Source: Bacteroidetes bacterium GWF2_38_335 (GTDB lineage: Bacteria > Bacteroidota > Bacteroidia > Bacteroidales > GWF2-38-335). From it: 64,000 nt of DNA. Where the stretch lies: positions 1 through 64,000 of the forward strand of contig MEOH01000001.1 in the NCBI GenBank assembly GCA_001769535.1, given 5' to 3'. Numbering within the stretch: position 1 is the first letter of the stretch; every line of letters starts with the position of its first letter. The translations under genes were made by a program, and so were the position numbers. The notes under the pieces were generated by a model that was not told the origin of the DNA, ran no database searches, and worked only from the letters and a program-made list of their open reading frames with translations. Of the stretch, positions 1 through 64,000 are shown one piece after another.

Positions 1-85
1 AAAACGATATTCTGCAACCCTTGTTCTTTAGGGGTGTTGATTATTTTTGGTTGGTTTTGGTTTTGGAGGTAGGATTAGACTTTAT

Positions 86-471
86 AATCTTACCTTCTGA
101 TTAATTTTATCATTCATTTCCGCCGGAATGAGGTTTTTCGTTCTGATGTGTTCATGGCCGGCGGGCCCCTGGGCAATTGCCCGGGGCTACCATAATATAA
201 GCCCTCCAGGCTTATTAACACCCCGGCTTGACCGCGTATCGTTGAAGCTGCGCCACCGCTAAAGCTAAGGCGGCACGCGGTTTAACGTTTCACCTACGGC
301 AAGTCTGAAGATAAACCTTTGGCGAACGAAGGGAGGCACAAAGCCGGGGCTGAATTGAGCTGGCCTTTCAGGCCGTTTGCTTAAAAGTATTTAGGTGTTT
401 AATCAAAATATCCGGCTTCCAACTTCCGACTTCCAACTTCGGTCTTCCGACTTTTCAATCTTACCTTCTGA
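86..471. repeat. GC-rich structured intergenic element flanked by 15-bp direct repeats
   Basis: The 15-mer AATCTTACCTTCTGA occurs at 86-100 and again at 457-471. Between the copies lies a stretch (about 150-385) clearly richer in G and C than the surrounding DNA and full of inverted repeats: a 10-bp palindrome at 167-186 centred on CAATTG with one G-T pair, a 6-bp hairpin at 198-203/209-214, a 9-bp long-range stem CCCCGGCTT (221-229) with AAGCCGGGG (341-349), and inside it ACCGCGT (231-237) with ACGCGGT (275-281). I see no convincing ORF. The nested stems suggest a folded RNA or a REP/MITE-like element. Which of these it is cannot be decided from one copy. Confidence 0.5.
414..455. repeat. 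7-bp-period tandem repeat
   Basis: Six consecutive heptamers can be read: GGCTTCC, AACTTCC, GACTTCC, AACTTCG, GTCTTCC and GACTTTT. The block lies in the gene-free first 642 bases, just inside the second copy of the 15-bp direct repeat. It has no coding potential that I trust. Confidence 0.7.
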
Positions 472-548
472 ATAAATTCATGCTTCTTTTCTGATGGATT
501 TGTCTTTGTTGTTTTTATGGCGACGCAAGCATTGCGTCACTGAACTTC

Positions 549-628
549 CGACTTTACGAACTTTCGACTTGACAGACTTTCGACTTTACGAACTTTCGAC
601 TTTACGAACTTTCGACTTTACGAACTTT
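549..628. repeat. 8-bp-period tandem repeat (10 units)
   Basis: Ten octamers run without interruption, mostly alternating CGACTTTA and CGAACTTT, with variants CGACTTGA and CAGACTTT. The array ends 15 bases before the stop codon of the minus-strand regulator gene at 643. Short plus-strand reading frames through it are low-complexity products of the repeat and are not called as genes. Other octamer arrays of unrelated sequence lie at 9007, 18289 and 50467. Confidence 0.85.
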
Positions 629-642
629 ATGAACTATCCACC

Positions 643-1284
643 CTACATATACAAAGCAGCCTTCTTAACCAGATCTACCGTGTTTTTTGCTTCAAGCTTT
701 GATTTGATATTTCGGCGGTGCGTTTCGACTGTGCGCTTTGAAATATCAAGGCGGTAACCGATTTCCTTGTTCGACAAACCTTCGCAGATTAAATTCAGGA
801 TTCTTGTTTCCTGCGGAGTTAAAATGTTTGTACTGACATAAGATTGATCCTGCAGCATGTTAAATAAATCGTAGACAATGACTTTGGAATACACATCGGA
901 GATGTAGTTTTGCTTTTTGCTGATCTGCGTAATCGCCGATATCAGTTCTGATTCATCTGAACCGGCCGAAATCAGACTCTTGATCCCGTTTTCAAAAAAC
1001 CTGCAGATGGTCTTTTCATTATACCCGCACAAAACCGCAAGCACCTTGTTTTTATTGATGGATTTTTTTATTGTATCAATCCTTGAAAACATAAAATCAT
1101 TGTCAGATACCTGAAAAACAATGACATCCGGATTGACTTCCCGTATGCACTGCTCCAGATCGTTGTCGTCATCATTAAGTTCTTCAACAATCCTGATTTT
1201 TTCACTATTTCTGATTACTGTGGTTATGCCTGACATCAGGACAGACTTCTTCCCAACGATCATGACTTTTATTTTCTCTTCCAT
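643..1284 (-). CDS. LuxR/FixJ-type regulator with degenerate receiver domain
   Basis: 213 residues. The N-terminal part (about 5-120) has the alternating strand/helix pattern of a response-regulator receiver, with an acidic DDDND patch. At the phosphoacceptor strand, however, the sequence reads PDVIVFQVSDN, with Gln where Asp is expected, and the usual conserved Lys near residue 115 is also absent. The C-terminus (about 148-210) is a clear LuxR helix-turn-helix (TPQETRILNLICEGLSNKEI followed by RTVETHRRNI). It should therefore bind DNA without conventional phosphorylation. The ATG at 1284 faces the M16 peptidase operon divergently across 332 bases containing a palindrome. Known family: NarL/FixJ-like regulators. 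The target is not known. Confidence 0.85.
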   Translation of the reverse strand: MEEKIKVMIVGKKSVLMSGITTVIRNSEKIRIVEELNDDDNDLEQCIREVNPDVIVFQVSDNDFMFSRIDTIKKSINKNKVLAVLCGYNEKTICRFFENGIKSLISAGSDESELISAITQISKKQNYISDVYSKVIVYDLFNMLQDQSYVSTNILTPQETRILNLICEGLSNKEIGYRLDISKRTVETHRRNIKSKLEAKNTVDLVKKAALYM

Positions 1285-1528
1285 TTTTTCTCTGTGTAAG
1301 TGAGGTTACTTTGATTAGGTCGAATCAAATATAATTGGATTAACAAACACTGCATTATAAACTTGACAACCTTTGTTGAAAATTGACTAAGCGGCAATTA
1401 TCTTCAACTGTTTTTTACAAAAAGATATTTTTTTTGATGAACGGTGAGATGGTAAGATCCTGAAAACTTTGTTTTCTAGGATGCTCGTCCTTTGATCGGC
1501 ACGGTTGGGCGGTTAAACTATCCAAAAA

Positions 1529-1550
1529 AATAAACAATCCATTGTTTATT
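1529..1550. promoter_or_regulatory. Perfect 10-bp inverted repeat, candidate operator
   Basis: AATAAACAAT and ATTGTTTATT are separated by only CC. The site lies about 40 bases upstream of the -7-like element of the M16 operon, in the gap shared with the divergent LuxR-type regulator. Geometry and position fit a dimeric DNA-binding protein. The assignment is an inference. Confidence 0.45.
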
Positions 1551-1589
1551 ATTGACACCTAATTCAATGTAAATCGGATAATAATAAAT

Positions 1590-1597
1590 TATCTTTG
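1590..1597 (+). promoter_or_regulatory. Bacteroidota -7 element TATCTTTG upstream of M16 operon
   Basis: TATCTTTG matches TAnnTTTG and lies 20 bases before the ATG at 1617. No TTG was found at the expected 19-21 base spacing upstream, so only the -7 half is supported. Confidence 0.45.
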
Positions 1598-1616
1598 TTT
1601 TTTTAACAAAGGAAAA

Positions 1617-2858
1617 ATGATTGAATTTAAGAGAAAAACATTGTCAAACGGACTAAAAATAATAGTCCATACCGACAAAACATCTCCCCTTGCTGCGGTT
1701 AACCTGCTGTATAATGTGGGTGCCAGGGACGAGGATCCTGATCGAACAGGTTTTGCGCATCTTTTCGAGCATCTGATGTTTGGTGGTTCCATAAATATTC
1801 CCTCCTACGACAATGCATTGCAAAGTGCCGGAGGTGATAACAATGCTTTCACAAACAACGATATAACCAATTATTATGTGACTCTTCCGGCCGAAAATCT
1901 TGAAACTGCTTTCTGGCTCGAATCAGATCGTATGCTGAGTCTGGCTTTTACAGAAAAAAGTCTGGAAGTCCAACGCAACGTGGTTATTGAAGAGTTTAAA
2001 CAAAGGTATCTGAACCAGCCCTATGGTGATGAATGGCTGCTGCTCCGTCCGCTCGCCTATAAAAAACATCCCTATCTATGGTCAACCATCGGAAAAGAAA
2101 TATCCCATATCGAAAATGCCCGTATTGAGCACGTAAGGGATTTTTTCTATAAACACTATGCTCCAAACAATTGCATACTTGTGGTTTCAGGAAATGTCAA
2201 CCCGGTTAAGGTATTTAGTCTGGCTGAAAAATGGTTCGGACCTATCGAAAAAAGAAATGTGCCTGTAAGAAATCTTCCTGTGGAACCAAAGCAAACAAAA
2301 GCAAGAAAACTTGAGGTAGAACGTGATGTGCCTGTTGATTCGCTTTATAAAGTTTACCACATGAGCGACAGAAAATCCAAGGATTACTATTCCACCGATC
2401 TGCTTTCTGATCTTTTATCAAACGGAAAATCATCACGGCTTTACCAAAATCTGGTAAAAGAGAAGAAAATGTTTTCCCAGCTTGATGCTTATATTACGGG
2501 CAGTATAGATGCCGGACTGTTTGTTGTGGAAGGTAAACTTGCCGATAAAATTAAAATGAAAACCGCCGATCAGGCTGTGGTGGAGGAATTGGAAAAGATT
2601 TGCACAAAACCGCTGAAGAAAGACGAGTTTCAAAAAGTGAAAAACAAAGTTGAATCCACCCTTGTGTTTTCAGAAATGAGCATCCTGAACAAAGCCATGA
2701 AAATTGCTTTCCATGAACTGATCGGTGATGCGGCCGACATCAACAGCGAACCTGACAAATATCTCAAAGTCACCCCCGCTGATATCAAAAAAATTGCCAA
2801 TGAAGTGTTTGCACCAACCAACTGCTCAACACTTTACTATTATTCAAAAAAACAGTAA
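1617..2858 (+). CDS. M16 family zinc metallopeptidase, catalytic subunit
   Basis: 413 residues. The inverted zinc motif HxxEH is present as HLFEHLMFGGS near residue 47-57, and the downstream glutamate motif follows as NVVIEEFKQRYLNQPYGDEW near residue 121-140. This is therefore the active member of an M16B (processing-peptidase-like) pair. No signal peptide is evident at the N-terminus (MIEFKRKTLSNG), so a cytoplasmic location or an alternative export route is possible. The partner gene follows after 2 bases. The start is supported by the upstream AAAGGA purine stretch and the -7 element. Confidence 0.93.
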   Translation: MIEFKRKTLSNGLKIIVHTDKTSPLAAVNLLYNVGARDEDPDRTGFAHLFEHLMFGGSINIPSYDNALQSAGGDNNAFTNNDITNYYVTLPAENLETAFWLESDRMLSLAFTEKSLEVQRNVVIEEFKQRYLNQPYGDEWLLLRPLAYKKHPYLWSTIGKEISHIENARIEHVRDFFYKHYAPNNCILVVSGNVNPVKVFSLAEKWFGPIEKRNVPVRNLPVEPKQTKARKLEVERDVPVDSLYKVYHMSDRKSKDYYSTDLLSDLLSNGKSSRLYQNLVKEKKMFSQLDAYITGSIDAGLFVVEGKLADKIKMKTADQAVVEELEKICTKPLKKDEFQKVKNKVESTLVFSEMSILNKAMKIAFHELIGDAADINSEPDKYLKVTPADIKKIANEVFAPTNCSTLYYYSKKQ

Positions 2859-2860
2859 CC

Positions 2861-4144
2861 ATGCAGATTAACAGAAAAAAAACTCCGGGTTTCGAGGAGA
2901 TAAAAAAGATAAAATACATCAAAGCAAAAAAGACCAGCCTGAAAAACGGAATACCGGTTCATTATATCAACGCCGGAACGCAGGATGTGATTCGAGTGGA
3001 CTTGCTTTTTAATGCCGGAGTATGGTTTCAGGAAAAACCTCTCGTATCAAGCACAACCAACGCCTTGATGGGCGAAGGGACAAAAAAATACAACTCACAG
3101 CAGATTTCTGAAAAATTCGATTTCTACGGTGCCCATTTCAATGCATCAGTTGATTATCATGCCGCTACTGTTAGTCTATATACACTGAGCAAATACCTCA
3201 ACGAAACACTTGAGGTACTGGAACAGATTGTTAAACATCCTGTGTTTCCGATAAAAGAACTGGAAAATTATATCCGGAATAAAAAACAGGATCTTACCAT
3301 TGAACTGACTAAGGTTAAAACTCAGGCACGCAGGGAATTTCTGAAAGCAATTTTCGGAGAAAATCATCCTTACGGACATGTAATTGAACCCGAAGATTAC
3401 GAAAAAGTAAACACAAAGCAACTTTCTGACTTTCATAAGTGTCTATATAATGCATCCAATTGTAAAATCGTGGTTGCCGGAAAAATTGATGACAAGGTTC
3501 TTAAACTGATTAACAGGTATTTCGGAGGAAAAGACTGGCAAGGCAAAGAAAACATTGAAATAAAGAAATTTGCCGTTAAAACCACAAAAGAAAAACGAAT
3601 TGTGGTTGAAAAAAAGGACGCAGTGCAGTCTGCCATCAGGATCGGTTGCGAGCTTTTCAGCAAAACCCATCCCGATTTTATCAAAATGCAGGTTCTTAAC
3701 ACAGTGCTGGGAGGATATTTTGGTTCCCGACTCATGACAAACATCAGAGAAGACAAGGGATATACCTACGGAATCGGGTCAGTGATTTTCTCGTTTAAGG
3801 AATCGGGTTATTTTGTTATCGTTTCCGAAGTGGGCGCAAAAGTTTGCAAGGACGCAATAAAAGAGGTGAAAAAAGAGTTAAAATGTTTACGTGAGGAACT
3901 GATTCCCAAAGAGGAACTAAAAAGAGTAAAAAGTTATATGCTTGGCGAAATGCTCAGAAATTTCGACGGTCCTTTCGCCCTCGCTGATGCCTTTATAGGT
4001 GTTGATGCTTATGGCTTAAAATATAAATTTTACGATGAATTTGTTCAGACTATTAAGGATGTTACACCTGCTGAACTAAAAAAACTTGCGGTAAAATATC
4101 TTGATGATAAAAAAATGATTGAGGTTATTGCCGGTAAATATTAA
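2861..4144 (+). CDS. M16 family peptidase-like protein, non-catalytic subunit
   Basis: 427 residues, homologous in layout to the preceding M16 protein but without HxxEH (the equivalent region reads VSSTTNALMGEGTKKYN). It keeps the RxxxGYxY-type substrate-binding stretch as NIREDKGYTYGIGS near residue 290-305. In known M16B heterodimers the second subunit supplies these Arg/Tyr residues, so I infer a heterodimer with the upstream gene product. Its stop codon overlaps the next ATG by one base (TAATG), which indicates translational coupling to the T9SS cargo gene. Confidence 0.9.
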   Translation: MQINRKKTPGFEEIKKIKYIKAKKTSLKNGIPVHYINAGTQDVIRVDLLFNAGVWFQEKPLVSSTTNALMGEGTKKYNSQQISEKFDFYGAHFNASVDYHAATVSLYTLSKYLNETLEVLEQIVKHPVFPIKELENYIRNKKQDLTIELTKVKTQARREFLKAIFGENHPYGHVIEPEDYEKVNTKQLSDFHKCLYNASNCKIVVAGKIDDKVLKLINRYFGGKDWQGKENIEIKKFAVKTTKEKRIVVEKKDAVQSAIRIGCELFSKTHPDFIKMQVLNTVLGGYFGSRLMTNIREDKGYTYGIGSVIFSFKESGYFVIVSEVGAKVCKDAIKEVKKELKCLREELIPKEELKRVKSYMLGEMLRNFDGPFALADAFIGVDAYGLKYKFYDEFVQTIKDVTPAELKKLAVKYLDDKKMIEVIAGKY

Positions 4145-6183
4145 TGCCGAGATTATTTAAAATATTGCTTTTTCTGGTGCTTCCGCTTTTTGCCGGGGCA
4201 AATTCCGCATCATTGCGGTGCCTTGACGTGAAATCAAACGGCGACGTGCTGCTCTCATGGCTTGAGCCAACAGATGTTTGCGGAGGATTTGACAGTTACG
4301 AAATTTACGCATCTGCCGATGGCATCGCTTTCACACTGATTCAGACAATTACCGTCCAAACTACTGTTTCTTATCTTCATGTCAATGCTAATGCACACCT
4401 TGGCCAAAGATATTACTTTATTCGGACTCAAAGCAATTGCGGAATTTTCAATTCGGACACTCTTTCGACCATGTACCTGGAACTGAATAATCCGGGAACC
4501 GGAGTGGCACAAATGACCTGGAATAATATCCATTCACCTTCTTTGTCCACATCTTCAACAAATTATTCGGTTTACCTTGAAAACCCCACCGGAATATGGA
4601 CAAATACCGGTTCTACAGCCATCTCAACCCCAAGCTATTCTGACACCATTTATGTGTGCAGGAAAATGATCAGCTATTATATTGAACTTACCGATGAATC
4701 GGGATGCATTTCAAGATCAAGCTCTGACGGAGATATCTTTGAAAACGCCATTCCCCCTGCCATTCCGGTACTCGATACAGTAAGCGTAAACATGAATACC
4801 GGTGATGCATATCTTGGTTGGTTCGAAAATACCGAGCCTGATATTGCCGGATACATCGTATTTTACTATTACGCCAGTGGTTCTGTTTTTGTGGATACAG
4901 TTTGGGGCGGAGCAATAACAAGTTACATAGATGATTTCGGTGTTTCGACCGATGATGCCAGCAAAAAGTCCGTTTCTTACAGCGTGGCCGCCTTTGACTC
5001 GTGTCAAAACCGTTCACAATTCTGCGATTTTCATAATACACTTTATGTGTTTCCATATCTGGATTCGTGCAACCGCAGGATCCGGGTTGACTGGAACGAC
5101 TATGTGAACTGGGATTCGGGTGTAAAAGAATATCAGGTTTACAGCAAATCCGAGTCAGGCAACTATTCCCTTTACATAACAGTCAGCGGCAGCGAATCAG
5201 AAACTTTTTTCACATCAGTCTCTGATCAGGTACTTTATTGTTTTTATATTGTGGCCGTGAGCAACGACGGGCAAACTTCAACCTCAAACTACACCTGTAT
5301 TTTTGTAAATCTTCCCAACAATCCTGATTTCATGAATGCCGATCATGCCAGCATTACCTATTATAACAATGTGGAACTTTCATTTACGGTTGACAATAAC
5401 ACCAGCATGCGGGCTTTTAAAATTCTTGAATCAGACAATTATTCAGGTCCGTGGGACACCATTGCCCGGTTTGGATCCGGGTCATCGGAAATAAGCTACA
5501 GCAAGTACATCGACATGGAATATGAGCTCAAATACTATAAAATCATTGCAGAAAACAGATGCCGGCAGAATATTGATTCTTCAAACCTTTCTAAAAATAT
5601 TATTCTCAAAGTAACCAGTGATGAAAATTACAAGCATTATCTGACCTGGACTAATTACGAAGCCTACAAGGGAGGCATTGACCGTTATAATATTTACAGG
5701 ATTGTGGACCACGGCTCACCGCAACTGGTTAACTTTGTTACAGATGCCACATTTGAATACGTTGATGATGTGAGCGGTTTTATAAATCCCGGTTCTGAAG
5801 GCGATTTTTGCTATTATGTTGAAGCCGTTGAAACAGATCTGAATCCATACGGCATCAAGGGAAAGAGCATTTCCAACATGTCATGTGCAGCAGTGAAACC
5901 CTATATTTTCATTCCGGATGCTTTCACCCCCAATCGTGACGGCAAGAATGATGAATTTAAGCCGGTACTGACCTTTGCTTCCAATGAAAACTATGAAATG
6001 ATTATTTTTGACAGATGGAGCGGAATAGTTTTCCAGACCAACGACCGGCAGGAAGGCTGGAATGGTAAAACACCCGGAGGAAAAATTGCCCCAGAGGGAG
6101 TGTATGTCTATTACATCAAATTTGTTTCGGCCGAAAACCAGGTTATTGAGAAAAGAGGGTATTTTACTTTGATTGTACCTTAA
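4144..6183 (+). CDS. T9SS type B cargo protein with fibronectin III-like domains
   Basis: 679 residues. An N-terminal signal peptide (MPRLFKILLFLVLPLFAGA) is followed by several fibronectin type III-like modules with recurring YEIYxSxDG and YYVEAVE-type strands. The last 90 residues form the gliding-motility-associated C-terminal domain: FIPDAFTPNRDGKNDEFKP, then DRWSGIVF, EGWNGKTPGG and a final YFTLIVP. This domain directs export by the type IX system and surface attachment or release. It is the third gene of the M16 operon, translationally coupled by a 1-base overlap. The ligand or role is not known. Confidence 0.88.
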   Translation: MPRLFKILLFLVLPLFAGANSASLRCLDVKSNGDVLLSWLEPTDVCGGFDSYEIYASADGIAFTLIQTITVQTTVSYLHVNANAHLGQRYYFIRTQSNCGIFNSDTLSTMYLELNNPGTGVAQMTWNNIHSPSLSTSSTNYSVYLENPTGIWTNTGSTAISTPSYSDTIYVCRKMISYYIELTDESGCISRSSSDGDIFENAIPPAIPVLDTVSVNMNTGDAYLGWFENTEPDIAGYIVFYYYASGSVFVDTVWGGAITSYIDDFGVSTDDASKKSVSYSVAAFDSCQNRSQFCDFHNTLYVFPYLDSCNRRIRVDWNDYVNWDSGVKEYQVYSKSESGNYSLYITVSGSESETFFTSVSDQVLYCFYIVAVSNDGQTSTSNYTCIFVNLPNNPDFMNADHASITYYNNVELSFTVDNNTSMRAFKILESDNYSGPWDTIARFGSGSSEISYSKYIDMEYELKYYKIIAENRCRQNIDSSNLSKNIILKVTSDENYKHYLTWTNYEAYKGGIDRYNIYRIVDHGSPQLVNFVTDATFEYVDDVSGFINPGSEGDFCYYVEAVETDLNPYGIKGKSISNMSCAAVKPYIFIPDAFTPNRDGKNDEFKPVLTFASNENYEMIIFDRWSGIVFQTNDRQEGWNGKTPGGKIAPEGVYVYYIKFVSAENQVIEKRGYFTLIVP

Positions 6184-6187
6184 AGAA

Positions 6188-6210
6188 AAAGCCGCCCATC
6201 AGGCGGCTTT
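6188..6210. terminator. Bidirectional terminator between T9SS cargo gene and pnp
   Basis: AAAGCCGCC and GGCGGCTTT form a 9-bp stem with a 5-base loop, in the 32 bases between the convergent stops at 6183 and 6216. On the minus strand the stem is followed by a T-rich run, which serves pnp. On the plus strand the T run is short. Confidence 0.8.
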
Positions 6211-6215
6211 CAATA

Positions 6216-8561
6216 TTAATCTTCAATTGGATTTTGTGGTTCTGAAGGACTTTCAGGTTGCTGAGGGTGCTCAGGTCTCTGTGGTCTTCTGGGTTCGCCA
6301 CGATGCTCGCGGTGCTCGCCATGATCTCCGCGGTCACCACGGTCACCACGATGTTCTCTGCGCTCGCCATGATGGTCGCCACGGTCACCTCGGTCACCAC
6401 GATTATCCTGACGTCTTTCTTCCCTGGGTTCTCTTTCAACATAACCTTCGGGTTTTGGGAGCAGCTCTCTTCTGGAGAGTTTCATCTTTCCGTTTTTGTC
6501 AAAGCTTACCAGTTTCACTTCGATTACATCACCCACCTTCAGTTCTTCCTCAACTTTTTCGAGGCGCTTCCATGAAACTTCTGAGATGTGGAGCAATCCA
6601 TCTTTATTTGGCATGATTTCAACAAAAGCACCATAAGCCATGATGGATTTTACTTTGCCTTTATAGATGGCTCCTTCTTCGGGTACGCCTGCAATGGCAG
6701 TAATTCTTGCCTTAGCTTTTTCAATGGCTTCTTTATTATCGGCAACAATGCTTACAATACCTTGATTATCTATTTCTTCAATAGTTAATATGGTTCCTGT
6801 GTCAGCCTGGATTTCCTGAATGATTTTACCACCCGGACCAATTACTGCACCGATCATATCTTTTGGTATGCTCATTTTCTCAATTCTTGGAGCATGTGGT
6901 TTGTAATCTTCTCTTGGTTCGGCAATCACTTCGGTTATTTTACCAAGAATGTGCATTCTGCCAGCTTTGGCCTGTTCCAGTGCCTGAAATAGAACTTCGT
7001 ATGACAATCCGTCAACTTTAATGTCCATTTGAGTGGCAGTGATTCCGTCTTTTGTACCGGTTACTTTAAAGTCCATATCTCCAAGATGATCTTCATCACC
7101 AAGGATATCAGACAAAATCGCATATTTACCGGTTTTTGAATCGGAGATCATACCCATGGCGATACCTGAAACGGGTTTTGATATTTTCACTCCGGCATCC
7201 ATCAACGCAAGTGAACCTGCGCAAACAGTAGCCATTGATGAAGAACCGTTAGATTCAAGAATATCAGAAACAACCCTGATTGTATAAGGATTTATGTCGG
7301 TATCGGTGGGCATCACTTTTGAAAGAGCACGGAAAGCAAGGTTTCCATGTCCAACTTCTCTGCGGCCTGTTCCTCTGTATGGTCTGGCTTCGCCTGTTGA
7401 GAATGGCGGGAAGTTATAATGCAGGATAAATTTTGAGTAACCTTTAATCATGGCTCCGTCAATCATCTGCTCGTCAAGCTTTGTGCCGAGAGTAACTGTG
7501 GTTAATGACTGTGTTTCGCCTCGTGTAAAAATTGCTGATCCGTGAGGACCGGGCAGATAACCAATTTCGCACCAGATGGGACGAATTTCGTCGGTTTTTC
7601 TGCCATCGAGACGGATTTTAGTATCCAGAACCATTTTTCTGACAGCTTCTTTTTCCACATCGTGATAATACCTTTTGATGAGCATGTCACGTTTTTCGTC
7701 TTCCTCAGTAAACTGGGCTTTAAATTCAGTAACAACCGCTTTAAAATCTTCGGCTCTCTGGTGTTTATTTGGATTTGCCTTAGCAGCAACAGCATAAGCT
7801 TTTTCGTATGTTTCGTCCCAAACTTTTTTCTTCAGGTCTTCATCATTGGTTTCGTGACAATATTCACGTTTCACAATGCCCATTTCCTTTGCAAGGTCAA
7901 TTTGCATCTGGCACTGAGGTTTAATGGCTTCGTGGGCAAATTTAATGGCATCGAGCATATCCTTTTCAGAAACCTCGTTCATTTCACCTTCAACCATCAT
8001 AATGTTGTCAAGGGTTGCAGCTACCATAATATCAATGTCGGCAATGGCTTTCTGATTGTAAGTAGGATTAATCATAAACTCACCGTTTACTCTCGCTACC
8101 CTGACTTCAGAAATAGGACCGTTAAACGGGATGTTTGAAACAGAAATGGCACACGAAGCAGCCAGTCCGGCCAAAGCATCAGGAATAATTTCCTTATCAC
8201 CAGAAATCAGGTCAACATTTACAAAAGTTTCAGCGTGATAGTCATCGGGAAAAAGTGGACGGAGCGCGCGGTCAACCAGACGGGAAATAAGAATTTCATA
8301 ATCTGAAGGACGTGCTTCTCTTTTGAGGAATCCGCCGGGGAAACGGCCAATGGCGGCATATTTTTCTTTATACTCGCATGAAAGCGGCATAAAGTCAACA
8401 TCTTCTTTGGCCTCGGTGGCTGAAACAACGGTAGCCAACAGCATGGTGTTGCCCATTTTGACAACTACCGATCCGTCTGCCTGCTTGGCAAGTTTACCGG
8501 TTTCAATTTCAATAATGCGACCATCACCAAGGTCAATTTTTTTTGTTATAGCGTTGTACAT
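6216..8561 (-). CDS. pnp: Polynucleotide phosphorylase
   Basis: 781 residues, against about 700-710 in the best-known homologues. It is the 3'-5' phosphorolytic exoribonuclease of mRNA decay. Two RNase PH cores are present: the second carries [19 protein letters not shown] with the catalytic Asp residues and [20 protein letters not shown]. The KH domain has the GxxG loop IGPGGK (about residue 570) and the S1 domain runs about 630-700. The extra length is a tail of about 72 residues (about 710-781) made of RGD, GER and EHRG repeats and ending in a Pro/Glu-rich stretch. The gene follows rpsO on the same strand, the common rpsO-pnp order, with a terminator-like hairpin between them. Confidence 0.97.
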
Positions 8562-8591
8562 ATTAATCTTTGATTTTATTAATGAAAATTA

Positions 8592-8618
8592 AAAAAGGCA
8601 ATTTGGTATTGCCTTTTT
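8592..8618. terminator. Terminator/processing hairpin between rpsO and pnp
   Basis: A perfect 11-bp stem AAAAAGGCAAT / ATTGCCTTTTT with a 5-base loop sits 10 bases after the rpsO stop (8629) and 31 bases before the pnp start (8561). It has T-rich flanks. In E. coli the rpsO-pnp spacer also carries a terminator and RNase III site. The same logic is inferred here. Confidence 0.8.
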
Positions 8619-8628
8619 ATATATCGGG

Positions 8629-8904
8629 TTAACGACGTAAATTCAGTTCTTTTATAATTGCGCGGTATCTTTGGATATCTCTGTCTTTCAAATAATCCAG
8701 TAAACTTCTTCTCTTACCCACCAGTTTCAGCAGTGCTCTTTGAGTGCTAAAATCTTTTTTGTTACTGTTCAAATGTTGTGTCAGGTGGTTGATACGGTAG
8801 GAAAATAAAGCAATCTGGCTCTCAGATGAACCTGTATCTTTATTAGACTTCCCGTGTTTTTGAAAGATTTCTTCTTTCTTTTCTGCGTTTAAATAATTTT
8901 CCAT
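8629..8904 (-). CDS. rpsO: 30S ribosomal protein S15
   Basis: 91 residues, close to the usual 89. The S15 signature regions are visible: GSSESQIALFSYRINHLTQH and LVGKRRSLLDYLKDRD, the helix that contacts 16S rRNA, followed by YRAIIKELNLRR. It is encoded directly before pnp, and its own promoter (8936-8965) matches the Bacteroidota consensus in both halves. The predicted 5' leader is only about 25-30 bases. Confidence 0.97.
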   Translation of the reverse strand: MENYLNAEKKEEIFQKHGKSNKDTGSSESQIALFSYRINHLTQHLNSNKKDFSTQRALLKLVGKRRSLLDYLKDRDIQRYRAIIKELNLRR

Positions 8905-8935
8905 GTTTCTTTTTAAATTTTTTAATACAAGAACG

Positions 8936-8965
8936 CAAAAGTAAGAATAATTTTCAAGGTAACAA
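8936..8965 (-). promoter_or_regulatory. Promoter of rpsO (TTG-N19-TACTTTTG)
   Basis: On the minus strand, TTG (8965-8963) is followed after 19 bases by TACTTTTG (8943-8936). This matches the TTG/TAnnTTTG consensus of the Bacteroidota primary sigma factor, 31 bases upstream of the rpsO ATG. Confidence 0.75.
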
Positions 8966-9240
8966 TGAGTTGGATGTGAATTTTTTTGGATTATTGAAAA
9001 ATGTGGGGTTGATGGGTTGATAGGTTGATAGGTTGATAGGTTAAAACGATACTATCAGACTATCAATTAAATAATTTAAAAAAGAATTACTTAATCTCAA
9101 TTCTTGAAAATGTTTAGGACAGAATTGAAATGAAAGATTGAACCAATTAACAAATTATTATGATCGTAATCAATTTAAGAAATTGTCTGATGATTTCTTT
9201 GGAAGATCAATAATTTCATAATTTGTTAGAAAAGCCATTT
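8966..9240. other. Intergenic region between rpsO and hypothetical gene, with repeat
   Basis: AT-rich, with no gene seen. It contains the octamer repeat at 9007-9046 and imperfect AT-rich dyads near 9160-9230 (AATAATTTCATAATTTGTTA-like) that cannot be interpreted with confidence. Confidence 0.5.
9007..9046. repeat. 8-bp-period tandem repeat (5 units)
   Basis: The octamers GGTTGATG, GGTTGATA (three times) and GGTTAAAA follow one another directly. The array lies upstream of the rpsO promoter. It has the same period as the arrays at 549, 18289 and 50467 but an unrelated sequence. Confidence 0.8.
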
Positions 9241-9807
9241 TTATTCAATTGGTTTAAAAGTAAATTGTTCTTTGCTTAGTCCAACTTCCAAGAATATTCT
9301 TAGTTTATCAAAAAAATTTAAATTAAACGGAATACTATGATTTAAATACCATCCATCAAAAATTTTTGGATGTATTTTAAGCTTTGCCCTGTATATTTTT
9401 CCTCTTACATAAAGTACTTCTTCTGTCCAACCTGTCTTTAAAGGGATTTTTAACCATTCGTTTTCAAGCCGATAAACAAAATTTTCATTAAAGAATAATG
9501 AAGTCAATAATGTTCCTCTTGCTCCCCATTGATCCATTATATCGGGTTTAAGTTCAGAATCTGTTGTGAAATGTGAAAACCATTGATTACAATTTAGTGA
9601 ATCATCACCTTTAAAATGTATATCATATAAAACATCATCGTCATCATCACTCATAAAAACAAAGATAATTTTCGTCTTTATTATTGGATTAGTAGATCTA
9701 ATATAATATTCAGCTTCTATTGAATTATATTCAATAATATACATTGAATTATCTTCAAAACGCTTTTGTATCCACTCTTTCCAGTTTGTTGGTTTCGATT
9801 CTGACAT
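9241..9807 (-). CDS. Hypothetical protein, 188 residues, unrecognised
   Basis: The reading frame is open up to 9894, but I choose the ATG at 9807 (MSESKPTNWKEW). The longer version adds an unlikely hydrophobic Ile/Phe/Tyr-rich stretch and overlaps the helicase gene. A -7 element TATTTTTG at 9833-9826 also lies just upstream of 9807. The protein is acidic and aromatic, with a DDDDD run in the middle (SDDDDDVLYD). There is no signal peptide, transmembrane segment or motif that I recognise. It is visibly more AT-rich than the neighbouring core genes, so it may be a recent arrival. Confidence 0.6.
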   Translation of the reverse strand: MSESKPTNWKEWIQKRFEDNSMYIIEYNSIEAEYYIRSTNPIIKTKIIFVFMSDDDDDVLYDIHFKGDDSLNCNQWFSHFTTDSELKPDIMDQWGARGTLLTSLFFNENFVYRLENEWLKIPLKTGWTEEVLYVRGKIYRAKLKIHPKIFDGWYLNHSIPFNLNFFDKLRIFLEVGLSKEQFTFKPIE

Positions 9808-9825
9808 AAGGAAATTATTATATAA

Positions 9826-9833
9826 CAAAAATA
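9826..9833 (-). promoter_or_regulatory. -7 element TATTTTTG upstream of hypothetical gene
   Basis: On the minus strand TATTTTTG matches TAnnTTTG and lies 18 bases before the ATG at 9807, between the two genes. No TTG was seen at ideal spacing. The site supports the shorter start. Confidence 0.4.
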
Positions 9834-9883
9834 AGTAAATTCTTATTTCAAAAAAATATATAATTATCAAACATTTACACCTC

Positions 9884-12832
9884 CTAATTTTCAAACAACG
9901 ACTTCATATCTTCCAGATCCAAATCCCTCAGCGGATTGTTTGAATTGATAAAATCATCAGCCAGTCCGGCTTTAAATATCTTCAGTTTCTGAATTTTTTC
10001 TTCTACGGTATTTTCAGAGATAAATCTGTACACAAACACTTTTTTGTTTTGCCCGATCCTGTGTGCCCTGCTCACTGCCTGCGATTCAACAGCCGGATTC
10101 CACCACGGGTCAATGATAAAAACATAGTCGGCAGCTGTGAGGTTCAATCCTGTTCCCCCCGACTTCATCGAAATAAGAAAAACCTTGTTATCTTCATCAT
10201 CCTGAAACCTGTCGATGGCTTGCCTGCGTTCATTTTGGTTCATCTCTCCGGTTAGTAATGAATATTCAATTGATTTTTCTTCAAGAAATCCCCTGAACAA
10301 TTCAAGATGTCTGACAAATGAGGAGAAAATGAGCACCTTATGGTTTCCCGCGGCCAGCACCTGGATTCTTTCTGCGATTTCCTCAAACTTACCGGATAAA
10401 TCATTGTAACCCGGATCAATGATTTTCGGATGACAGGCTATTTGCCGCAGTTTCATCAAACCCTGAAGTATAAAAACGGCCAAATCATTTTTACCCTTCT
10501 GTTCAGTGATGTTTTCAATGATGGCATTTCTGATTTTCGATTTTTCGGTCTCGTAAACCTTTTGCTGCAATTCAGACATCTCACAAACCACCTCTTGCTC
10601 GGTGATATCCGGAAGGTCCTTTTCCACGTCATCTTTTCGCCTGCGCAAAATAAAGGGTGAAATGAGTTTTTTAAGCTTTTCGGATTTTGCTGCATCCGAG
10701 CACCTTTCAATGGGAAAAACAAACTCTCTTCCGAAAAAAGTAAGATCGCCAAGCAAACCGGGGTTGATAAAATTCATCTGCGACCACAGATCGGTGATGG
10801 AGTTTTCAACCGGAGTACCTGTTAAAACAATCCGGTATTCGGAATTTATCTTTTTTACCGCTGAATAAATTTTTGAGGTTGGATTTTTAATATACTGACT
10901 TTCATCCAGAATGGCATATAAAAATCTGAAGTCCTTCAGAGATTCATGGTCATTTCTCAAAACCCCATAGCTCGTCAAAATTATCTGGTAATTATTAAAA
11001 ACCTTAAAATCCTTGGTACGGCTGACCCCCGAATGTACCAGGAACTTCAAGTGCGGGACAAATTTCATGATTTCGGCTGCCCAGTTGTGCAATAAAGAAG
11101 TAGGCATCACAATAATAGACGGTGGCTGTTTTGCCGTTTCCACTATTTCTTCCCTTGATGTAAACAAATCAACCTGAATGATTTTCTTTTCAACCACCGG
11201 TTTATCATTCTCATATACAGATGTAAGATGGGTGAGTGTCTGCAGGGTTTTGCCCAAGCCCATGTCATCGGCAAGGCAACCGCCGAAGCGGCTTTCGTGG
11301 AGCAGTTTCAGCCAACCCGCTCCGGTTCTCTGATACGGCCTTAGTGAGGCTTTGATTTTATCAGATATTTTATAGTTTTCAGGATTGTTACCATTGCTGT
11401 AAATTTCCCTCATTTTACTGAAAAAATCAATATTAAGGTCAGGCACAACATTATTAATGAGATGAACATGGTGCTTTGCAACGTTGATTTTCTCACTCTG
11501 CCCCCGGCTGTATTGAAGCAAGTCACGGTATTCGGTAAACCACTCCTCAGGAAGGATGGCTGTTGATCCGTCGGGCAGAATAAACTCACGATTTCCGGTT
11601 AAAATATTGTTCTTGAGCTTTATAAAAGGAATTTTAAATTCGCCAAAATGCACCACTGCAAAAACCCCGAACCAATCCTTTTCTTCGCTGCTGCTTTCAG
11701 AGAACTTTCTGATTTCAAGTGATATTTTATCCAAAAAGTACCTTTTACCATAAAAATCCTGAGAAAGTGCGAATCCGTTTTTTTCAAGGTTTTTAAGATT
11801 TTCATTGATCCACCTGATTAATTCGGTGTTTTGACTTTGCCTGTCTGCTTCAAATATCCCTTTATGACATTCCTTTAATCCCATTTTTGTCAGCAAGCCC
11901 GACAAGTAATTTTCCTTTTCCTGGTCACGGACCGTTTTTTTAAAGTGAAAAACCCCTTTTTCTTCAGTCTTTTCAACAAACACCGATACTTTATCGTTTG
12001 CCCTGATTTGAAGTCTGCCGTATTGAAACTCAAGAATCAGAACCGGCTTACCATCAAGTCCGGCCGAATACATCAGCATAGGTTTGATCTCCGGGTTTAA
12101 CTCCTCAATGACAAAACCAGATGCATTCACTTCATAATTTCTGATGGCATTGGAAACAAAAGTTGTAAAATACTGCTTTTCTAATTTTGGGGGCACATGT
12201 ATGTGTTCGCGTGAAAGGAAAGGGGATAATTTTTTGCTGTCGATATCCGAAAAAACATAAAGTACATGATCAATAATCATGACAGAGGGTTCATTCACAA
12301 TCACTTCACCGGGTTTTCCGGTAAGGGAAATTTCTTTATTTCCGCTTTTAATAGAGAGAAAATACTTAGTTCCTTCAACATTTTTATGAAAATTGAACAC
12401 TGTTTTTACCTCATTTTTTTCGACCATGATCTCATCGGAATCATAGATATTCGAGAACTTATCGTTTTTGTAATACAGCCGGATATCCGATTTAATCAGC
12501 ACCAGCATTAACCGGTAAATTCTCTTTTCAATGTAAGGCCTTATGTGATTTTCAATAAAATCGGGCTTTACCTTATCAAAAAAATCTTTTTGTGTTTTGT
12601 AGTTTTTCGCGAATAACTTAAAAAGGTTCACCTCGTTGTATTCATTGACAATCCTCAGCAATTCTTCCTGGATTGGAGTAAATTTAAATGAATTTGATTT
12701 CAGCGAAGCCAGGGTCACGTTAGAGGAAACCACAGCAAATTCTGATCCCTTTGCCCTGTTTACAAGGTAAAGAAACGGAACAACCCCTAAGTTTTTGTAC
12801 TTTCTTAACGCGACAATAAATTCCTCAGTCAT
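9884..12832 (-). CDS. SNF2-family DEAD-like helicase/ATPase
   Basis: 982 residues. The C-terminal half holds the SNF2 ATPase: Walker A ADDMGLGKTLQTLTHL (about residue 520), the Walker B/DExx box as AILDESQYIKN (DESQ), motif III LTGTPVENSITDLWSQ, and the helicase C motifs GGTGLNLTAADYVFIIDPWW and SRAHRIGQNKKVFVYRF (about 900-930). The N-terminal 480 residues are a less conserved region typical of bacterial Swi2/Snf2 proteins (RapA/HepA relatives). It is expected to translocate on DNA and remodel protein-DNA complexes. No restriction, methylase or other defence gene lies nearby, so a link to a phage-defence system is not supported here. Confidence 0.92.
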   Translation of the reverse strand: MTEEFIVALRKYKNLGVVPFLYLVNRAKGSEFAVVSSNVTLASLKSNSFKFTPIQEELLRIVNEYNEVNLFKLFAKNYKTQKDFFDKVKPDFIENHIRPYIEKRIYRLMLVLIKSDIRLYYKNDKFSNIYDSDEIMVEKNEVKTVFNFHKNVEGTKYFLSIKSGNKEISLTGKPGEVIVNEPSVMIIDHVLYVFSDIDSKKLSPFLSREHIHVPPKLEKQYFTTFVSNAIRNYEVNASGFVIEELNPEIKPMLMYSAGLDGKPVLILEFQYGRLQIRANDKVSVFVEKTEEKGVFHFKKTVRDQEKENYLSGLLTKMGLKECHKGIFEADRQSQNTELIRWINENLKNLEKNGFALSQDFYGKRYFLDKISLEIRKFSESSSEEKDWFGVFAVVHFGEFKIPFIKLKNNILTGNREFILPDGSTAILPEEWFTEYRDLLQYSRGQSEKINVAKHHVHLINNVVPDLNIDFFSKMREIYSNGNNPENYKISDKIKASLRPYQRTGAGWLKLLHESRFGGCLADDMGLGKTLQTLTHLTSVYENDKPVVEKKIIQVDLFTSREEIVETAKQPPSIIVMPTSLLHNWAAEIMKFVPHLKFLVHSGVSRTKDFKVFNNYQIILTSYGVLRNDHESLKDFRFLYAILDESQYIKNPTSKIYSAVKKINSEYRIVLTGTPVENSITDLWSQMNFINPGLLGDLTFFGREFVFPIERCSDAAKSEKLKKLISPFILRRRKDDVEKDLPDITEQEVVCEMSELQQKVYETEKSKIRNAIIENITEQKGKNDLAVFILQGLMKLRQIACHPKIIDPGYNDLSGKFEEIAERIQVLAAGNHKVLIFSSFVRHLELFRGFLEEKSIEYSLLTGEMNQNERRQAIDRFQDDEDNKVFLISMKSGGTGLNLTAADYVFIIDPWWNPAVESQAVSRAHRIGQNKKVFVYRFISENTVEEKIQKLKIFKAGLADDFINSNNPLRDLDLEDMKSLFEN

Positions 12833-12940
12833 TTTTAATGATAAAGCTTTTTAATAGATACAACTTGTAAAGATACGGATTTTTACAGACGGTTATCGTG
12901 GGTAGATTGATATTTATTATATTCCGGGCAGGGTATCAAC

Positions 12941-12971
12941 GTCAGGGCGCGACTCAAAGTCGCACCCTGAC
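12941..12971. repeat. Inverted repeat at the 3' end of the sugar reductase gene
   Basis: GTCAGGGCGCGACT and AGTCGCACCCTGAC form a 14-bp stem with one G-T pair and a 3-base CAA loop. It touches the stop codon at 12971-12973. There is no T run on the minus-strand side, so it looks more like a REP-type element or mRNA 3'-end stabiliser than a classical terminator. Confidence 0.6.
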
Positions 12972-13879
12972 TATACAAATTTTCCCAACTGCTCCTTAAA
13001 CAACTTCAACCCTTCATCAAAAGAAACAGGATTGTAGCCCAGTTCAATTCGTGCTTTTGTAATATCAAAACCGGTGCGTGGCGGACGTTTGGCTTTTTCA
13101 TTCAGACTGATTGAGCTGACAGGTGAAATAAGGGCTTTATCAAGGTTAAAAACTTCTGCAACCTTTAACGCCATTTCATAAATGCTGAGATATTGCGGTC
13201 CGGATATATGAAATATTCCCTGTGCATTATTTTCTGCCACAAGCAAACAGCCAAGGGCAAGGTCTTCGGCATAGGTCGGGGTTCTGAATTGATCATCAAC
13301 AACCTTTATGGCATTTCCCTGTTCAAGATTGTTTTTTACCCAAAGTACAATATTTGAACGAACCATGTTTTTATTCAGTCCGTACACCAAAACCGTCCTA
13401 ACAACAGCTTTACTTACAGCATTTTCAAGGACATACTCCTCTCCTGCCAGTTTGGAATATCCGTAAAAACTCACTGGGTTTGGTGTGTCGCTTTCGGAAT
13501 ACATTCCCTTTACCCCGTCAAAAACAAAATCGGTTGAAAGATGAATCAGTTGTGCTTGATATTTATTGCAACATTTTACCAGGTTTTTCACTCCGTTCAG
13601 GTTTATTTCCATCGCCATCACATGGTCGGCTTCGCACTCATCGGCATTGGTGGCCCCGGAAGCGTTGATCAACACTTCGGGTTTATATTTACTAATGATA
13701 TAGTCGCATTCAGAAAAATTTGTGATATCAAGTGTTTCAAAAATGTATCCTGTGTTATCGGGAAAACGGTCAGGACTTTTTGATGTGGCTACCAAATTAA
13801 TTTCCGGTTGGTTTTTCAGAAGCTGTATGAGCTTTTGTCCGGTTAACCCGTTGCTGCCGGTTATTAGTATGGTTTTCAT
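12971..13879 (-). CDS. NAD(P)-dependent sugar-nucleotide reductase (RmlD-like SDR)
   Basis: 302 residues. The N-terminal Rossmann motif is TGSNGLTGQKL, and the extended-SDR catalytic YxxxK is present as YGYSKLAGEE (about residue 140). Motifs such as LIHLSTDFVFDG and TPTYAEDLA place it in the RmlD (dTDP-4-dehydrorhamnose reductase) branch. The other rml genes are not adjacent, so the exact substrate is uncertain. It may act on another nucleotide sugar or a methionine adenosyltransferase-beta-like partner. It is a stand-alone gene with its own upstream gap. Confidence 0.82.
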   Translation of the reverse strand: MKTILITGSNGLTGQKLIQLLKNQPEINLVATSKSPDRFPDNTGYIFETLDITNFSECDYIISKYKPEVLINASGATNADECEADHVMAMEINLNGVKNLVKCCNKYQAQLIHLSTDFVFDGVKGMYSESDTPNPVSFYGYSKLAGEEYVLENAVSKAVVRTVLVYGLNKNMVRSNIVLWVKNNLEQGNAIKVVDDQFRTPTYAEDLALGCLLVAENNAQGIFHISGPQYLSIYEMALKVAEVFNLDKALISPVSSISLNEKAKRPPRTGFDITKARIELGYNPVSFDEGLKLFKEQLGKFV

Positions 13880-13991
13880 TTTTTAAGTTTATACAAAAAA
13901 CTGATCGAAAATTCTCTTGAACAGGCCTTAAGTTCTTGGTTTTTTATACATAATGTATCAAATGACAATGAAAATATTAAAATTCAGCAAA

Positions 13992-15668
13992 TTAAAATAA
14001 TTCAAATCTCGTAAATTCAAATTCATGAAATTCTTCTCCCTTGTAGCCGGTTTCCATTAATGTAATAATACATTTTCCATTTATTAAAATCTCATTAAGA
14101 TTAAAGACATCAAGCTTTTTTTGTTTAGTATTCTGATCTTTATTTCCACTTTCTTCAAACTTTTTATACTCATCAGGATATTTTTCCTTCAAATATACCG
14201 CAAAATCCTTGACTAGTTTTAACAACTCCATAGATTCAATGGATGTCATTTTTTTAAGTTTGTCCAAAATCTCAATAATATGAGGATCATTTACAAATTT
14301 ATATCCAGAAACAATTTCCTTGTTGCTTTTATCAGTATATAATTTGTTGAAAACACTCTTATATACCTTAGCTAAAAAAAGAACATAAACTGAATCAATA
14401 TCACCATTTTGGTTTACAAAACACAACTGTTCCTTCCATTTACTTTGATTCACAAGTACAAGTTCATTTCCATTCCCTCTTAATGGAAATTGTGGTCCAT
14501 TATTATTTTCACACCTATATGAAAAATCAGATTTGAAGGAACGGTCCCAAATAACTTCACCATTTTCCATATTTAATTTCATAATAACTGTATTGGTAAT
14601 AATATTAAGTTCATGAACATTCGTTTCTTTTGGATCTGGTCCGGAAAAAGATTTACCTTTATGAAACACTTCACCAACAATATATAAACCATCATTTATT
14701 ATAATAGGTTTATGCAAATGTAGAGATGCTTCCAATTTTCCTTCTTCATTTTTTTTCTTATATTCTAATAATTCCTTATCATACTTATAAAAGCCATCAA
14801 AATCCATTAAATCATAATATTTTATCCAAGATTGTTCACCATTAACATATCTAGAAATAAAGACTGCAGGTGAATAATAAATGTCTTTGTTCAGGGGCTT
14901 ATCTTCTTTTTTATATCTTCCAATTACATAAAAAGAACTTTTACTTTCAAAAGAAATAATAATTTCTGGTTCTTTATCTCCTTTTGGTTCTTTTACTTTA
15001 TAAGAAGGGGCTATTCTTTCACCATTCAAATCAAATCTAACAATTTCAAACTCATTTAAGGAATCCTTGCTTAAAACAGGTAATAAAACTTCATTGTTCA
15101 TATTGTCAAAATACAATTTACCGAAACTGTCAAATTCCATTTCAACAATTTGCTTATTACTTAAATTAATTACATAAAGCATGTGTATGAATTTTCCTAA
15201 AACAGGTTTTAAATAGTTAATAAAAACTGTTTTTGAATTTACTTCCCAATTAAAATCTTCAGATTTTTCAATTATAAAAATATCACTTTTTAATAATTCC
15301 TTTGTTTTAAAATTATATGAAACTACCTGAGAGTTTCCGTTATAATAATAGCTGTTATTATATATGGCATAGACAATATCATCACGGAATATAATTTTAC
15401 AGGGATTTTCATCAAAATCCTTATGATCGACCATAAATTCCTTTTCTTCTATAAGTTGATTATCAAAATTATATTTGGATAGTACTTTTAACTGATTTTT
15501 TTCCCCATCTATAGTTCTAATAACAATATATTCATCATCATCCTGGGCTACTGAAACATAATTTGAATGAATAATGAATTCATTTTTATTGTCTTGTCCA
15601 ATTAACCAAGTCACATTTAGAAATAATAAACTAATTAAAATCAAGGCTTTAAAAGATTTTGCTTTCAT
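13992..15668 (-). CDS. Exported protein of unknown function, possibly beta-propeller
   Basis: 558 residues starting with a good signal peptide (MKAKSFKALILISLLFLNVTWLIGQ). I do not recognise a family. The body alternates short strand-like segments with phrases reminiscent of propeller blades (for example IVRFDLNGERI, GLYIVGEVF, NMENGEVIWDRSF), so a PQQ/WD-like propeller is plausible but not shown. The C-terminal quarter is lysine- and glutamate-rich and probably helical. The gene is strongly AT-biased compared with its neighbours and stands alone between the sugar reductase and DUF2851 genes, which suggests a lineage-specific gene. Confidence 0.65.
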   Translation of the reverse strand: MKAKSFKALILISLLFLNVTWLIGQDNKNEFIIHSNYVSVAQDDDEYIVIRTIDGEKNQLKVLSKYNFDNQLIEEKEFMVDHKDFDENPCKIIFRDDIVYAIYNNSYYYNGNSQVVSYNFKTKELLKSDIFIIEKSEDFNWEVNSKTVFINYLKPVLGKFIHMLYVINLSNKQIVEMEFDSFGKLYFDNMNNEVLLPVLSKDSLNEFEIVRFDLNGERIAPSYKVKEPKGDKEPEIIISFESKSSFYVIGRYKKEDKPLNKDIYYSPAVFISRYVNGEQSWIKYYDLMDFDGFYKYDKELLEYKKKNEEGKLEASLHLHKPIIINDGLYIVGEVFHKGKSFSGPDPKETNVHELNIITNTVIMKLNMENGEVIWDRSFKSDFSYRCENNNGPQFPLRGNGNELVLVNQSKWKEQLCFVNQNGDIDSVYVLFLAKVYKSVFNKLYTDKSNKEIVSGYKFVNDPHIIEILDKLKKMTSIESMELLKLVKDFAVYLKEKYPDEYKKFEESGNKDQNTKQKKLDVFNLNEILINGKCIITLMETGYKGEEFHEFEFTRFELF

Positions 15669-15839
15669 TCTTGTATATTAAAAATTGAAAAATTTTTCTA
15701 ATTTAATAAGAAAAGTAATTTGTTCAAAATAATATTTTCCGTAAAATTAAAGTATTGTGCTGATTACTAACTTTAGTAATTGATTCAGAATGCCTTCGCT
15801 TAAAAATTTTTAAAGAAAATAACGGTTATTGGTGAAACT

Positions 15840-17123
15840 CTAATAGGACGGTGAGCCTGTTTTAAGCAAATGATATCCAATATTACAATAAAAACACTTT
15901 TTTAAATCGCAATACTCATTTGAAAGTTGAAGCAAGGCTTGCGTATGCGCGGCATTTTCAGCAAAAATTCCCTGTTTTTTCCAATTTGTTATTATGGAGT
16001 TTTCCTCGGGAGGGAGTTGATCAAGAATCTGCAGAATTTTTTCGGCCCGCTCTGGTTCAGAATAATAGCGATAATAAGAGAATTTTACAGGCACAATGGT
16101 GTTAATGAGTATGGCATTCACGGCCTCTTTGCCCAGGTTTTTTGTTTTTTCAAGCGATTCGGCAGTAAAATTATAATGTGTTTTCCAGAAGCCATCAAGC
16201 TCTACGGTGAACAGCTCCCTCAATTGAAGGATGTCATCGGTTTTGATGATATCCGAAAACAAAGAACCATTGTCATTGATCAACTTTGCCAGAAAAGCAA
16301 GTCGGATTGTAGGGAAATTGACCGGACGGGTTTTCGAGAATTTCCACAGATACCCGTCAATACTTTTCAAACGGTATTTGTGTTTCAGAAAAAAGTACTC
16401 TTTTTCGAGTGAGACGAGATACCGTGGCTTTTCATTATATATTTCAGGCAGACCGGATTGTCCGAACAATATGGCTTCAATCTGAGGAAGGTTGCCTGAA
16501 TGTTTTTTAAGCAGGGTAAGGCTAAACGAATTGGCCAGCAGTTCAAAAGGAAGGGCATTTTTACCAAAACCAAAGTTTCTGAACAGCACTTTGTAAAAGG
16601 TTTCCTCCCAGTCATTTTGATTATTCTCAAGGATTTTTAATATTTCATTGGATTTTCTTTCGATTCGTTCAAAAAGCAATCTGTCGAGCCAACTCTGCAG
16701 TACCATGGCATCAGTCTTTTCAAGCTTTCCGGAGCATAACTTTTTTCCTTCATTGCTTTTCATACCTAAAAAATCTGAAAGCAGATTGCGGTTGTAATTA
16801 AGTTTAACGGTTACCGGTTCTGACCCGCTTTCCATTTTCACCGGCCTGTCATATTCCTCTACAATATGCAATATCACATTATTATATGCCTGATCAGTAT
16901 GATGATTATGTTTTTCCCAATCAGAGGATTTGACATGAATTTCAACATTGCCTGCCCACAGGGTTTCATTGATCTTTATTTTGGCATTGAAGAAATCGGG
17001 ACCTGAATCATAATTATGAATTCCGGTGCTTATTACGGAAACATTTTCTCCTTTAAAAGAAGTAATATTTTCAGGATAAAACAATTTGTTTTTCCAGATA
17101 AAGTGAAGGAATTCCTCTGTCAT
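15840..17123 (-). CDS. DUF2851 family protein
   Basis: 427 residues. The N-terminus carries the family pattern FLHFIWKNKLF, HNYDSGPDFFNAKIKI and WAGNVEIHVKSSDWEKHNHH, which is reminiscent of a nuclease-like fold. The C-terminus ends with a Cys pair (LKKCFYCNIGYHLLK). The family is nearly restricted to Bacteroidota and has no established function. It is read alone on the minus strand, and the unknown exported gene lies downstream. The assignment rests on recalled family motifs. Confidence 0.85.
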   Translation of the reverse strand: MTEEFLHFIWKNKLFYPENITSFKGENVSVISTGIHNYDSGPDFFNAKIKINETLWAGNVEIHVKSSDWEKHNHHTDQAYNNVILHIVEEYDRPVKMESGSEPVTVKLNYNRNLLSDFLGMKSNEGKKLCSGKLEKTDAMVLQSWLDRLLFERIERKSNEILKILENNQNDWEETFYKVLFRNFGFGKNALPFELLANSFSLTLLKKHSGNLPQIEAILFGQSGLPEIYNEKPRYLVSLEKEYFFLKHKYRLKSIDGYLWKFSKTRPVNFPTIRLAFLAKLINDNGSLFSDIIKTDDILQLRELFTVELDGFWKTHYNFTAESLEKTKNLGKEAVNAILINTIVPVKFSYYRYYSEPERAEKILQILDQLPPEENSIITNWKKQGIFAENAAHTQALLQLSNEYCDLKKCFYCNIGYHLLKTGSPSY

Positions 17124-17250
17124 TTGTTTTTAACAATAAAATTAATTATTTTGTTGTTAATTACAAAAAAGATGACATATTTTTTGCCGCTATGACGCGA
17201 ATTATAAAAATCATTGTTTGGAGAAGCCAATAAAACCCTGGGATCAGTTC

Positions 17251-17336
17251 GACTAGATAATTTCAGTTCACTATCGCTCCTGAAATTATAGTCTCACTGA
17301 TTTAAGTTTTCATTCGCACTCCCGATAATTATCGGG
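17251..17336. repeat. Two inverted repeats in the pyrF-DUF2851 gap
   Basis: The first hairpin pairs 17251-17266 with 17280-17293 (TAATTTCAG / CTGAAATTA core, extended by GACTA/TAGTC with a 2-base bulge). The second is the perfect 16-bp palindrome CCCGATAATTATCGGG at 17321-17336, 31 bases downstream of the pyrF stop. Palindromes of this CCCGATA..TATCGGG type are, to my recollection, frequent in intergenic DNA of Bacteroidota. The 243-base gap holds no gene that I can see. Confidence 0.6.
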
Positions 17337-17366
17337 AAGCGGCAAAAATCAATTATTCTATGAAAA

Positions 17367-18197
17367 TTACATCAGATTTTTCTTCTTAAGCAGTATTTCC
17401 ATCTCATCACGCACCTCCATAGCTGCTTTTTTAACATGAGATGCAAAATCGGGTGTAGTATCCACATATATAATAGCACGGCTCGAATTTACAAGTAAAC
17501 CACAGGTGCTGGTCATTCCGAATTCAGCCACTTCCTGTAGACTGCCACCCTGTGCCCCTACGCCAGGTACAAGCAGAAAATGATTGGGAACAATCTTCCT
17601 TATTTCGGCAAGTTTTTCGGCTTTGGTTGCTCCAACTACATACATCATGGAGTTGTGATCGGCCCATTTTTGTGAATTGCGCAACACTTTTTCAAAAAGC
17701 ATTTCGCCTTCGGGGTTTTTGAAATACTGAAAATCCTCAGCGCCTTTGTTGGAGGTAAGAGCAAGCAGAATTACCCACTTATCCTTATACCCTAAGAATG
17801 GAGAAACAGAATCTTCGCCCATATAAGGGGCAACAGTCACTGCATCAAAATTCATTTTTTCAAAAAATGCTTTGGCATACATCTGTGAAGTGTTACCTAT
17901 ATCGCCGCGTTTGGCATCGGCAATGATAAACTGATCGGGATAGTTGGTTCTAATATAATCAACGGTTTTCTGCAGGCTAACCCATCCCTGAACGCCCATG
18001 CACTCGTAGAATGCGAGATTTGGCTTGTAAGCCACTGTGTACTCTTGTGTATTGTCAACAACAATGCGGTTAAATTCGAACATGGGATCTTCTGTTTCAA
18101 GAAGATGCTGTGGGATTTTTTTTATGTCGGTATCAAGCCCCACGCAAAGGAAGGACTTTTTTCTTTTGATGTTTTCGAAGAGGTTTTGTGCGTTCAT
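17367..18197 (-). CDS. pyrF: Orotidine 5'-phosphate decarboxylase
   Basis: 276 residues, the longer type-2 (pyrF subfamily 2) form. The catalytic motif [16 protein letters not shown] is present (about residue 88-103), preceded by [13 protein letters not shown] near the N-terminus and followed by the phosphate-binding VPGVGAQGG. It makes UMP, the last step of de novo pyrimidine synthesis, in the cytoplasm. It follows purM and prfA on the same strand, with a 129-base gap from prfA that carries an octamer repeat. Confidence 0.95.
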
Positions 18198-18249
18198 GAA
18201 ATTATCTATTTATATTTTTTTATAGTAGCAAATTTGCTTTTATGTTCGT

Positions 18250-18320
18250 CATCCGATAGCGGATGCGAGGATCATATTAACATCTGCTAATTTACCAATT
18301 TACGAATTTACGAATTTGCC
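18250..18320. repeat. Small hairpin and 8-bp-period repeat between prfA and pyrF
   Basis: CATCCG-ATAG-CGGATG forms a hairpin at 18250-18265. From 18289 to 18320 there are four octamers: AATTTACC, AATTTACG, AATTTACG and AATTTGCC. The array ends 6 bases before the prfA stop at 18327. It is the third octamer-period locus in the window. Confidence 0.7.
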
Positions 18321-18326
18321 AATCAC

Positions 18327-19412
18327 CTACAATCCACTAACTTTCAGCCGTTCAGCATTTTCGGCCATCTGAAGTTTTTCAATAATTTCGATGATAGCCC
18401 CATCCATAACAACCGGAAGATTGTACATAGTCAGGTTAATCCTGTGATCGGTCATCCTGCCCTGAGGATAATTGTATGTTCTGATTTTTGCCGAACGGTC
18501 ACCTGATGAAACCATGGTTTTTCTTTTCTGGGATATTTCATCCAGATACTTCTGATGCTCAAGGTTATACAAGCGGGTACGCAGTTCCTTCAGAGCTTTG
18601 TCGTAGTTTTTCATCTGTGACTTTTCATCCTGACAGGTTACAACAACACCTGTAGGCACATGGGTTAACCGTATGGCAGAATAGGTTGTGTTCACTGACT
18701 GGCCGCCCGGACCGGATGAGCAGTAAGTATCTTTTCTAATATCTTCGGTTTTTATCTCGATATCAAATTCCTCTGCTTCGGGCAGAACTGCTACAGTAGC
18801 AGCTGATGTGTGCACCCTTCCCTGAGTTTCAGTCTGTGGAACACGCTGAACCCGGTGAACGCCCGATTCATATTTCAAAATTCCATATACGCCATCACCT
18901 GAAACCGAAAAAACAATTTCCTTAAAACCGCCCATAGTACCTTCCATGGCTCGGGTAACTTCAATTTTCCATTTTCTTGATTCACAGAATTTTGTGTACA
19001 TTCTGTAAAGATCGCCTGCGAAAATACTGGCTTCATCGCCACCGGTACCTGCACGAATTTCCATAACGGCATTCTTCTCATCCTCAGGATCAGCAGGCAG
19101 AAGGAGAAACTTAATTTTTTCCTCCAATGGATCAACCCTTGCTTCCAATTCATCTATTTCAATTTTTGCCATCTCGCGCATTTCTTCATCTTTCTCAACA
19201 GCAAGCATTTCCTTCGCAGATGTTATATTGTCAAGTACGTTTTTATAATCTTTATACGTTTCAACAATTGGTGTAAGATTCTTGTATTCCTTGCTCAGTT
19301 GAATGTATCTTTTCATATCGGAAGTCACAGCAGGATCGATCAGCAACCGGCCAACTTCTTCGAATCTATCCTTTACCCCTTCAAGTTTATCAAGTATCAG
19401 ATTTTTGCTCAT
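18327..19412 (-). CDS. prfA: Peptide chain release factor 1
   Basis: 361 residues, full length. The GGQ motif that triggers peptidyl-tRNA hydrolysis is present in [20 protein letters not shown] (about residue 230), and the stop-codon recognition tripeptide appears as PQT in [16 protein letters not shown], as expected for RF1 (UAA/UAG). It starts 17 bases after the purM stop and is probably co-transcribed with purM. Confidence 0.97.
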
Positions 19413-19429
19413 TATAATAATTTTAAAAT

Positions 19430-20599
19430 TTAATATTCAAATTTTCCGAATTCTGACATAATTGTCAGTTTTTTAGAACTGCATTCTTCGCATCTGCCAA
19501 CAATTTTGGCATCAATTCCAAAAGAAGCAGAAATATTTATGATTTCACCGGCAGTTTGTTGATCGGTATAGATTTCAAAACGGTGACCCATATTGAAAAC
19601 CTTATACATTTCATTCCAACCGGTACCCGATTCTTCTTTAATAATCCTGAATAAAGGAGGTACTTCAAAAAGATTATCCTTAATAATATGCAGGTTGCTC
19701 ACAAAATGCAGAACCTTTGTTTGTGCCCCGCCGGAGCAATGAACCATTCCATGAATTTTTTTCCTGTGCGATCCGAGAATTTTATGAATCACGGGAGCAT
19801 AGGTACGTGTGGGCGATAAAACAAGTTTACCTGCATCAATTCCCAGACCAGAAATTTCATCAGTCAGTTTATATTTCCCTGAATAAACCAAATCCCCGGG
19901 TACGCTATGGTCATAGCTTTCGGGATATTTCGTTGCCAGATATTTTGAAAAAACATCATGCCTTGCCGAAGTCAGTCCGTTGCTGCCCATTCCACCATTA
20001 TATTCTTTCTCATATGCCGCTTTTCCTGATGAAGACAATCCAACAATAACATCTCCCGGACTGATATTATGGTTTGAAATCACATCAGCTCTGCGCATCC
20101 GGCAGGCTACAGTTGAATCCACAATAATAGTTCTTACCAGGTCACCCACATCAGCGGTTTCACCTCCGGTAGACCAGGCAGTAATTCCCATATTTCTGAG
20201 AGATTCAAGAAGCTCCTCGGTTCCTTCAATGATGGCGGAGATTACTTCGCCCGGAATAAGATTTTTGTTTCTTCCAATGGTAGATGAAACCAGTATATTC
20301 TGAGAAGCCCCAACGCACAGAAGGTCGTCAATATTCATGATCAGAGCATCCTGTGCGATTCCCTTCCATACAGATAAGTCACCGGTTTCTTTCCAGTACA
20401 TATAAGCAAGCGAAGACTTTGTTCCGGCACCATCGGCATGCATGATATTGCAGTATTCATCATCGCTACCCAGAATGTCGGGAATGATCTTGCAAAAAGC
20501 CTGAGGAAAAATGCCTTTATCAACGTTTTTTATAGCGTTATGGACATCTTCCTTTGAAGCAGAAACCCCGCGTGAGTTATATCTTGAAGTATTGGTCAT
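19430..20599 (-). CDS. purM: AIR synthase (phosphoribosylformylglycinamidine cyclo-ligase) type protein
   Basis: 389 residues, slightly longer than the E. coli enzyme. It has the PurM N-terminal fold with [20 protein letters not shown], followed by [16 protein letters not shown] and [12 protein letters not shown], and the AIRS C-terminal domain with [13 protein letters not shown]. It would make aminoimidazole ribotide in purine synthesis. No other pur genes are adjacent. It heads a purM-prfA-(pyrF) group. Confidence 0.88.
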
Positions 20600-20632
20600 T
20601 AATTCGTATTATTTCTTATAGGATAATAAAAA

Positions 20633-20660
20633 AACGTTCCGGAATTGATACCGGAACGTT
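20633..20660 (-). terminator. Rho-independent terminator of the PorE-like gene
   Basis: AACGTTCCGG and CCGGAACGTT form a perfect 10-bp stem with an 8-base loop, 22 bases after the stop at 20682. On the minus strand it is followed by seven Ts. Confidence 0.9.
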
Positions 20661-20681
20661 TATACAAATATTTTAATGCAG

Positions 20682-22718
20682 CTACTCAGGTGAACCCGGT
20701 GTTCCGCCCGGAGTAGTAGGTTTGGTTGATTTAAAATCGTTAGCAATAATTTTAAATTCAGTCCTTCTGTTGAGCTGATGGGCACCTTCCTGCTGGTCAA
20801 TTGTTGGCAGGGCTTTAATAAATTTTTCATCCAGGACATCCCCTTCCTTTAAGTATGGGTATTTTGCAAAATCGTCCTCTTTGGTCATTTTATAAGGAAC
20901 TCTGGCTGCATAACCTTTCGCCACCATACGTTCAGGCTCAACTCCCTTTTCGATTAAGTATTTCACACATTCCTCAGCTCTTTTCTGTGAAAGTGTATCA
21001 TTGGTAATTGGAATAGGTCTGATGTCAGTATGTGACATAAGTTCAATAACAATTTCGGGGTTGTCAGTCAAAGTTTTTACAAGCTTATCCAATTCAGGAT
21101 AAGATTCGGGTCTGAGGTCCCATTTTCCCACAGTGTAATAAATATTTTTAAGAGCAAGAACAACATCTTTTGGCTGCAATCTGAGTTCCACTTTTATAAT
21201 TGTGTCGTTTTCAATCAATTTAGTAGTGGTTTTCTCGTAGCCATTCAGGAACTTATCCATTTTAGCTTCGATTCTGTAATCCTTATTTGGTCCGAGAACC
21301 TGCTTAAAAGAACCATCGGGTCCTGATACGTGTTCAATAGGCTGATCACCTTCGGGGATAATGGTAACCTTTGCTCCCACAAGAATTTCGTCGGTTCTGT
21401 CATTTACCACAACACCTTCGAGTACAAAGGTAATCGGAGGCAAAATAAATGAATAGATGTCATCCATGCCTTTACCACCGGGACGGGAAGAAGTAATAAA
21501 GCCCTTTTCCAGATCACCTTCGAAAACAATACCGAAATCATCGGCAGGTGAGTTCAGTGGGTATTTCAGGTTGGAGACATTCCATTTATCGCTTTTATTT
21601 TTTTCAGCTTTAAAAATATCCAAGCCGCCCATACCTAAGTGGTAGTTAGAGGAAAAATAGAGTGTTCCATCCGGGTGGATATAAGGAAATGCTTCAGTGC
21701 CGGGGGTATTGATTTCGGGGCCAAGATTAATTGGATCCAAAACCCAGGGTTTTCCTTTACCTGGCCTTTTGATCATCCAGATATCTGTACCGCCATAACC
21801 ACCGGGGAGGTTAGCGGCAAAATAAAGTGACATTTCATCTTCAGAAACAGAGGGGTGTCCAACCCAAACGCTGTCAGATGCAATTGCAAGAACTTCAACA
21901 TTTCCCCAAACGAGACCTTGTTTGGAAGCCTGACAAATCTGGCAACCAAGAGAAACTTTATCTTCAACGCGGCAACGGGTAAAAAACAACATAGTTGCTT
22001 TAGGCATATTAAGTGAAGAGGCGCCTTCCTCATGAGGAGAGTTTACTTCCTGGTTTAGGGGAATCGGCTCAGTCCATTTGCCTTTTCTGTCGGCTGTAGT
22101 TTCAAAAAGGTCGGTAAAATTCATACCGGTCACCTGACTGGTTGCAGATCCGCTGGAGCTTGGTCTGGCTGAACTGAAAATTATTGAAGAATAATCCTTT
22201 TTAGCATAAGTGGCACAGAAATCAGCTTCTTTGGAGTTAAAGAAAGCCATATTTTCAACTTTATATCTTGTTGGCCTTCTTTTCCATTCAACAACCACCT
22301 TACATGATTCGACACCTTGTTCACCACGTGGATCTTCAGGTTTCAGAGTCTGATAGTTTTTGTACCAGGTAGTGGCCTCATCATATTTTTCGTTCATCTT
22401 AAGCATATCTGCATAATACAAGGCCACGAGTGGTTCGGGGTATTTAACTTTGATGGCTTTTTCAAACCAAAGTTCGGCAGATTTAGGGTTATTTGTACCC
22501 ATAAAGCACAAGCCGATCTTGTATACGATTTCAGCCATAGCAGGTTTATTCTCAGTAAGTTCCACGTAAGCTTTCTTATAATATTCAATAGCTTCAGCGT
22601 ACATACCAAGGTTAAAAGCATTTTCAGCTTCATTGTAGTTTTTATTCTTTATCTGTGAAAAAGAACTGATTGAAATCAGAAAAAGGGTAAAAGCCAAAAC
22701 AATTTTAACGAGTCTCAT
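20682..22718 (-). CDS. PorE-like OmpA family protein (TPR, PD40 propeller, CRD, OmpA)
   Basis: 678 residues. In order: signal peptide (MRLVKIVLAFTLFLISISS), TPR-like helices (about 25-140; YNEAENAFNLGMYAEAIEYY), PD40/WD-type propeller strands (about 150-430; GTLYFSSNYHLGMGGLDIFK), a carboxypeptidase-regulatory-like domain (about 437-520; LEGVVVNDRTDEILVGAKV) and an OmpA peptidoglycan-binding domain (about 530-665; ELMSHTDIRP, LSQKRAEECVKYLIEKGV). This is the architecture of PorE of Porphyromonas, which links the T9SS to peptidoglycan, but many Bacteroidota have several such paralogues. No lipobox Cys is visible. It is monocistronic, with its own terminator. Confidence 0.8.
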   Translation of the reverse strand: MRLVKIVLAFTLFLISISSFSQIKNKNYNEAENAFNLGMYAEAIEYYKKAYVELTENKPAMAEIVYKIGLCFMGTNNPKSAELWFEKAIKVKYPEPLVALYYADMLKMNEKYDEATTWYKNYQTLKPEDPRGEQGVESCKVVVEWKRRPTRYKVENMAFFNSKEADFCATYAKKDYSSIIFSSARPSSSGSATSQVTGMNFTDLFETTADRKGKWTEPIPLNQEVNSPHEEGASSLNMPKATMLFFTRCRVEDKVSLGCQICQASKQGLVWGNVEVLAIASDSVWVGHPSVSEDEMSLYFAANLPGGYGGTDIWMIKRPGKGKPWVLDPINLGPEINTPGTEAFPYIHPDGTLYFSSNYHLGMGGLDIFKAEKNKSDKWNVSNLKYPLNSPADDFGIVFEGDLEKGFITSSRPGGKGMDDIYSFILPPITFVLEGVVVNDRTDEILVGAKVTIIPEGDQPIEHVSGPDGSFKQVLGPNKDYRIEAKMDKFLNGYEKTTTKLIENDTIIKVELRLQPKDVVLALKNIYYTVGKWDLRPESYPELDKLVKTLTDNPEIVIELMSHTDIRPIPITNDTLSQKRAEECVKYLIEKGVEPERMVAKGYAARVPYKMTKEDDFAKYPYLKEGDVLDEKFIKALPTIDQQEGAHQLNRRTEFKIIANDFKSTKPTTPGGTPGSPE

Positions 22719-22861
22719 AAATAAACATTTATTCAGTTTGCGGTAAAAATAAATAAATTTTCCATTAATAAAAAATATTATTCAATGAATAATCAAAACC
22801 TTTAACGCAATTAAACCTTCGGCTATTGTACTGTTTTCGGGTTTTTGCATTTTATTAACCA

Positions 22862-25051
22862 TCATTTGTTGAATAATAACTCCCTGTATTTAGGCAATGG
22901 CCACATTTCATCATCAGTTATAAGCTCCAGTTTATCAACATGATATCTTATTTCATCAAAAAAAGGTTTGATGTCATCCGAATACATTTTTACTTTTTTT
23001 CTTATATCATCAGTCAGATTGGCATTTTTTCTTTTCTCGATCATTCGGTCGACCATATCATCAATTTTATTTACGTGTTCAGAAATTTCCTTGATGGTAT
23101 AGATTTGCGTTTTGGTTGATGCCATAAAATCCTTGCCATCAATAATTTCTTTCATTCCCCTGACGTTTTCAATCAGAAGGTTCTGATATCTAAAAGCAAT
23201 GGGAATGATATGGTTTTTAACCAGATCGCCCAAAACACGGGCTTCGATCTGAATTTTTTTGATATATATTTCAAGTCTTATTTCATATCGTGCTTCCAAC
23301 TCTCTGTCATTAAATACTCCGGTTGAGCTAAACAATTCCTTTGAAGCAGGTGTCAGAAATGCATTTAAAGCATCCGGGGCAGATTTAATATTTGTTAGTC
23401 CCCTTCTTGCAGCTTCTTTGATCCATTCATCCCCATAGCCATTTCCATCGAAGATGATATTTTTTGATTCAACAATATACTTTCTCAGAACCTGAAAAAT
23501 TGCTTCGTCTTTTTTAACTTTTTTACGTGTGAGAGACTGTATATCCTTCATGAAAGTTCGCAATTGGCCTGCGACTGCAGTATTCAAAGCAATCATTGGA
23601 GCAGCACAATTGGCGCCCGAACCCACTGCCCTGAACTCAAACCGGTTTCCTGTAAAGGCAAAGGGAGAAGTACGATTTCGATCGGTATTATCTAGTAAAA
23701 TCGGTGGGATTTTTCCGATATCCAGTTTAATTTCTGTTTTTTCATCCGGTGACATTTTCTTTGAGGTCACTCTTTTTTCAATTTCCCCAAGAATTTCAGC
23801 AAGTTTTTCACCTATAAAAACAGACATGATTGAGGGGGGGGCCTCACTAGCTCCGAGACGGTGTTCGTTTCCTGCAGAAACAATGCTTGCTCTGAGCAGG
23901 TCGGCATGTTCATGAACTGCTTTTATGGTATTTATAAGAAAAGCCAGGAACTGAAGATTATTTTTCGGGGTTTTACCCGGAGAAAGCAGGTTTCGTCCTG
24001 AGTCAGTCATGAGAGACCAGTTGTTGTGTTTTCCGGATCCGTTAATTCCTTTATAAGGTTTCTCATTAAAGAGAACTCTGAGATTATGTCTTTTAGCGAT
24101 TTTTTCCATAAGAATCATCAATAACTGGTTGTGGTCGACAGCCAGATTTGCTTCTTCAAAAACGGGAGCACATTCAAACTGTGAAGGAGCCACTTCGTTA
24201 TGCCGTGTTTTTATTGGAATTCCCAATCTGAGCGCTTCGTATTCATAGTCCTTCATGAATGCATGAATGCGATCCGGAATTACACCAAAATAGTGATCTT
24301 CGAGCTGCTGATCTTTAGCCGAGGCATGTCCTATAAGCGTTCTGCCTGTCAACACCAGATCCGGTCTGGCCTGAAACAAAGCCTCATCAACCAGAAAATA
24401 TTCCTGCTCAATACCCAGCGTGGCATAAACTTTAGTAACATTTTTATCAAAAAGGTTGCACACTGCCACAGCAGATTCATCAAGTGCAGCAAGTGATTTC
24501 AGCAAGGGTGTTTTGTAATCAAGGGCTTCGCCGGTATAGGACACAAATATAGTGGGTATACACAGGGTTTTATCAATCAGAAAGGCAGGTGAGGTTGGAT
24601 CCCATGCAGTATAACCTCTGGCTTCAAAGGTATTTCTTATTCCTCCCGAAGGGAAACTTGAGGCATCAGGTTCCTGTTGAACCAATAATTTTCCATGAAA
24701 ATTTTCAATTACCCCCCCATTTTCAGATGGTTCAAAAAAAGCATCGTGTTTTTCGGCAGATGCTCCATTCAAAGGATGAAACCAATGGGTGTAATGTGTG
24801 GCTCCTTTTTCAATGGCCCAGAATTTCATCCCTGAAGCAATCTGATCGGCCATTTTTCTGTTAATTTTTGTGCCTTTGTCAATAGCATTGATAACTTCAC
24901 TGTATGCTTCGGCCGACAAATACTCCTGCATCTTATTACGACTGAAAACGTTTTCACCAAAATATTCAGAAGTCTTTTTTAATGGTCTTTCTGTTACCAG
25001 CGGTTTTCTTGACAACACTGTTTTAAGTGCATCGAATCGGATTTGTGCCAT
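22862..25051 (-). CDS. glnN: Glutamine synthetase type III
   Basis: 729 residues, the size of GSIII and much longer than GSI. Recognisable blocks include FPSGGIRNTFEARGYTAWDPTSP, a glutamate/ATP-site glycine loop in KGINGSGKHNNWSL (about residue 330), and NEHRLGASEAPPSIMSVF with NRTSPFAFTGNRFEFRAVGS. It assimilates ammonia into glutamine as a homododecamer. A run of eight Cs in the coding strand encodes Ala-Pro-Pro of the conserved EAPP motif, and the frame is intact. The upstream gap contains an interrupted inverted repeat (25092-25173) that might be regulatory. A -7-like sequence TATTTTCG lies at 25079-25072. Confidence 0.96.
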   Translation of the reverse strand: MAQIRFDALKTVLSRKPLVTERPLKKTSEYFGENVFSRNKMQEYLSAEAYSEVINAIDKGTKINRKMADQIASGMKFWAIEKGATHYTHWFHPLNGASAEKHDAFFEPSENGGVIENFHGKLLVQQEPDASSFPSGGIRNTFEARGYTAWDPTSPAFLIDKTLCIPTIFVSYTGEALDYKTPLLKSLAALDESAVAVCNLFDKNVTKVYATLGIEQEYFLVDEALFQARPDLVLTGRTLIGHASAKDQQLEDHYFGVIPDRIHAFMKDYEYEALRLGIPIKTRHNEVAPSQFECAPVFEEANLAVDHNQLLMILMEKIAKRHNLRVLFNEKPYKGINGSGKHNNWSLMTDSGRNLLSPGKTPKNNLQFLAFLINTIKAVHEHADLLRASIVSAGNEHRLGASEAPPSIMSVFIGEKLAEILGEIEKRVTSKKMSPDEKTEIKLDIGKIPPILLDNTDRNRTSPFAFTGNRFEFRAVGSGANCAAPMIALNTAVAGQLRTFMKDIQSLTRKKVKKDEAIFQVLRKYIVESKNIIFDGNGYGDEWIKEAARRGLTNIKSAPDALNAFLTPASKELFSSTGVFNDRELEARYEIRLEIYIKKIQIEARVLGDLVKNHIIPIAFRYQNLLIENVRGMKEIIDGKDFMASTKTQIYTIKEISEHVNKIDDMVDRMIEKRKNANLTDDIRKKVKMYSDDIKPFFDEIRYHVDKLELITDDEMWPLPKYRELLFNK

Positions 25052-25091
25052 AATTTTTATGTTTGTTTTTGCGAAAATAGTATTTTTTTTC

Positions 25092-25173
25092 TTATACCCC
25101 CCCTATTTTTTTGCCTTCAATTTATTTTTTATTACTTTTTTTTATTTTTATTAATCCTAAAATGGGGGTATAA
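25092..25173. promoter_or_regulatory. Interrupted inverted repeat with C/G runs upstream of glnN
   Basis: TTATACCCCCCC-TATTTT (25092-25109) faces AAAATGGGGGTATAA (25159-25173) across about 49 bases, 40-120 bases upstream of the glnN ATG. The two halves are near-complementary and could be paired operator half-sites or the arms of a leader structure. No known motif is recognised. Confidence 0.35.
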
Positions 25174-25206
25174 TAAAAATTACTACGCTTACAAATTAAA
25201 ATTAAA

Positions 25207-25234
25207 AAACCCGATCAATAATCTGATCGGGTTT
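25207..25234 (-). terminator. Rho-independent terminator of the M20 dipeptidase operon
   Basis: AAACCCGATCA and TGATCGGGTTT form a perfect 11-bp stem with a 6-base loop, 22 bases after the dipeptidase stop. A T-rich run follows on the minus strand. Confidence 0.9.
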
Positions 25235-25256
25235 CAAATAAATTTATACTTCTATT

Positions 25257-26627
25257 CTACTTCATCATTTCAGAAAAGTATTTGTAAAAATAAGGGATTG
25301 TTTCAATTCCCTTAAGGAAATTAAACACCGGATAATTTTCGTTGGGTGAATGAATGGCATCTGATTCCAGACCAAAACCCAAAAGAAGTGATTTGATTCC
25401 CAATTTACTTTCAAAAGTGGAAATTATGGGAATACTGCCACCGCTGCGTGTTGGCACAGGTTTTTTGCCAAAGGTTTTTTCGATGGCCAATTCTGCTGCT
25501 TTATAAGCGGGAAGGTCAATCGGACAAACGTAGGCCTGACCTCCGTGAAGTGATTCTATCTTTACTTTTACCGATTTAGGTGCAATTGAGAGGTAATAGG
25601 TTTCAACAAGCTTGGCAATTTTTTCATGATTCTGGTTAGGCACCAAACGTGTAGAGATTTTCGCATAAGCTTTTGAAGGTAAAACAGTTTTTGCGCCTTC
25701 ACCTGTATAGCCACCCCAAATGCCACATAAATCAAATGATGGTCTGGTCCCGGTGCGCTCAATAGTAGAATATCCAGTTTCTCCGCAAAGTTCATTTACC
25801 TCGAGTGCCTTTTTATAGTTTTCCTCATTATAAGGTGCCTTGGCCATTAAAGTCCTTTCTTCAGTGGAAAGTTCCAGAACATCATCATAGAATCCGGGGA
25901 TTGTTATATGTCCGTTTTCATCGATAGTTTTGGCAATCATTTTGGCCAGCACATTAATCGGATTGGCAACTGCTCCGCCGAAAATTCCGGAGTGCAGGTC
26001 GCGGCAAGGCCCGGTCACCTCAATCTGCCAATAAGCTAGCCCGCGCAACCCGGTAGTAATGGATGGAATATCCTGGGCAATCATTCCGGTATCAGAGACC
26101 AGAATAACGTCTGCCTTGAGCATTTCCTTGTTCAGATCGCAAAATTTTCCCAGACTGGGAGAGCCAATTTCTTCCTCACCTTCGAACATAAATTTCACAT
26201 TGCAGGGAAGATTTCCACTTTTTACCATATACTCGAAAGCTTTCACATGCATAAAACCCTGTCCTTTATCATCATCAGCACCACGGGCATAGATTTTTCC
26301 ATCGCGTATTTCCGGTTCGAAAGGCGGTGTACTCCAAAGATTTATTGGATCAACCGGCATTACATCATAATGCCCGTAAACTAAAATAGTAGGAAGTTTG
26401 GCGTCAATAATCTTCTCTGCATAAGCCACAGGATTGCCATCAGTAGGCATTACCACAGCTTTATCGGCGCCAGCTTTAAGCAAACTGTTTTTTAAGGCTT
26501 CAGCCATTCTGAGCATATCAGGTTTGTTTTCCGCCAGTGAACTTATTGATGGAATCCTTATTAATTCAAACAATTCATTAAGAAATCTGTCCTTATTTTC
26601 ATCAATGTATTTTTTCAAATCTTCCAT
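25257..26627 (-). CDS. M20 family dipeptidase
   Basis: 456 residues. The di-zinc M20 ligands can be followed: VYGHYDVMPVDP (His and catalytic Asp), ADDDKGQ (bridging Asp), GEEEIGSPSL (catalytic Glu and ligand Glu), SDTGM (Asp) and the late His in SDAIHSPNENYPV. The length and the lid domain (GPCRDLHSGIFGGAVANP) match CNDP/PepV-like dipeptidases. No signal peptide is seen. It is the last gene of a probable five-gene operon that begins at 30343, starting 13 bases after the outer-membrane protein gene. Confidence 0.92.
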   Translation of the reverse strand: MEDLKKYIDENKDRFLNELFELIRIPSISSLAENKPDMLRMAEALKNSLLKAGADKAVVMPTDGNPVAYAEKIIDAKLPTILVYGHYDVMPVDPINLWSTPPFEPEIRDGKIYARGADDDKGQGFMHVKAFEYMVKSGNLPCNVKFMFEGEEEIGSPSLGKFCDLNKEMLKADVILVSDTGMIAQDIPSITTGLRGLAYWQIEVTGPCRDLHSGIFGGAVANPINVLAKMIAKTIDENGHITIPGFYDDVLELSTEERTLMAKAPYNEENYKKALEVNELCGETGYSTIERTGTRPSFDLCGIWGGYTGEGAKTVLPSKAYAKISTRLVPNQNHEKIAKLVETYYLSIAPKSVKVKIESLHGGQAYVCPIDLPAYKAAELAIEKTFGKKPVPTRSGGSIPIISTFESKLGIKSLLLGFGLESDAIHSPNENYPVFNFLKGIETIPYFYKYFSEMMK

Positions 26628-26640
26628 ATATCAAATTATA

Positions 26641-27306
26641 TTAGTTTACATTTCCTTTAAAAGCACCTGAAAAATATGCGTGCAATTGCAATCCAAAAAG
26701 AGGGTATCTGCGGTTTAAAGTGGCATAAGCTGATATTCCCAATCCAAAATCGTAAAATATTTTATAAGTGAACTCTGTTTTTATATTTATCCCAATATCC
26801 CTGTAAGAAGTAAAAAGATAATACTTGTGTATAGATCCTGTTGAGTCATAAACAGGAATCGGATTATAATAGTTTCCGACACAAAATGAGGGCGAAACAA
26901 AGCCCGAAAGGTGATACTTTTTTTCATCCTTGCAAAATCCAAAACCGATAAAAAGCTCATCTATTCTAATTGGTGGCCGATACAAAAAAAACTCTTCACT
27001 GGAATGATGGTAACCCGCATTAAACCATAAGTCCTTTATCCTGAAATGAAAATAAAGTGAAATGTTATTTTCGTAGCTTGATACGCTACTGATCAAAGAG
27101 TCATCAAGATATAAAGATTCACTCTCATGAAAATTGTACCCTATGCCAACATTAAGCGATAGCCAGTTGCTGTAAGGCTTGTATATTTTGTTGTCAAGAA
27201 CGAACTCATCGTATTTGCTTTCCTCAACAACAATCTGACTGTAAGAGTCATTTAGCAGAGCCAGACTTACAATAAAAAACAGCAATATTTTTAAATGTAA
27301 TTTCAT
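26641..27306 (-). CDS. Probable outer-membrane beta-barrel protein, unrecognised
   Basis: 221 residues from the ATG at 27306 (MKLHLKILLFFIVSLALLND), chosen because it begins a clean signal peptide. The frame is open upstream to 27372, but that extension is Cys/Phe-rich and hides the signal. The mature part alternates aromatic and polar residues in strand-like segments (WLSLNVGIGYNFHES, LYFHFRIKDLWFNAGYHH, DIGINIKTEF), as in small outer-membrane barrels. No family is recognised. It lies between DUF3109 and the M20 peptidase on the same strand. Confidence 0.65.
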   Translation of the reverse strand: MKLHLKILLFFIVSLALLNDSYSQIVVEESKYDEFVLDNKIYKPYSNWLSLNVGIGYNFHESESLYLDDSLISSVSSYENNISLYFHFRIKDLWFNAGYHHSSEEFFLYRPPIRIDELFIGFGFCKDEKKYHLSGFVSPSFCVGNYYNPIPVYDSTGSIHKYYLFTSYRDIGINIKTEFTYKIFYDFGLGISAYATLNRRYPLFGLQLHAYFSGAFKGNVN

Positions 27307-27387
27307 CCTATTACAAAATAAAGAAAAACCATTTAAAAAACCATACAGCAAACGACAAAAGAATCGTTTCATTGTCCGAACGGTTTG

Positions 27388-27966
27388 TTATACCCTTGGA
27401 ATTTTATCAATATTTTCTGCTGAGAACTTCAATTGTTCATACCACTCCTCACCGTATTTCCTGATAAATGATTCGCGGCAGAAACTGTAAAGATCGATAT
27501 TTTCCTTTTCACCTTTTTCAACCGCACATTTGCATATATCCCACCTGTCGTAGTTTACGGCCTCAAAATCTTTGTATTTCTTAATCCTTACCGGGTATAA
27601 ATGACATGAAACCGGTTTTCTGAAATCAATTTTATTCTCAAAATACAGCTTTTCAATCACGCATTTGCAGATTCCGTCCTCAAAAAAGGAATATGCACAT
27701 TCTTTTCCGTTGTTTAATGGCGTGACCATATCACCCTCACTGTCTTTTAAAAACAATCCCTGGTTCTCAACTGAATTTAATCCTTCCGGAGTCAGATGTG
27801 TTTTAATAATATGACCAATTTCATTCAGTTTTTTCATTTCCTCTTCCGTAAGCGGAGCGCCTGAATCACCATGAACACAGCAAGCTCCTTTGCATACATT
27901 CAAATCGCAACAGAATTTTTTTTCAATGATATCCAAACTGATTATAGCATCACCAATCTGCAGCAT
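27388..27966 (-). CDS. DUF3109 family cysteine-rich protein
   Basis: 192 residues from ATG 27966 (MLQIGDAIISLDIIEKKFCC). A GTG 30 bases upstream (27996) overlapping the gpmI stop is possible but would add an atypical N-terminus. The Cys-rich core is CCDLNVCKGACC, followed later by YSFFEDGICKC, PVSCHLYPV and DICKCAV, a pattern of metal or Fe-S cluster ligands related to YkgJ-like CxxCC proteins. The function is not established. It is in an operon with gpmI. Confidence 0.85.
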   Translation of the reverse strand: MLQIGDAIISLDIIEKKFCCDLNVCKGACCVHGDSGAPLTEEEMKKLNEIGHIIKTHLTPEGLNSVENQGLFLKDSEGDMVTPLNNGKECAYSFFEDGICKCVIEKLYFENKIDFRKPVSCHLYPVRIKKYKDFEAVNYDRWDICKCAVEKGEKENIDLYSFCRESFIRKYGEEWYEQLKFSAENIDKIPRV

Positions 27967-27995
27967 GGTTACTTCCTCTGATTTAAATTTTACCA

Positions 27996-29516
27996 CTACA
28001 CAAGAGATTTACCAGTCATTTCACGGGGAATTTCCAATCCCATAATTGTAAGGATTGTGGGTGCCACATCGGCTAAAATTCCATGCTTCACTGATTTATA
28101 TTTATCACTAACAATTATACAGGGTACAGGATTTAGCGAGTGTGCGGTATTTGGACTGCCATCGTGATTGAGTGCATGATCGGCATTTCCATGATCGGCA
28201 ATAATGATGGCAATATAATTATTTTCGATAGCGGTTTTTACCACTTCTCCAACGCATTGATCAACGGTTTTTACCGCTTTCCTGATTGCTTCATATATTC
28301 CGGTATGTCCAACCATATCCCCGTTTGCAAAATTCAGGCAAATAAGGTCAAACTTTCCTGTTTTAAGCTGTTCAACCACAGCATCCTTAACCAAATAAGC
28401 ACTCATTTCGGGCTGTAAATCATAGGTTGCCACTTTGGGAGATTGGATCAAAATGCGTTCCTCATTTTCAAACACATCTTCCCTGCCTCCTGAGAGGAAA
28501 AAAGTAACATGGGCATATTTTTCGGTTTCAGCAATTCTTAATTGCTTTTTTCCGTTTTTAGAAACAACCTCGCCCATTGTATTTTTAAGGTTATCTTTAT
28601 CAAAAACAATGTGGACATTTTTAAAAGTATCATCATACCTGGTCATTGTCAGATAATACAATTCCATAGTTTTCATTTCATACTCAGGCATATCCTTCTG
28701 AGTTAGCGCAATTGTAATTTCCCTGAGTCTGTCGGTTCTGAAATTAAAACAAATAAAAACATCTCCTTCCTTCACACAACCAACGGGATTGCCATCCTTA
28801 TCAACCTTAACAACCGGTTCAATAAATTCATCAGTTATCCCATTGTCGTATGATTCTTTCATTGCACCCAGAATATTTTGAGTGGGTTTGCCCTTACCGT
28901 TAACCAGCAAATCATATCCCCTTTTTACCCTTTCCCATCTTTTATCGCGATCCATTGTGTAATATCTGCCACAAAGAGATGCAATAGTTCCGACAGATTT
29001 TTCAAGATGATTTTCAAGATTTTCGACAAATGCATATCCACTTCTCGGGTCTGTATCGCGTCCATCAGTGAGTGCATGGATGAAAACATTTTTCAATCCG
29101 TTTTCCTTTGCCATATCACACAAATGGTAAAGATGCAAGTCGGATGAATGAACACCGCCATCTGAAACCAAACCGATAAAATGAACACTTTTATTGTTTG
29201 TTCTGGCATATTCGAATGCACTGGTAAGAGTTTCATTAGAGTTGATAGATTTATCGCGTATTGCCTTATTAATCCTTACAAGATCCTGATAAACAACCTT
29301 TCCGGCACCAATATTCAGATGTCCTACTTCAGAATTTCCCATTTGTCCCATTGGCAATCCAACATCTTCGCCTGAGGTTTTAAGGGTAGAGGAAGGGTAT
29401 TTTTCATACAAATTATCCATATTTGGGGTGGGTTCACAATAAATTACGTCACCTTTTGATTTATCACCAATTCCCCAACCATCGAGGATCATTAAAATTA
29501 CTTTCTGATTGACCAT
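27996..29516 (-). CDS. gpmI: 2,3-bisphosphoglycerate-independent phosphoglycerate mutase
   Basis: 506 residues from ATG 29516 ([17 protein letters not shown]). A TTG 9 bases upstream is less likely. The phospho-Ser loop is seen in [13 protein letters not shown] (about residue 62-74), with metal ligands in [28 protein letters not shown] and IADHGNADH. It interconverts 3- and 2-phosphoglycerate using two Mn ions. It follows a small lipoprotein gene by 17 bases and is adjacent to DUF3109. Confidence 0.97.
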
Positions 29517-29533
29517 GTTTATCAACTTAGTGT

Positions 29534-30343
29534 TTAAAATTCAATATTAAATACTTCACCATCGTGGTAAACGGTGACAAAATTATCACAACTACCTGTT
29601 CCAAAATCGATTTTTTGAGTCGAAGAATTATAAGGCGTCAATTCCTTTTCTCCGGTTACAATAGTACCATAGCCACAGGATTTCTGAAAATATACCGGAC
29701 TTTTAATACCTGCTGAAAAGGTTTTGTTATTTCTTGCTGTTCCCCCTGATAATCCTGCAATGATAAATGCATCATCCACAAAATCGGAGAATGTATCAAA
29801 ACCCTGATACCAGGTTAAGTAATAATCAAAATTATACTTTATCTCGGTTTCAAAATCAGGAGTGATATTAATGGAAGTGCCCTTGATATTAATATAAGGA
29901 ACGTCAGCTGAAATGGTATCAAATAAAATCAAAAAAGATCCCGTAAAGCCCTGATTATCTATTTTAAAAGATTCAAGACTAATAGTAAGGGTTCTGTCCA
30001 TTTTGGTGAAATTCCATAAGGTATCGGATGACAGACTTAATTTTCCTGTCAGGGTTTTTCCGTTTGAAGCAAGAAAGCCATTGCCAAAATCAATATTAAT
30101 AGTAAACCCTGCTGAATCATTTTCCGCAACAATCAGGGGGATCTCAGACACAGTATCATTTTGAGAGGAATACATAATTGCAGTTTCATTGGCAAGGGTA
30201 AATATATCCAGCACTGCAGCCATGGCAAAAACATCATCCTTACATTCCTGTATCTGATTTACTTTATCCTTTTTACATCCCGCCAATAAAGATACCATGG
30301 CAGACAAAGCAACAGAAGCAAAAATTATACTCAGTTTTTTCAT
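29534..30343 (-). CDS. Lipoprotein of unknown function
   Basis: 269 residues. The signal peptide ends in a lipobox LLAGC (about residue 19-23), followed by KKDKVNQ, so it is lipidated and, in this phylum, likely reaches the outer membrane. The rest is Ser/Thr/Asn-rich and strand-rich, with repeated phrases on 'functional' strands ([22 protein letters not shown]-like). I do not recognise a family. It heads the gpmI operon, and a -7 element TAACTTTG lies 24 bases upstream. Confidence 0.75.
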
Positions 30344-30366
30344 TTTGTAAATTCTTTACCCGGATA

Positions 30367-30374
30367 CAAAGTTA
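30367..30374 (-). promoter_or_regulatory. -7 element TAACTTTG of the lipoprotein-gpmI operon
   Basis: The minus-strand TAACTTTG matches TAnnTTTG, 23 bases before the lipoprotein ATG at 30343. A -33 TTG at ideal spacing is not visible. Confidence 0.45.
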
Positions 30375-30495
30375 AATAAACCAATATGAATAATGTAATA
30401 GTCCTTCACTTTTTTAACTAATTCTAAAATGTAATACAAAATAGCCTATAGTACATTAATAATATACTTTGTGTAGTAGTAAAAATAAAACAAAA

Positions 30496-30518
30496 AACCC
30501 TGAGAAAATCTCAGGGTT
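30496..30518 (-). terminator. Terminator of the rpoB-rpoC-DUF3467 operon
   Basis: AACCCTGAGA and TCTCAGGGTT form a perfect 10-bp stem with an AAA loop, 10 bases after the DUF3467 stop. Six Ts follow on the minus strand. It closes the large translation/transcription operon. Confidence 0.92.
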
Positions 30519-30527
30519 ATTTTTGTT

Positions 30528-30848
30528 TTATGCTTGAGCAGTAGGCCCGCCGAAGTTCATCGGTATTGAATGGCCTCCGCCTTCAGGAGTTTTAATTACC
30601 CCGTTTGCAGTCTCAAATTTCTTAATGTTATCGGCTAAAGCCATCATTAAGCGTTTGGCATGCTCAGGAGTAAGGATAATTCTTGATTTAACGTTTGCTT
30701 TTGGAATTCCGGGCATAATTCTCACAAAATCAATTACAAATTCAGAATTAGAATGGGTAATCACTGCGAGATTTGAGTAAGTTCCCTGAGCCACGTCTTC
30801 TTTGAGCTCAATACTTATCTGCTGACCGATATTTTTTTTATCTTCCAT
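30528..30848 (-). CDS. DUF3467 family protein
   Basis: 106 residues from ATG 30848 (MEDKKNIGQQISIELKEDVA). A TTG at 30863 inside the rpoC end is not preferred. The pattern EGTYSN-like (AQGTYSNLAVITHSNSEFVIDFVR) and SRIILTPEHAKRLMMALADNI match DUF3467, a small family whose gene commonly follows rpoC in Bacteroidota. The function is not established. The start lies 4 bases after the rpoC stop, so the gene is co-transcribed. Confidence 0.88.
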   Translation of the reverse strand: MEDKKNIGQQISIELKEDVAQGTYSNLAVITHSNSEFVIDFVRIMPGIPKANVKSRIILTPEHAKRLMMALADNIKKFETANGVIKTPEGGGHSIPMNFGGPTAQA

Positions 30849-30852
30849 ACTA

Positions 30853-33800
30853 TTAGTCTTCAAGAATTCCTACACTTTTATTTTTAGAGCCAATCAGTTT
30901 CTGATATTCTTCCATAGATCCAACCACAATATCAATAAACCTGCGGTTACCGGTACCAGCCGGAATCAGATGACCCACAATAACATTTTCTTTCAAGCCT
31001 TCGAGTTCATCAATTTTTCCAAAAATTGCTGCCTCATTAAGTACTTTCGTTGTCTCCTGGAATGAAGCGGCAGACATAAAGCTTTTGGTTTGAAGTGCAG
31101 CTCTGGTAATACCCTGAAGAACCTGACTTGATGTAGCAGGAACAGCATCCCTGGCTTCAGCAAGTTTCATGTCTTTGCGTTTCAGCAATGAATTTTCATC
31201 TCTGAATCTCCTTGCAGAAATAATCTGACCAGGTTTGAAAACTTCAGAATTTCCGCCATCAATAATAACTTTCTTTGCATAAATAAAGTCATTTTCCTCC
31301 ATGAATTCCCATTTATCAACAATCTGTTTTTCAAGGAATTTTGTATCACCCGGGTCAACAATTTCAACCTTACGCATCATTTGGCGGACAATAACTTCAA
31401 AGTGCTTGTCATTGATTTTCACACCCTGCAAGCGGTATACTTCCTGAACTTCGTTTACAATATATTCCTGAACTTTTGTTGGACCTTTGATAGCAAGAAT
31501 ATCGGCAGGAGTGGTAGCACCATCAGACAATGGAGTTCCGGCTCTTACATAGTCATTTTCCTGAACAAGGATTTGTTTTGACAGAGGAACCAGATATTTT
31601 TTGATTTCACCTGCTTTTGATTTGATTACGATTTCGCGATTACCCCTTTTAATTTTACCAAAGGTAACTTCACCATCAATTTCGGATACAACTGCTGGGT
31701 TGGATGGGTTCCTTGCTTCGAAAAGCTCGGTAACACGCGGCAAACCACCGGTGATATCACCTGATTTTCCAACAGCCCTTGGTATTTTCACAAGTACGTG
31801 ACCCGTTTTAACCGCATCACCTTCGCTAACAACAATATGTGAGCCAACGGGCAAGTTGTATGATTTAAGAATGTCTTTTGTTTTAGACATAATCTTAACC
31901 ATTGGGTTTTTGGTTTTATCCCTGGTTTCGATAATTACTTTTTCTTTGAAACCGGTTTGCTCATCAGACTCATCACGGTAAGTTATACCGTCAATCAGGT
32001 GTTCAAAACTAATCTTACCAGCTGATTCACTGATAATAACAGCATTATACGGGTCCCATTCACAAACTTTCTGTCCTTTTTTAACAACATCACCGTTTTT
32101 AATAAACAGTTTTGAGCCGTAAGGTACGTTATGAATGGTCAGAATAATACCTGTATTTTTATCAACAATTCGCAATTCAGCAAGACGACCGATAACAATG
32201 TCAACTTTTTTGCCTTCATCATCAACGCTTTCAACAGTCCTCAATTCCTCAATTTCAGCGATACCATCATATTTGGCAACGATCTTTGACTCAGAGGTTA
32301 TGTTTGAAGCGGTACCCCCAACGTGGAAAGTACGAAGAGTAAGCTGTGTACCGGGTTCCCCGATAGATTGGGCAGCAATAACTCCAACTGCTTCACCATT
32401 TTGAACCATTCTGGCGTTGGCGAGATTTCTTCCGTAGCATTTTGCACAAACTCCTTTTTTGGATTCACAGGTAAGCACCGATCTGATTTCAACCTGTTCG
32501 ATTGGAGAATCTTCAATAACTTTGCAAATTTCTTCGGTAAGTTCTTTTCCAGCCTTAATGATAAGGTTTCCGGTAAGCGGATGATAAATATCGTGAAGAG
32601 TAACCCTTCCAAGTATTCTGTCGGATAGTGATTCAACAACTTCTTCATTATTTTTGATAGCTGTTGCGACCAAACCTCTCAGTGTTCCACAGTCATGTTC
32701 TGAAATAACCACATCCTGAGAAACGTCAACAAGTCTCCTTGTAAGGTAACCAGCATCAGCAGTTTTCAGAGCGGTATCGGCAAGACCTTTACGGGCACCG
32801 TGGGTAGATATGAAGTACTCAAGAACCGACAAACCTTCTTTAAAGTTTGAAAGGATGGGGTTTTCAATAATTTCCGAACCGGTAGCTCCAGATTTCTGAG
32901 GTTTAGCCATAAGACCCCTCATACCACAAAGCTGACGAATCTGTTCTTTAGAACCCCTTGCACCTGAGTCAAGCATCATATAAACAGGATTGAAACCCTG
33001 TTTATCGCTACTCAGTTGTTTCATGAGGATATTGGTAAGCTTTGCGTTGGTATGTGTCCAGATGTCAATAATCTGGTTGTATCTTTCATTATTGGTGATG
33101 AAACCCATGTTGTAGTTCATCATTACTTCATCAACCTGTCCATAACCTTCGTTAATCATTACCATTTTATCTTCTGGAATAATTACGTCATGAAGGTTGA
33201 ATGACAATCCACCTTTGAAAGCGGTTGTAAATCCAATATTCTTAATATCGTCAAGAAATTTGGCAGTAGCTGCAACCCCTGAAACTTTCATCACCCTTGA
33301 AATGATTTCCCTGAGTGATTTTTTAGTCAGAATTTCGTTAATGTAACCAACTTCCCTTGGAACAACCTGGTTAACAAGAACGCGTCCAACAGAAGTTTCA
33401 ATCATTTTATTTACAAGAATGCCATTTTCAATATCATCAACTTTTACTTTTATAATAGCATGAAGATCAATGGCTTTCTCATTATATGCAATAATTACTT
33501 CCTGAGGTGAGTAAAAACTAAGTCCTTCACCCCTAACAATGAATTCCGGTGTACTTTTCCTTGATTTTGTAATATAATACAATCCAAGAACCATATCTTG
33601 TGAAGGAACAGCAATCGGGGCACCATTAGCAGGGTTAAGGATGTTGTGTGAAGCAAGCATCAGCAATTGTGCTTCAAGAATGGCAGCATTTCCCAAGGGA
33701 AGATGCACAGCCATCTGGTCACCGTCAAAGTCAGCGTTGAAAGCAGTACATACCAGCGGATGCAGTTGAATTGCCTTACCTTCAATCAGTTTTGGTTGAA

Positions 33801-35142
33801 ACGATTGTATACCAAGACGGTGAAGAGTCGGAGCACGGTTAAGCAATACAGGGTGTCCTTTGAGTACATTTTCAAGAATATCCCAGACAACTGGATCTTT
33901 CCTGTCGACAATTTTCTTTGCAGATTTAACAGTTTTTACAATACCTCTTTCAATCAGTTTTCTGATAATAAAAGGTTTGTAAAGTTCCGCAGCCATATCC
34001 TTTGGCAAGCCACATTCATGCAATTGCAGTTCAGGACCCACAACGATAACGGAACGTGCGGAATAGTCAACCCTTTTACCAAGCAAGTTTTGACGGAAAC
34101 GACCTTGTTTACCTTTTAAGCTGTCGCTAAGAGATTTAAGAGGTCTGTTTGCATCAGTTTTTACAGCATTGGATTTTCTTGAGTTATCAAAAAGTGAATC
34201 GACGGCTTCCTGAAGCATACGCTTCTCGTTTCGGAGGATAACTTCGGGAGCTTTGATTTCAATGAGTCTTTTCAACCTGTTGTTTCTGATAATTACCCTG
34301 CGATAAAGATCATTAAGGTCAGATGTAGCAAACCTTCCACCATCAAGCGGAACAAGTGGTCTAAGTTCCGGAGGAATAACCGGGACAACCTTAACAATCA
34401 TCCATTCCGGTTTATTTCTGCCTTTAGAGGCTCTGAAAGCTTCAACAACCTGAAGTCTTTTCAGTGCTTCATTTTTTCTTTGTTGCGAGGTTTCTTTTCC
34501 TGCTTTATCCCTGAGGTCATAAGAAAGAGTGTCAAGGTCAAGACGGGCAAGAAGGTCATAAAGAGCATCCGCTCCCATTTTAGCAACAAATTTATTTGGA
34601 TCAGCGTCATCGAGGAACTGATTTTCTTTTGGCAGAGAATCAATAATATCAAGATATTCTTCCTCGGTTAGAAAATCAAGGTAATTAACTCCTTCGGCAT
34701 GTTTGATACCAGGATTAATAACCACATAACGTTCATAATAAATGATTGAATCCAATTTTTTGGTCGGAAGACCAAGCAAGTATCCAATTTTATTAGGAAG
34801 AGATTTAAAATACCAGATATGAGCAACAGGAACCACAAGAGAAATGTGTCCCATTCTTTCCCTTCTGACTTTTTTCTCGGTAACTTCAACACCGCAACGG
34901 TCACATACAATACCTTTATATCTTATTCTCTTGTATTTTCCGCAATGGCATTCATAATCTTTTACCGGTCCGAATATACGCTCACAAAACAAACCGTCGC
35001 GTTCAGGTTTATAAGTCCTGTAGTTGATGGTTTCAGGCTTAAGGACTTCACCGCTGGATCTTTCCAGAATTTCCTCAGGTGAAGCGAGCCCAATTGAGAT
35101 TCGTGTGAAGCTGCTTTTTACTTTATTATCTCTGAAAGCCAT
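30853..35142 (-). CDS. rpoC: DNA-directed RNA polymerase subunit beta'
   Basis: 1429 residues, full length. The N-terminal zinc ribbon is present ([20 protein letters not shown]), the catalytic Mg loop is [15 protein letters not shown], and the second zinc site is seen around [16 protein letters not shown]. The bridge and trigger helix region includes [19 protein letters not shown]. It starts 39 bases after the rpoB stop and is followed by DUF3467. Confidence 0.98.
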
Positions 35143-35181
35143 ATATTGAGTTTTATTTATTCAAAAAAAATACTTATTTGA

Positions 35182-38100
35182 TTATTCCAGGTTAATGCTT
35201 AAGCCAAGACCTCTGAGTTCATGCAGAAGCACATTAAGTGACTCGGGAATTCCGGGCAATGGCATTGGTTCACCTTTAACGATAGATTCATAAGCCCTTG
35301 CCCTTCCAAGAACGTCATCAGATTTAACTGTAAGAATTTCCTGAAGAATATTGGCTGCACCGAAAGCTTCGAGAGCCCATACCTCCATTTCACCAAAACG
35401 CTGACCTCCGAATTGAGCTTTACCTCCAAGGGGTTGCTGGGTGATAAGTGAATATGGACCGATAGATCTTGCGTGCATTTTATCATCTACCATATGGCCG
35501 AGTTTAAGCATGTAGATAACGCCAACTGTTGCAGGTTGGTCGAATCTTTCGCCTGTTCCACCATCGTAAAGATATGTTCTTCCGAACTGTGGTACTCCAG
35601 CTTTATCTGTATATTCAGTAATTTGTTCAAGTGTAGCACCATCGAAGATAGGGGTTGCAAACTTAACACCAAGTTTCAATCCGGCCCAGCCCAATACAGT
35701 TTCGTAAATCTGACCGAGGTTCATCCTTGAAGGCACACCAAGTGGATTAAGAACTATATCAACATGAGAACCGTCATCAAGGAAAGGCATATCCTCTTCT
35801 CTGGTAATTTTTGCAACAATACCCTTGTTACCGTGGCGTCCGGCCATTTTATCACCCACTTTCACATGTCTTTTCTGGGCAATATAAACCTTAGCCAACT
35901 GAACAATACCGCTTGGGAGTTCATCACCAATGGTAATATTGAATTTCTTCCTCTTGTTTTCACCTTCTGTTTCCTTGTACTTCACATTATAATTATACAG
36001 GAGGGTTTTGATGAGATCATTTTTCTTTTTATCAGTGGTCCATTTATTAGGATTGATATTCAGATAATCAAGATCTTGCAGGGTTTTTAAAGTGAATTTC
36101 ACACCTTTTCCGATTACATCTTCGTTAAAGTAATCTTTAACACCCTGGGAAGTTTTTCCGTTAACGATAATAAAGAGTTTATCGATCAGTTTTTCTTTGA
36201 GTTCGGCAACTTCCTTATCAAATTCCTGATCAAGTTTATCGATCAGTGGTTTTTCAGAGGTTTTAACTTTTCTGTCTTTCACGGTACGTGAAAACAGTTT
36301 TTTGTCAATAACCACACCAGACAGTGAAGGGGGTGCTTTCAATGAAGCATCTTTCACGTCGCCTGCTTTGTCACCAAAGATGGCTCTGAGCAACTTTTCT
36401 TCAGGAGATGGGTCTGATTCGCCTTTCGGAGTAATTTTTCCGATCAGGATATCGCCGGCGCGAACGTTAGCACCAATACGGATAAGACCATTTTCGTCAA
36501 GATTTTTAGTTGCTTCCTCGCTAACATTTGGGATATCGGCAGTAAGTTCTTCAAGACCGCGTTTGGTGTCTCTTACTTCGAGTATATATTCATCAATATG
36601 CACAGAAGTGAAAACATCATCTTTAACAAGACTTTCAGAAAGCACGATTGCATCCTCGAAGTTATATCCTTTCCATGGCATGAAGGCCACTTTCAGGTTT
36701 CTTCCAAGAGCAAGTTCGCCGTCTTTAGTACCATAACCTTCGGTTAGCACCTGTCCTTTTTTAACCTTTTGTCCTTTTACAACAATTGGTCTGAGGTCGA
36801 CACAGGTATTTTGGTTGGTCTTTTTATATTTAGGCAGATGATATGTTTTGGTATCATCATCAAAGCTGACAAATTTTTCCTCATCAGATCTGATATACCT
36901 TACAGTAATTTTATTAGCATCCACACTTTCGATAATTCCTTCACCTTCAGAGGCAATCAGGATTCGAGAGTCTTCAGCCACTTTCTTTTCAATTCCGGTA
37001 CCAACAATAGGTGCCTGAGGGCAAAGCAATGGAACTGCCTGACGCATCATGTTAGAGCCCATGAGAGCACGGTTGGCATCGTCATGTTCAAGGAATGGAA
37101 TCAGGGAGGCGGCAATGGAAGCAATCTGATTGGGAGCTACGTCCATCATGTGTATTTCCTCAGGAGCAGCGAGAGGATAGTCGGCTTCGTAACGGGTTTT
37201 AATTTTCGAATCAAGGAAACTTCCATCATTATCGATGGCTGCATTTGCCTGAGCGATAATTTTATCCTCTTCTTCTTCGGCGCTGAGGTACACGATGCTC
37301 TCCATGTCAAGGAGTACCTTGCCACCTTCAACTCTTCTGTAAGGAGTTTCGATGAAACCAAGGTCATTGATTTTAGCGAAAACGCAAAGAGAAGAAATCA
37401 GACCAATATTTGGTCCCTCAGGAGTTTCGATGGGACAAAGTCTTCCGTAATGGGTATAATGAACGTCACGGACTTCAAAACCAGCTCTTTCTCTGGACAA
37501 ACCGCCTGGGCCGAGGGCCGACATACGGCGTTTGTGAGTCATTTCAGCCAATGGATTGGTTTGATCCATGAACTGAGATAACTGGTTGGTTCCGAAAAAT
37601 GAATTGATAACTGAAGAAAGAGTTTTTGAATTGATCAGGTCAATCGGTGTAAACACTTCATTATCTCTGACATTCATTCTTTCTCTTATGGTACGGGCCA
37701 TTCTGGCCAAACCAACACCAAACTGGTTATATAATTGTTCACCAACTGTTCTAACCCTTCTGTTGCTCAAGTGGTCAATATCATCCACATCAGCTTTTGA
37801 ATTGATCAGTTCAATGAGGTATTTAATAATCTCAATAATATCTTCCTTAGTAAGGATTTTTACAGAGATTTCCGTTTGCAGGTTAAGTTTCTTATTAATT
37901 CTGTAGCGGCCCACTTCACCCAAATCGTAGCGTTTATCAGAGAAGAATAGTTTTTCAATAACATCCCTTGCTGTTGCTTCATCAGGTGGCTCTGAGTTTC
38001 TGAGCTGACGGTAAATATGCAGTACAGCTTCTTTTTCAGAGTTACATGGGTCTTTTTGCAATGTATTATAAATAATTGCAAAATCGTTTTGGTTTTGAGT

Positions 38101-38994
38101 TTCTTTGTGAAGCAGAATTGTTTTGGCTCCTGATTCCAGAATGTCATCGATATGTGAATTTTCAAGGATTGTTTCCCTATCAATAATCACTTCATTTCTT
38201 TCGATGGAAACTACTTCACCAGTATCTTCGTCAACGAAATCTTCGATCCATGTTTTCAGCACCCTGGCAGCAAGTTTACGGCCGGTAAGTTTTTTCAGAC
38301 TTGATTTGCTGACTTTAATCTCATCGGCAAGGTCGAATATTTCGAGAATATTTTTATCACTTTCGTATCCAATAGCTCTGAGAAGCGTGGTTACCGGCAA
38401 TTTCTTTTTTCTGTCAATATAAGCGTACATGACATTATTGATGTCAGTAGCAAATTCGATCCATGATCCTTTGAACGGGATAATACGGGCAGAATAAAGT
38501 TTAGTACCATTGGCGTGCAGACTTTGACCGAAGAAAACCCCGGGAGATCTGTGAAGCTGAGATACAACAACCCTTTCGGCACCATTAATAACAAATGTTC
38601 CTCTTGGAGTCATATATGGGATTGTGCCCAGATAGACATCCTGAACAACTGTATCAAAATCCTCGTGTTCGGGATCTGTGCAGAACAGTTTCAGTTTTGC
38701 TTTTAACGGCACACTATGCGTTAGACCTCTTTCAATGCATTCTTCAATGCTGTACCTGGGAGGATCGATATAATAATCCAGGAATTCGAGGACAAAATTA
38801 TTTCTTGTGTCGGTAATTGGGAAGTTTTCAGCAAAAACGCCGAAAAGTCCTTCATTTTTTCGTTTTTCAGGAGTAGTGTCAAGCTGGAAAAAATCCTTAA
38901 AGGATTTAAGCTGAATTTCGAGGAAGTCGGGATAATCCAGTTGATTTTTTGCTGACGAAAAACTTATTCTTTCTTTTATTTCAACAGAAGCCAT
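35182..38994 (-). CDS. rpoB: DNA-directed RNA polymerase subunit beta
   Basis: 1270 residues from ATG 38994 ([20 protein letters not shown]). An ATG three codons upstream is also open. Characteristic blocks are the rifampicin-pocket region [19 protein letters not shown] with [14 protein letters not shown], plus [11 protein letters not shown] and [20 protein letters not shown] near the C-terminus. No rifampicin-resistance substitution is obvious by eye in [12 protein letters not shown] or HKRR. It lies downstream of a terminator-like attenuator after rplL. Confidence 0.98.
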
Positions 38995-39040
38995 TTTAAA
39001 CAACTATAAAGTTAGAACTTAATTTATAAATAACACAAAA

Positions 39041-39071
39041 AGGCTTAATCCCGGAAACCGGGACTAAACCT
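39041..39071 (-). terminator. rplL-rpoB intergenic attenuator
   Basis: A 14-bp stem, AGGTTTAGTCCCGG with CCGGGATTAAGCCT on the minus strand (two G-T pairs, 3-base loop), followed by TTTTGTG, lies 24 bases after the rplL stop and about 46 bases before rpoB. Its position matches the partial terminator that in E. coli lets L7/L12 be made in excess over beta. Confidence 0.85.
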
Positions 39072-39095
39072 ATATTATTTGTAGTTGATTAGTTG

Positions 39096-39470
39096 CTATT
39101 TAACTTCAACTTCGGCTCCTGCTTCTTCTAATTTAGATTTTAACATTTCTGCTTCTTCTTTAGAAGCTCCTTCTTTAATTGGAGCTGGAGCAGAGTCAAC
39201 AACTGTTTTTGCTTCTTTCAGTCCAAGACCAGTAAGGTCTTTTACTAATTTAACGATCTGAAGTTTCTGAGCGCCTGCGTTTTTAAGAATTACATTGAAT
39301 TCTGTTTGTTCAACTGCGGCGGCAGCAACGTTTGCTACTGGACCAGCAACTGCTACAGCAGCAGCAGCGGGTTCGATTCCGTACTCATCTTTTAATACAT
39401 CAGCTAATTCTTTTACTTCCTTAACTGTTAAATTAACTAACTCTTCTGCTAGCTTTTTAATGTCTGCCAT
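39096..39470 (-). CDS. rplL: 50S ribosomal protein L7/L12
   Basis: 124 residues from ATG 39470 ([20 protein letters not shown]), chosen over an upstream in-frame start at 39497. It has the N-terminal dimerisation helices, the Ala-rich hinge ([11 protein letters not shown]) and the C-terminal factor-binding domain ([35 protein letters not shown]). It forms the ribosomal stalk with L10, which is encoded just upstream. Confidence 0.97.
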
Positions 39471-39497
39471 TTTTTTTAAATTTAATGTTGTGAACAA

Positions 39498-40019
39498 TTA
39501 ATTTTTCTTTTCTGACAAGGTCTTTACAAGACCCGCAATAGTACTACTTCCTGAAAGCAATGATGAAACAACGTTCTTCATTGGAGATTGGAGCAGTAAT
39601 ATTATGTCACCAAGGAGTTCATCCTTAGATTTCACGCTTACCAGTGCATCGATTTGATTGTCGCCAATATAAATGCATTCTTCAACAAAAGCTGCTTTTA
39701 ATATTGGTTTATCATTATCCCTTCTAAGCTCTTTAATAAGTTTAGCAGGAACATTACCGGTTTCAGTCAGCATAATTGCCGAATTACCTTTTAATGCGCT
39801 GAAAAGCTCATCGTATTCGCCTTCAATTTTTTGAAGGGCGTTTTTTAACAAAGTGTTCTTAGCCACGATCAACTTGATCTGATTTTCAAAACACTTTCTT
39901 CTTAAACTACTTGTTTTTTCTGCATTTAGAGCAGATATGTCAGTAATATAAAAATGTTTAGCATTTTGCAGTTCGTGAGCAAGGCTATCAATCACTTTAT
40001 TCTTTTCTTCTCGAGTCAT
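39498..40019 (-). CDS. rplJ: 50S ribosomal protein L10
   Basis: 173 residues. The N-terminal rRNA-binding domain contains ITDISALNAEKTSSLRRKCF and LIVAKNTLLKNALQKI, and the C-terminal helix carries the L7/L12 binding site. The gene lies between rplA (24-base gap) and rplL (27-base gap), the universal order. Confidence 0.96.
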   Translation of the reverse strand: MTREEKNKVIDSLAHELQNAKHFYITDISALNAEKTSSLRRKCFENQIKLIVAKNTLLKNALQKIEGEYDELFSALKGNSAIMLTETGNVPAKLIKELRRDNDKPILKAAFVEECIYIGDNQIDALVSVKSKDELLGDIILLLQSPMKNVVSSLLSGSSTIAGLVKTLSEKKN

Positions 40020-40043
40020 ACTAATGAACCTTTTTTTGAATTA

Positions 40044-40736
40044 TTACTCAACTGATTTTGTATCAATCTCAAGACCTGCGCTCATTGTGCTTGACATGTA
40101 AACACTTCTCATGTAAGTACCTTTAGCAGAACTTGGTTTCAACTTGAGGATTGTCTGGATTAATTCTTTAGCATTGTCTCTGATCTTTTCTGGAGAAAAA
40201 GAAACCTTGCCAATGGAAGCGTGAATTATTCCATATTTATCAACTTTAAAATCAATTTTTCCTTTTTTAACATCCTCAATTGCTTTCCCAACCTCCATGG
40301 TAACAGTACCTGATTTTGGGTTTGGCATAAGACCGCGTGGGCCGAGGATTTTACCGAGCTGACCGACTTTACCCATACAAGCGGGCATGGTAATGATGAT
40401 ATCCACATCAGTCCAACCCCCTTTAATTTTTTCCATATAGTCGTCAAGACCAACATAGTCAGCTCCGGCAGCAGTAGCTTCATCAGCTTTGTCAGGTGTA
40501 ACCATTGCAAGAACCCTTACAACTTTACCTGTTCCATGAGGAAGTGTAGTAACGCCACGTACCATTTGGTTAGCTTTTCTAGGGTCTACACCCAGACGGA
40601 TATCTAAATCTACAGAAGCATCGAACTTGGTAGAGGTAATTTCCTTAACAAGTTTAGCAGCTTCGTCAAGAGAGTAGACTTTTTCAGCACCGATTTTTTC
40701 TATCGCTTTTTTTCTATTTTTTGTCAATTTAGCCAT
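40044..40736 (-). CDS. rplA: 50S ribosomal protein L1
   Basis: 230 residues, usual length. Signature segments are [30 protein letters not shown] in [15 protein letters not shown], and [20 protein letters not shown]. It forms the L1 stalk and in many bacteria represses its own rplK-rplA message. I did not see an obvious L1-site mimic in the short nusG-rplK spacer. It starts 12 bases after rplK. Confidence 0.97.
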
Positions 40737-40748
40737 TTCACTATAATA

Positions 40749-41186
40749 TTAGAATGGTTTCTCACCACTGATTGTTAACCCCATACTTCTGGCAGTACCT
40801 GCAATCATTTTAATTGCGGATTCGATTGTAAAACAGTTTAAATCGGCCATTTTATCTTCGGCGATTGCTTTAACCTGAGCCCAGGAAACAGACCCAACTT
40901 TTTGACGATTGGATTCCGGGGAACCTGATTTAAGTTTAGCTGCTTCAAGTAACTGTACAGGTGCTGGAGGAGTTTTAATAATAAAGTCAAAAGATTTGTC
41001 TTTATAAAATGAAATCACTACCGGCAGAACTTTACCTGCTTTATCCTGTGTTTTTGCATTAAACTGTTTACAGAATTCCATGATGTTGATCCCTTTTGAA
41101 CCAAGAGCAGGTCCAACAGGTGGTGAAGGGTTTGCAGCACCGCCTTTAATCTGTAATTTAATAAAACCTTCAACTTCTTTAGCCAT
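40749..41186 (-). CDS. rplK: 50S ribosomal protein L11
   Basis: 145 residues. The Pro-rich N-terminal domain is [20 protein letters not shown] and the RNA-binding C-terminal domain includes [12 protein letters not shown]. It makes up the GTPase-associated centre with 23S rRNA. It is read 29 bases after nusG. Confidence 0.97.
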
Positions 41187-41215
41187 AATACCTAATAATA
41201 ATATAACTTTAATAA

Positions 41216-41764
41216 TTATTCTTTTTCAACCTGCATAAAACTGAGTTCAAGAGGTGTTTTTCTTCCGAAAATCTTCACCATTACTTTCAGTTTTTTCTTT
41301 TCATCGTTAACTTCTTCAATGATACCTGTAAAGCTGTTAAACGGACCATCAATAACTTTCACTGATTCGCCCACAAAGAAAGGAACATTGAGTTCTTCAT
41401 CGCTATCGGCCAGTTCATCTACCTTACCAAGAATCCTATTAACTTCGGATAACCTGAGGGGTACAGGATTTCCACCTTTTTCGGCACCTAAAAAGCCAAT
41501 AACCCCGGTAATATTTTTAATAAGGTGAGGCAATTCGCCTACAAGTTCTGCTTCAATAAGTATATATCCAGGAAAATAATTTCTTTCTTTACTTATTTTT
41601 TTGCCGTTTCTGATCTGATAAACTTTTTCGGTAGGTATAAGAACCTGAGAAATAAGATCCTGCAAATTACTGTGCTGGATTTCACTTTCGATGTATTCCT
41701 TAACCTTTTTTTCCTTACCGCTTACAGCTCTAACAACATACCATTTCTTTCCGGCAGCACTCAT
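41216..41764 (-). CDS. nusG: Transcription termination/antitermination factor NusG
   Basis: 182 residues. The NGN domain ([20 protein letters not shown]) is followed by a KOW domain ([20 protein letters not shown]) at about 125-180. It binds RNA polymerase and couples it to ribosomes or Rho. It is positioned between secE and rplK as in nearly all bacteria. Confidence 0.97.
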
Positions 41765-41781
41765 TGATCAGACCTATTAAA

Positions 41782-41973
41782 TTAAAACATGTTATAAATA
41801 AGATGCATGACATTTTTCAGACTATAGTCCATAACAAAAATGATTCCTGCAAAAATCAGCGAAGCAACCATAACCACGATGGAACTGCCTTGAAGTTCTG
41901 ACCATTTTGGCCAAGTAACTTTGTGAACCAGTTCGTTGTATGATTCTTCAAGATATCTTTTAATTTTTCTCAT
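41782..41973 (-). CDS. secE: Preprotein translocase subunit SecE
   Basis: 63 residues from ATG 41973 (MRKIKRYLEESYNELVHKVT). The frame extends upstream to 42018, but that would run into tRNA-Trp and is rejected. The short single-span SecE form has an amphipathic N-terminal helix with HKVTWPKWSELQGSS and one membrane segment (IVVMVASLIFAGIIFVMDYS). It stabilises SecY. Confidence 0.95.
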   Translation of the reverse strand: MRKIKRYLEESYNELVHKVTWPKWSELQGSSIVVMVASLIFAGIIFVMDYSLKNVMHLIYNMF

Positions 41974-41988
41974 ATTAAAAATACTTTG

Positions 41989-42061
41989 CACGGGAGGAGC
42001 GACTCGAACGCCCGACACCTGGTTTTGGAGACCAGTGCTCTACCAACTGAGCTACACCCGT
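41989..42061 (-). tRNA. tRNA-Trp (CCA)
   Basis: 73 bases. The D arm (GCTCAGTTGGTAGAGC), the anticodon stem CTGGT/ACCAG with loop CTCCAAA and anticodon CCA, and the T arm GGGCG-TTCGAGT-CGCTC are all present. The acceptor stem ACGGGTG/CTCCCGT appears to carry a U-U mismatch at position 6:67. CCA is not encoded. It lies between tuf and secE. Confidence 0.93.
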
Positions 42062-42126
42062 AAATAAACCGATAAATACATTATCGATAAACTTACTTTT
42101 CATTATTTCAAAATAAACAATAAGGA

Positions 42127-42152
42127 AATCCGGCAGACGAATCTGCCGAATT
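42127..42152 (-). terminator. Hairpin downstream of tuf
   Basis: AATCCGGCAGA and TCTGCCGAATT form an 11-bp stem (one G-T pair, CGAA loop) 24 bases after the tuf stop. The T tract that follows is weak (TTCCTTATTG), so partial termination or processing before tRNA-Trp and secE is likely. Confidence 0.6.
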
Positions 42153-42175
42153 ACCTGATTATTTAGTACGTTAGA

Positions 42176-43363
42176 TTACTCAACAATTTCGATAACCTGT
42201 CCGGCACCAACTGTTCTACCACCTTCGCGGATAGCAAACCTTAATCCCTGGTTGATCGCAACCGGATAAATCAGGTTAACTGTGATGGTAACGTTATCGC
42301 CAGGCATAACCATTTCAACACCTTCAGGAAGCATAGTTTCCCCGGTAATATCAAGGGTTCTCAGATAAAACTGAGGTCTGTAGTTATTATGAAATGGAGT
42401 ATGACGTCCACCTTCTTCTTTTTTCAGAACGTAAACTTCAGCTTTAAATTTGGTGTGAGGTTTAATCGAATTGGGTTTTGCGAGAACCATACCTCTTTTA
42501 ATTTCTTTTTTATCAACGCCTCTGAGGAGTAGACCAACGTTATCACCAGCTTCACCTCTGTCAAGAATTTTTCTGAACATTTCAACACCGGTACATACAG
42601 TTTTTCTGGTTTCTTCACCCAGACCGATAATATGAAGTTCATCACCTGTGTTTACAACACCGGTTTCAATTCTACCAGTTGCAACTGTACCACGTCCTGT
42701 GATTGAAAACACGTCTTCAACCGGTAAAAGGAATGGTTTTTCGTTTTCCCTTGGAGGAATTGGAATATATTCATCAACGGCATTCATCAGGTCCATTACT
42801 TTCTCAACCCATTTTTCTTCACCGTTCATTGCACCAAGAGCAGAACCTCTGATAACAGGAGCGTTATCGCCATCAAATTGGTAGAAAGTAAGAAGATCTC
42901 TAACTTCCATTTCAACGAGTTCGATAAGTTCTTCGTCATCTACCATATCACATTTGTTAAGGAAAACGACAAGTTTTGGCACGTTTACCTGACGAGCAAG
43001 AAGGATATGTTCCCTTGTTTGGGGCATAGGACCATCGGTTGCAGCAACAACGATGATGGCACCATCCATTTGAGCGGCACCAGTAACCATGTTCTTAACA
43101 TAGTCAGCGTGACCTGGACAGTCAACGTGTGCATAGTGACGTGATGCAGTTTGATACTCGATGTGCGCAGTATTAATTGTAATACCTCTTTCTTTTTCTT
43201 CTGGAGCATTGTCAATTGAATCGAAATCTCTGATTTCTGATAATCCTTTTGCAGCCAAAACCATTGTAATAGCGGCAGTCAAAGTAGTTTTCCCATGGTC
43301 AACGTGACCAATAGTTCCGATATTTACGTGCGGCTTGGACCTGTCAAATTTTTCTTTAGCCAT
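42176..43363 (-). CDS. tuf: Translation elongation factor Tu
   Basis: 395 residues. The G1 loop is [10 protein letters not shown], the switch/G2-G3 regions are [12 protein letters not shown] and [12 protein letters not shown], and G4 is NKCDMVDD. Domains 2 and 3 are complete to [11 protein letters not shown]. It delivers aminoacyl-tRNA to the ribosome. It is preceded at 52 bases by tRNA-Thr(GGU), the arrangement known from E. coli thrU-tyrU-glyT-thrT-tufB. Confidence 0.98.
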
Positions 43364-43415
43364 AGCGTTCTTTTGTTTATTATTTAATTTTTATCAATTA
43401 TTTACTTTTTCTTTG

Positions 43416-43487
43416 AGCCAATGATGAGAATTGAACTCATGACCTTTTCCTTACCAAGGAAACGCTCTACCCCTGAGCTACATCGGC
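43416..43487 (-). tRNA. tRNA-Thr (GGU)
   Basis: 72 bases. The acceptor stem is GCCGATG/CATTGGC (one G-U pair), the anticodon stem TTTCC/GGAAA encloses TTGGTAA (anticodon GGU), and the T arm is ATGAG-TTCAATT-CTCAT. The discriminator base is U and CCA is not encoded. It is fourth in the tRNA cluster, directly before tuf. Confidence 0.95.
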
Positions 43488-43503
43488 TTGTTAAAAACTA
43501 AAG

Positions 43504-43576
43504 AGCGGGAGACGAGACTCGAACCCGCGACCCCAACCTTGGAAGGGTTGTGCTCTACCAACTGAGCTACTCCCGC
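43504..43576 (-). tRNA. tRNA-Gly (UCC)
   Basis: 73 bases with acceptor GCGGGAG/CTCCCGC, D arm GCTCAGTTGGTAGAGC, anticodon loop CTTCCAA (UCC) between CAACC and GGTTG, and T arm GCGGG-TTCGAGT-CTCGT. CCA is not encoded. It is third in the cluster. Confidence 0.96.
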
Positions 43577-43597
43577 GACTTTTAACTTTTTATGAAG

Positions 43598-43680
43598 TGG
43601 GGAGAGCAGGATTCGAACCTACGTAGGCATAAGCCAACAGATTTACAGTCTGTCCCGGTTGGCCACTTCGGTATCTCCCC
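43598..43680 (-). tRNA. tRNA-Tyr (GUA)
   Basis: 83 bases, class II with a long variable arm. The acceptor is GGGGAGA/TCTCCCC, the anticodon loop is CTGTAAA (GUA) and the T arm is GTAGG-TTCGAAT-CCTGC. It is second in the cluster. CCA is not encoded. Confidence 0.96.
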
Positions 43681-43693
43681 AAACATAAAAAAG

Positions 43694-43767
43694 AGCCGAT
43701 GGAGGGATTCGAACCCCCGACCTGCTGATTACAAATCAGCTGCTCTGACCAACTGAGCTACATCGGC
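43694..43767 (-). tRNA. tRNA-Thr (UGU)
   Basis: 74 bases. The acceptor is GCCGATG/CATCGGC, the anticodon loop is TTTGTAA (UGU) between GCTGA and TCAGC, and the T arm is CGGGG-GTTCGAA-type. It is the first tRNA of the operon, preceded by a promoter and a terminator-like hairpin. Confidence 0.96.
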
Positions 43768-43779
43768 ACAAAATTAAAA

Positions 43780-43814
43780 GAACCGTGTTTAAGGGATACC
43801 CCCAAAAACGGTTC
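43780..43814 (-). terminator. Terminator-like hairpin ahead of the tRNA-tuf operon
   Basis: GAACCGT and ACGGTTC (7 bp) enclose a 21-base loop with an inner GGG-ATA-CCC. On the minus strand it is followed by TTTTAATTTT. It lies 63 bases beyond the hibernation factor stop and immediately at or downstream of the predicted tRNA operon start site. It could end the upstream operon or act as an early attenuator of the tRNA-tuf operon. Confidence 0.6.
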
Positions 43815-43815
43815 G

Positions 43816-43847
43816 CAAATGTATGACATTTTTTTTTATAATCACAA
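43816..43847 (-). promoter_or_regulatory. Promoter of the tRNA-tuf-secE-nusG operon (TTG-N21-TACATTTG)
   Basis: On the minus strand, TTG (43847-43845) precedes TACATTTG (43823-43816) by 21 bases, matching the Bacteroidota consensus. The predicted start site is near 43811, about 45 bases ahead of tRNA-Thr(UGU). Confidence 0.75.
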
Positions 43848-43877
43848 TTTAATGTGATTTTTTTTTATTTTTTTTTC

Positions 43878-44177
43878 TTATTCACTGCGCATCTTACCTT
43901 TATGCTTCTTTAATTGGCGTCTCAGTGCTTCAACAGCGATATCGGTGGCTGCTTCAAAAGTTTTTGATTGCTTCTTTGCAAATAAATCATTTCCAGGTAT
44001 TTCAAGTTTAATCTCTGCGATTTTATTTTCAGCATTTTGAGCTTTATCAAGTCTCAAGGTTACTTCGATGCCAATAATATTTTCAAAATACTGATTCAAT
44101 TTTTCAACTTTTGATTCTACGAATTCTTCCAGCTTTTGATCCGCATCAAAACGTAATGAATGAATTGTTACTTTCAT
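43878..44177 (-). CDS. Ribosome hibernation promoting factor (short HPF/RaiA family)
   Basis: 99 residues, the short form without the dimerisation domain of long HPF. The pattern HSLRFDADQKLEEFVESKVE and a basic C-terminus (ALRRQLKKHKGKMRSE) fit the beta-alpha-beta-beta-beta-alpha fold that binds the 30S decoding centre and stops idle ribosomes. The start ATG 44177 is preceded by a textbook Shine-Dalgarno (44185-44190), the only one of that strength I found. It follows the XerC-like gene by 30 bases and precedes the tRNA operon. Confidence 0.92.
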   Translation of the reverse strand: MKVTIHSLRFDADQKLEEFVESKVEKLNQYFENIIGIEVTLRLDKAQNAENKIAEIKLEIPGNDLFAKKQSKTFEAATDIAVEALRRQLKKHKGKMRSE

Positions 44178-44184
44178 GGTAATT

Positions 44185-44190
44185 TCCTCC
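44185..44190 (-). promoter_or_regulatory. Canonical Shine-Dalgarno GGAGGA before the hibernation factor
   Basis: On the minus strand the sequence reads CGGAGGAAATTACCATG, so GGAGGA lies 7-8 bases ahead of the ATG at 44177. Other starts in the window have only AT-rich or weakly purine leaders. Bacteroidota ribosomes generally mask the anti-Shine-Dalgarno with bS21, so this site probably has a regulatory meaning. Confidence 0.85.
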
Positions 44191-44207
44191 GTATTAATTA
44201 ATTAGTT

Positions 44208-45089
44208 TTATTCTCTTGGATGTGCCTGTTTATAGGCTTTGATTAGTTTTTCAAATGTATTGTGTGTATATATTTGTGTGGCAGACAGATTGGCATGACC
44301 CAACAACTCTTTAATTGCATTCATATCTGCTCCATTATTTAGCATATGGGTCGCAAAAGTATGGCGCAGAACATGAGGACTCTTTTTCTCGAGTGTTGTT
44401 ACATATCCAAGATATTTGTTTACTATTCTGTAAACCAACTTATCGTATATTTTCATTCCAGCCGCTGTCAAAAACAAATAATTTAAATCAGTCCCAAACT
44501 CACTATTCCTATACGTAATATACTCGGATAAGGTTTTTCTTAATTCAAAGTGAAACGGAATAATTCTCTCTTTATTTCTTTTTCCGAGAACTTTTATTGA
44601 ATTATTATACACATCCACATCGCCAAGTTTTAGATTAATAAGCTCTGAAAGCCTGATTCCGGTTGCATAAAAAAGTTCAATTATGGTTTTATCGCGGATA
44701 CCTTCATAATTATCTTCAAAATCGAAATTATCAATTAAGGTATCCATCTTTTCAGCTTCGACAAAAACCGGGAGTTTTTTACCCATTTTTGGAGAAATAA
44801 CCCTTTCCATGGGATTTTCAACAACAACTCCCTCTCGCATCAAATATTTATAAAATGATTTAAGTGTTGATAGTTTTCTTTTAACTGATCTGGGAGTTGT
44901 GCCATTATTTATCATGGTTAGCACCCAGGTTCTTATTGTTTTATGGGTTGTCTTTGAAGGATCAAAAGGTTTCCCCTCTCCCTCACAAAACTCAAAAAAC
45001 TGATCAAGGTCGGCAGTATATGACCTCAGAGTATGCTGAGAATATCGCTTTTCGTGTTGCAGGTATCGTAGGAAGGAATCCTTGTGCAT
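44208..45089 (-). CDS. Tyrosine recombinase, XerC/XerD family
   Basis: 293 residues from ATG 45089 (MHKDSFLRYLQHEKRYSQHT). A TTG 12 bases upstream is rejected. The N-terminal SAM-like core-binding domain is followed by the catalytic domain with Arg in TGIRLSELINLKLGD, HVLRHTFATHML (His, Arg), LLGHAN (His) and the Tyr nucleophile in IYTHNTFEKL. It is expected to resolve chromosome dimers at dif. I did not find a dif-like 28-mer here. It starts 13 bases after the rpsU terminator. Confidence 0.93.
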   Translation of the reverse strand: MHKDSFLRYLQHEKRYSQHTLRSYTADLDQFFEFCEGEGKPFDPSKTTHKTIRTWVLTMINNGTTPRSVKRKLSTLKSFYKYLMREGVVVENPMERVISPKMGKKLPVFVEAEKMDTLIDNFDFEDNYEGIRDKTIIELFYATGIRLSELINLKLGDVDVYNNSIKVLGKRNKERIIPFHFELRKTLSEYITYRNSEFGTDLNYLFLTAAGMKIYDKLVYRIVNKYLGYVTTLEKKSPHVLRHTFATHMLNNGADMNAIKELLGHANLSATQIYTHNTFEKLIKAYKQAHPRE

Positions 45090-45101
45090 ATATAAAAACA
45101 A

Positions 45102-45130
45102 TTGCCTTCTCTTCTACGAAGAAAAGGCAA
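45102..45130 (-). terminator. Terminator between rpsU and the XerC-like gene
   Basis: TTGCCTTTTCTTC and GAAGAGAAGGCAA (minus strand; 13 bp with one G-T pair, 3-base loop) are followed by a T-rich run (TTGTTTTTATA). The hairpin ends 13 bases before the recombinase ATG, so the recombinase would depend on read-through. Confidence 0.8.
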
Positions 45131-45165
45131 AATAAGTTTTAAGAAAATTTTAAATTCAGTAAAAA

Positions 45166-45357
45166 CTAAATTTCTTCCTGTTGTAATTGCTGGATGTAAA
45201 CGGCTTTAATTCTTACTTCGCGGTTTTTAACAGATGGTTTTTTAAAAGCCTGTCTTTCCCTTAACTCTTTTACAATTCCTGTCTTTTCAAATTTTCTTTT
45301 GAATCTTTTCAACGCCCTGTCGATGTTTTCACCTTCTTTTACTGGTATAACTATCAT
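45166..45357 (-). CDS. rpsU: 30S ribosomal protein bS21
   Basis: 63 residues. MIVIPVKEGENIDRALKRF and RELRERQAF-like basic helices are typical of S21. The C-terminal extension of Bacteroidota bS21 is present, with Tyr54 (RIKAVYIQQL), the residue position reported in Flavobacterium johnsoniae to help sequester the 16S 3' end. The leader AAAACAAAGTAATT has no Shine-Dalgarno. It has its own full-consensus promoter. Confidence 0.95.
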   Translation of the reverse strand: MIVIPVKEGENIDRALKRFKRKFEKTGIVKELRERQAFKKPSVKNREVRIKAVYIQQLQQEEI

Positions 45358-45399
45358 AATTACTTTGTTTTATATCTAATTTTTTTTTTAATCGAGCCG

Positions 45400-45430
45400 C
45401 AAATGTATGAAAATGATTTATAATAATCAA
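45400..45430 (-). promoter_or_regulatory. Promoter of rpsU (TTG-N20-TACATTTG)
   Basis: On the minus strand, TTG (45430-45428) and TACATTTG (45407-45400) are 20 bases apart, an ideal Bacteroidota promoter, 42 bases before the rpsU ATG. Confidence 0.78.
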
Positions 45431-45489
45431 GTGTTTTTTTAATTTAATTTTTGAAATCACTATATAATAATGCGTGCTGAAAATCTTAT

Positions 45490-45987
45490 TTATTCACCTT
45501 TTTCCACACATGGGCCTCTGCCCATTCCCGGGCCACCATGTCCGTGGCCTTTAAATTCCTTGAGTAAAGTTTGTTTGAATTCTCTTTCGGCTTTTATCAG
45601 TTTCACTACTTTTTTAATTGGCAGAACCTTTTTTACGTCGTCGTAATAGGACTTATGTATTTTTGCTTCCTCCAAATCATATTCAGCAAACTGGTCGACC
45701 AGTTTTGTTAGTTCTTCATCAGAAAGTGTTTCTGCCTCTTTGTTTATTTTTTTCATCACGCCCTTTCTTTTTTCATGAATCTTGTCCATATCAGCTTCAT
45801 GTTCATTATAAACGGGCCAGAATTTTTGCGCTTCCTCAACTGACAGATCTAATTTATCGGTTATAAAAGCAACTTTTTTTGCCTGTATTTTTTCTTGTGG
45901 ATCAACCTCTTCGTCCTGTGAGAACGAATTAACAAATGCAAATACTCCAATAAGCATGAGTATTATGGTTTTTTTTGAGTTGTTCAT
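45490..45987 (-). CDS. Exported Spy/CpxP-like protein of the ECF sigma operon
   Basis: 165 residues from ATG 45987 (MNNSKKTIILMLIGVFAFVN). The signal peptide is followed by a helical, charged body with VAFITDKLDLSVEEAQKFWP and EKRKGVMKKINKEAETLSDE, similar to the LTxxQ/Spy-type periplasmic helical proteins. It ends in a Gly/His-rich tail (GHGHGGPGMGRGP), which could bind metal. It is encoded 4 bases after the anti-sigma gene. A role as periplasmic chaperone or sensor is inferred. Confidence 0.75.
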   Translation of the reverse strand: MNNSKKTIILMLIGVFAFVNSFSQDEEVDPQEKIQAKKVAFITDKLDLSVEEAQKFWPVYNEHEADMDKIHEKRKGVMKKINKEAETLSDEELTKLVDQFAEYDLEEAKIHKSYYDDVKKVLPIKKVVKLIKAEREFKQTLLKEFKGHGHGGPGMGRGPCVEKGE

Positions 45988-45991
45988 GGTA

Positions 45992-46459
45992 TCAGTAATT
46001 ATCAATTATTGTATTAATATCAATGTTGTCGGCTATGTAATCGTACAATTCATCCTGTGTAACACTGTCGGATGCAACAGTTTGCTCATAAGTGTAGAAA
46101 TCAATTATTATACTCTCGTCAAACTCTTCAACTATCTCGGCGGTGGCAATTTCAATATTAATGGGCTGCGGATTTGCAACCTTGATAGTTAATAATTTCC
46201 CGGATTGCACTGAGTTATTTGAATTAAAATTTAAAACCACAGTCACACCGATAATAAGTAAAACTACAGCTGCAGCAGCATAAAAAACGGGCATCATCTT
46301 TCTTACCAATGTTTTTTCAGATGTTTTTTTCACAGGCATTTCTGCAATCCTGCTTTTGATTTTTTCAGGAAAACTTTCGAAATAATTATCTGGAACCCTA
46401 AATGGATTATCCTTTTTTACTCCTTTTAAATCTGGCGATATGTCATTAAAATCTTCCAT
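45992..46459 (-). CDS. Probable anti-sigma factor, single-span membrane protein
   Basis: 155 residues from ATG 46459 (MEDFNDISPDLKGVKKDNPF). An upstream TTG at 46486 is less likely. The cytoplasmic N-terminal part (about 1-60) precedes one membrane helix (MPVFYAAAAVVLLIIGVTVV) and an acidic periplasmic tail (SIIIDFYTYEQ and a DELYDYIADN-type end). This topology and the position directly after the ECF sigma gene fit a cognate anti-sigma factor. No zinc HxxxCxxC motif is visible. Confidence 0.7.
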   Translation of the reverse strand: MEDFNDISPDLKGVKKDNPFRVPDNYFESFPEKIKSRIAEMPVKKTSEKTLVRKMMPVFYAAAAVVLLIIGVTVVLNFNSNNSVQSGKLLTIKVANPQPINIEIATAEIVEEFDESIIIDFYTYEQTVASDSVTQDELYDYIADNIDINTIIDNY

Positions 46460-46491
46460 TTGTTTATTTGATGTATTTTGTTTCAAAAAGT

Positions 46492-47043
46492 TTAATTGTT
46501 TTCAAAAAATAATTCGATTTTTTTTACTGCATGATGGTAAGATGCTTTAAGTGCCCCGACCGAAGTTCCCAAAATTTCGGCCATATCCTCATATTTTATG
46601 TCATCAAAATATTTCATATTAAACACCACCCTTTGTTTATCAGGCAATGTTAATATCGCTTTCTGAAGTTTCAGTTGGATTTCATCTCCGTCGAACCATG
46701 AATCACTTTCGAGCTTTCCGTAAGCCGGATTTTCAACATCATCATAATCGGATGCCCTGAACTTTCTTTTTTTCCTTTCTAAAAAAGTCAATGCCTCATT
46801 TGTTGCAATCCTGTATAGCCAGGTGAAAAGTTGGGATTCAGATCTGAAACTGTCCAATCCTGTCCATACTTTAATAAAGGTTTCCTGTAAGACATCATCA
46901 GCATCCACATGAATTAATACCATCTTACGGATGTGCCAATAAAGTCGTTCCTGATACTTCTTAACAATCAGATTAAAAGCAACTTCTTTGCTTTCTCCTT
47001 TTTGCCAGAGATTGACAATTTCTTTATCTGAGTAATCAGTCAC
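46492..47043 (-). CDS. RNA polymerase sigma factor, ECF subfamily
   Basis: 183 residues. Region 2 (NLIVKKYQERLYWHIRKMVL, DADDVLQETFIKVWTGLDSF, TWLYRIATNEALTFLERKKR) and region 4 (QKAILTLPDKQRVVFNMKYF and the DIKYEDMAEILGTSVGALKA helix-turn-helix) are complete. It directs RNA polymerase to stress-type promoters, probably held by the downstream single-span protein. An 11-bp inverted repeat overlaps a -7-like element just upstream (47056-47095). Confidence 0.95.
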   Translation of the reverse strand: MTDYSDKEIVNLWQKGESKEVAFNLIVKKYQERLYWHIRKMVLIHVDADDVLQETFIKVWTGLDSFRSESQLFTWLYRIATNEALTFLERKKRKFRASDYDDVENPAYGKLESDSWFDGDEIQLKLQKAILTLPDKQRVVFNMKYFDDIKYEDMAEILGTSVGALKASYHHAVKKIELFFENN

Positions 47044-47055
47044 TTAATAAATTTA

Positions 47056-47095
47056 GGGTAAAAGTAATTAATTTATTCATTAGATACTTTTACCC
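47056..47095. promoter_or_regulatory. 11-bp inverted repeat upstream of the ECF sigma gene
   Basis: GGGTAAAAGTA (47056-47066) and TACTTTTACCC (47085-47095) are a perfect pair with an 18-base spacer, 12 to 52 bases before the sigma ATG. On the minus strand each half contains a -7-like TACTTTTA or its complement. It may be an operator, an autoregulated promoter or a weak terminator for the transketolase gene. Confidence 0.5.
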
Positions 47096-47180
47096 TTAAA
47101 TGGTTTAATTTGAAAAATATATTTACCTTACAATTAAGGTGAGACATCCGAACACAACTGAAATTACAGTGTTAAAAGTT

Positions 47181-48134
47181 CTATTTTCGTGTAATAACTT
47201 TTTCGCAGGCAGAAACAATATCCTGCGTATCGATATGGTATTTGACAAGGAGTTCTTCGGGTGTGCCTGATTCTCCAAATTTATCATCAACCGCAACCAT
47301 TTCGAGTGGCGTGGGGCAGTTTATTGCAAGTAGCTGAGCTACACTGTCACCCAATCCTCCATTCATCATGTGCTCTTCTGCAGTTACCACCGCGCGGGTT
47401 TTTCTTACAGAATTCAAAATGGCATCTTTATCAATTGGTTTGATTGTGTGAATGTTTATTAGCTCAACTGATATTCCTTTTGCTTCAAGTATTTCAGCGG
47501 CTTCGACAGCTTTCCAGACAAGATGACCAGTTGCCAAAACAGTAACATCTTTACCTTCATTAAGCATTAAAGCTTTTCCAATTTCAAATTTCTGATCATC
47601 AGAAGTGAAATTAGGCACTTTTGGTCTGCCAAACCGAAGGTAAACCGGTCCTTCGTACTGAGCAATTGCAACAGTTGCCGCTTTAGTCTGATTATAATCA
47701 CAGGGGTTGATAACCGTCATGTTTGGCAACATTTTCATCAATCCGATGTCTTCCATAATCTGGTGTGTGGCTCCATCTTCGCCCAAAGTCAATCCTGCAT
47801 GGGATGCGCAGATTTTAACGTTTTTATTTGAGTATGCAACAGCTTGTCGGATCTGGTCATATACCCTGCCTGTAGCAAAATTGGCAAATGTGGAAGCAAA
47901 AGGAATTTTTCCCCCAACTGCTAATCCGGCGGCCACTCCAATCATATTGGCTTCTGCAATACCAACCTGAAAAAATCTGTTTGGATATTCCTTTTCGAAG
48001 GCTTCCATTTTAACTGAACCGGTAAGGTCGGCGGTCAGAGCCACAACATTTTCATTTGCTTTTGCTGCGATCATTAATCCGTCGCCAAAGCCTGACCGGG
48101 TGTCTTTCTTTTCAGTATAGGTATATTTTTTCAT
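47181..48134 (-). CDS. Transketolase, C-terminal subunit (pyrimidine and C domains)
   Basis: 317 residues, which cover only the second half of a transketolase. The catalytic Glu that activates the thiamine ring is in [15 protein letters not shown], and [35 protein letters not shown] and INPCDYNQT follow. The C-terminal domain runs from about 190. The complementary N-terminal subunit is encoded at 49524-50369 and a VWA gene lies between. Function: ketol transfer in the non-oxidative pentose phosphate pathway. Confidence 0.93.
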
Positions 48135-48145
48135 GCTTAAATGTT

Positions 48146-49522
48146 TTAATAATTCAAATTAATACTCAGTGCTTTTCCGGCTTCCATAGTAAATGTCTTT
48201 TCAAAAGTGCTTAATGTGCTTTTTCTGTCAGTTTTTCTAAGAACCACTTTATAGTTTCCCGGAATAAAATAAAAAATTTCCTTTTTTGCCTGTGAATCGA
48301 GGTTTACCATCCATTCCACATCGCCGGAATCGTTAATTTTATATATACTTCCAAAGCCGGGTGTTTCGGGATAAACGGTCAGACATCCAAGCTGTGGAAC
48401 TTTCAATTCAGTTTTTGTACTTTGCTTAATTTCAACATCTTTAAAATATATGCGAGGGAAAGTCAGCACCTCGATATCATATTTTCCCACAATATATTTC
48501 TCTGTACTATTCAGATATTGTACGTCAAGAGTTTGATTATCGCCGGCTTTTCGCACGATAAAATTAACTTCTTTTTCAAAAGGATTAGCAGGGGAAGTGA
48601 GAATAAGCTGACCCTGAGGAGCATCAATTCCGACTATCAGGTGTTCATCAGGTTTTAATTTAAATTCCTGAGAAAATACCGGGGGGATAGTATGAACTTT
48701 AATCTTATAGGTAATCATTGGATCCAGATTGAGTGTATCAGGCTTACCTGCAGCATTCAATGTGTGTATGTAATTATGAATCATTCTACCGGAAAAAGCA
48801 TCATAAAAAGTCATGTTTACATTTGTTTCCAAAGGTTTTTTATTGATGTCATACAAATCAACCTGAGCTGATGATTTACTCATTACCTGAGTAATGACAT
48901 CGTTCAGTGAGGAAGCAAAGGACTCCGGGCTGGTGGCATCGTAATAGCTTCCTATGCATTCAAACTGTGATTTCAAATCAACCTCCAGGCCAACACCAAT
49001 TACAAATGGTTTGAGGATAATTCCTTTTTTTTGCAAAGCCAATGAAATCTCGCAAGGATCGCCATCGCAGGCTTCAATACCATCGGTAATCAGAACAACA
49101 ATGTTTCTGCAGTTTTCGCATGGAGGAAAATCGTCGGCACAAGCTTTAAGACTGTTTGCGATTGGTGTTGTTCCTTTTGGCCGGATATAATTTAAATAAA
49201 TTCGTATTTTTTCAGCATTATTGTCATCAAAGGGTATTTCAAGTCTGGTATCATTGCAGTTTTGAGGGGGGACCGGACTTTGATGACCATAAACACGTAA
49301 GCCCACCTGCACATTTTCAATTTGTTCCAGACTATCGACCATTTTTGCAAGGACTTCGCGGGCTGTATTTATCTTTACCTTGCCTTTCCATTCGGTTGTC
49401 ATACTGTTTGATGCGTCCAGAATAAAAAGAATACGGGTAAGGGGTTCCTTGGGTTTTTGAGCTTCTGACTTAAAAACCGGGAACAGTGCAAAAACAGAAA
49501 ATAACAGAAAAAATCTTTTCAT
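48146..49522 (-). CDS. Exported von Willebrand factor A domain protein
   Basis: 458 residues from ATG 49522 ([20 protein letters not shown]), which gives a clean signal peptide. A TTG 15 bases upstream would overlap the preceding stop. The VWA domain (about 28-215) has a complete metal-dependent adhesion site: DASNS in [12 protein letters not shown], Thr in [11 protein letters not shown] and Asp in [14 protein letters not shown]. The C-terminal half is strand-rich, with 'PEGA-like' or carbohydrate-binding-like repeats ([10 protein letters not shown]). The gene starts 1 base after the transketolase N-subunit stop and ends 11 bases before the C-subunit start, which points to a shared transcript. 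The functional link is unknown. Confidence 0.88.
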
Positions 49523-49523
49523 T

Positions 49524-50369
49524 TTAATAATCGCCAATTGTTTCTTTTAATTGACCGAGGGCATTGGCCAGCTGGTTGTCATCGGGAGCAGATCCATGCC
49601 ATTTATGTGTGCCCATCATAAAATCAACACCAAAGCCCATTTCGGTTTTCATTAATATAACGTTTGGCTTTTGCTTAAAAGTATTTTTCTTCACTGTAGT
49701 TAACACATCAATAACAGATTGCATATCGTTACCATTCATATCGTGAACTTCCCATCCAAAAGATCTCCATTTGGCATGAAGGTCGCCCAGACTCATAACT
49801 TTGTCGGTGGGACCATCGATTTGCTTCCTATTATAGTCTACAATGGCAATGACATTATCAATTTTGAGGTGGGCTGCAAACATGGCTGCTTCCCAAATTT
49901 GTCCTTCCTGAAGTTCGCCATCACCGGTAAGGCAATACACCAATTTGTTATCACCGTTCATTTTTTTTGCAAGAGCTGCGCCACAGGCTACAGAAAGACC
50001 CTGGCCCAGAGAACCTGAAGCAATTCTTATTCCGGGTAATTTTTTCTCCACACAGGGATGTCCCTGTAAACGAGAGTTAATTGATCTGAATGTTTTCAAT
50101 TCAGATACAGGAAAATAACCTGAACGTGCCAAAACACTGTACCACACCGGAGAAATATGTCCGTTTGAAAGGAAAAACAAATCTTGATTTTTACCTTCCA
50201 TGGTAAAGTTTTTGGAATCATGATCGAGCACCTCGAAATAAAGAGCAGTCATCAGGTCAGCACAACCAAGAGAACCTCCGGGATGACCTGAGGCATTTTG
50301 GTGAACCATTCTGAGAATATCGCGCCTCACCTGAGTTGCGGTGTTTTGTAAGTCTGAAGTTAGGGCCAT
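49524..50369 (-). CDS. Transketolase, N-terminal subunit (ThDP-binding)
   Basis: 281 residues: the diphosphate-binding domain. Motifs are NASGHPGGSLGCADLMTALY, SLGQGLSVACGAAL, the ThDP motif GDGELQEGQIWEAAMF and DYNRKQIDG. It works with the C-subunit encoded at 47181-48134. Split transketolases of this type are known in Bacteroidota and archaea, normally with adjacent genes. Confidence 0.93.
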   Translation of the reverse strand: MALTSDLQNTATQVRRDILRMVHQNASGHPGGSLGCADLMTALYFEVLDHDSKNFTMEGKNQDLFFLSNGHISPVWYSVLARSGYFPVSELKTFRSINSRLQGHPCVEKKLPGIRIASGSLGQGLSVACGAALAKKMNGDNKLVYCLTGDGELQEGQIWEAAMFAAHLKIDNVIAIVDYNRKQIDGPTDKVMSLGDLHAKWRSFGWEVHDMNGNDMQSVIDVLTTVKKNTFKQKPNVILMKTEMGFGVDFMMGTHKWHGSAPDDNQLANALGQLKETIGDY

Positions 50370-50466
50370 TTTTTATATTTAAATATTTCGGGTTAAAAGT
50401 ATCTTTTTTTTAAATTGGAATGGTGTATGGTTGATAAATTGTGAAAAAGATAATGGATGGTTAAAT

Positions 50467-50602
50467 GATTAGCAGATTTGTTGATTAGCAGATTAGTTGA
50501 TTAGCAGATTAGTTGATTAGTTGATTAGCAGATTTGTTGATTAGCAGATTAGCAGATTAGCAGATTTGTTGATTTGCAGATTTGTTGATTAGCAGATTAG
50601 CA
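50467..50602. repeat. 8-bp-period tandem repeat, 17 units
   Basis: Seventeen uninterrupted octamers of form GATT[A/T]G[CA/TT] (GATTAGCA, GATTAGTT, GATTTGTT, GATTTGCA) occupy 136 bases. Length never varies, only positions 5, 7 and 8. This is the longest of four octamer arrays in the window. It lies in a divergent promoter gap. Confidence 0.95.
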
Positions 50603-50706
50603 GATGGAATATATATCCAATTTTTTTAATTGGTCTTTTCCATTATACCATGCCGTATATTTCTATTATTTCACAATGTATATAACAATTATTAATTTTG
50701 AAAAGC

Positions 50707-50714
50707 TATTTTTG
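50707..50714 (+). promoter_or_regulatory. -7 element TATTTTTG upstream of ychF
   Basis: Matches TAnnTTTG, 26 bases before the ATG at 50741. No TTG was seen at the expected -33 distance. Confidence 0.4.
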
Positions 50715-50740
50715 CAAGTGAAATTATAAGAAAAAAGAAA

Positions 50741-51838
50741 ATGGCATTACAGTGTGGGATTATCGGAATTACAAATGTGGGAAAAACCACATTATTTAAT
50801 TGTATTTCAAATACAAAGGCAGAAACTTCGAGTTATGCTTTCAGTACGAATAAGTCAAATGTAGGGGTTATTAAAGTTCCCGATCAGCGTTTGTATGAGT
50901 TGGAAAAATACCAGCCAACCGAAAAGATAATTCATGCTACAGTTGATATTGTTGATATACCCGGACTTACAAGAGGATCGAGTAAAGGTGAAGGAGTCGG
51001 AAATCAGTTTCTGGCCGACATTCGTAACTGCCATGCACTGATCCATGTATTAAGATGCTTCGATGACGAAACCCTTCCTCATGTTGATGGTTCGGTAAAT
51101 CCTGTAAGAGATATGGAGACTGTTGACCTGGAACTTCAGGTAAAGGATCTGGAATCGGTCGAGAAAAAAATGGTTCGATTGGAAAGAGCAGCAAAAACAG
51201 GTGATAAGGATGCAAAAAAAGGTTTTGAAGTTCTTCAGGTTTACAAGGATCATTTTGAGAATTTTCAATCGGCACGAACCGTCTCCGTCTCCGAAGATGA
51301 TAAAAAACATGTGGAAGATCTGTTTCTGTTATCCTCCAAACCCATAATGTATGTTTGCAATGTTGATGATGCAAGTGCAATAAACAGAAATAAATACGTT
51401 GAACAGGTAAAAGCAGCTTTGCAGGGGAAAGATACTAAAGTTCTTGTCATTGCCGGCAATCTTGAAGCTGAAATCGCTGAACTGGAAAGCGAAACAGACC
51501 GTATGGAGTTTTTGAAGGATGCAGGACTTTCAGAGCCCGGAATGCATAAGTTGGTGCAGTCGGCTTATGATTTGCTGAATTTACAATCATTTTTTACTGT
51601 TGGTCCGAAAGAAATCCGAGCCTGGACCATCAAAAAGGGCATGTCAGCTCCACAGGCAGCCGGAGTGATCCATTCAGATCTCGAGCGAGGATTTATACGT
51701 GCTGAAGTAATGAAATACAATGACTTTATTACACTTGGATCAGAGCATGCATGTAAAGAGAAAGGGAAACTTGCTGTTGAAGGTAAAAATTATGTGATTC
51801 AGGATGGTGATATACTCCACATACGGTTTAATGTTTAA
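50741..51838 (+). CDS. ychF: Redox-regulated ribosome-associated ATPase YchF/EngD
   Basis: 365 residues. The Walker A is GITNVGKTTLFNCIS, switch regions include DIVDIPGLTRGSSKGEGVGN, the NxxE-type base motif replaces NKxD (here CNVDDAS), and the C-terminal TGS domain ends in VQDGDILHIRFNV (about 280-365). It is an Obg-related OLA1 family ATPase involved in translation or stress. It is monocistronic on the plus strand. Confidence 0.97.
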   Translation: MALQCGIIGITNVGKTTLFNCISNTKAETSSYAFSTNKSNVGVIKVPDQRLYELEKYQPTEKIIHATVDIVDIPGLTRGSSKGEGVGNQFLADIRNCHALIHVLRCFDDETLPHVDGSVNPVRDMETVDLELQVKDLESVEKKMVRLERAAKTGDKDAKKGFEVLQVYKDHFENFQSARTVSVSEDDKKHVEDLFLLSSKPIMYVCNVDDASAINRNKYVEQVKAALQGKDTKVLVIAGNLEAEIAELESETDRMEFLKDAGLSEPGMHKLVQSAYDLLNLQSFFTVGPKEIRAWTIKKGMSAPQAAGVIHSDLERGFIRAEVMKYNDFITLGSEHACKEKGKLAVEGKNYVIQDGDILHIRFNV

Positions 51839-51932
51839 TCTGAACACAATCATTTTATTATCCTGAGTAGCAAGTTCTATTTTGAATAAAATGTAAAGTT
51901 AGCGATCACCTAATAAATTGACAATTAGAAAT

Positions 51933-53027
51933 TTACCTATACCCTACTCCCACATATCCCACCCAGTGATTGAGGTTTGCCGGAGCGGTTTTGCCCATTC
52001 CCATATCCTCCACCGGAATGCGGTCATGATCGATACTCGAATAATATTTAATAAAAGTACCCTTAAGAGCGGGAGATGAGGTAAGTTCCTGCAAATGATA
52101 AGAAACAAACAATCCGAAAGGAATAGAATATCTGCCACACCATGACCATTTGTATGCTTTATAGTCGTTGCTTTGGACGGTATAAGAGTTAAAAAGTTTG
52201 ATTTTTTCCGGTGTAATGGAGTCAGTTAAACAGGAATTGACAATTTTCATTTCATAATTAATGGCTTTATTGTATCCCTCATTATCGGTGCCAAATTTGG
52301 CATAATTTTTTCCACCCCAATCCTCATCTCCATAATGAACAGCATCGTTACTGATAAGTATTGCCACATCCTCGCCCCATTTCAGTTTTCGGGCTTCCAT
52401 AATTTCTTTTAAAGCTGAAGCAAAGCTTTTCGAAATGTGATCCATTCGATCGTAAGTCATGTAAGGTACCAGAACAGAAATAATGTTCACATCGCGGTTA
52501 TAATATTGAAGAAATGGTATCATGGCTTCGACTGAGTGTTCAACCATTTGACAACTATCGTGGACTATAAAAATATCTTCCGAAAGTTTAGATTTCAGTT
52601 CATCTCTTATTTCTGAAACAGGAATATTACCGTAAGGGCCTTTCCAGGAATCAAAGCTGTCAAATACCAATACATTTTCAAGATTAAAACGCTGGGCTTT
52701 ATGGCAAACACCAAAAATAATCACAGTTTTTGCCTTGATGTTCTGGAGAACCGATACATAAAGCGGACCGGCATAAGTGTAGTCGTCATGAGGACAAATA
52801 GCTGTTTTCCAAATAGTTTCCTTTGATATTCTGTTTTCCTTAAGATACAACTCCATTTCGAAGCCAAACTGTTCCTTGATTCTCGATACAAGTTTATCCA
52901 TTTGCTCAGGGCTATTTGCAAATCCAACCGAATCAACAGGTTGCCTGGTATTTTCAGTCACAATTCCGGAGGTAAAAATTAAAGCAATCAGTAAACCGGT
53001 TATTGATAAAAATAATTTAAAAATCAT
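51933..53027 (-). CDS. Exported Memo-family (AmmeMemoRadiSam system protein B) protein
   Basis: 364 residues with an N-terminal signal or anchor (MIFKLFLSITGLLIALIFTS). The Memo fold motifs are intact: CPHDDYTYAGPLY and FGVCHKAQRF (metal-ligand His), VEHSVEAMIPFLQYY, ISNDAVHYGDEDWGG and a Cys in SWCGRYSIPFGL. Human Memo and archaeal homologues bind metal at such residues. Bacterial relatives usually accompany AMMECR1 and radical-SAM genes, which are absent here. The gene follows PorP/SprF by 10 bases, so a periplasmic role beside the T9SS cargo is possible. Confidence 0.82.
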   Translation of the reverse strand: MIFKLFLSITGLLIALIFTSGIVTENTRQPVDSVGFANSPEQMDKLVSRIKEQFGFEMELYLKENRISKETIWKTAICPHDDYTYAGPLYVSVLQNIKAKTVIIFGVCHKAQRFNLENVLVFDSFDSWKGPYGNIPVSEIRDELKSKLSEDIFIVHDSCQMVEHSVEAMIPFLQYYNRDVNIISVLVPYMTYDRMDHISKSFASALKEIMEARKLKWGEDVAILISNDAVHYGDEDWGGKNYAKFGTDNEGYNKAINYEMKIVNSCLTDSITPEKIKLFNSYTVQSNDYKAYKWSWCGRYSIPFGLFVSYHLQELTSSPALKGTFIKYYSSIDHDRIPVEDMGMGKTAPANLNHWVGYVGVGYR

Positions 53028-53037
53028 AGTTAAAAGA

Positions 53038-54045
53038 TTACATAAATACAGGGCACTGCTGATGAACAGGCAGTGAGTAAGGTTTTGGTTTGCTGAAAAT
53101 ATAAATCATGGATAGCTCCAGTCCGCCTCTGCCCATGCTTGCCACATAAAGTTTTGAATAGTTTATATCGTATGACAATCCGAATTTTATCCTGTGATAA
53201 TCGAGTCCCATACCAAGAATGGCAGCATCCTTATATCTGAACCAAGCAGTAAAATATATGGCTTTGAAAGAAATATTATCCATTCTGTATTTAAGGTCAG
53301 TACCGAACATAAACTCAGAAAACCAACCCTGTTGAAGATACAATATTCCCGGAAATAAAGACAGGTTTTCATTTACCCTGTAAGTCATATTGGTAAAAAA
53401 ATTGAATTTTCTGTATAGTTTAAGGTTTTCGAGTCCGTCGAAAGAAATCCTTGGTTTATTGAGGTGATTGAGAGACAAGCCCGATCTAAAAGGCATTCCG
53501 TTATACTGCCATGAAAGGCAAGCGCCAAATTCGAAATCGAAATATGAAAGACTGTTTTCATTAAAAAACTCATATGAAGGCAGTTCGGGATTATAAACTG
53601 AGCCATTATATTGTGAACCGTAATATAAGTCATTATAATTTATGCTCTGCATATTATAGGTGATCGCCAATCCGCCTGAAACAGCCATTGTGGAATCGCT
53701 CTTGAGATAACGGTGGTAAGAGAGCGGGACACGGATTTGAGTAGTACCAAAATCAGAGTCACCCTCAATATCGGTATTTAAAAGAAGGCCCGCGCCGAAG
53801 AAGCTTTTTGGAACTTTTATTCCAGTAATTTTTGTATCAAAAGAAGCAGAAAAAGTGCGGAATGGTACTGTTACGGACTGCCATTGGTTTCGGTTATTCA
53901 TAACCATTCGGTAATCACCGTCAAAGTATCCTGTAAGTGCAGGATTTAAGTTAATTGGAGAAGCATTGTGCTGAGAGAAATGAATATCCTGTGCAGTCAA
54001 TCCGCATGTTAAAAAAAGGGCTATATGGAAGAAAATCCTTCTCAA
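53038..54045 (-). CDS. Type IX secretion membrane protein PorP/SprF family
   Basis: 335 residues starting with TTG 54045. This is the only start that keeps the signal peptide (RRIFFHIALFLTCGLTAQDI). It is an outer-membrane barrel with the PorP/SprF opening HFSQHNASPINLNPALTG and the repeated pattern MVMNNRNQWQSV. SprF-type proteins are needed for secretion or anchoring of type B cargo. The gene begins 1 base after the stop of the large SprB-repeat protein, consistent with a cargo/partner pair. Confidence 0.9.
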   Translation of the reverse strand: MRRIFFHIALFLTCGLTAQDIHFSQHNASPINLNPALTGYFDGDYRMVMNNRNQWQSVTVPFRTFSASFDTKITGIKVPKSFFGAGLLLNTDIEGDSDFGTTQIRVPLSYHRYLKSDSTMAVSGGLAITYNMQSINYNDLYYGSQYNGSVYNPELPSYEFFNENSLSYFDFEFGACLSWQYNGMPFRSGLSLNHLNKPRISFDGLENLKLYRKFNFFTNMTYRVNENLSLFPGILYLQQGWFSEFMFGTDLKYRMDNISFKAIYFTAWFRYKDAAILGMGLDYHRIKFGLSYDINYSKLYVASMGRGGLELSMIYIFSKPKPYSLPVHQQCPVFM

Positions 54046-54046
54046 A

Positions 54047-57000
54047 TTATCTTATAAGTGTAATATTGCCTTTCTTTTCAAAGGTTTCTTTACCGACACA
54101 AGTAGCCTTCAGATAATAATCAAAAACGGCAGGATCAAGCTCATTCCCATTGAATTTACCATCCCATCCTTCATAGATATTATCAGATTCAAAAACAATT
54201 TGTCCCCATCGGTTAAAAATGGCAAAGTACATTTCAGTAATGACATCACCATAGACAAAAAGCACATCATTTATTCCGTCACCATTTGGAGTAAATGCAT
54301 TAGGTATATATATATATGGTTCGGCACAAATAATATCATTAATATAAATAGTAATGGAATCGGTGTTTGCGCAACCCTTTTCATCATAGACTGAGACAAT
54401 AAAGGTAGTTGTTTCATCGATTTCTGTATTTGGATTTGCATCCAGCGGATGGTCGAGCAAAGTGGGAGGAATCCATGAATAGGAATAATCCTCATCCCAG
54501 GTCGCATGCAATCCTGTTTGCTGACCTGTAAAGAGAAACTGGTCATCGGCGGTCACGTCAACCGGAATAGGCACGGGGTTGACCATCACATCTACAGATA
54601 GTTCCACAGTGCAACCGAGGTCATCAGTAACAGTTACTTGATAAGTACCATCACAAAGTTCGCTAATGGAAGAAGAGCTCATTCCGTTACTCCAATGGTA
54701 AATATAAGGAGGTTGCCCGCCGGTAAAATAAACGGTAGCTGATCCATCGCAAGCTTCAATGCAGCTGGTCATGGATGAAGTATCTGAATATTCAATGGGA
54801 AGGGGTTCGGTAACCGTGTAATAAACTGTGTCCTTGCAATTGTGGCTATCAGTAACGATAAAGGAATAAGTGCCTTGTGCAAGATCATTTGCATATTGTC
54901 CGCTTATTGAAACCGGTTCATCCCAAAAATAAGAATAACCGGGAGTGCCGCCATCGGCTTCGCCAAAGAGATCAACAACATCGCCATTGCAGACCATGCT
55001 TTCTGTTTCAGTAATTTCACCTTCCACAGGTGATGGTTGGTCAATTGTGATATAAACAACCCTGATGCAAATTTCAGCATCCACAACGGTTACAGAATAC
55101 AATCCTGAACAAATCCCTGATATTGAATTATCTGTATCACCAAGTCCGGCCCATGAATAGGAATAAGGTGGAGTTCCCAATGAAACGTTTACCTCGGCTG
55201 AGCCATCGCAATAGCCGAAACAGGTTGGAATATTTGATCCACCGAGAGCAAGCAAATCAGAGGGGTCAGTGATAATAACTGAAAGAACAGTATCACATCC
55301 ATGTTCATCGGAAACAGTTACATAATATTCACCAGCACAAAGAGAATCGGCAACAAACCCGGTTTGGCCATCCACCCAGGAATAAGAGTACGATGGTGTG
55401 CCCCCCGAAGCATCAACGGATGCAGAGCCAATGCAAAAGCCATCACACAATGTACCTGTTGTGTCAGAAATAAAAGCATTCAAAACAGGCGGTTCGGTCA
55501 GGGTAAAAGAATGAACTTTTTGACATCCAATATGATCGGTAATGGTAAGTGTGTAGGTGCCGGCATTAAGTCCGGATAATGCAGCGGTCACCTCATCATT
55601 ACTCCAAAGATAATCGAAGGGTGCTGTACCTGAGCTTACCAGAACATTAGCCGATCCCGAGGATTCGCCGTGGCAATCGGGATTTGAAGTATTAAAAGAA
55701 AACTCCACTTCATCAACTTCAATACTCACATATTGAGTTTTATGGCAGCCATACTCATTTTCAATATAAACTGAATAGGTGATATTTTCAGCAGGACAAA
55801 CGATTGCAGTTTGTGAAACCGAATCGCTTATAAAATATGATGCAGTACTCCAGTCATAAGTGTATGTAAAACCAGATGCAAAAGGTGTGGCAACCAGTTC
55901 AACAGTATCACCTAGACAAACTATGGTATCGGGGCTCAGTAAAAAGTCGGCATTATAAACATGAACAATTACCGGTTGCTGAAAAACACAGGCGGCATTT
56001 GAAATACTCACATAATAAGTTGATTCGGCAAAGGGAGAAACATTAATATCGGAATCGGAAAGGCCGTCATTAAGCATATCAGAAAAAGATGCGTTGGAAG
56101 ACCAGTGATATTGGTCGCCGGAGGTGCCAGTGCTTGCGTTAAGGGATATCGATTCGCCCTGACAGATAAAGGTATCGGTGACCATTGAAAGGTCAATATC
56201 CCATACGGTAATGTATTTTTCGATCTGGTCACCGAAGTTACATGAAGTGGTATCTTCCACATATAATGTTACCAGATAGGTACCAGGAGTGTCATAAGTA
56301 TGAGTGGGTTCAAATTCGGTTGAAGTATCGCCGTCGCCAAAGTTCCATAGAAAATCGTCACCATTAAGACTAAGATTATCAAATGTGATGTCGAAAGGAG
56401 CACAAACATCGTATGGAGCGTCAAAATCGGCCACCACGAGAGGTAGGTTAAAGTCGAATTTAAAAACTGCGAGGTTACAATTTGAGTTATTTGTATTTGA
56501 CCAGGCTCCGGGAGTAGTTGGAAAATCAGAATATCCCGTAGGGTATCCACAACCGGCACAAACGGCTTCATACACTTTGCCTTTTCGGTCGAAGCGGCTT
56601 GTACCACCATCAACATGTTCAGAGCTGGTGCTTCCTCCCATAAAAGTAGCATAAACAAGTTCGGAGGCATCGTCTTCGAGTACGATTATATAAAAATCAG
56701 AGCCGTCGGTAGTGGAGTCAAAAGCATCAGAAGTAACGGGGAATCCTGCCAAAGAGCCACCCGGACCACCATATCCGAGAGCGTTGGTATTTCCACCCCA
56801 ACCAGAAATATACATTTTATTACAGTAATCAACAAGGAATGCTGTTGGAGAGATAACCGGCTGTCCGGTTCCATTTCCAAAAACAGTTGAAAAATCGAGT
56901 GTATTGAGATCAGGGGTTATTTTTGCGACAAAGTGGCCTGAGTTGGGAACAGAATAAGCTGCATTAAATACTAAAGTAGAGCCAGGTGCATATGTTTGTC

Positions 57001-58717
57001 CGAGAACATAAACGTTTCCATCATTGTCAAGTTCCACAAAATAACATTGATCGGCAGTGTTTGAGCCAAACAATGTTGACCTGATCAAAGATCCGGTTTG
57101 TGAAATATGGGTAACATAACCATCAATTTCTCCTCCGATATAAGTTGGATGGATTGTTCCTGCCGAAGTTGTAAAATTTGACGAGGCAGTTCCACCCGAA
57201 ATGAAAATGTCGTCATTTTGATCCAGAGTAACAGAATAAGCTGCATCATCGTTGCTGCCGCCGACATAGGAACTCCATAACATTGTAGTCAGGTTATTAT
57301 TCATTTTAAATATGCAACCATCCTGGCTACCTCCGCCATAAGTAGTCTGAAAAGCTCCGGCAGTTACCGGAAAATTACTTGAATTGGTACATGAGACAAT
57401 GTAAACATTTTGCTCGGCATCGAGCATTACCTCACCTCTCATTTCATCAGCATAGTTGTTGCGAAGAGCAGCAGCCACATTGATGCCATCGTTTGAAGTA
57501 CCACCAACAAATGTTGAACCAAGTAATGCTGTTCCATCATTTTTAAGTTTTGTAACAACAATGTCACATCCAACGGCATAATTCATACCCAATCCAGTAG
57601 GTGTAAAAGAAGTTCCTCCGTTAAAAGAAACATCAAAAGCGCCCGAAGTTGTAGGGTAATTTGAAGATCCGGTTGTTCCCAGAATAAAAACTTCGTTATA
57701 GTCGCTTACATAAATACTATGAGGCAATTCATCATCAATACCTCCGATCAAAGTTGACCAATCAAAAGAAGTTCCGTCAAATTTCCATTTTGTTATTGCC
57801 ATATCGGTATTATCACCACCAAAAGTTGTTTGATAAGCACCGGTGCTGGTCGGGTAATTTGGTCCGAATGCTGAACTTCCCGAATAAAGATTACCCTTGG
57901 AGTCGAATGCAGCGGTATAACCAAAATTATTCGAGTAAGATCCTGAAAATGTTGAAAACACAAGTGTAGGCGGATCAATAATCAAAGGGTAGTTTTCATT
58001 GTACGATTGGACAATGAAACTAAGTTGCTTGTTTTTAAGTTTGTATCTGCATTCAAGGAAAACTGTATCTGAGCCAATCAACTGATAAGCCAAAGGTTTT
58101 GTTTCCCTTATTTCAAGAAAATCAGTTTTTATTACCAGATCATTTCCTAAAATATAAACATTTGAGGCGCCCTCAAAGCTAAATTTAATATCATCGGGGT
58201 TACCGCCGGGATACACAACTAAATCATATTTAAGTGGAACTTCGCCCTCCTGATAAACCACCATATTAATATTTTCGTAAAGATCCTGATAAGTAAGCAT
58301 TTTAAAGGCTCTAACCCTTGATGCCCATTTAGACTGATCGTTACCAAGGAAATAATTGTAATAATGTGAAAAAGGGTCAGCAGGAATAACACGAAGATCA
58401 GGATTACAATTTACGAAGTACTTTTTAAATGCATGGAAATGCAAAACATCACCAAAATAGGTATGTTGGTCTTCATCATGTTCTCCATTAAAATCAACAG
58501 GGTGTTCACACTTATGGAGATCTTCCTGGTTAAACATATTAAAAGTAAAACAGTTTTTTTCAAGGAATAATGCACCAGAGGGAATGTCGGCCTTAAACAA
58601 TACCCGATTGTCCCACTGATTCTTGTTTTCAATAAATTGCAAATAGTTTTGTGCGCTAAGCGAAAACTTCAGCAAGACAAGGGCAAACAGAATAAAAAAG
58701 ACTGCAATCGGCTTCAT
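54047..58717 (-). CDS. Large T9SS type B surface protein with SBBP, PKD and SprB repeats
   Basis: 1556 residues. In order: signal peptide (MKPIAVFFILFALVLLKFSL), an N-terminal domain of about 240 residues, an SBBP-like beta-propeller (about 250-740) with repeats of DSxGNxYxxG type, a PKD domain (about 755-845; WNFGDGDTSTEFEPTHTY), then a region of Ig-like modules, five SprB-like repeats (about 1005-1385; each with GTAPFDYLWS or GGTPxYSYxW, then LCxGxYxVTVTD), and the gliding C-terminal domain (about 1466-1556; YIPNAFTPNGDGINDVLF and ending KKGNITLIR). SprB-type repeats occur in the mobile gliding adhesin of Flavobacterium, so an adhesin-like role is likely. PorP/SprF follows. Confidence 0.92.
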   Translation of the reverse strand: MKPIAVFFILFALVLLKFSLSAQNYLQFIENKNQWDNRVLFKADIPSGALFLEKNCFTFNMFNQEDLHKCEHPVDFNGEHDEDQHTYFGDVLHFHAFKKYFVNCNPDLRVIPADPFSHYYNYFLGNDQSKWASRVRAFKMLTYQDLYENINMVVYQEGEVPLKYDLVVYPGGNPDDIKFSFEGASNVYILGNDLVIKTDFLEIRETKPLAYQLIGSDTVFLECRYKLKNKQLSFIVQSYNENYPLIIDPPTLVFSTFSGSYSNNFGYTAAFDSKGNLYSGSSAFGPNYPTSTGAYQTTFGGDNTDMAITKWKFDGTSFDWSTLIGGIDDELPHSIYVSDYNEVFILGTTGSSNYPTTSGAFDVSFNGGTSFTPTGLGMNYAVGCDIVVTKLKNDGTALLGSTFVGGTSNDGINVAAALRNNYADEMRGEVMLDAEQNVYIVSCTNSSNFPVTAGAFQTTYGGGSQDGCIFKMNNNLTTMLWSSYVGGSNDDAAYSVTLDQNDDIFISGGTASSNFTTSAGTIHPTYIGGEIDGYVTHISQTGSLIRSTLFGSNTADQCYFVELDNDGNVYVLGQTYAPGSTLVFNAAYSVPNSGHFVAKITPDLNTLDFSTVFGNGTGQPVISPTAFLVDYCNKMYISGWGGNTNALGYGGPGGSLAGFPVTSDAFDSTTDGSDFYIIVLEDDASELVYATFMGGSTSSEHVDGGTSRFDRKGKVYEAVCAGCGYPTGYSDFPTTPGAWSNTNNSNCNLAVFKFDFNLPLVVADFDAPYDVCAPFDITFDNLSLNGDDFLWNFGDGDTSTEFEPTHTYDTPGTYLVTLYVEDTTSCNFGDQIEKYITVWDIDLSMVTDTFICQGESISLNASTGTSGDQYHWSSNASFSDMLNDGLSDSDINVSPFAESTYYVSISNAACVFQQPVIVHVYNADFLLSPDTIVCLGDTVELVATPFASGFTYTYDWSTASYFISDSVSQTAIVCPAENITYSVYIENEYGCHKTQYVSIEVDEVEFSFNTSNPDCHGESSGSANVLVSSGTAPFDYLWSNDEVTAALSGLNAGTYTLTITDHIGCQKVHSFTLTEPPVLNAFISDTTGTLCDGFCIGSASVDASGGTPSYSYSWVDGQTGFVADSLCAGEYYVTVSDEHGCDTVLSVIITDPSDLLALGGSNIPTCFGYCDGSAEVNVSLGTPPYSYSWAGLGDTDNSISGICSGLYSVTVVDAEICIRVVYITIDQPSPVEGEITETESMVCNGDVVDLFGEADGGTPGYSYFWDEPVSISGQYANDLAQGTYSFIVTDSHNCKDTVYYTVTEPLPIEYSDTSSMTSCIEACDGSATVYFTGGQPPYIYHWSNGMSSSSISELCDGTYQVTVTDDLGCTVELSVDVMVNPVPIPVDVTADDQFLFTGQQTGLHATWDEDYSYSWIPPTLLDHPLDANPNTEIDETTTFIVSVYDEKGCANTDSITIYINDIICAEPYIYIPNAFTPNGDGINDVLFVYGDVITEMYFAIFNRWGQIVFESDNIYEGWDGKFNGNELDPAVFDYYLKATCVGKETFEKKGNITLIR

Positions 58718-58894
58718 GAAAAACGCATTTAAAAAAACACCTTAAGATACAAAAATAAACTTACAAAAGCAACGCTTTATATAATATTACTTATTATTTG
58801 ACAAATAAACGATATAAAGGGTTGTCTGTGGTGAAAATTTATTTTAAATGTGATACTTAAAAAGCCTGTGTATAAAAAGAAATCGATAACCGGG

Positions 58895-60004
58895 TTACTT
58901 TTGGGATAAAAGAAATTTATTTATCAATTCAGAAGCAGCAACAAAAGATGACATTTCGCCATTTTGCACTTTGTTTTCATAGTTTTCAAGGCTGTCTTTA
59001 ATTTCAGGCTTGTTAAAAAAGTCACTTTTCAGGGTATCATAAATGGATTCATACATCCAGTAACGGGCCTGTGATTTTCGTCTTTTGTCAAAATAACCGT
59101 TGGTTTTCACAAAATCGACATAGTTGCTAATCATATTCCAGACCTCTGAAATACCTGTGTTTTTAAGAGCAGAACAAATTGTGGCGCCCGGAATCCATTC
59201 CGACTCAGAAACAGGAAAAAGGTGAAGAGCATTTTGATATTGATTTCTGGCATTTTCGGCATGTAATATGTTATCGGCGTCTGCTTTAGTAATAACAATG
59301 CCATCGGCCATTTCCATTATTCCTCTTTTTATTCCCTGCAATTCATCGCCCGCGCCGGCCAGCATGAGCAAAAGAAAAAAATCGACCATTGAGTGAACAG
59401 CTGTTTCGGATTGACCAACGCCAACTGTTTCAATAAACACGATATTATATCCGGCTGCCTCACAAAGGATAACCGTTTCCCTTGTTTTACGGGCAACACC
59501 TCCAAGGGAGCCGGCGGAGGGTGACGGACGAATAAACGCGTTATAATCAGCAGAAAGATTCTCCATACGGGTTTTATCTCCGAGAATACTACCCTGTGTT
59601 TTTTCACTGCTGGGATCGACAGCCAAAACTGCAACTTTATTGCCTACTGAAGTTAATTGTTTTCCAAGGGCCTCAATAAAAGTGCTTTTACCAACACCCG
59701 GAACACCTGTAATACCAATCCGAACAGATTTTCCCGAATATGGAAGGCAATTTTCAACAATTTTTGCAGCCAGTTCACGGTGTGCAGGAAGGGAACTTTC
59801 GACCAATGTAATTGCCTTGCTTAATATGGTTCTGTCGCCTTTAATTATTCCATCGGAATACTCCTGTGGAGAAAAAAGTTTTTTCTTTAAATCCTTAAAT
59901 CTTTCGACAGCCTGTTTATTAATTATTTCGGGTTGAGGGACACCATCATTAACTTTAAGTCCCTTAAATTCTCCACTGTTTTCTATGTGTTTTTGCTTGC
60001 TCAA
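58895..60004 (-). CDS. meaB: Methylmalonyl Co-A mutase-associated GTPase MeaB
   Basis: 369 residues starting at TTG 60004. No ATG exists before the GTPase domain, so TTG is needed. The P loop is GVPGVGKSTFIEALG (about residue 100), with DPSSEKTQGSILGDKTRM, FIETVGVGQSE and TKADADN as further G motifs. It is a chaperone that protects and reloads the adenosylcobalamin of methylmalonyl-CoA mutase. The mutase genes are not in this window. A -7-like TACTTTTA lies 16 bases upstream (60028-60021). Confidence 0.92.
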   Translation of the reverse strand: MSKQKHIENSGEFKGLKVNDGVPQPEIINKQAVERFKDLKKKLFSPQEYSDGIIKGDRTILSKAITLVESSLPAHRELAAKIVENCLPYSGKSVRIGITGVPGVGKSTFIEALGKQLTSVGNKVAVLAVDPSSEKTQGSILGDKTRMENLSADYNAFIRPSPSAGSLGGVARKTRETVILCEAAGYNIVFIETVGVGQSETAVHSMVDFFLLLMLAGAGDELQGIKRGIMEMADGIVITKADADNILHAENARNQYQNALHLFPVSESEWIPGATICSALKNTGISEVWNMISNYVDFVKTNGYFDKRRKSQARYWMYESIYDTLKSDFFNKPEIKDSLENYENKVQNGEMSSFVAASELINKFLLSQK

Positions 60005-60112
60005 ATGAACTGATTTGCAGTAAAAGTATATCTAAAAAAGATGCGATTATTCCAACAATATAAAATTTTCCAATATTAATGAGAAAACACTTCAGAACAA
60101 ATCCAATACTAA

Positions 60113-61225
60113 TTAATTATTTGGCGGATTTATTGTACTGCTGCTATCCTCAACATAACCTGAAATACGCAATAAAGTTGACGAGTTTTTCGGATCATTG
60201 GTTATAACAGTAATGGTTTTATTCTGTTTTGCCTTTTTACCTCTTGAGTTAAAAGTTGTTTTTATAACGGTAGCTTTTCCAGGAGGAATAACTGTTTCGC
60301 CTGTATTTACGGCAGTACAACCGCAACTTGCTTTTGTTTTACGGATTATCAGGTCAGTTTTTCCTTCATTTTTGAGTTTATACTCAAATGTAACTGATTC
60401 ACCCTGTCTGATCGTATCAAAATCATATTCCTTACTTTCCCAAATTGCAACAGGAGCTTTTGCAAGCTGCTCGGGAGTCCATTTTGAAAAATCTTCTTCA
60501 ATGGTAGCGCTGACTGAAATCCTGTTACGGCTGTCATTATTACCATTTAAGATCATGTTTACTCTGTCGATAACAAATCCCCAGTCATTTTTCTTTTTAG
60601 CATCATAAGTGACAATAATTTTTCCCTCTCCACCCGGCGCAACAGTTTCAGGATCAGCAACAATTTTTATATGTTCGGGCACATCAGCAAAAGTAATTTT
60701 CACAGGTTGTTGGCCTGAATTAATAAAATCGGTCGACTCGGTGCGAAATTCATCATTTCCGATTTTTGTAAAAGCCACATGATCATTTTTAAGTCGGAGG
60801 TCACCTTTTTGATAACGGTAAACATCTTCCATAGAAACCGGTTTGGCAATAACATCTCCGCTAATTCTAAGTATTTTAGTGGGCTCCAGAGCATTGGATT
60901 CAACGGTAACTGTTTTATCAAATTTACCGGGTCGCTTTTCAGGATTGTATTTAGCAGACACGACTCCTTTCCCTCCCGGGGCAATTGGTTCCTTTGTCCA
61001 GTCAGGAGTTGTGCAACCACACGAAGCCCTGACCTTAGAAATAATAAGTGGTTCACTTCCTGTATTGGTAAACTCAAATTTGTAGGTTACAGGTCCTTCT
61101 TCTTCTTTGATAGTCCCAAAATTGTGAGATTCCTTTTCGAATGAAATATTTGCCTGTAACTGTTGTCCTACAGAACAAACTGCAAAAAGCAACAATAATA
61201 ATATTGATAATACTGCTTTTTTCAT
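60113..61225 (-). CDS. DUF1573 domain protein (two copies), exported
   Basis: 370 residues. The signal peptide (MKKAVLSILLLLLFAVCSVG) precedes two DUF1573 modules (about 30-125 and 270-365), each with a NFGTI or DFDTIRQGE strand, an RASCGCTTP or KASCGCTAV Cys-x-Cys motif and PGG/PGKATV turns. Between them lies a linker with a third, degenerate module. These are Ig-like (ASPM/SPD-2/Hydin-like) folds, periplasmic or surface. The function is unknown. It is divergent from the TolB-like gene. Confidence 0.88.
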   Translation of the reverse strand: MKKAVLSILLLLLFAVCSVGQQLQANISFEKESHNFGTIKEEEGPVTYKFEFTNTGSEPLIISKVRASCGCTTPDWTKEPIAPGGKGVVSAKYNPEKRPGKFDKTVTVESNALEPTKILRISGDVIAKPVSMEDVYRYQKGDLRLKNDHVAFTKIGNDEFRTESTDFINSGQQPVKITFADVPEHIKIVADPETVAPGGEGKIIVTYDAKKKNDWGFVIDRVNMILNGNNDSRNRISVSATIEEDFSKWTPEQLAKAPVAIWESKEYDFDTIRQGESVTFEYKLKNEGKTDLIIRKTKASCGCTAVNTGETVIPPGKATVIKTTFNSRGKKAKQNKTITVITNDPKNSSTLLRISGYVEDSSSTINPPNN

Positions 61226-61286
61226 TTTATTTTTTTTAAAATTTTATATAAGATATAAAAAATTTATTCGTTTTGTTTTTTATTGA

Positions 61287-61294
61287 TAACTTTG
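61287..61294 (+). promoter_or_regulatory. -7 element TAACTTTG upstream of the TolB-like gene
   Basis: TAACTTTG matches TAnnTTTG, 63 bases before the TTG start at 61357. It supports transcription of this partial gene away from the DUF1573 gene. No clear TTG at -33. Confidence 0.4.
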
Positions 61295-61356
61295 TAAAAT
61301 TAATGAATAATTTTAATCGGAAGTAAAATTAGATTCTTAAACAGGTTTATTTTTAA

Positions 61357-64000
61357 TTGAAGATAGCTTTTAACATATCATTAACAAAGACTTTTATAGC
61401 TTTTATCGCCCTCATTTTTTTTGCCAGGGATGCAAAATCACAATTTTATAATGGGCATCAAATGGATTTTGGCAAAAGCAGGGTTCAATACATTGATTTC
61501 TATTGGCAATACTATCGGTTTAAAAAGTTTGATACTTATTTTTATGTAGGGGGCAATGAGCTTGCTCAACAAATCAGCATAATTGCTGACAGAAAAATAA
61601 AATCAATTGAAAAAATGTTTGATTATGCTCTGGACAAGCGAATAATCTTTATTGTTTACAACAAACATTCTGATTTCAAACAAAGCAATATTGGACTTGT
61701 TACTGAAAATGATCAATATAACATTGGCGGGGTTACTCAGATATCCGGTAATAAGGTTTTTATTTTTAATGAAGGGGATTTTAACAAACTTGAAAAACAG
61801 GTAAATGCTGCCATTGCCGAAGTTGTTATCACCGAAATGCTTTATGGCAGTGATTTCAAGGACAAGGTAGCCAATTCTACACTTTTATCCCTTCCTGATT
61901 GGTATACGAAAGGATTGATTTCCTTTGTGTCAGAGGAGTGGAGTTTTGAAACAGAAAACATGGTAAGGGATGGTATAATAAGTGGAAAATATGAAAAATT
62001 CAGCAACCTTCAGGGAGTAGATGCTGTTTATGCAGGGCATTCGTTATGGTATTATGTTGCTACTAAATACGGAAAATCCGTTATTCCAAATATCGTATAT
62101 CTTACCAGAGTCAGTAAAAATGTTGAAAGCGGCTTTCTTTTTGTAATTGGAACAACACTCAAGTATTTATCCTATGATTGGCTTACCCATTATGATCAGA
62201 TGTTTTATGATGCCGATCAAAAGAGAACCATGCCCCCTGAAGAATCAAGGATAAATAAAAAATATAAAAAGAACAGAGTTTACAAAAACCCCAAAATCAG
62301 TCCGGACAGCAAATATCTGGTTTATACAACAAATATTTATGGCAAGTACATATTATGGTTGTATAACACCGAAACAAAAAAACATAAAAGAATCATCCGG
62401 CGGGAGCACAAACTTGACCAGCTTACCGATTACAGTTACCCGGTTGTAGCATGGCACCCAACCGGCAGTCTTTTTACTTTCATTACTGAGGAAAAGGGCA
62501 AAATCATGCTTACTTTTTACATCATGGAAACCGGCAAACTTGAAACAAAAGAGGTTTTCAATTTTGAGAAAGTGCTTGACATGTCATATTCACAATCCGG
62601 AAAATATCTGATTTTTTCTGCTGTTAAAAACGGCTATACCGATTTATATCTGTATACTGTTTCTTCAAATACAGCCGAACAACTTACTGATGACATTGCA
62701 GATGATCACTCTCCCAGATTCATCAATGATTCAAAGCAGATTGTATTTTCCTCAAACCGTTTGAATGACACCATAGTATTCAAAAATTACAGACAAAGCT
62801 CGATGGGGAAAAACGACGACATCTTTATTTATGATTTCGAGACCCGCAATCCTGTATTAAAAAGATTTACGACTACCCCATATATTAATGAATCCCAGCC
62901 ATTCCAGCTTAAAAATGATGTTTTCACCTATCTCAGCGACGAAAACGGCATTGTGAACAGATATGTGGCAGTTTATGACAGTGCCATAAGTTACATCGAT
63001 ACTGCGACTCATTATTATTATTATTCAAGGCCACACCCGGTGACCAATTTTAAAAGAAACATTTTAGATCAGGATGTAAACGCCGCTTCGGGTTCAGTTG
63101 CCCAAATAATTTACCATAACGGAAAATACAAGTTGTTTAGTTCTGATTTAACAACCGAAAAAAATTCCTATTCCGGCAAATTTTTCAATACTTCCTTTAG
63201 GAGAAAAATTACTGATAATTACAAAAAAGCTGACAGCCTGACCCTTATTAAAAAAGATTCTCTTCAGCTTATTAACAAGAAGTTTGAAGAACTTCTAAAA
63301 TTAAAAACAGATTCTTCCTTTAACGATACTATTATAGACATCAATAATTTTATTTTTGAATTAGAACGATTAAAACTATCCACATTAAATACCCCAAGAG
63401 ATACCAATTCAGTAAATCTGCAAAATGACAACCCTGCTTTTCCAAAACAACTGATATATTTCACATCATTTTATCCGAACCAGTTTGTCAGTCAATTTGA
63501 CTTTGGCTTTTTAAACGCGTCCTATCAGGCATTTACGGGCAATGCAGTATATTTTAATCCTGGGATGAACATGCTTTTTAAAATTGGCGCACAGGACCTT
63601 TTTGAGGATTACCGTATTACCGGCGGAATAAGATTGGCAGGAAATTTTGAAAGCAATGAATACCTGCTTTCTGCTGAAAACCTGAAAAAAAGGTTTGATA
63701 AACAAATGGTTTTCCACCGACAGGGGTTCACCAATCTGGTAAACAATTACTATTACAAAACTATTTCACACGAACTCTTTTTTATTACCAAATATCCATT
63801 TTCACAGGTGTCAAAAATAAAAGGTACCGCTTCATTGAGACATGATAAGATTTCGGTGTTGTCATCAGAATATTTCCCATTAAATGCCGAAGGATCATTT
63901 AAAATATGGGGAGGGGTTAAACTTGAATATATCTTTGACAACAGCAGGAGTTTGGGTTATAACCTGAATACCGGTACTAAATTCAAAGTTTTTGGTGAGA
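61357..64000 (+). CDS. TolB-like propeller protein, partial, TTG start
   Basis: At least 881 residues, open to the window end. The frame has a stop at 61354-61356 and then TTG 61357 begins a signal peptide (KIAFNISLTKTFIAFIALIF, then ARDAKSQF). The next in-frame ATG is after the signal, so TTG is preferred. A region of about 40-300 resembles a gluzincin-like peptidase domain (SLPDWYTKGLISFVSEEW near 178) but shows no HExxH. It is followed by TolB/WD-type blades (about 315-520; ISPDSKYLVYT, DDHSPRFINDSKQIVFSSNR), a Ser/Lys-rich helical linker (about 600-690) and a C-terminal barrel-like part. Bacteroidota have similar long 'TolB-like translocation' proteins. The function is uncertain. Confidence 0.8.
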   Translation, partial: MKIAFNISLTKTFIAFIALIFFARDAKSQFYNGHQMDFGKSRVQYIDFYWQYYRFKKFDTYFYVGGNELAQQISIIADRKIKSIEKMFDYALDKRIIFIVYNKHSDFKQSNIGLVTENDQYNIGGVTQISGNKVFIFNEGDFNKLEKQVNAAIAEVVITEMLYGSDFKDKVANSTLLSLPDWYTKGLISFVSEEWSFETENMVRDGIISGKYEKFSNLQGVDAVYAGHSLWYYVATKYGKSVIPNIVYLTRVSKNVESGFLFVIGTTLKYLSYDWLTHYDQMFYDADQKRTMPPEESRINKKYKKNRVYKNPKISPDSKYLVYTTNIYGKYILWLYNTETKKHKRIIRREHKLDQLTDYSYPVVAWHPTGSLFTFITEEKGKIMLTFYIMETGKLETKEVFNFEKVLDMSYSQSGKYLIFSAVKNGYTDLYLYTVSSNTAEQLTDDIADDHSPRFINDSKQIVFSSNRLNDTIVFKNYRQSSMGKNDDIFIYDFETRNPVLKRFTTTPYINESQPFQLKNDVFTYLSDENGIVNRYVAVYDSAISYIDTATHYYYYSRPHPVTNFKRNILDQDVNAASGSVAQIIYHNGKYKLFSSDLTTEKNSYSGKFFNTSFRRKITDNYKKADSLTLIKKDSLQLINKKFEELLKLKTDSSFNDTIIDINNFIFELERLKLSTLNTPRDTNSVNLQNDNPAFPKQLIYFTSFYPNQFVSQFDFGFLNASYQAFTGNAVYFNPGMNMLFKIGAQDLFEDYRITGGIRLAGNFESNEYLLSAENLKKRFDKQMVFHRQGFTNLVNNYYYKTISHELFFITKYPFSQVSKIKGTASLRHDKISVLSSEYFPLNAEGSFKIWGGVKLEYIFDNSRSLGYNLNTGTKFKVFGE

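Follow-up and report, generated by a model that had tools for sequence, protein, structure and literature searches.

A conserved Shine-Dalgarno sequence upstream of the short hibernation factor gene hpf in Bacteroidales, and its possible link to ribosomes with an exposed anti-Shine-Dalgarno

In Flavobacterium johnsoniae the tail of the 16S rRNA is held by bS21, bS18 and bS6, and reporters with a strong Shine-Dalgarno sequence (SD) are up when bS21 is mutated or depleted or when its Tyr54 is lost (PMC9976891; this and the other papers cited are used as far as the available parts of their texts go). With a bS21 truncated at its C-terminus, AGGA is unresponsive, AGGAGGU increases more than 2-fold and rpsU more than 4-fold, while wild-type cells gain nothing from a strong SD and show a somewhat lower output (PMC9976891). 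The screens of that study covered whole genomes for the Flavobacteriales and ribosomal-protein genes elsewhere, and the control was concluded to be apparently limited to rpsU. For the Bacteroidia, rpsR and other ribosomal-protein genes were named as SD genes (Jha 2021, via PMC8710568 and PMC9976891). A more distant parallel are yeast ribosomes depleted of eS26, in which a missing protein near the exit site of the mRNA likewise shifts the choice of mRNAs, including those of stress genes; there, however, Kozak positions and not an SD are concerned, which makes it an analogy only (PMC9976891).

The window, which is the whole stretch of 64,000 nucleotides that was analysed, encodes rpsU, a xerC-like gene and hpf one after the other. 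Its features are, in the direction of transcription:

45400..45407, minus strand: TACATTTG, promoter-like -7 element upstream of rpsU
45166..45357, minus strand: rpsU (bS21), 63 aa, Tyr54 present, without SD, two genes upstream of hpf
45102..45130, minus strand: stable terminator-like hairpin between rpsU and xerC, a 13-bp stem followed by TTGTTTTT (U tract)
44208..45089, minus strand: xerC-like tyrosine recombinase gene between rpsU and hpf, with an in-frame TTG at 45101 as alternative start
44178..44207, minus strand: gap of 30 nt from the xerC stop to the hpf start, containing the SD
44185..44190, minus strand: SD GGAGGA, whose 5-bp GGAGG core pairs with CCUCC of the 16S rRNA, 7 nt from the hpf ATG
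43878..44177, minus strand: hpf, short ribosome hibernation-promoting factor, 99 aa, ATG start at 44177 (PF02482, TIGR00741)

The minus-strand letters up to the hpf start read 5'-TAATACGGAGGAAATTACC-ATG, where the ATG occupies 44177..44175. The hpf product, an S30AE-domain protein of the short form (PF02482, 79.5 bits), resembles the HPF/YfiA short hibernation factors in being a TIGR00741 member above the cut-off (53.2 bits, cut-off 40.9), and scores 54.1 bits with the E. coli hpf equivalog NF007780, below its cut-off of 125. The xerC-like protein stays slightly under the TIGR02224 cut-off (328.8 versus 335.15 bits). The TACATTTG before rpsU is presumably a -7 element of the Bacteroidota type, judged by the consensus TAnnTTTG; a motif of that type lies 15-110 nt upstream of rpsU at 42 of 46 loci of the order. 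A hairpin comparable to the one between rpsU and xerC is found at only 5 of the 46 loci, and in the window genome it would partly separate rpsU from xerC-hpf. A second TACATTTG, again of the Bacteroidota -7 type, is located in the xerC tail (window 44252-44259), about 80 nt upstream of hpf. TAnnTTTG occurs 64-108 nt upstream of hpf in 15 of 55 genomes of the order, where triplet shuffles expect 2.3. However, the motif there also spells conserved codons, and an internal hpf promoter within xerC is indistinguishable from codon constraint and was not retained as a candidate.

The sequence-only reading of this DNA had described GGAGGA shortly before the hpf start as a lone SD, absent from rpsU and the other genes of the window. 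The site and its spacing hold, and within the window so does its singularity: GGAGG is present at positions -20 to -1 of one out of 43 predicted genes, hpf. No SD was found in the tuf leader of the window, and the best helix of the rpsU leader reaches -4.4 (energies are our own contiguous-helix stacking sums in kcal/mol, which differ from free_scan values; the threshold of -9 used below was our choice, set after a first look at the data). The pattern GGAGGN{4,10}ATG is listed at 16 places in the window and a gene start is recognised only at hpf, the other 15 opening frames that do not exceed 67 aa, of which the longest is antisense inside another gene. Genome-wide the term lone fails. In a sample of 326 predicted genes from the same genome (464 kb or 8.8% of 5.27 Mb, one stretch being picked for its rpsR) five leaders have GGAGG, namely those of hpf, rpsR, rplI, an ftsH and a PrkA kinase. 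With -10.95 the hpf leader takes rank 8 of the 326; pairing of -10.9 or better is attained by 8 real leaders, compared with 10 of 326 mock windows, and at -9 or below the numbers are 17 and 21, so that SD pairing overall does not exceed the mock level. Taken alone, the strength of the hpf SD in the window genome is no better than chance, and the case against chance therefore has to come from the orthologues. In G228, a complete relative, hpf reaches -16.2 and is second of 263 sampled genes, the hpf stretch being included in that sample on purpose.

Sixty genomes of the order were searched, consisting of the window's own, one of the same genus and 58 others, one per family. An hpf is present in 56 of them and its start is readable in 55; four genomes without a match and G045, without a readable start, were excluded, and second hpf-like copies in G016, G044 and G046 were left out of the counts. 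GGAGG precedes hpf in 44 of the 55 genomes, which answers the earlier proposal to survey hpf leaders for its conservation; the lack of conservation named there as refuting is not what was observed. Pairing reaches -9 or below in 48 of 55 leaders, with a median of -14.9, and is weaker than -9 in the remaining 7; of the mock windows, placed 24-45 nt upstream, 1 of 55 reaches -9. Among the control genes, read at the same hpf loci and at 30 rpsR loci, GGAGG is found in none of the leaders of tuf (0/44), xerC (0/51), rpsU (0/46) and rpsF (0/28). A similar picture is given by named genomes, of which the best 80 of at least 528 confirmed loci were read; since these loci were found with the hpf profile they are biased to similar proteins. 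Here GGAGG is present before hpf in 65 of 80 cases, compared to 0/62 for tuf, 0/50 for nusG, 1/77 for xerC and 3/77 for rpsU. Marinilabilia salmonicolor, Alkaliflexus imshenetskii, Geofilum rubicundum and Carboxylicivirga linearis all contain the hpf site. Chance as the sole account of GGAGG at hpf is ruled out by these orthologue controls. The ftsH site of the window genome, which is of similar strength (-11.5), is not kept in the same-genus genome G001 (-3.9). Because of the orthologue counts against the gene controls and this loss of the ftsH site, selection very probably acts on the hpf SD, and base composition does not account for it. In the best explanation the SD on the short hpf of this order of the Bacteroidia is thus selected and probably functional.

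In all 44 leaders with GGAGG, searched within 20 nt, the last G lies 4-10 nt from the ATG (4-8 nt in 42 of them), unlike the distance to xerC, which varies. An A precedes GGAGG in 31 of the 44 leaders, above the leader average (p 0.0002), and a U follows in 21 (p 3e-5), by which the pairing with ...CACCUCCUUUCU is lengthened. In the named set (best 80 of at least 528 loci) the following U is at background, 13 of 65. The window site has neither of the two extensions and with its 5 bp is among the weaker ones. The 16S tail is CACCUCCUUUCU in all six relatives that were matched; the probe has CACCTCC as its own end and gave no match in 54 of the 60 genomes.

A few other genes carry strong sites as well, and the second refuting condition of the sequence-only reading, many other genes with equally strong sites, applies to this extent. 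In the window genome rpsR and rplI (L172:10267-11014, plus strand, C10) have SDs of -14.9 and -14.0, and the preceding rpsF has none. Within the order GGAGG precedes rplI at 21 of 30 and rpsR at 15 of 31 loci, and 20 of 31 rpsR leaders reach -9 or below. These counts are from the 30 best-scoring loci of 58 matched genomes plus one rpsR in an hpf locus, with the window's own genome absent. The hpf site is more consistent than that of rpsR, both for GGAGG (44/55 versus 15/31) and at -9 or below (48/55 versus 20/31), and of the eight gene families that were compared (hpf, rpsR, rplI, rpsF, xerC, rpsU, tuf and nusG) none has an SD as consistently as hpf. The gene ftsH was considered as a further member of the SD set and rejected, since only 3 of 30 loci, the window genome's included, reach -9 at the first ATG, and 9 of 30 if the better of two possible starts is taken. 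Among the sampled genes of the window genome the strongest SD, AGGAGGT with -15.27, belongs to a PrkA-type serine kinase gene (L163:14186-16267, minus strand, C1). Relatives of PrkA are stress or stationary-phase kinases, and the gene may belong to the same set of messages as hpf. In 12 genomes, picked because their hpf has AAAGGAGGT, sites of that strength were counted at 103 places versus 53 for the reversed pattern. Of the 103 places 70 were read by eye, and apart from hpf no family was noted at more than two of them with a likely gene start. In L364 and L441, two genomes of the order from different families, the genes that start after AAAGGAGGT are presumably CorA-like transporters, as assigned by eye.

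The earlier reading also placed the hpf signal in relation to bS21 and rpsU. Tyr54, which it reported for the bS21 of the window, is indeed there and is present in all 51 distinct bS21 sequences of the order. It further suggested a variant of the rpsU circuit with hpf in place of rpsU, and proposed to survey rpsU leaders too. In the order this agrees with GGAGG, found before hpf and in none of the 46 rpsU leaders (1 of 29, G009, in an overlapping set). The contrast is blurred by energy, since rpsU leaders are not uniformly weak and 14 of 46 reach -9 or below. An extended rpsU SD of less than -13, as in the bS21-depletion circuit, is found neither in the window nor in most of the order, where 2 of 46 leaders reach -13 or below. 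As a rule for the class the replacement did not stand. In 198 genomes searched for the class, six of them in the order, with rows picked partly by listed coordinates and partly one per family, 72 hpf leaders and 66 pairs of hpf and rpsU outside the order were used. The hpf site is patchy there, with 24 of 72 leaders at -9 or below and GGAGG in 19; 48 leaders are weaker than -9 and 53 lack GGAGG, despite Tyr54 in 64 of 68 bS21 proteins. The rpsU leaders reach -9 or below in 21 of 69 cases, and 10 of the 69 have GGAGG. At the threshold of -9 both genes have a site in 8 genomes, only hpf in 14, only rpsU in 13 and neither in 31, which means no association (Fisher p 0.59, 66 pairs), and a clean exchange of hpf and rpsU across the class is unsupported. 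Salibacter halophilus is the reverse of the window, with -21.6 for rpsU and -7.8, without GGAGG, for hpf. A tree of the hpf and rpsU proteins (101 rows) needs at least 17 changes of the hpf SD and at least 9 of the rpsU SD, and is too weak for a correlation test. Thus, judged from these leaders, in the order the signal is on hpf and mostly not on rpsU, and the class shows all four states. The four bS21 proteins without Tyr54 outside the order (L291, L317, L318 and L319) have R, F, R and K; GGAGG is found in 0 of 4 rpsU leaders and 0 of 3 hpf leaders read in these genomes, as would be expected if SD use depended on the pocket, though the number is tiny.

Compared with the rpsU autoregulation of F. 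johnsoniae (McNutt 2023, PMC9976891), the locus is alike in having an SD in an SD-poor class, a Tyr54 bS21, the platform and the anti-SD as proposed sensor, and a target near rpsU. It differs in that the target is hpf and not rpsU, that there is no autoregulatory loop, and that it is known from sequence alone. The pairing is mostly weaker, with a median of -14.9 and -10.95 for the window, compared to -14 to -21 on another scale for the published rpsU (PMC9976891). With the rpsR-type SD genes (PMC8710568, PMC9976891) it shares the order, a similar strength and the conservation across the order; the screen behind them covered ribosomal-protein genes, and hpf is a hibernation factor. The SD genes named in the available parts of these two papers are rpsU, rpsR and other ribosomal-protein genes, not hpf. 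PMC9976891 contains neither 'hpf' nor 'raiA' and has 'hibernation' a single time, in a reference; PMC8710568 and PMC10783764 contain neither 'hpf' nor 'hibernation'. The literature searched, of which Jha 2021 and the supplements are not part, showed no description of an SD at hpf for any of the Bacteroidota. The signal and the proposed sensor are already known and the hpf target appears to be new.

To what was directly observed (the hpf site, its conservation, the gene controls, Tyr54 and the anti-SD of six relatives) we add a mechanism by analogy. As in F. johnsoniae, the anti-SD CCUCC would be hidden in a pocket of bS21, bS18 and bS6, and for that reason ordinary ribosomes would gain little from the hpf SD. 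When bS21 or bS18 is short, a 30S subunit with an incomplete or open pocket would pair with the hpf SD and translate hpf preferentially, along with rpsR and rplI, and HPF would then park ribosomes. Given the Tyr54 bS21 and the canonical anti-SD in relatives, we infer that hpf, along with rpsR and rplI, is among the messages that subunits with an exposed anti-SD would prefer here. Such ribosomes of this order would then have hpf and not rpsU as a main output, and the sequence suggests that ribosomes lacking a part could bring about their own storage. Each step beyond the SD is an inference: the hiding of the anti-SD in this species, the preference of pocket-deficient subunits for hpf, and the connection with hibernation. 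We give about an even chance to hpf being a second target of exposed-anti-SD ribosomes, by which a platform shortage (bS21/bS18) would be linked to hibernation. In F. johnsoniae a strong SD somewhat lowers the wild-type output (PMC9976891), and it would be odd for an SD to be retained for nothing but ordinary initiation. Against the proposal it has to be said that the window site (GGAGG, 5 bp, -10.95) is weaker than AGGAGGU, the weakest reporter shown to respond, and in strength lies between that and the unresponsive AGGA. The E. coli route to 100S particles depends on RMF. RMF was detected in the E. coli control and in 0 of 60 genomes of the order, so that this route would be unavailable and HPF would act without RMF.

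The best of the other explanations, possible but on balance unlikely, is that the SD merely boosts initiation at an operon-internal cistron, acts on all ribosomes and senses nothing. In two genomes SDs of -13 or below are more frequent where another gene lies closely upstream (8/184, versus 1/405 without; p 0.0005; mock 2 and 3). Among these eight are one hpf and, as two others, rpsR and rplI, which are also internal genes behind an rpsF without SD. Such a concentration fits a role in reinitiation or in operons, and as a real tendency it keeps a plain boost or a coupling role in consideration. On the other hand, F. johnsoniae wild-type ribosomes do not profit from a strong SD (PMC9976891), most close-neighbour genes have no strong SD, and pairing over all sampled genes is not above mock. 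The SD also stays where hpf is 94-119 nt from a xerC-like frame (L228, L247 and L256, labelled Sphingobacteriales or Daejeonella; xerC named by eye) or away from xerC, as in L040 of G057, the sole exception in the order, where a promoter-like motif lies 108 nt upstream of hpf.

Clearly less probable is translational coupling, in which ribosomes finishing xerC would reinitiate at hpf and be held there by the SD. The arrangement would suit it: in 54 of 55 genomes of the order xerC lies at most 400 nt before hpf, with a median gap of 18 nt (48 non-overlapping gaps; six overlapping ones and G057 left out), and the xerC frame overlaps the hpf start in five relatives. At 46 loci of the order rpsU is in the same locus. 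However, hpf also follows xerC outside the order (60 of 63 class genomes tested), and in 41 of these 60 the hpf leader is weaker than -9. Adjacency thus does not explain the hpf site, and coupling to xerC as the sole account is rejected. In E. coli and H. volcanii hardly any coupling is left at gaps of about 20 nt (PMC10666635), while the window has 30 nt and neither the overlap nor the very short gap typical of termination-reinitiation, and SDs are present at the gaps of 94-119 nt. Bacteroidetes were moreover found not to use the SD for reinitiation (Huber 2019, PMC6728339).

It is still more doubtful that the 5-bp site of the window genome is a relic or a chance string without function, though relatives use theirs. 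Its strength is matched by mock windows of the same sample, and it lacks the A run and the U that extend pairing in many relatives. But G001 retains ACGGAGGAA at hpf with -10.95, and over their final 14 nt the leaders of both genomes are almost identical while the upstream part diverges, and the ftsH site of the window genome was not kept in that relative. That GGAGG is the site of an RNA-binding regulator such as CsrA and not of the ribosome, as the CsrA motif AnGGA and the frequent overlap of CsrA sites with SDs might suggest, is very unlikely as the sole account, given GGAGG at ribosomal spacing and PF02599 in 0 of 60 genomes by a search that detects it in E. coli, B. subtilis and T. maritima.

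If the link between exposed-anti-SD ribosomes and hpf is true, ribosome composition would be tied to hibernation and specialised-ribosome control would be wider than rpsU autoregulation. A more far-reaching version, to which we hold only tentatively and which we rate a little below even, is that Bacteroidales 30S subunits with a deficient platform, bS21 or bS18 being absent, are specialised ribosomes that prefer hpf, read their own incompleteness via the exposed anti-SD and make the factor by which ribosomes are stored; the published rpsU-only view would then hold for the Flavobacteriales only. Bacteroidales are abundant in guts and sediments, and little was found in the literature searched on the control of their ribosome storage. 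The conserved hpf SD in a class that avoids SDs is a direct genetic handle, one that can escape a screen confined to the Flavobacteriales or to ribosomal-protein genes. The sequence-only reading is thus supported in part, for a real and order-conserved site, an rpsU without GGAGG there and Tyr54; its idea that hpf is switched on when bS21 runs short is a hypothesis, and an exchange between hpf and rpsU is no rule across the class.

A few minor observations were made on the way. The second S30AE-type match in G016, G044 and G046 is divergent, and the G016 copy (L057) has no SD. The record titles of L206, L210 and L229 (Chitinophaga pinensis, Bacteroides fragilis and Chryseobacterium gleum MAGs) appear doubtful for their sequences. 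Finally, CCTGGAGGGCTTATATTATGGT is repeated at least four times in the window genome (window 191-207; L155 5856-5872; L167 7803-7819; L168 15998-16014), and its copies without a gene downstream mark it as a small dispersed repeat and not a gene start.
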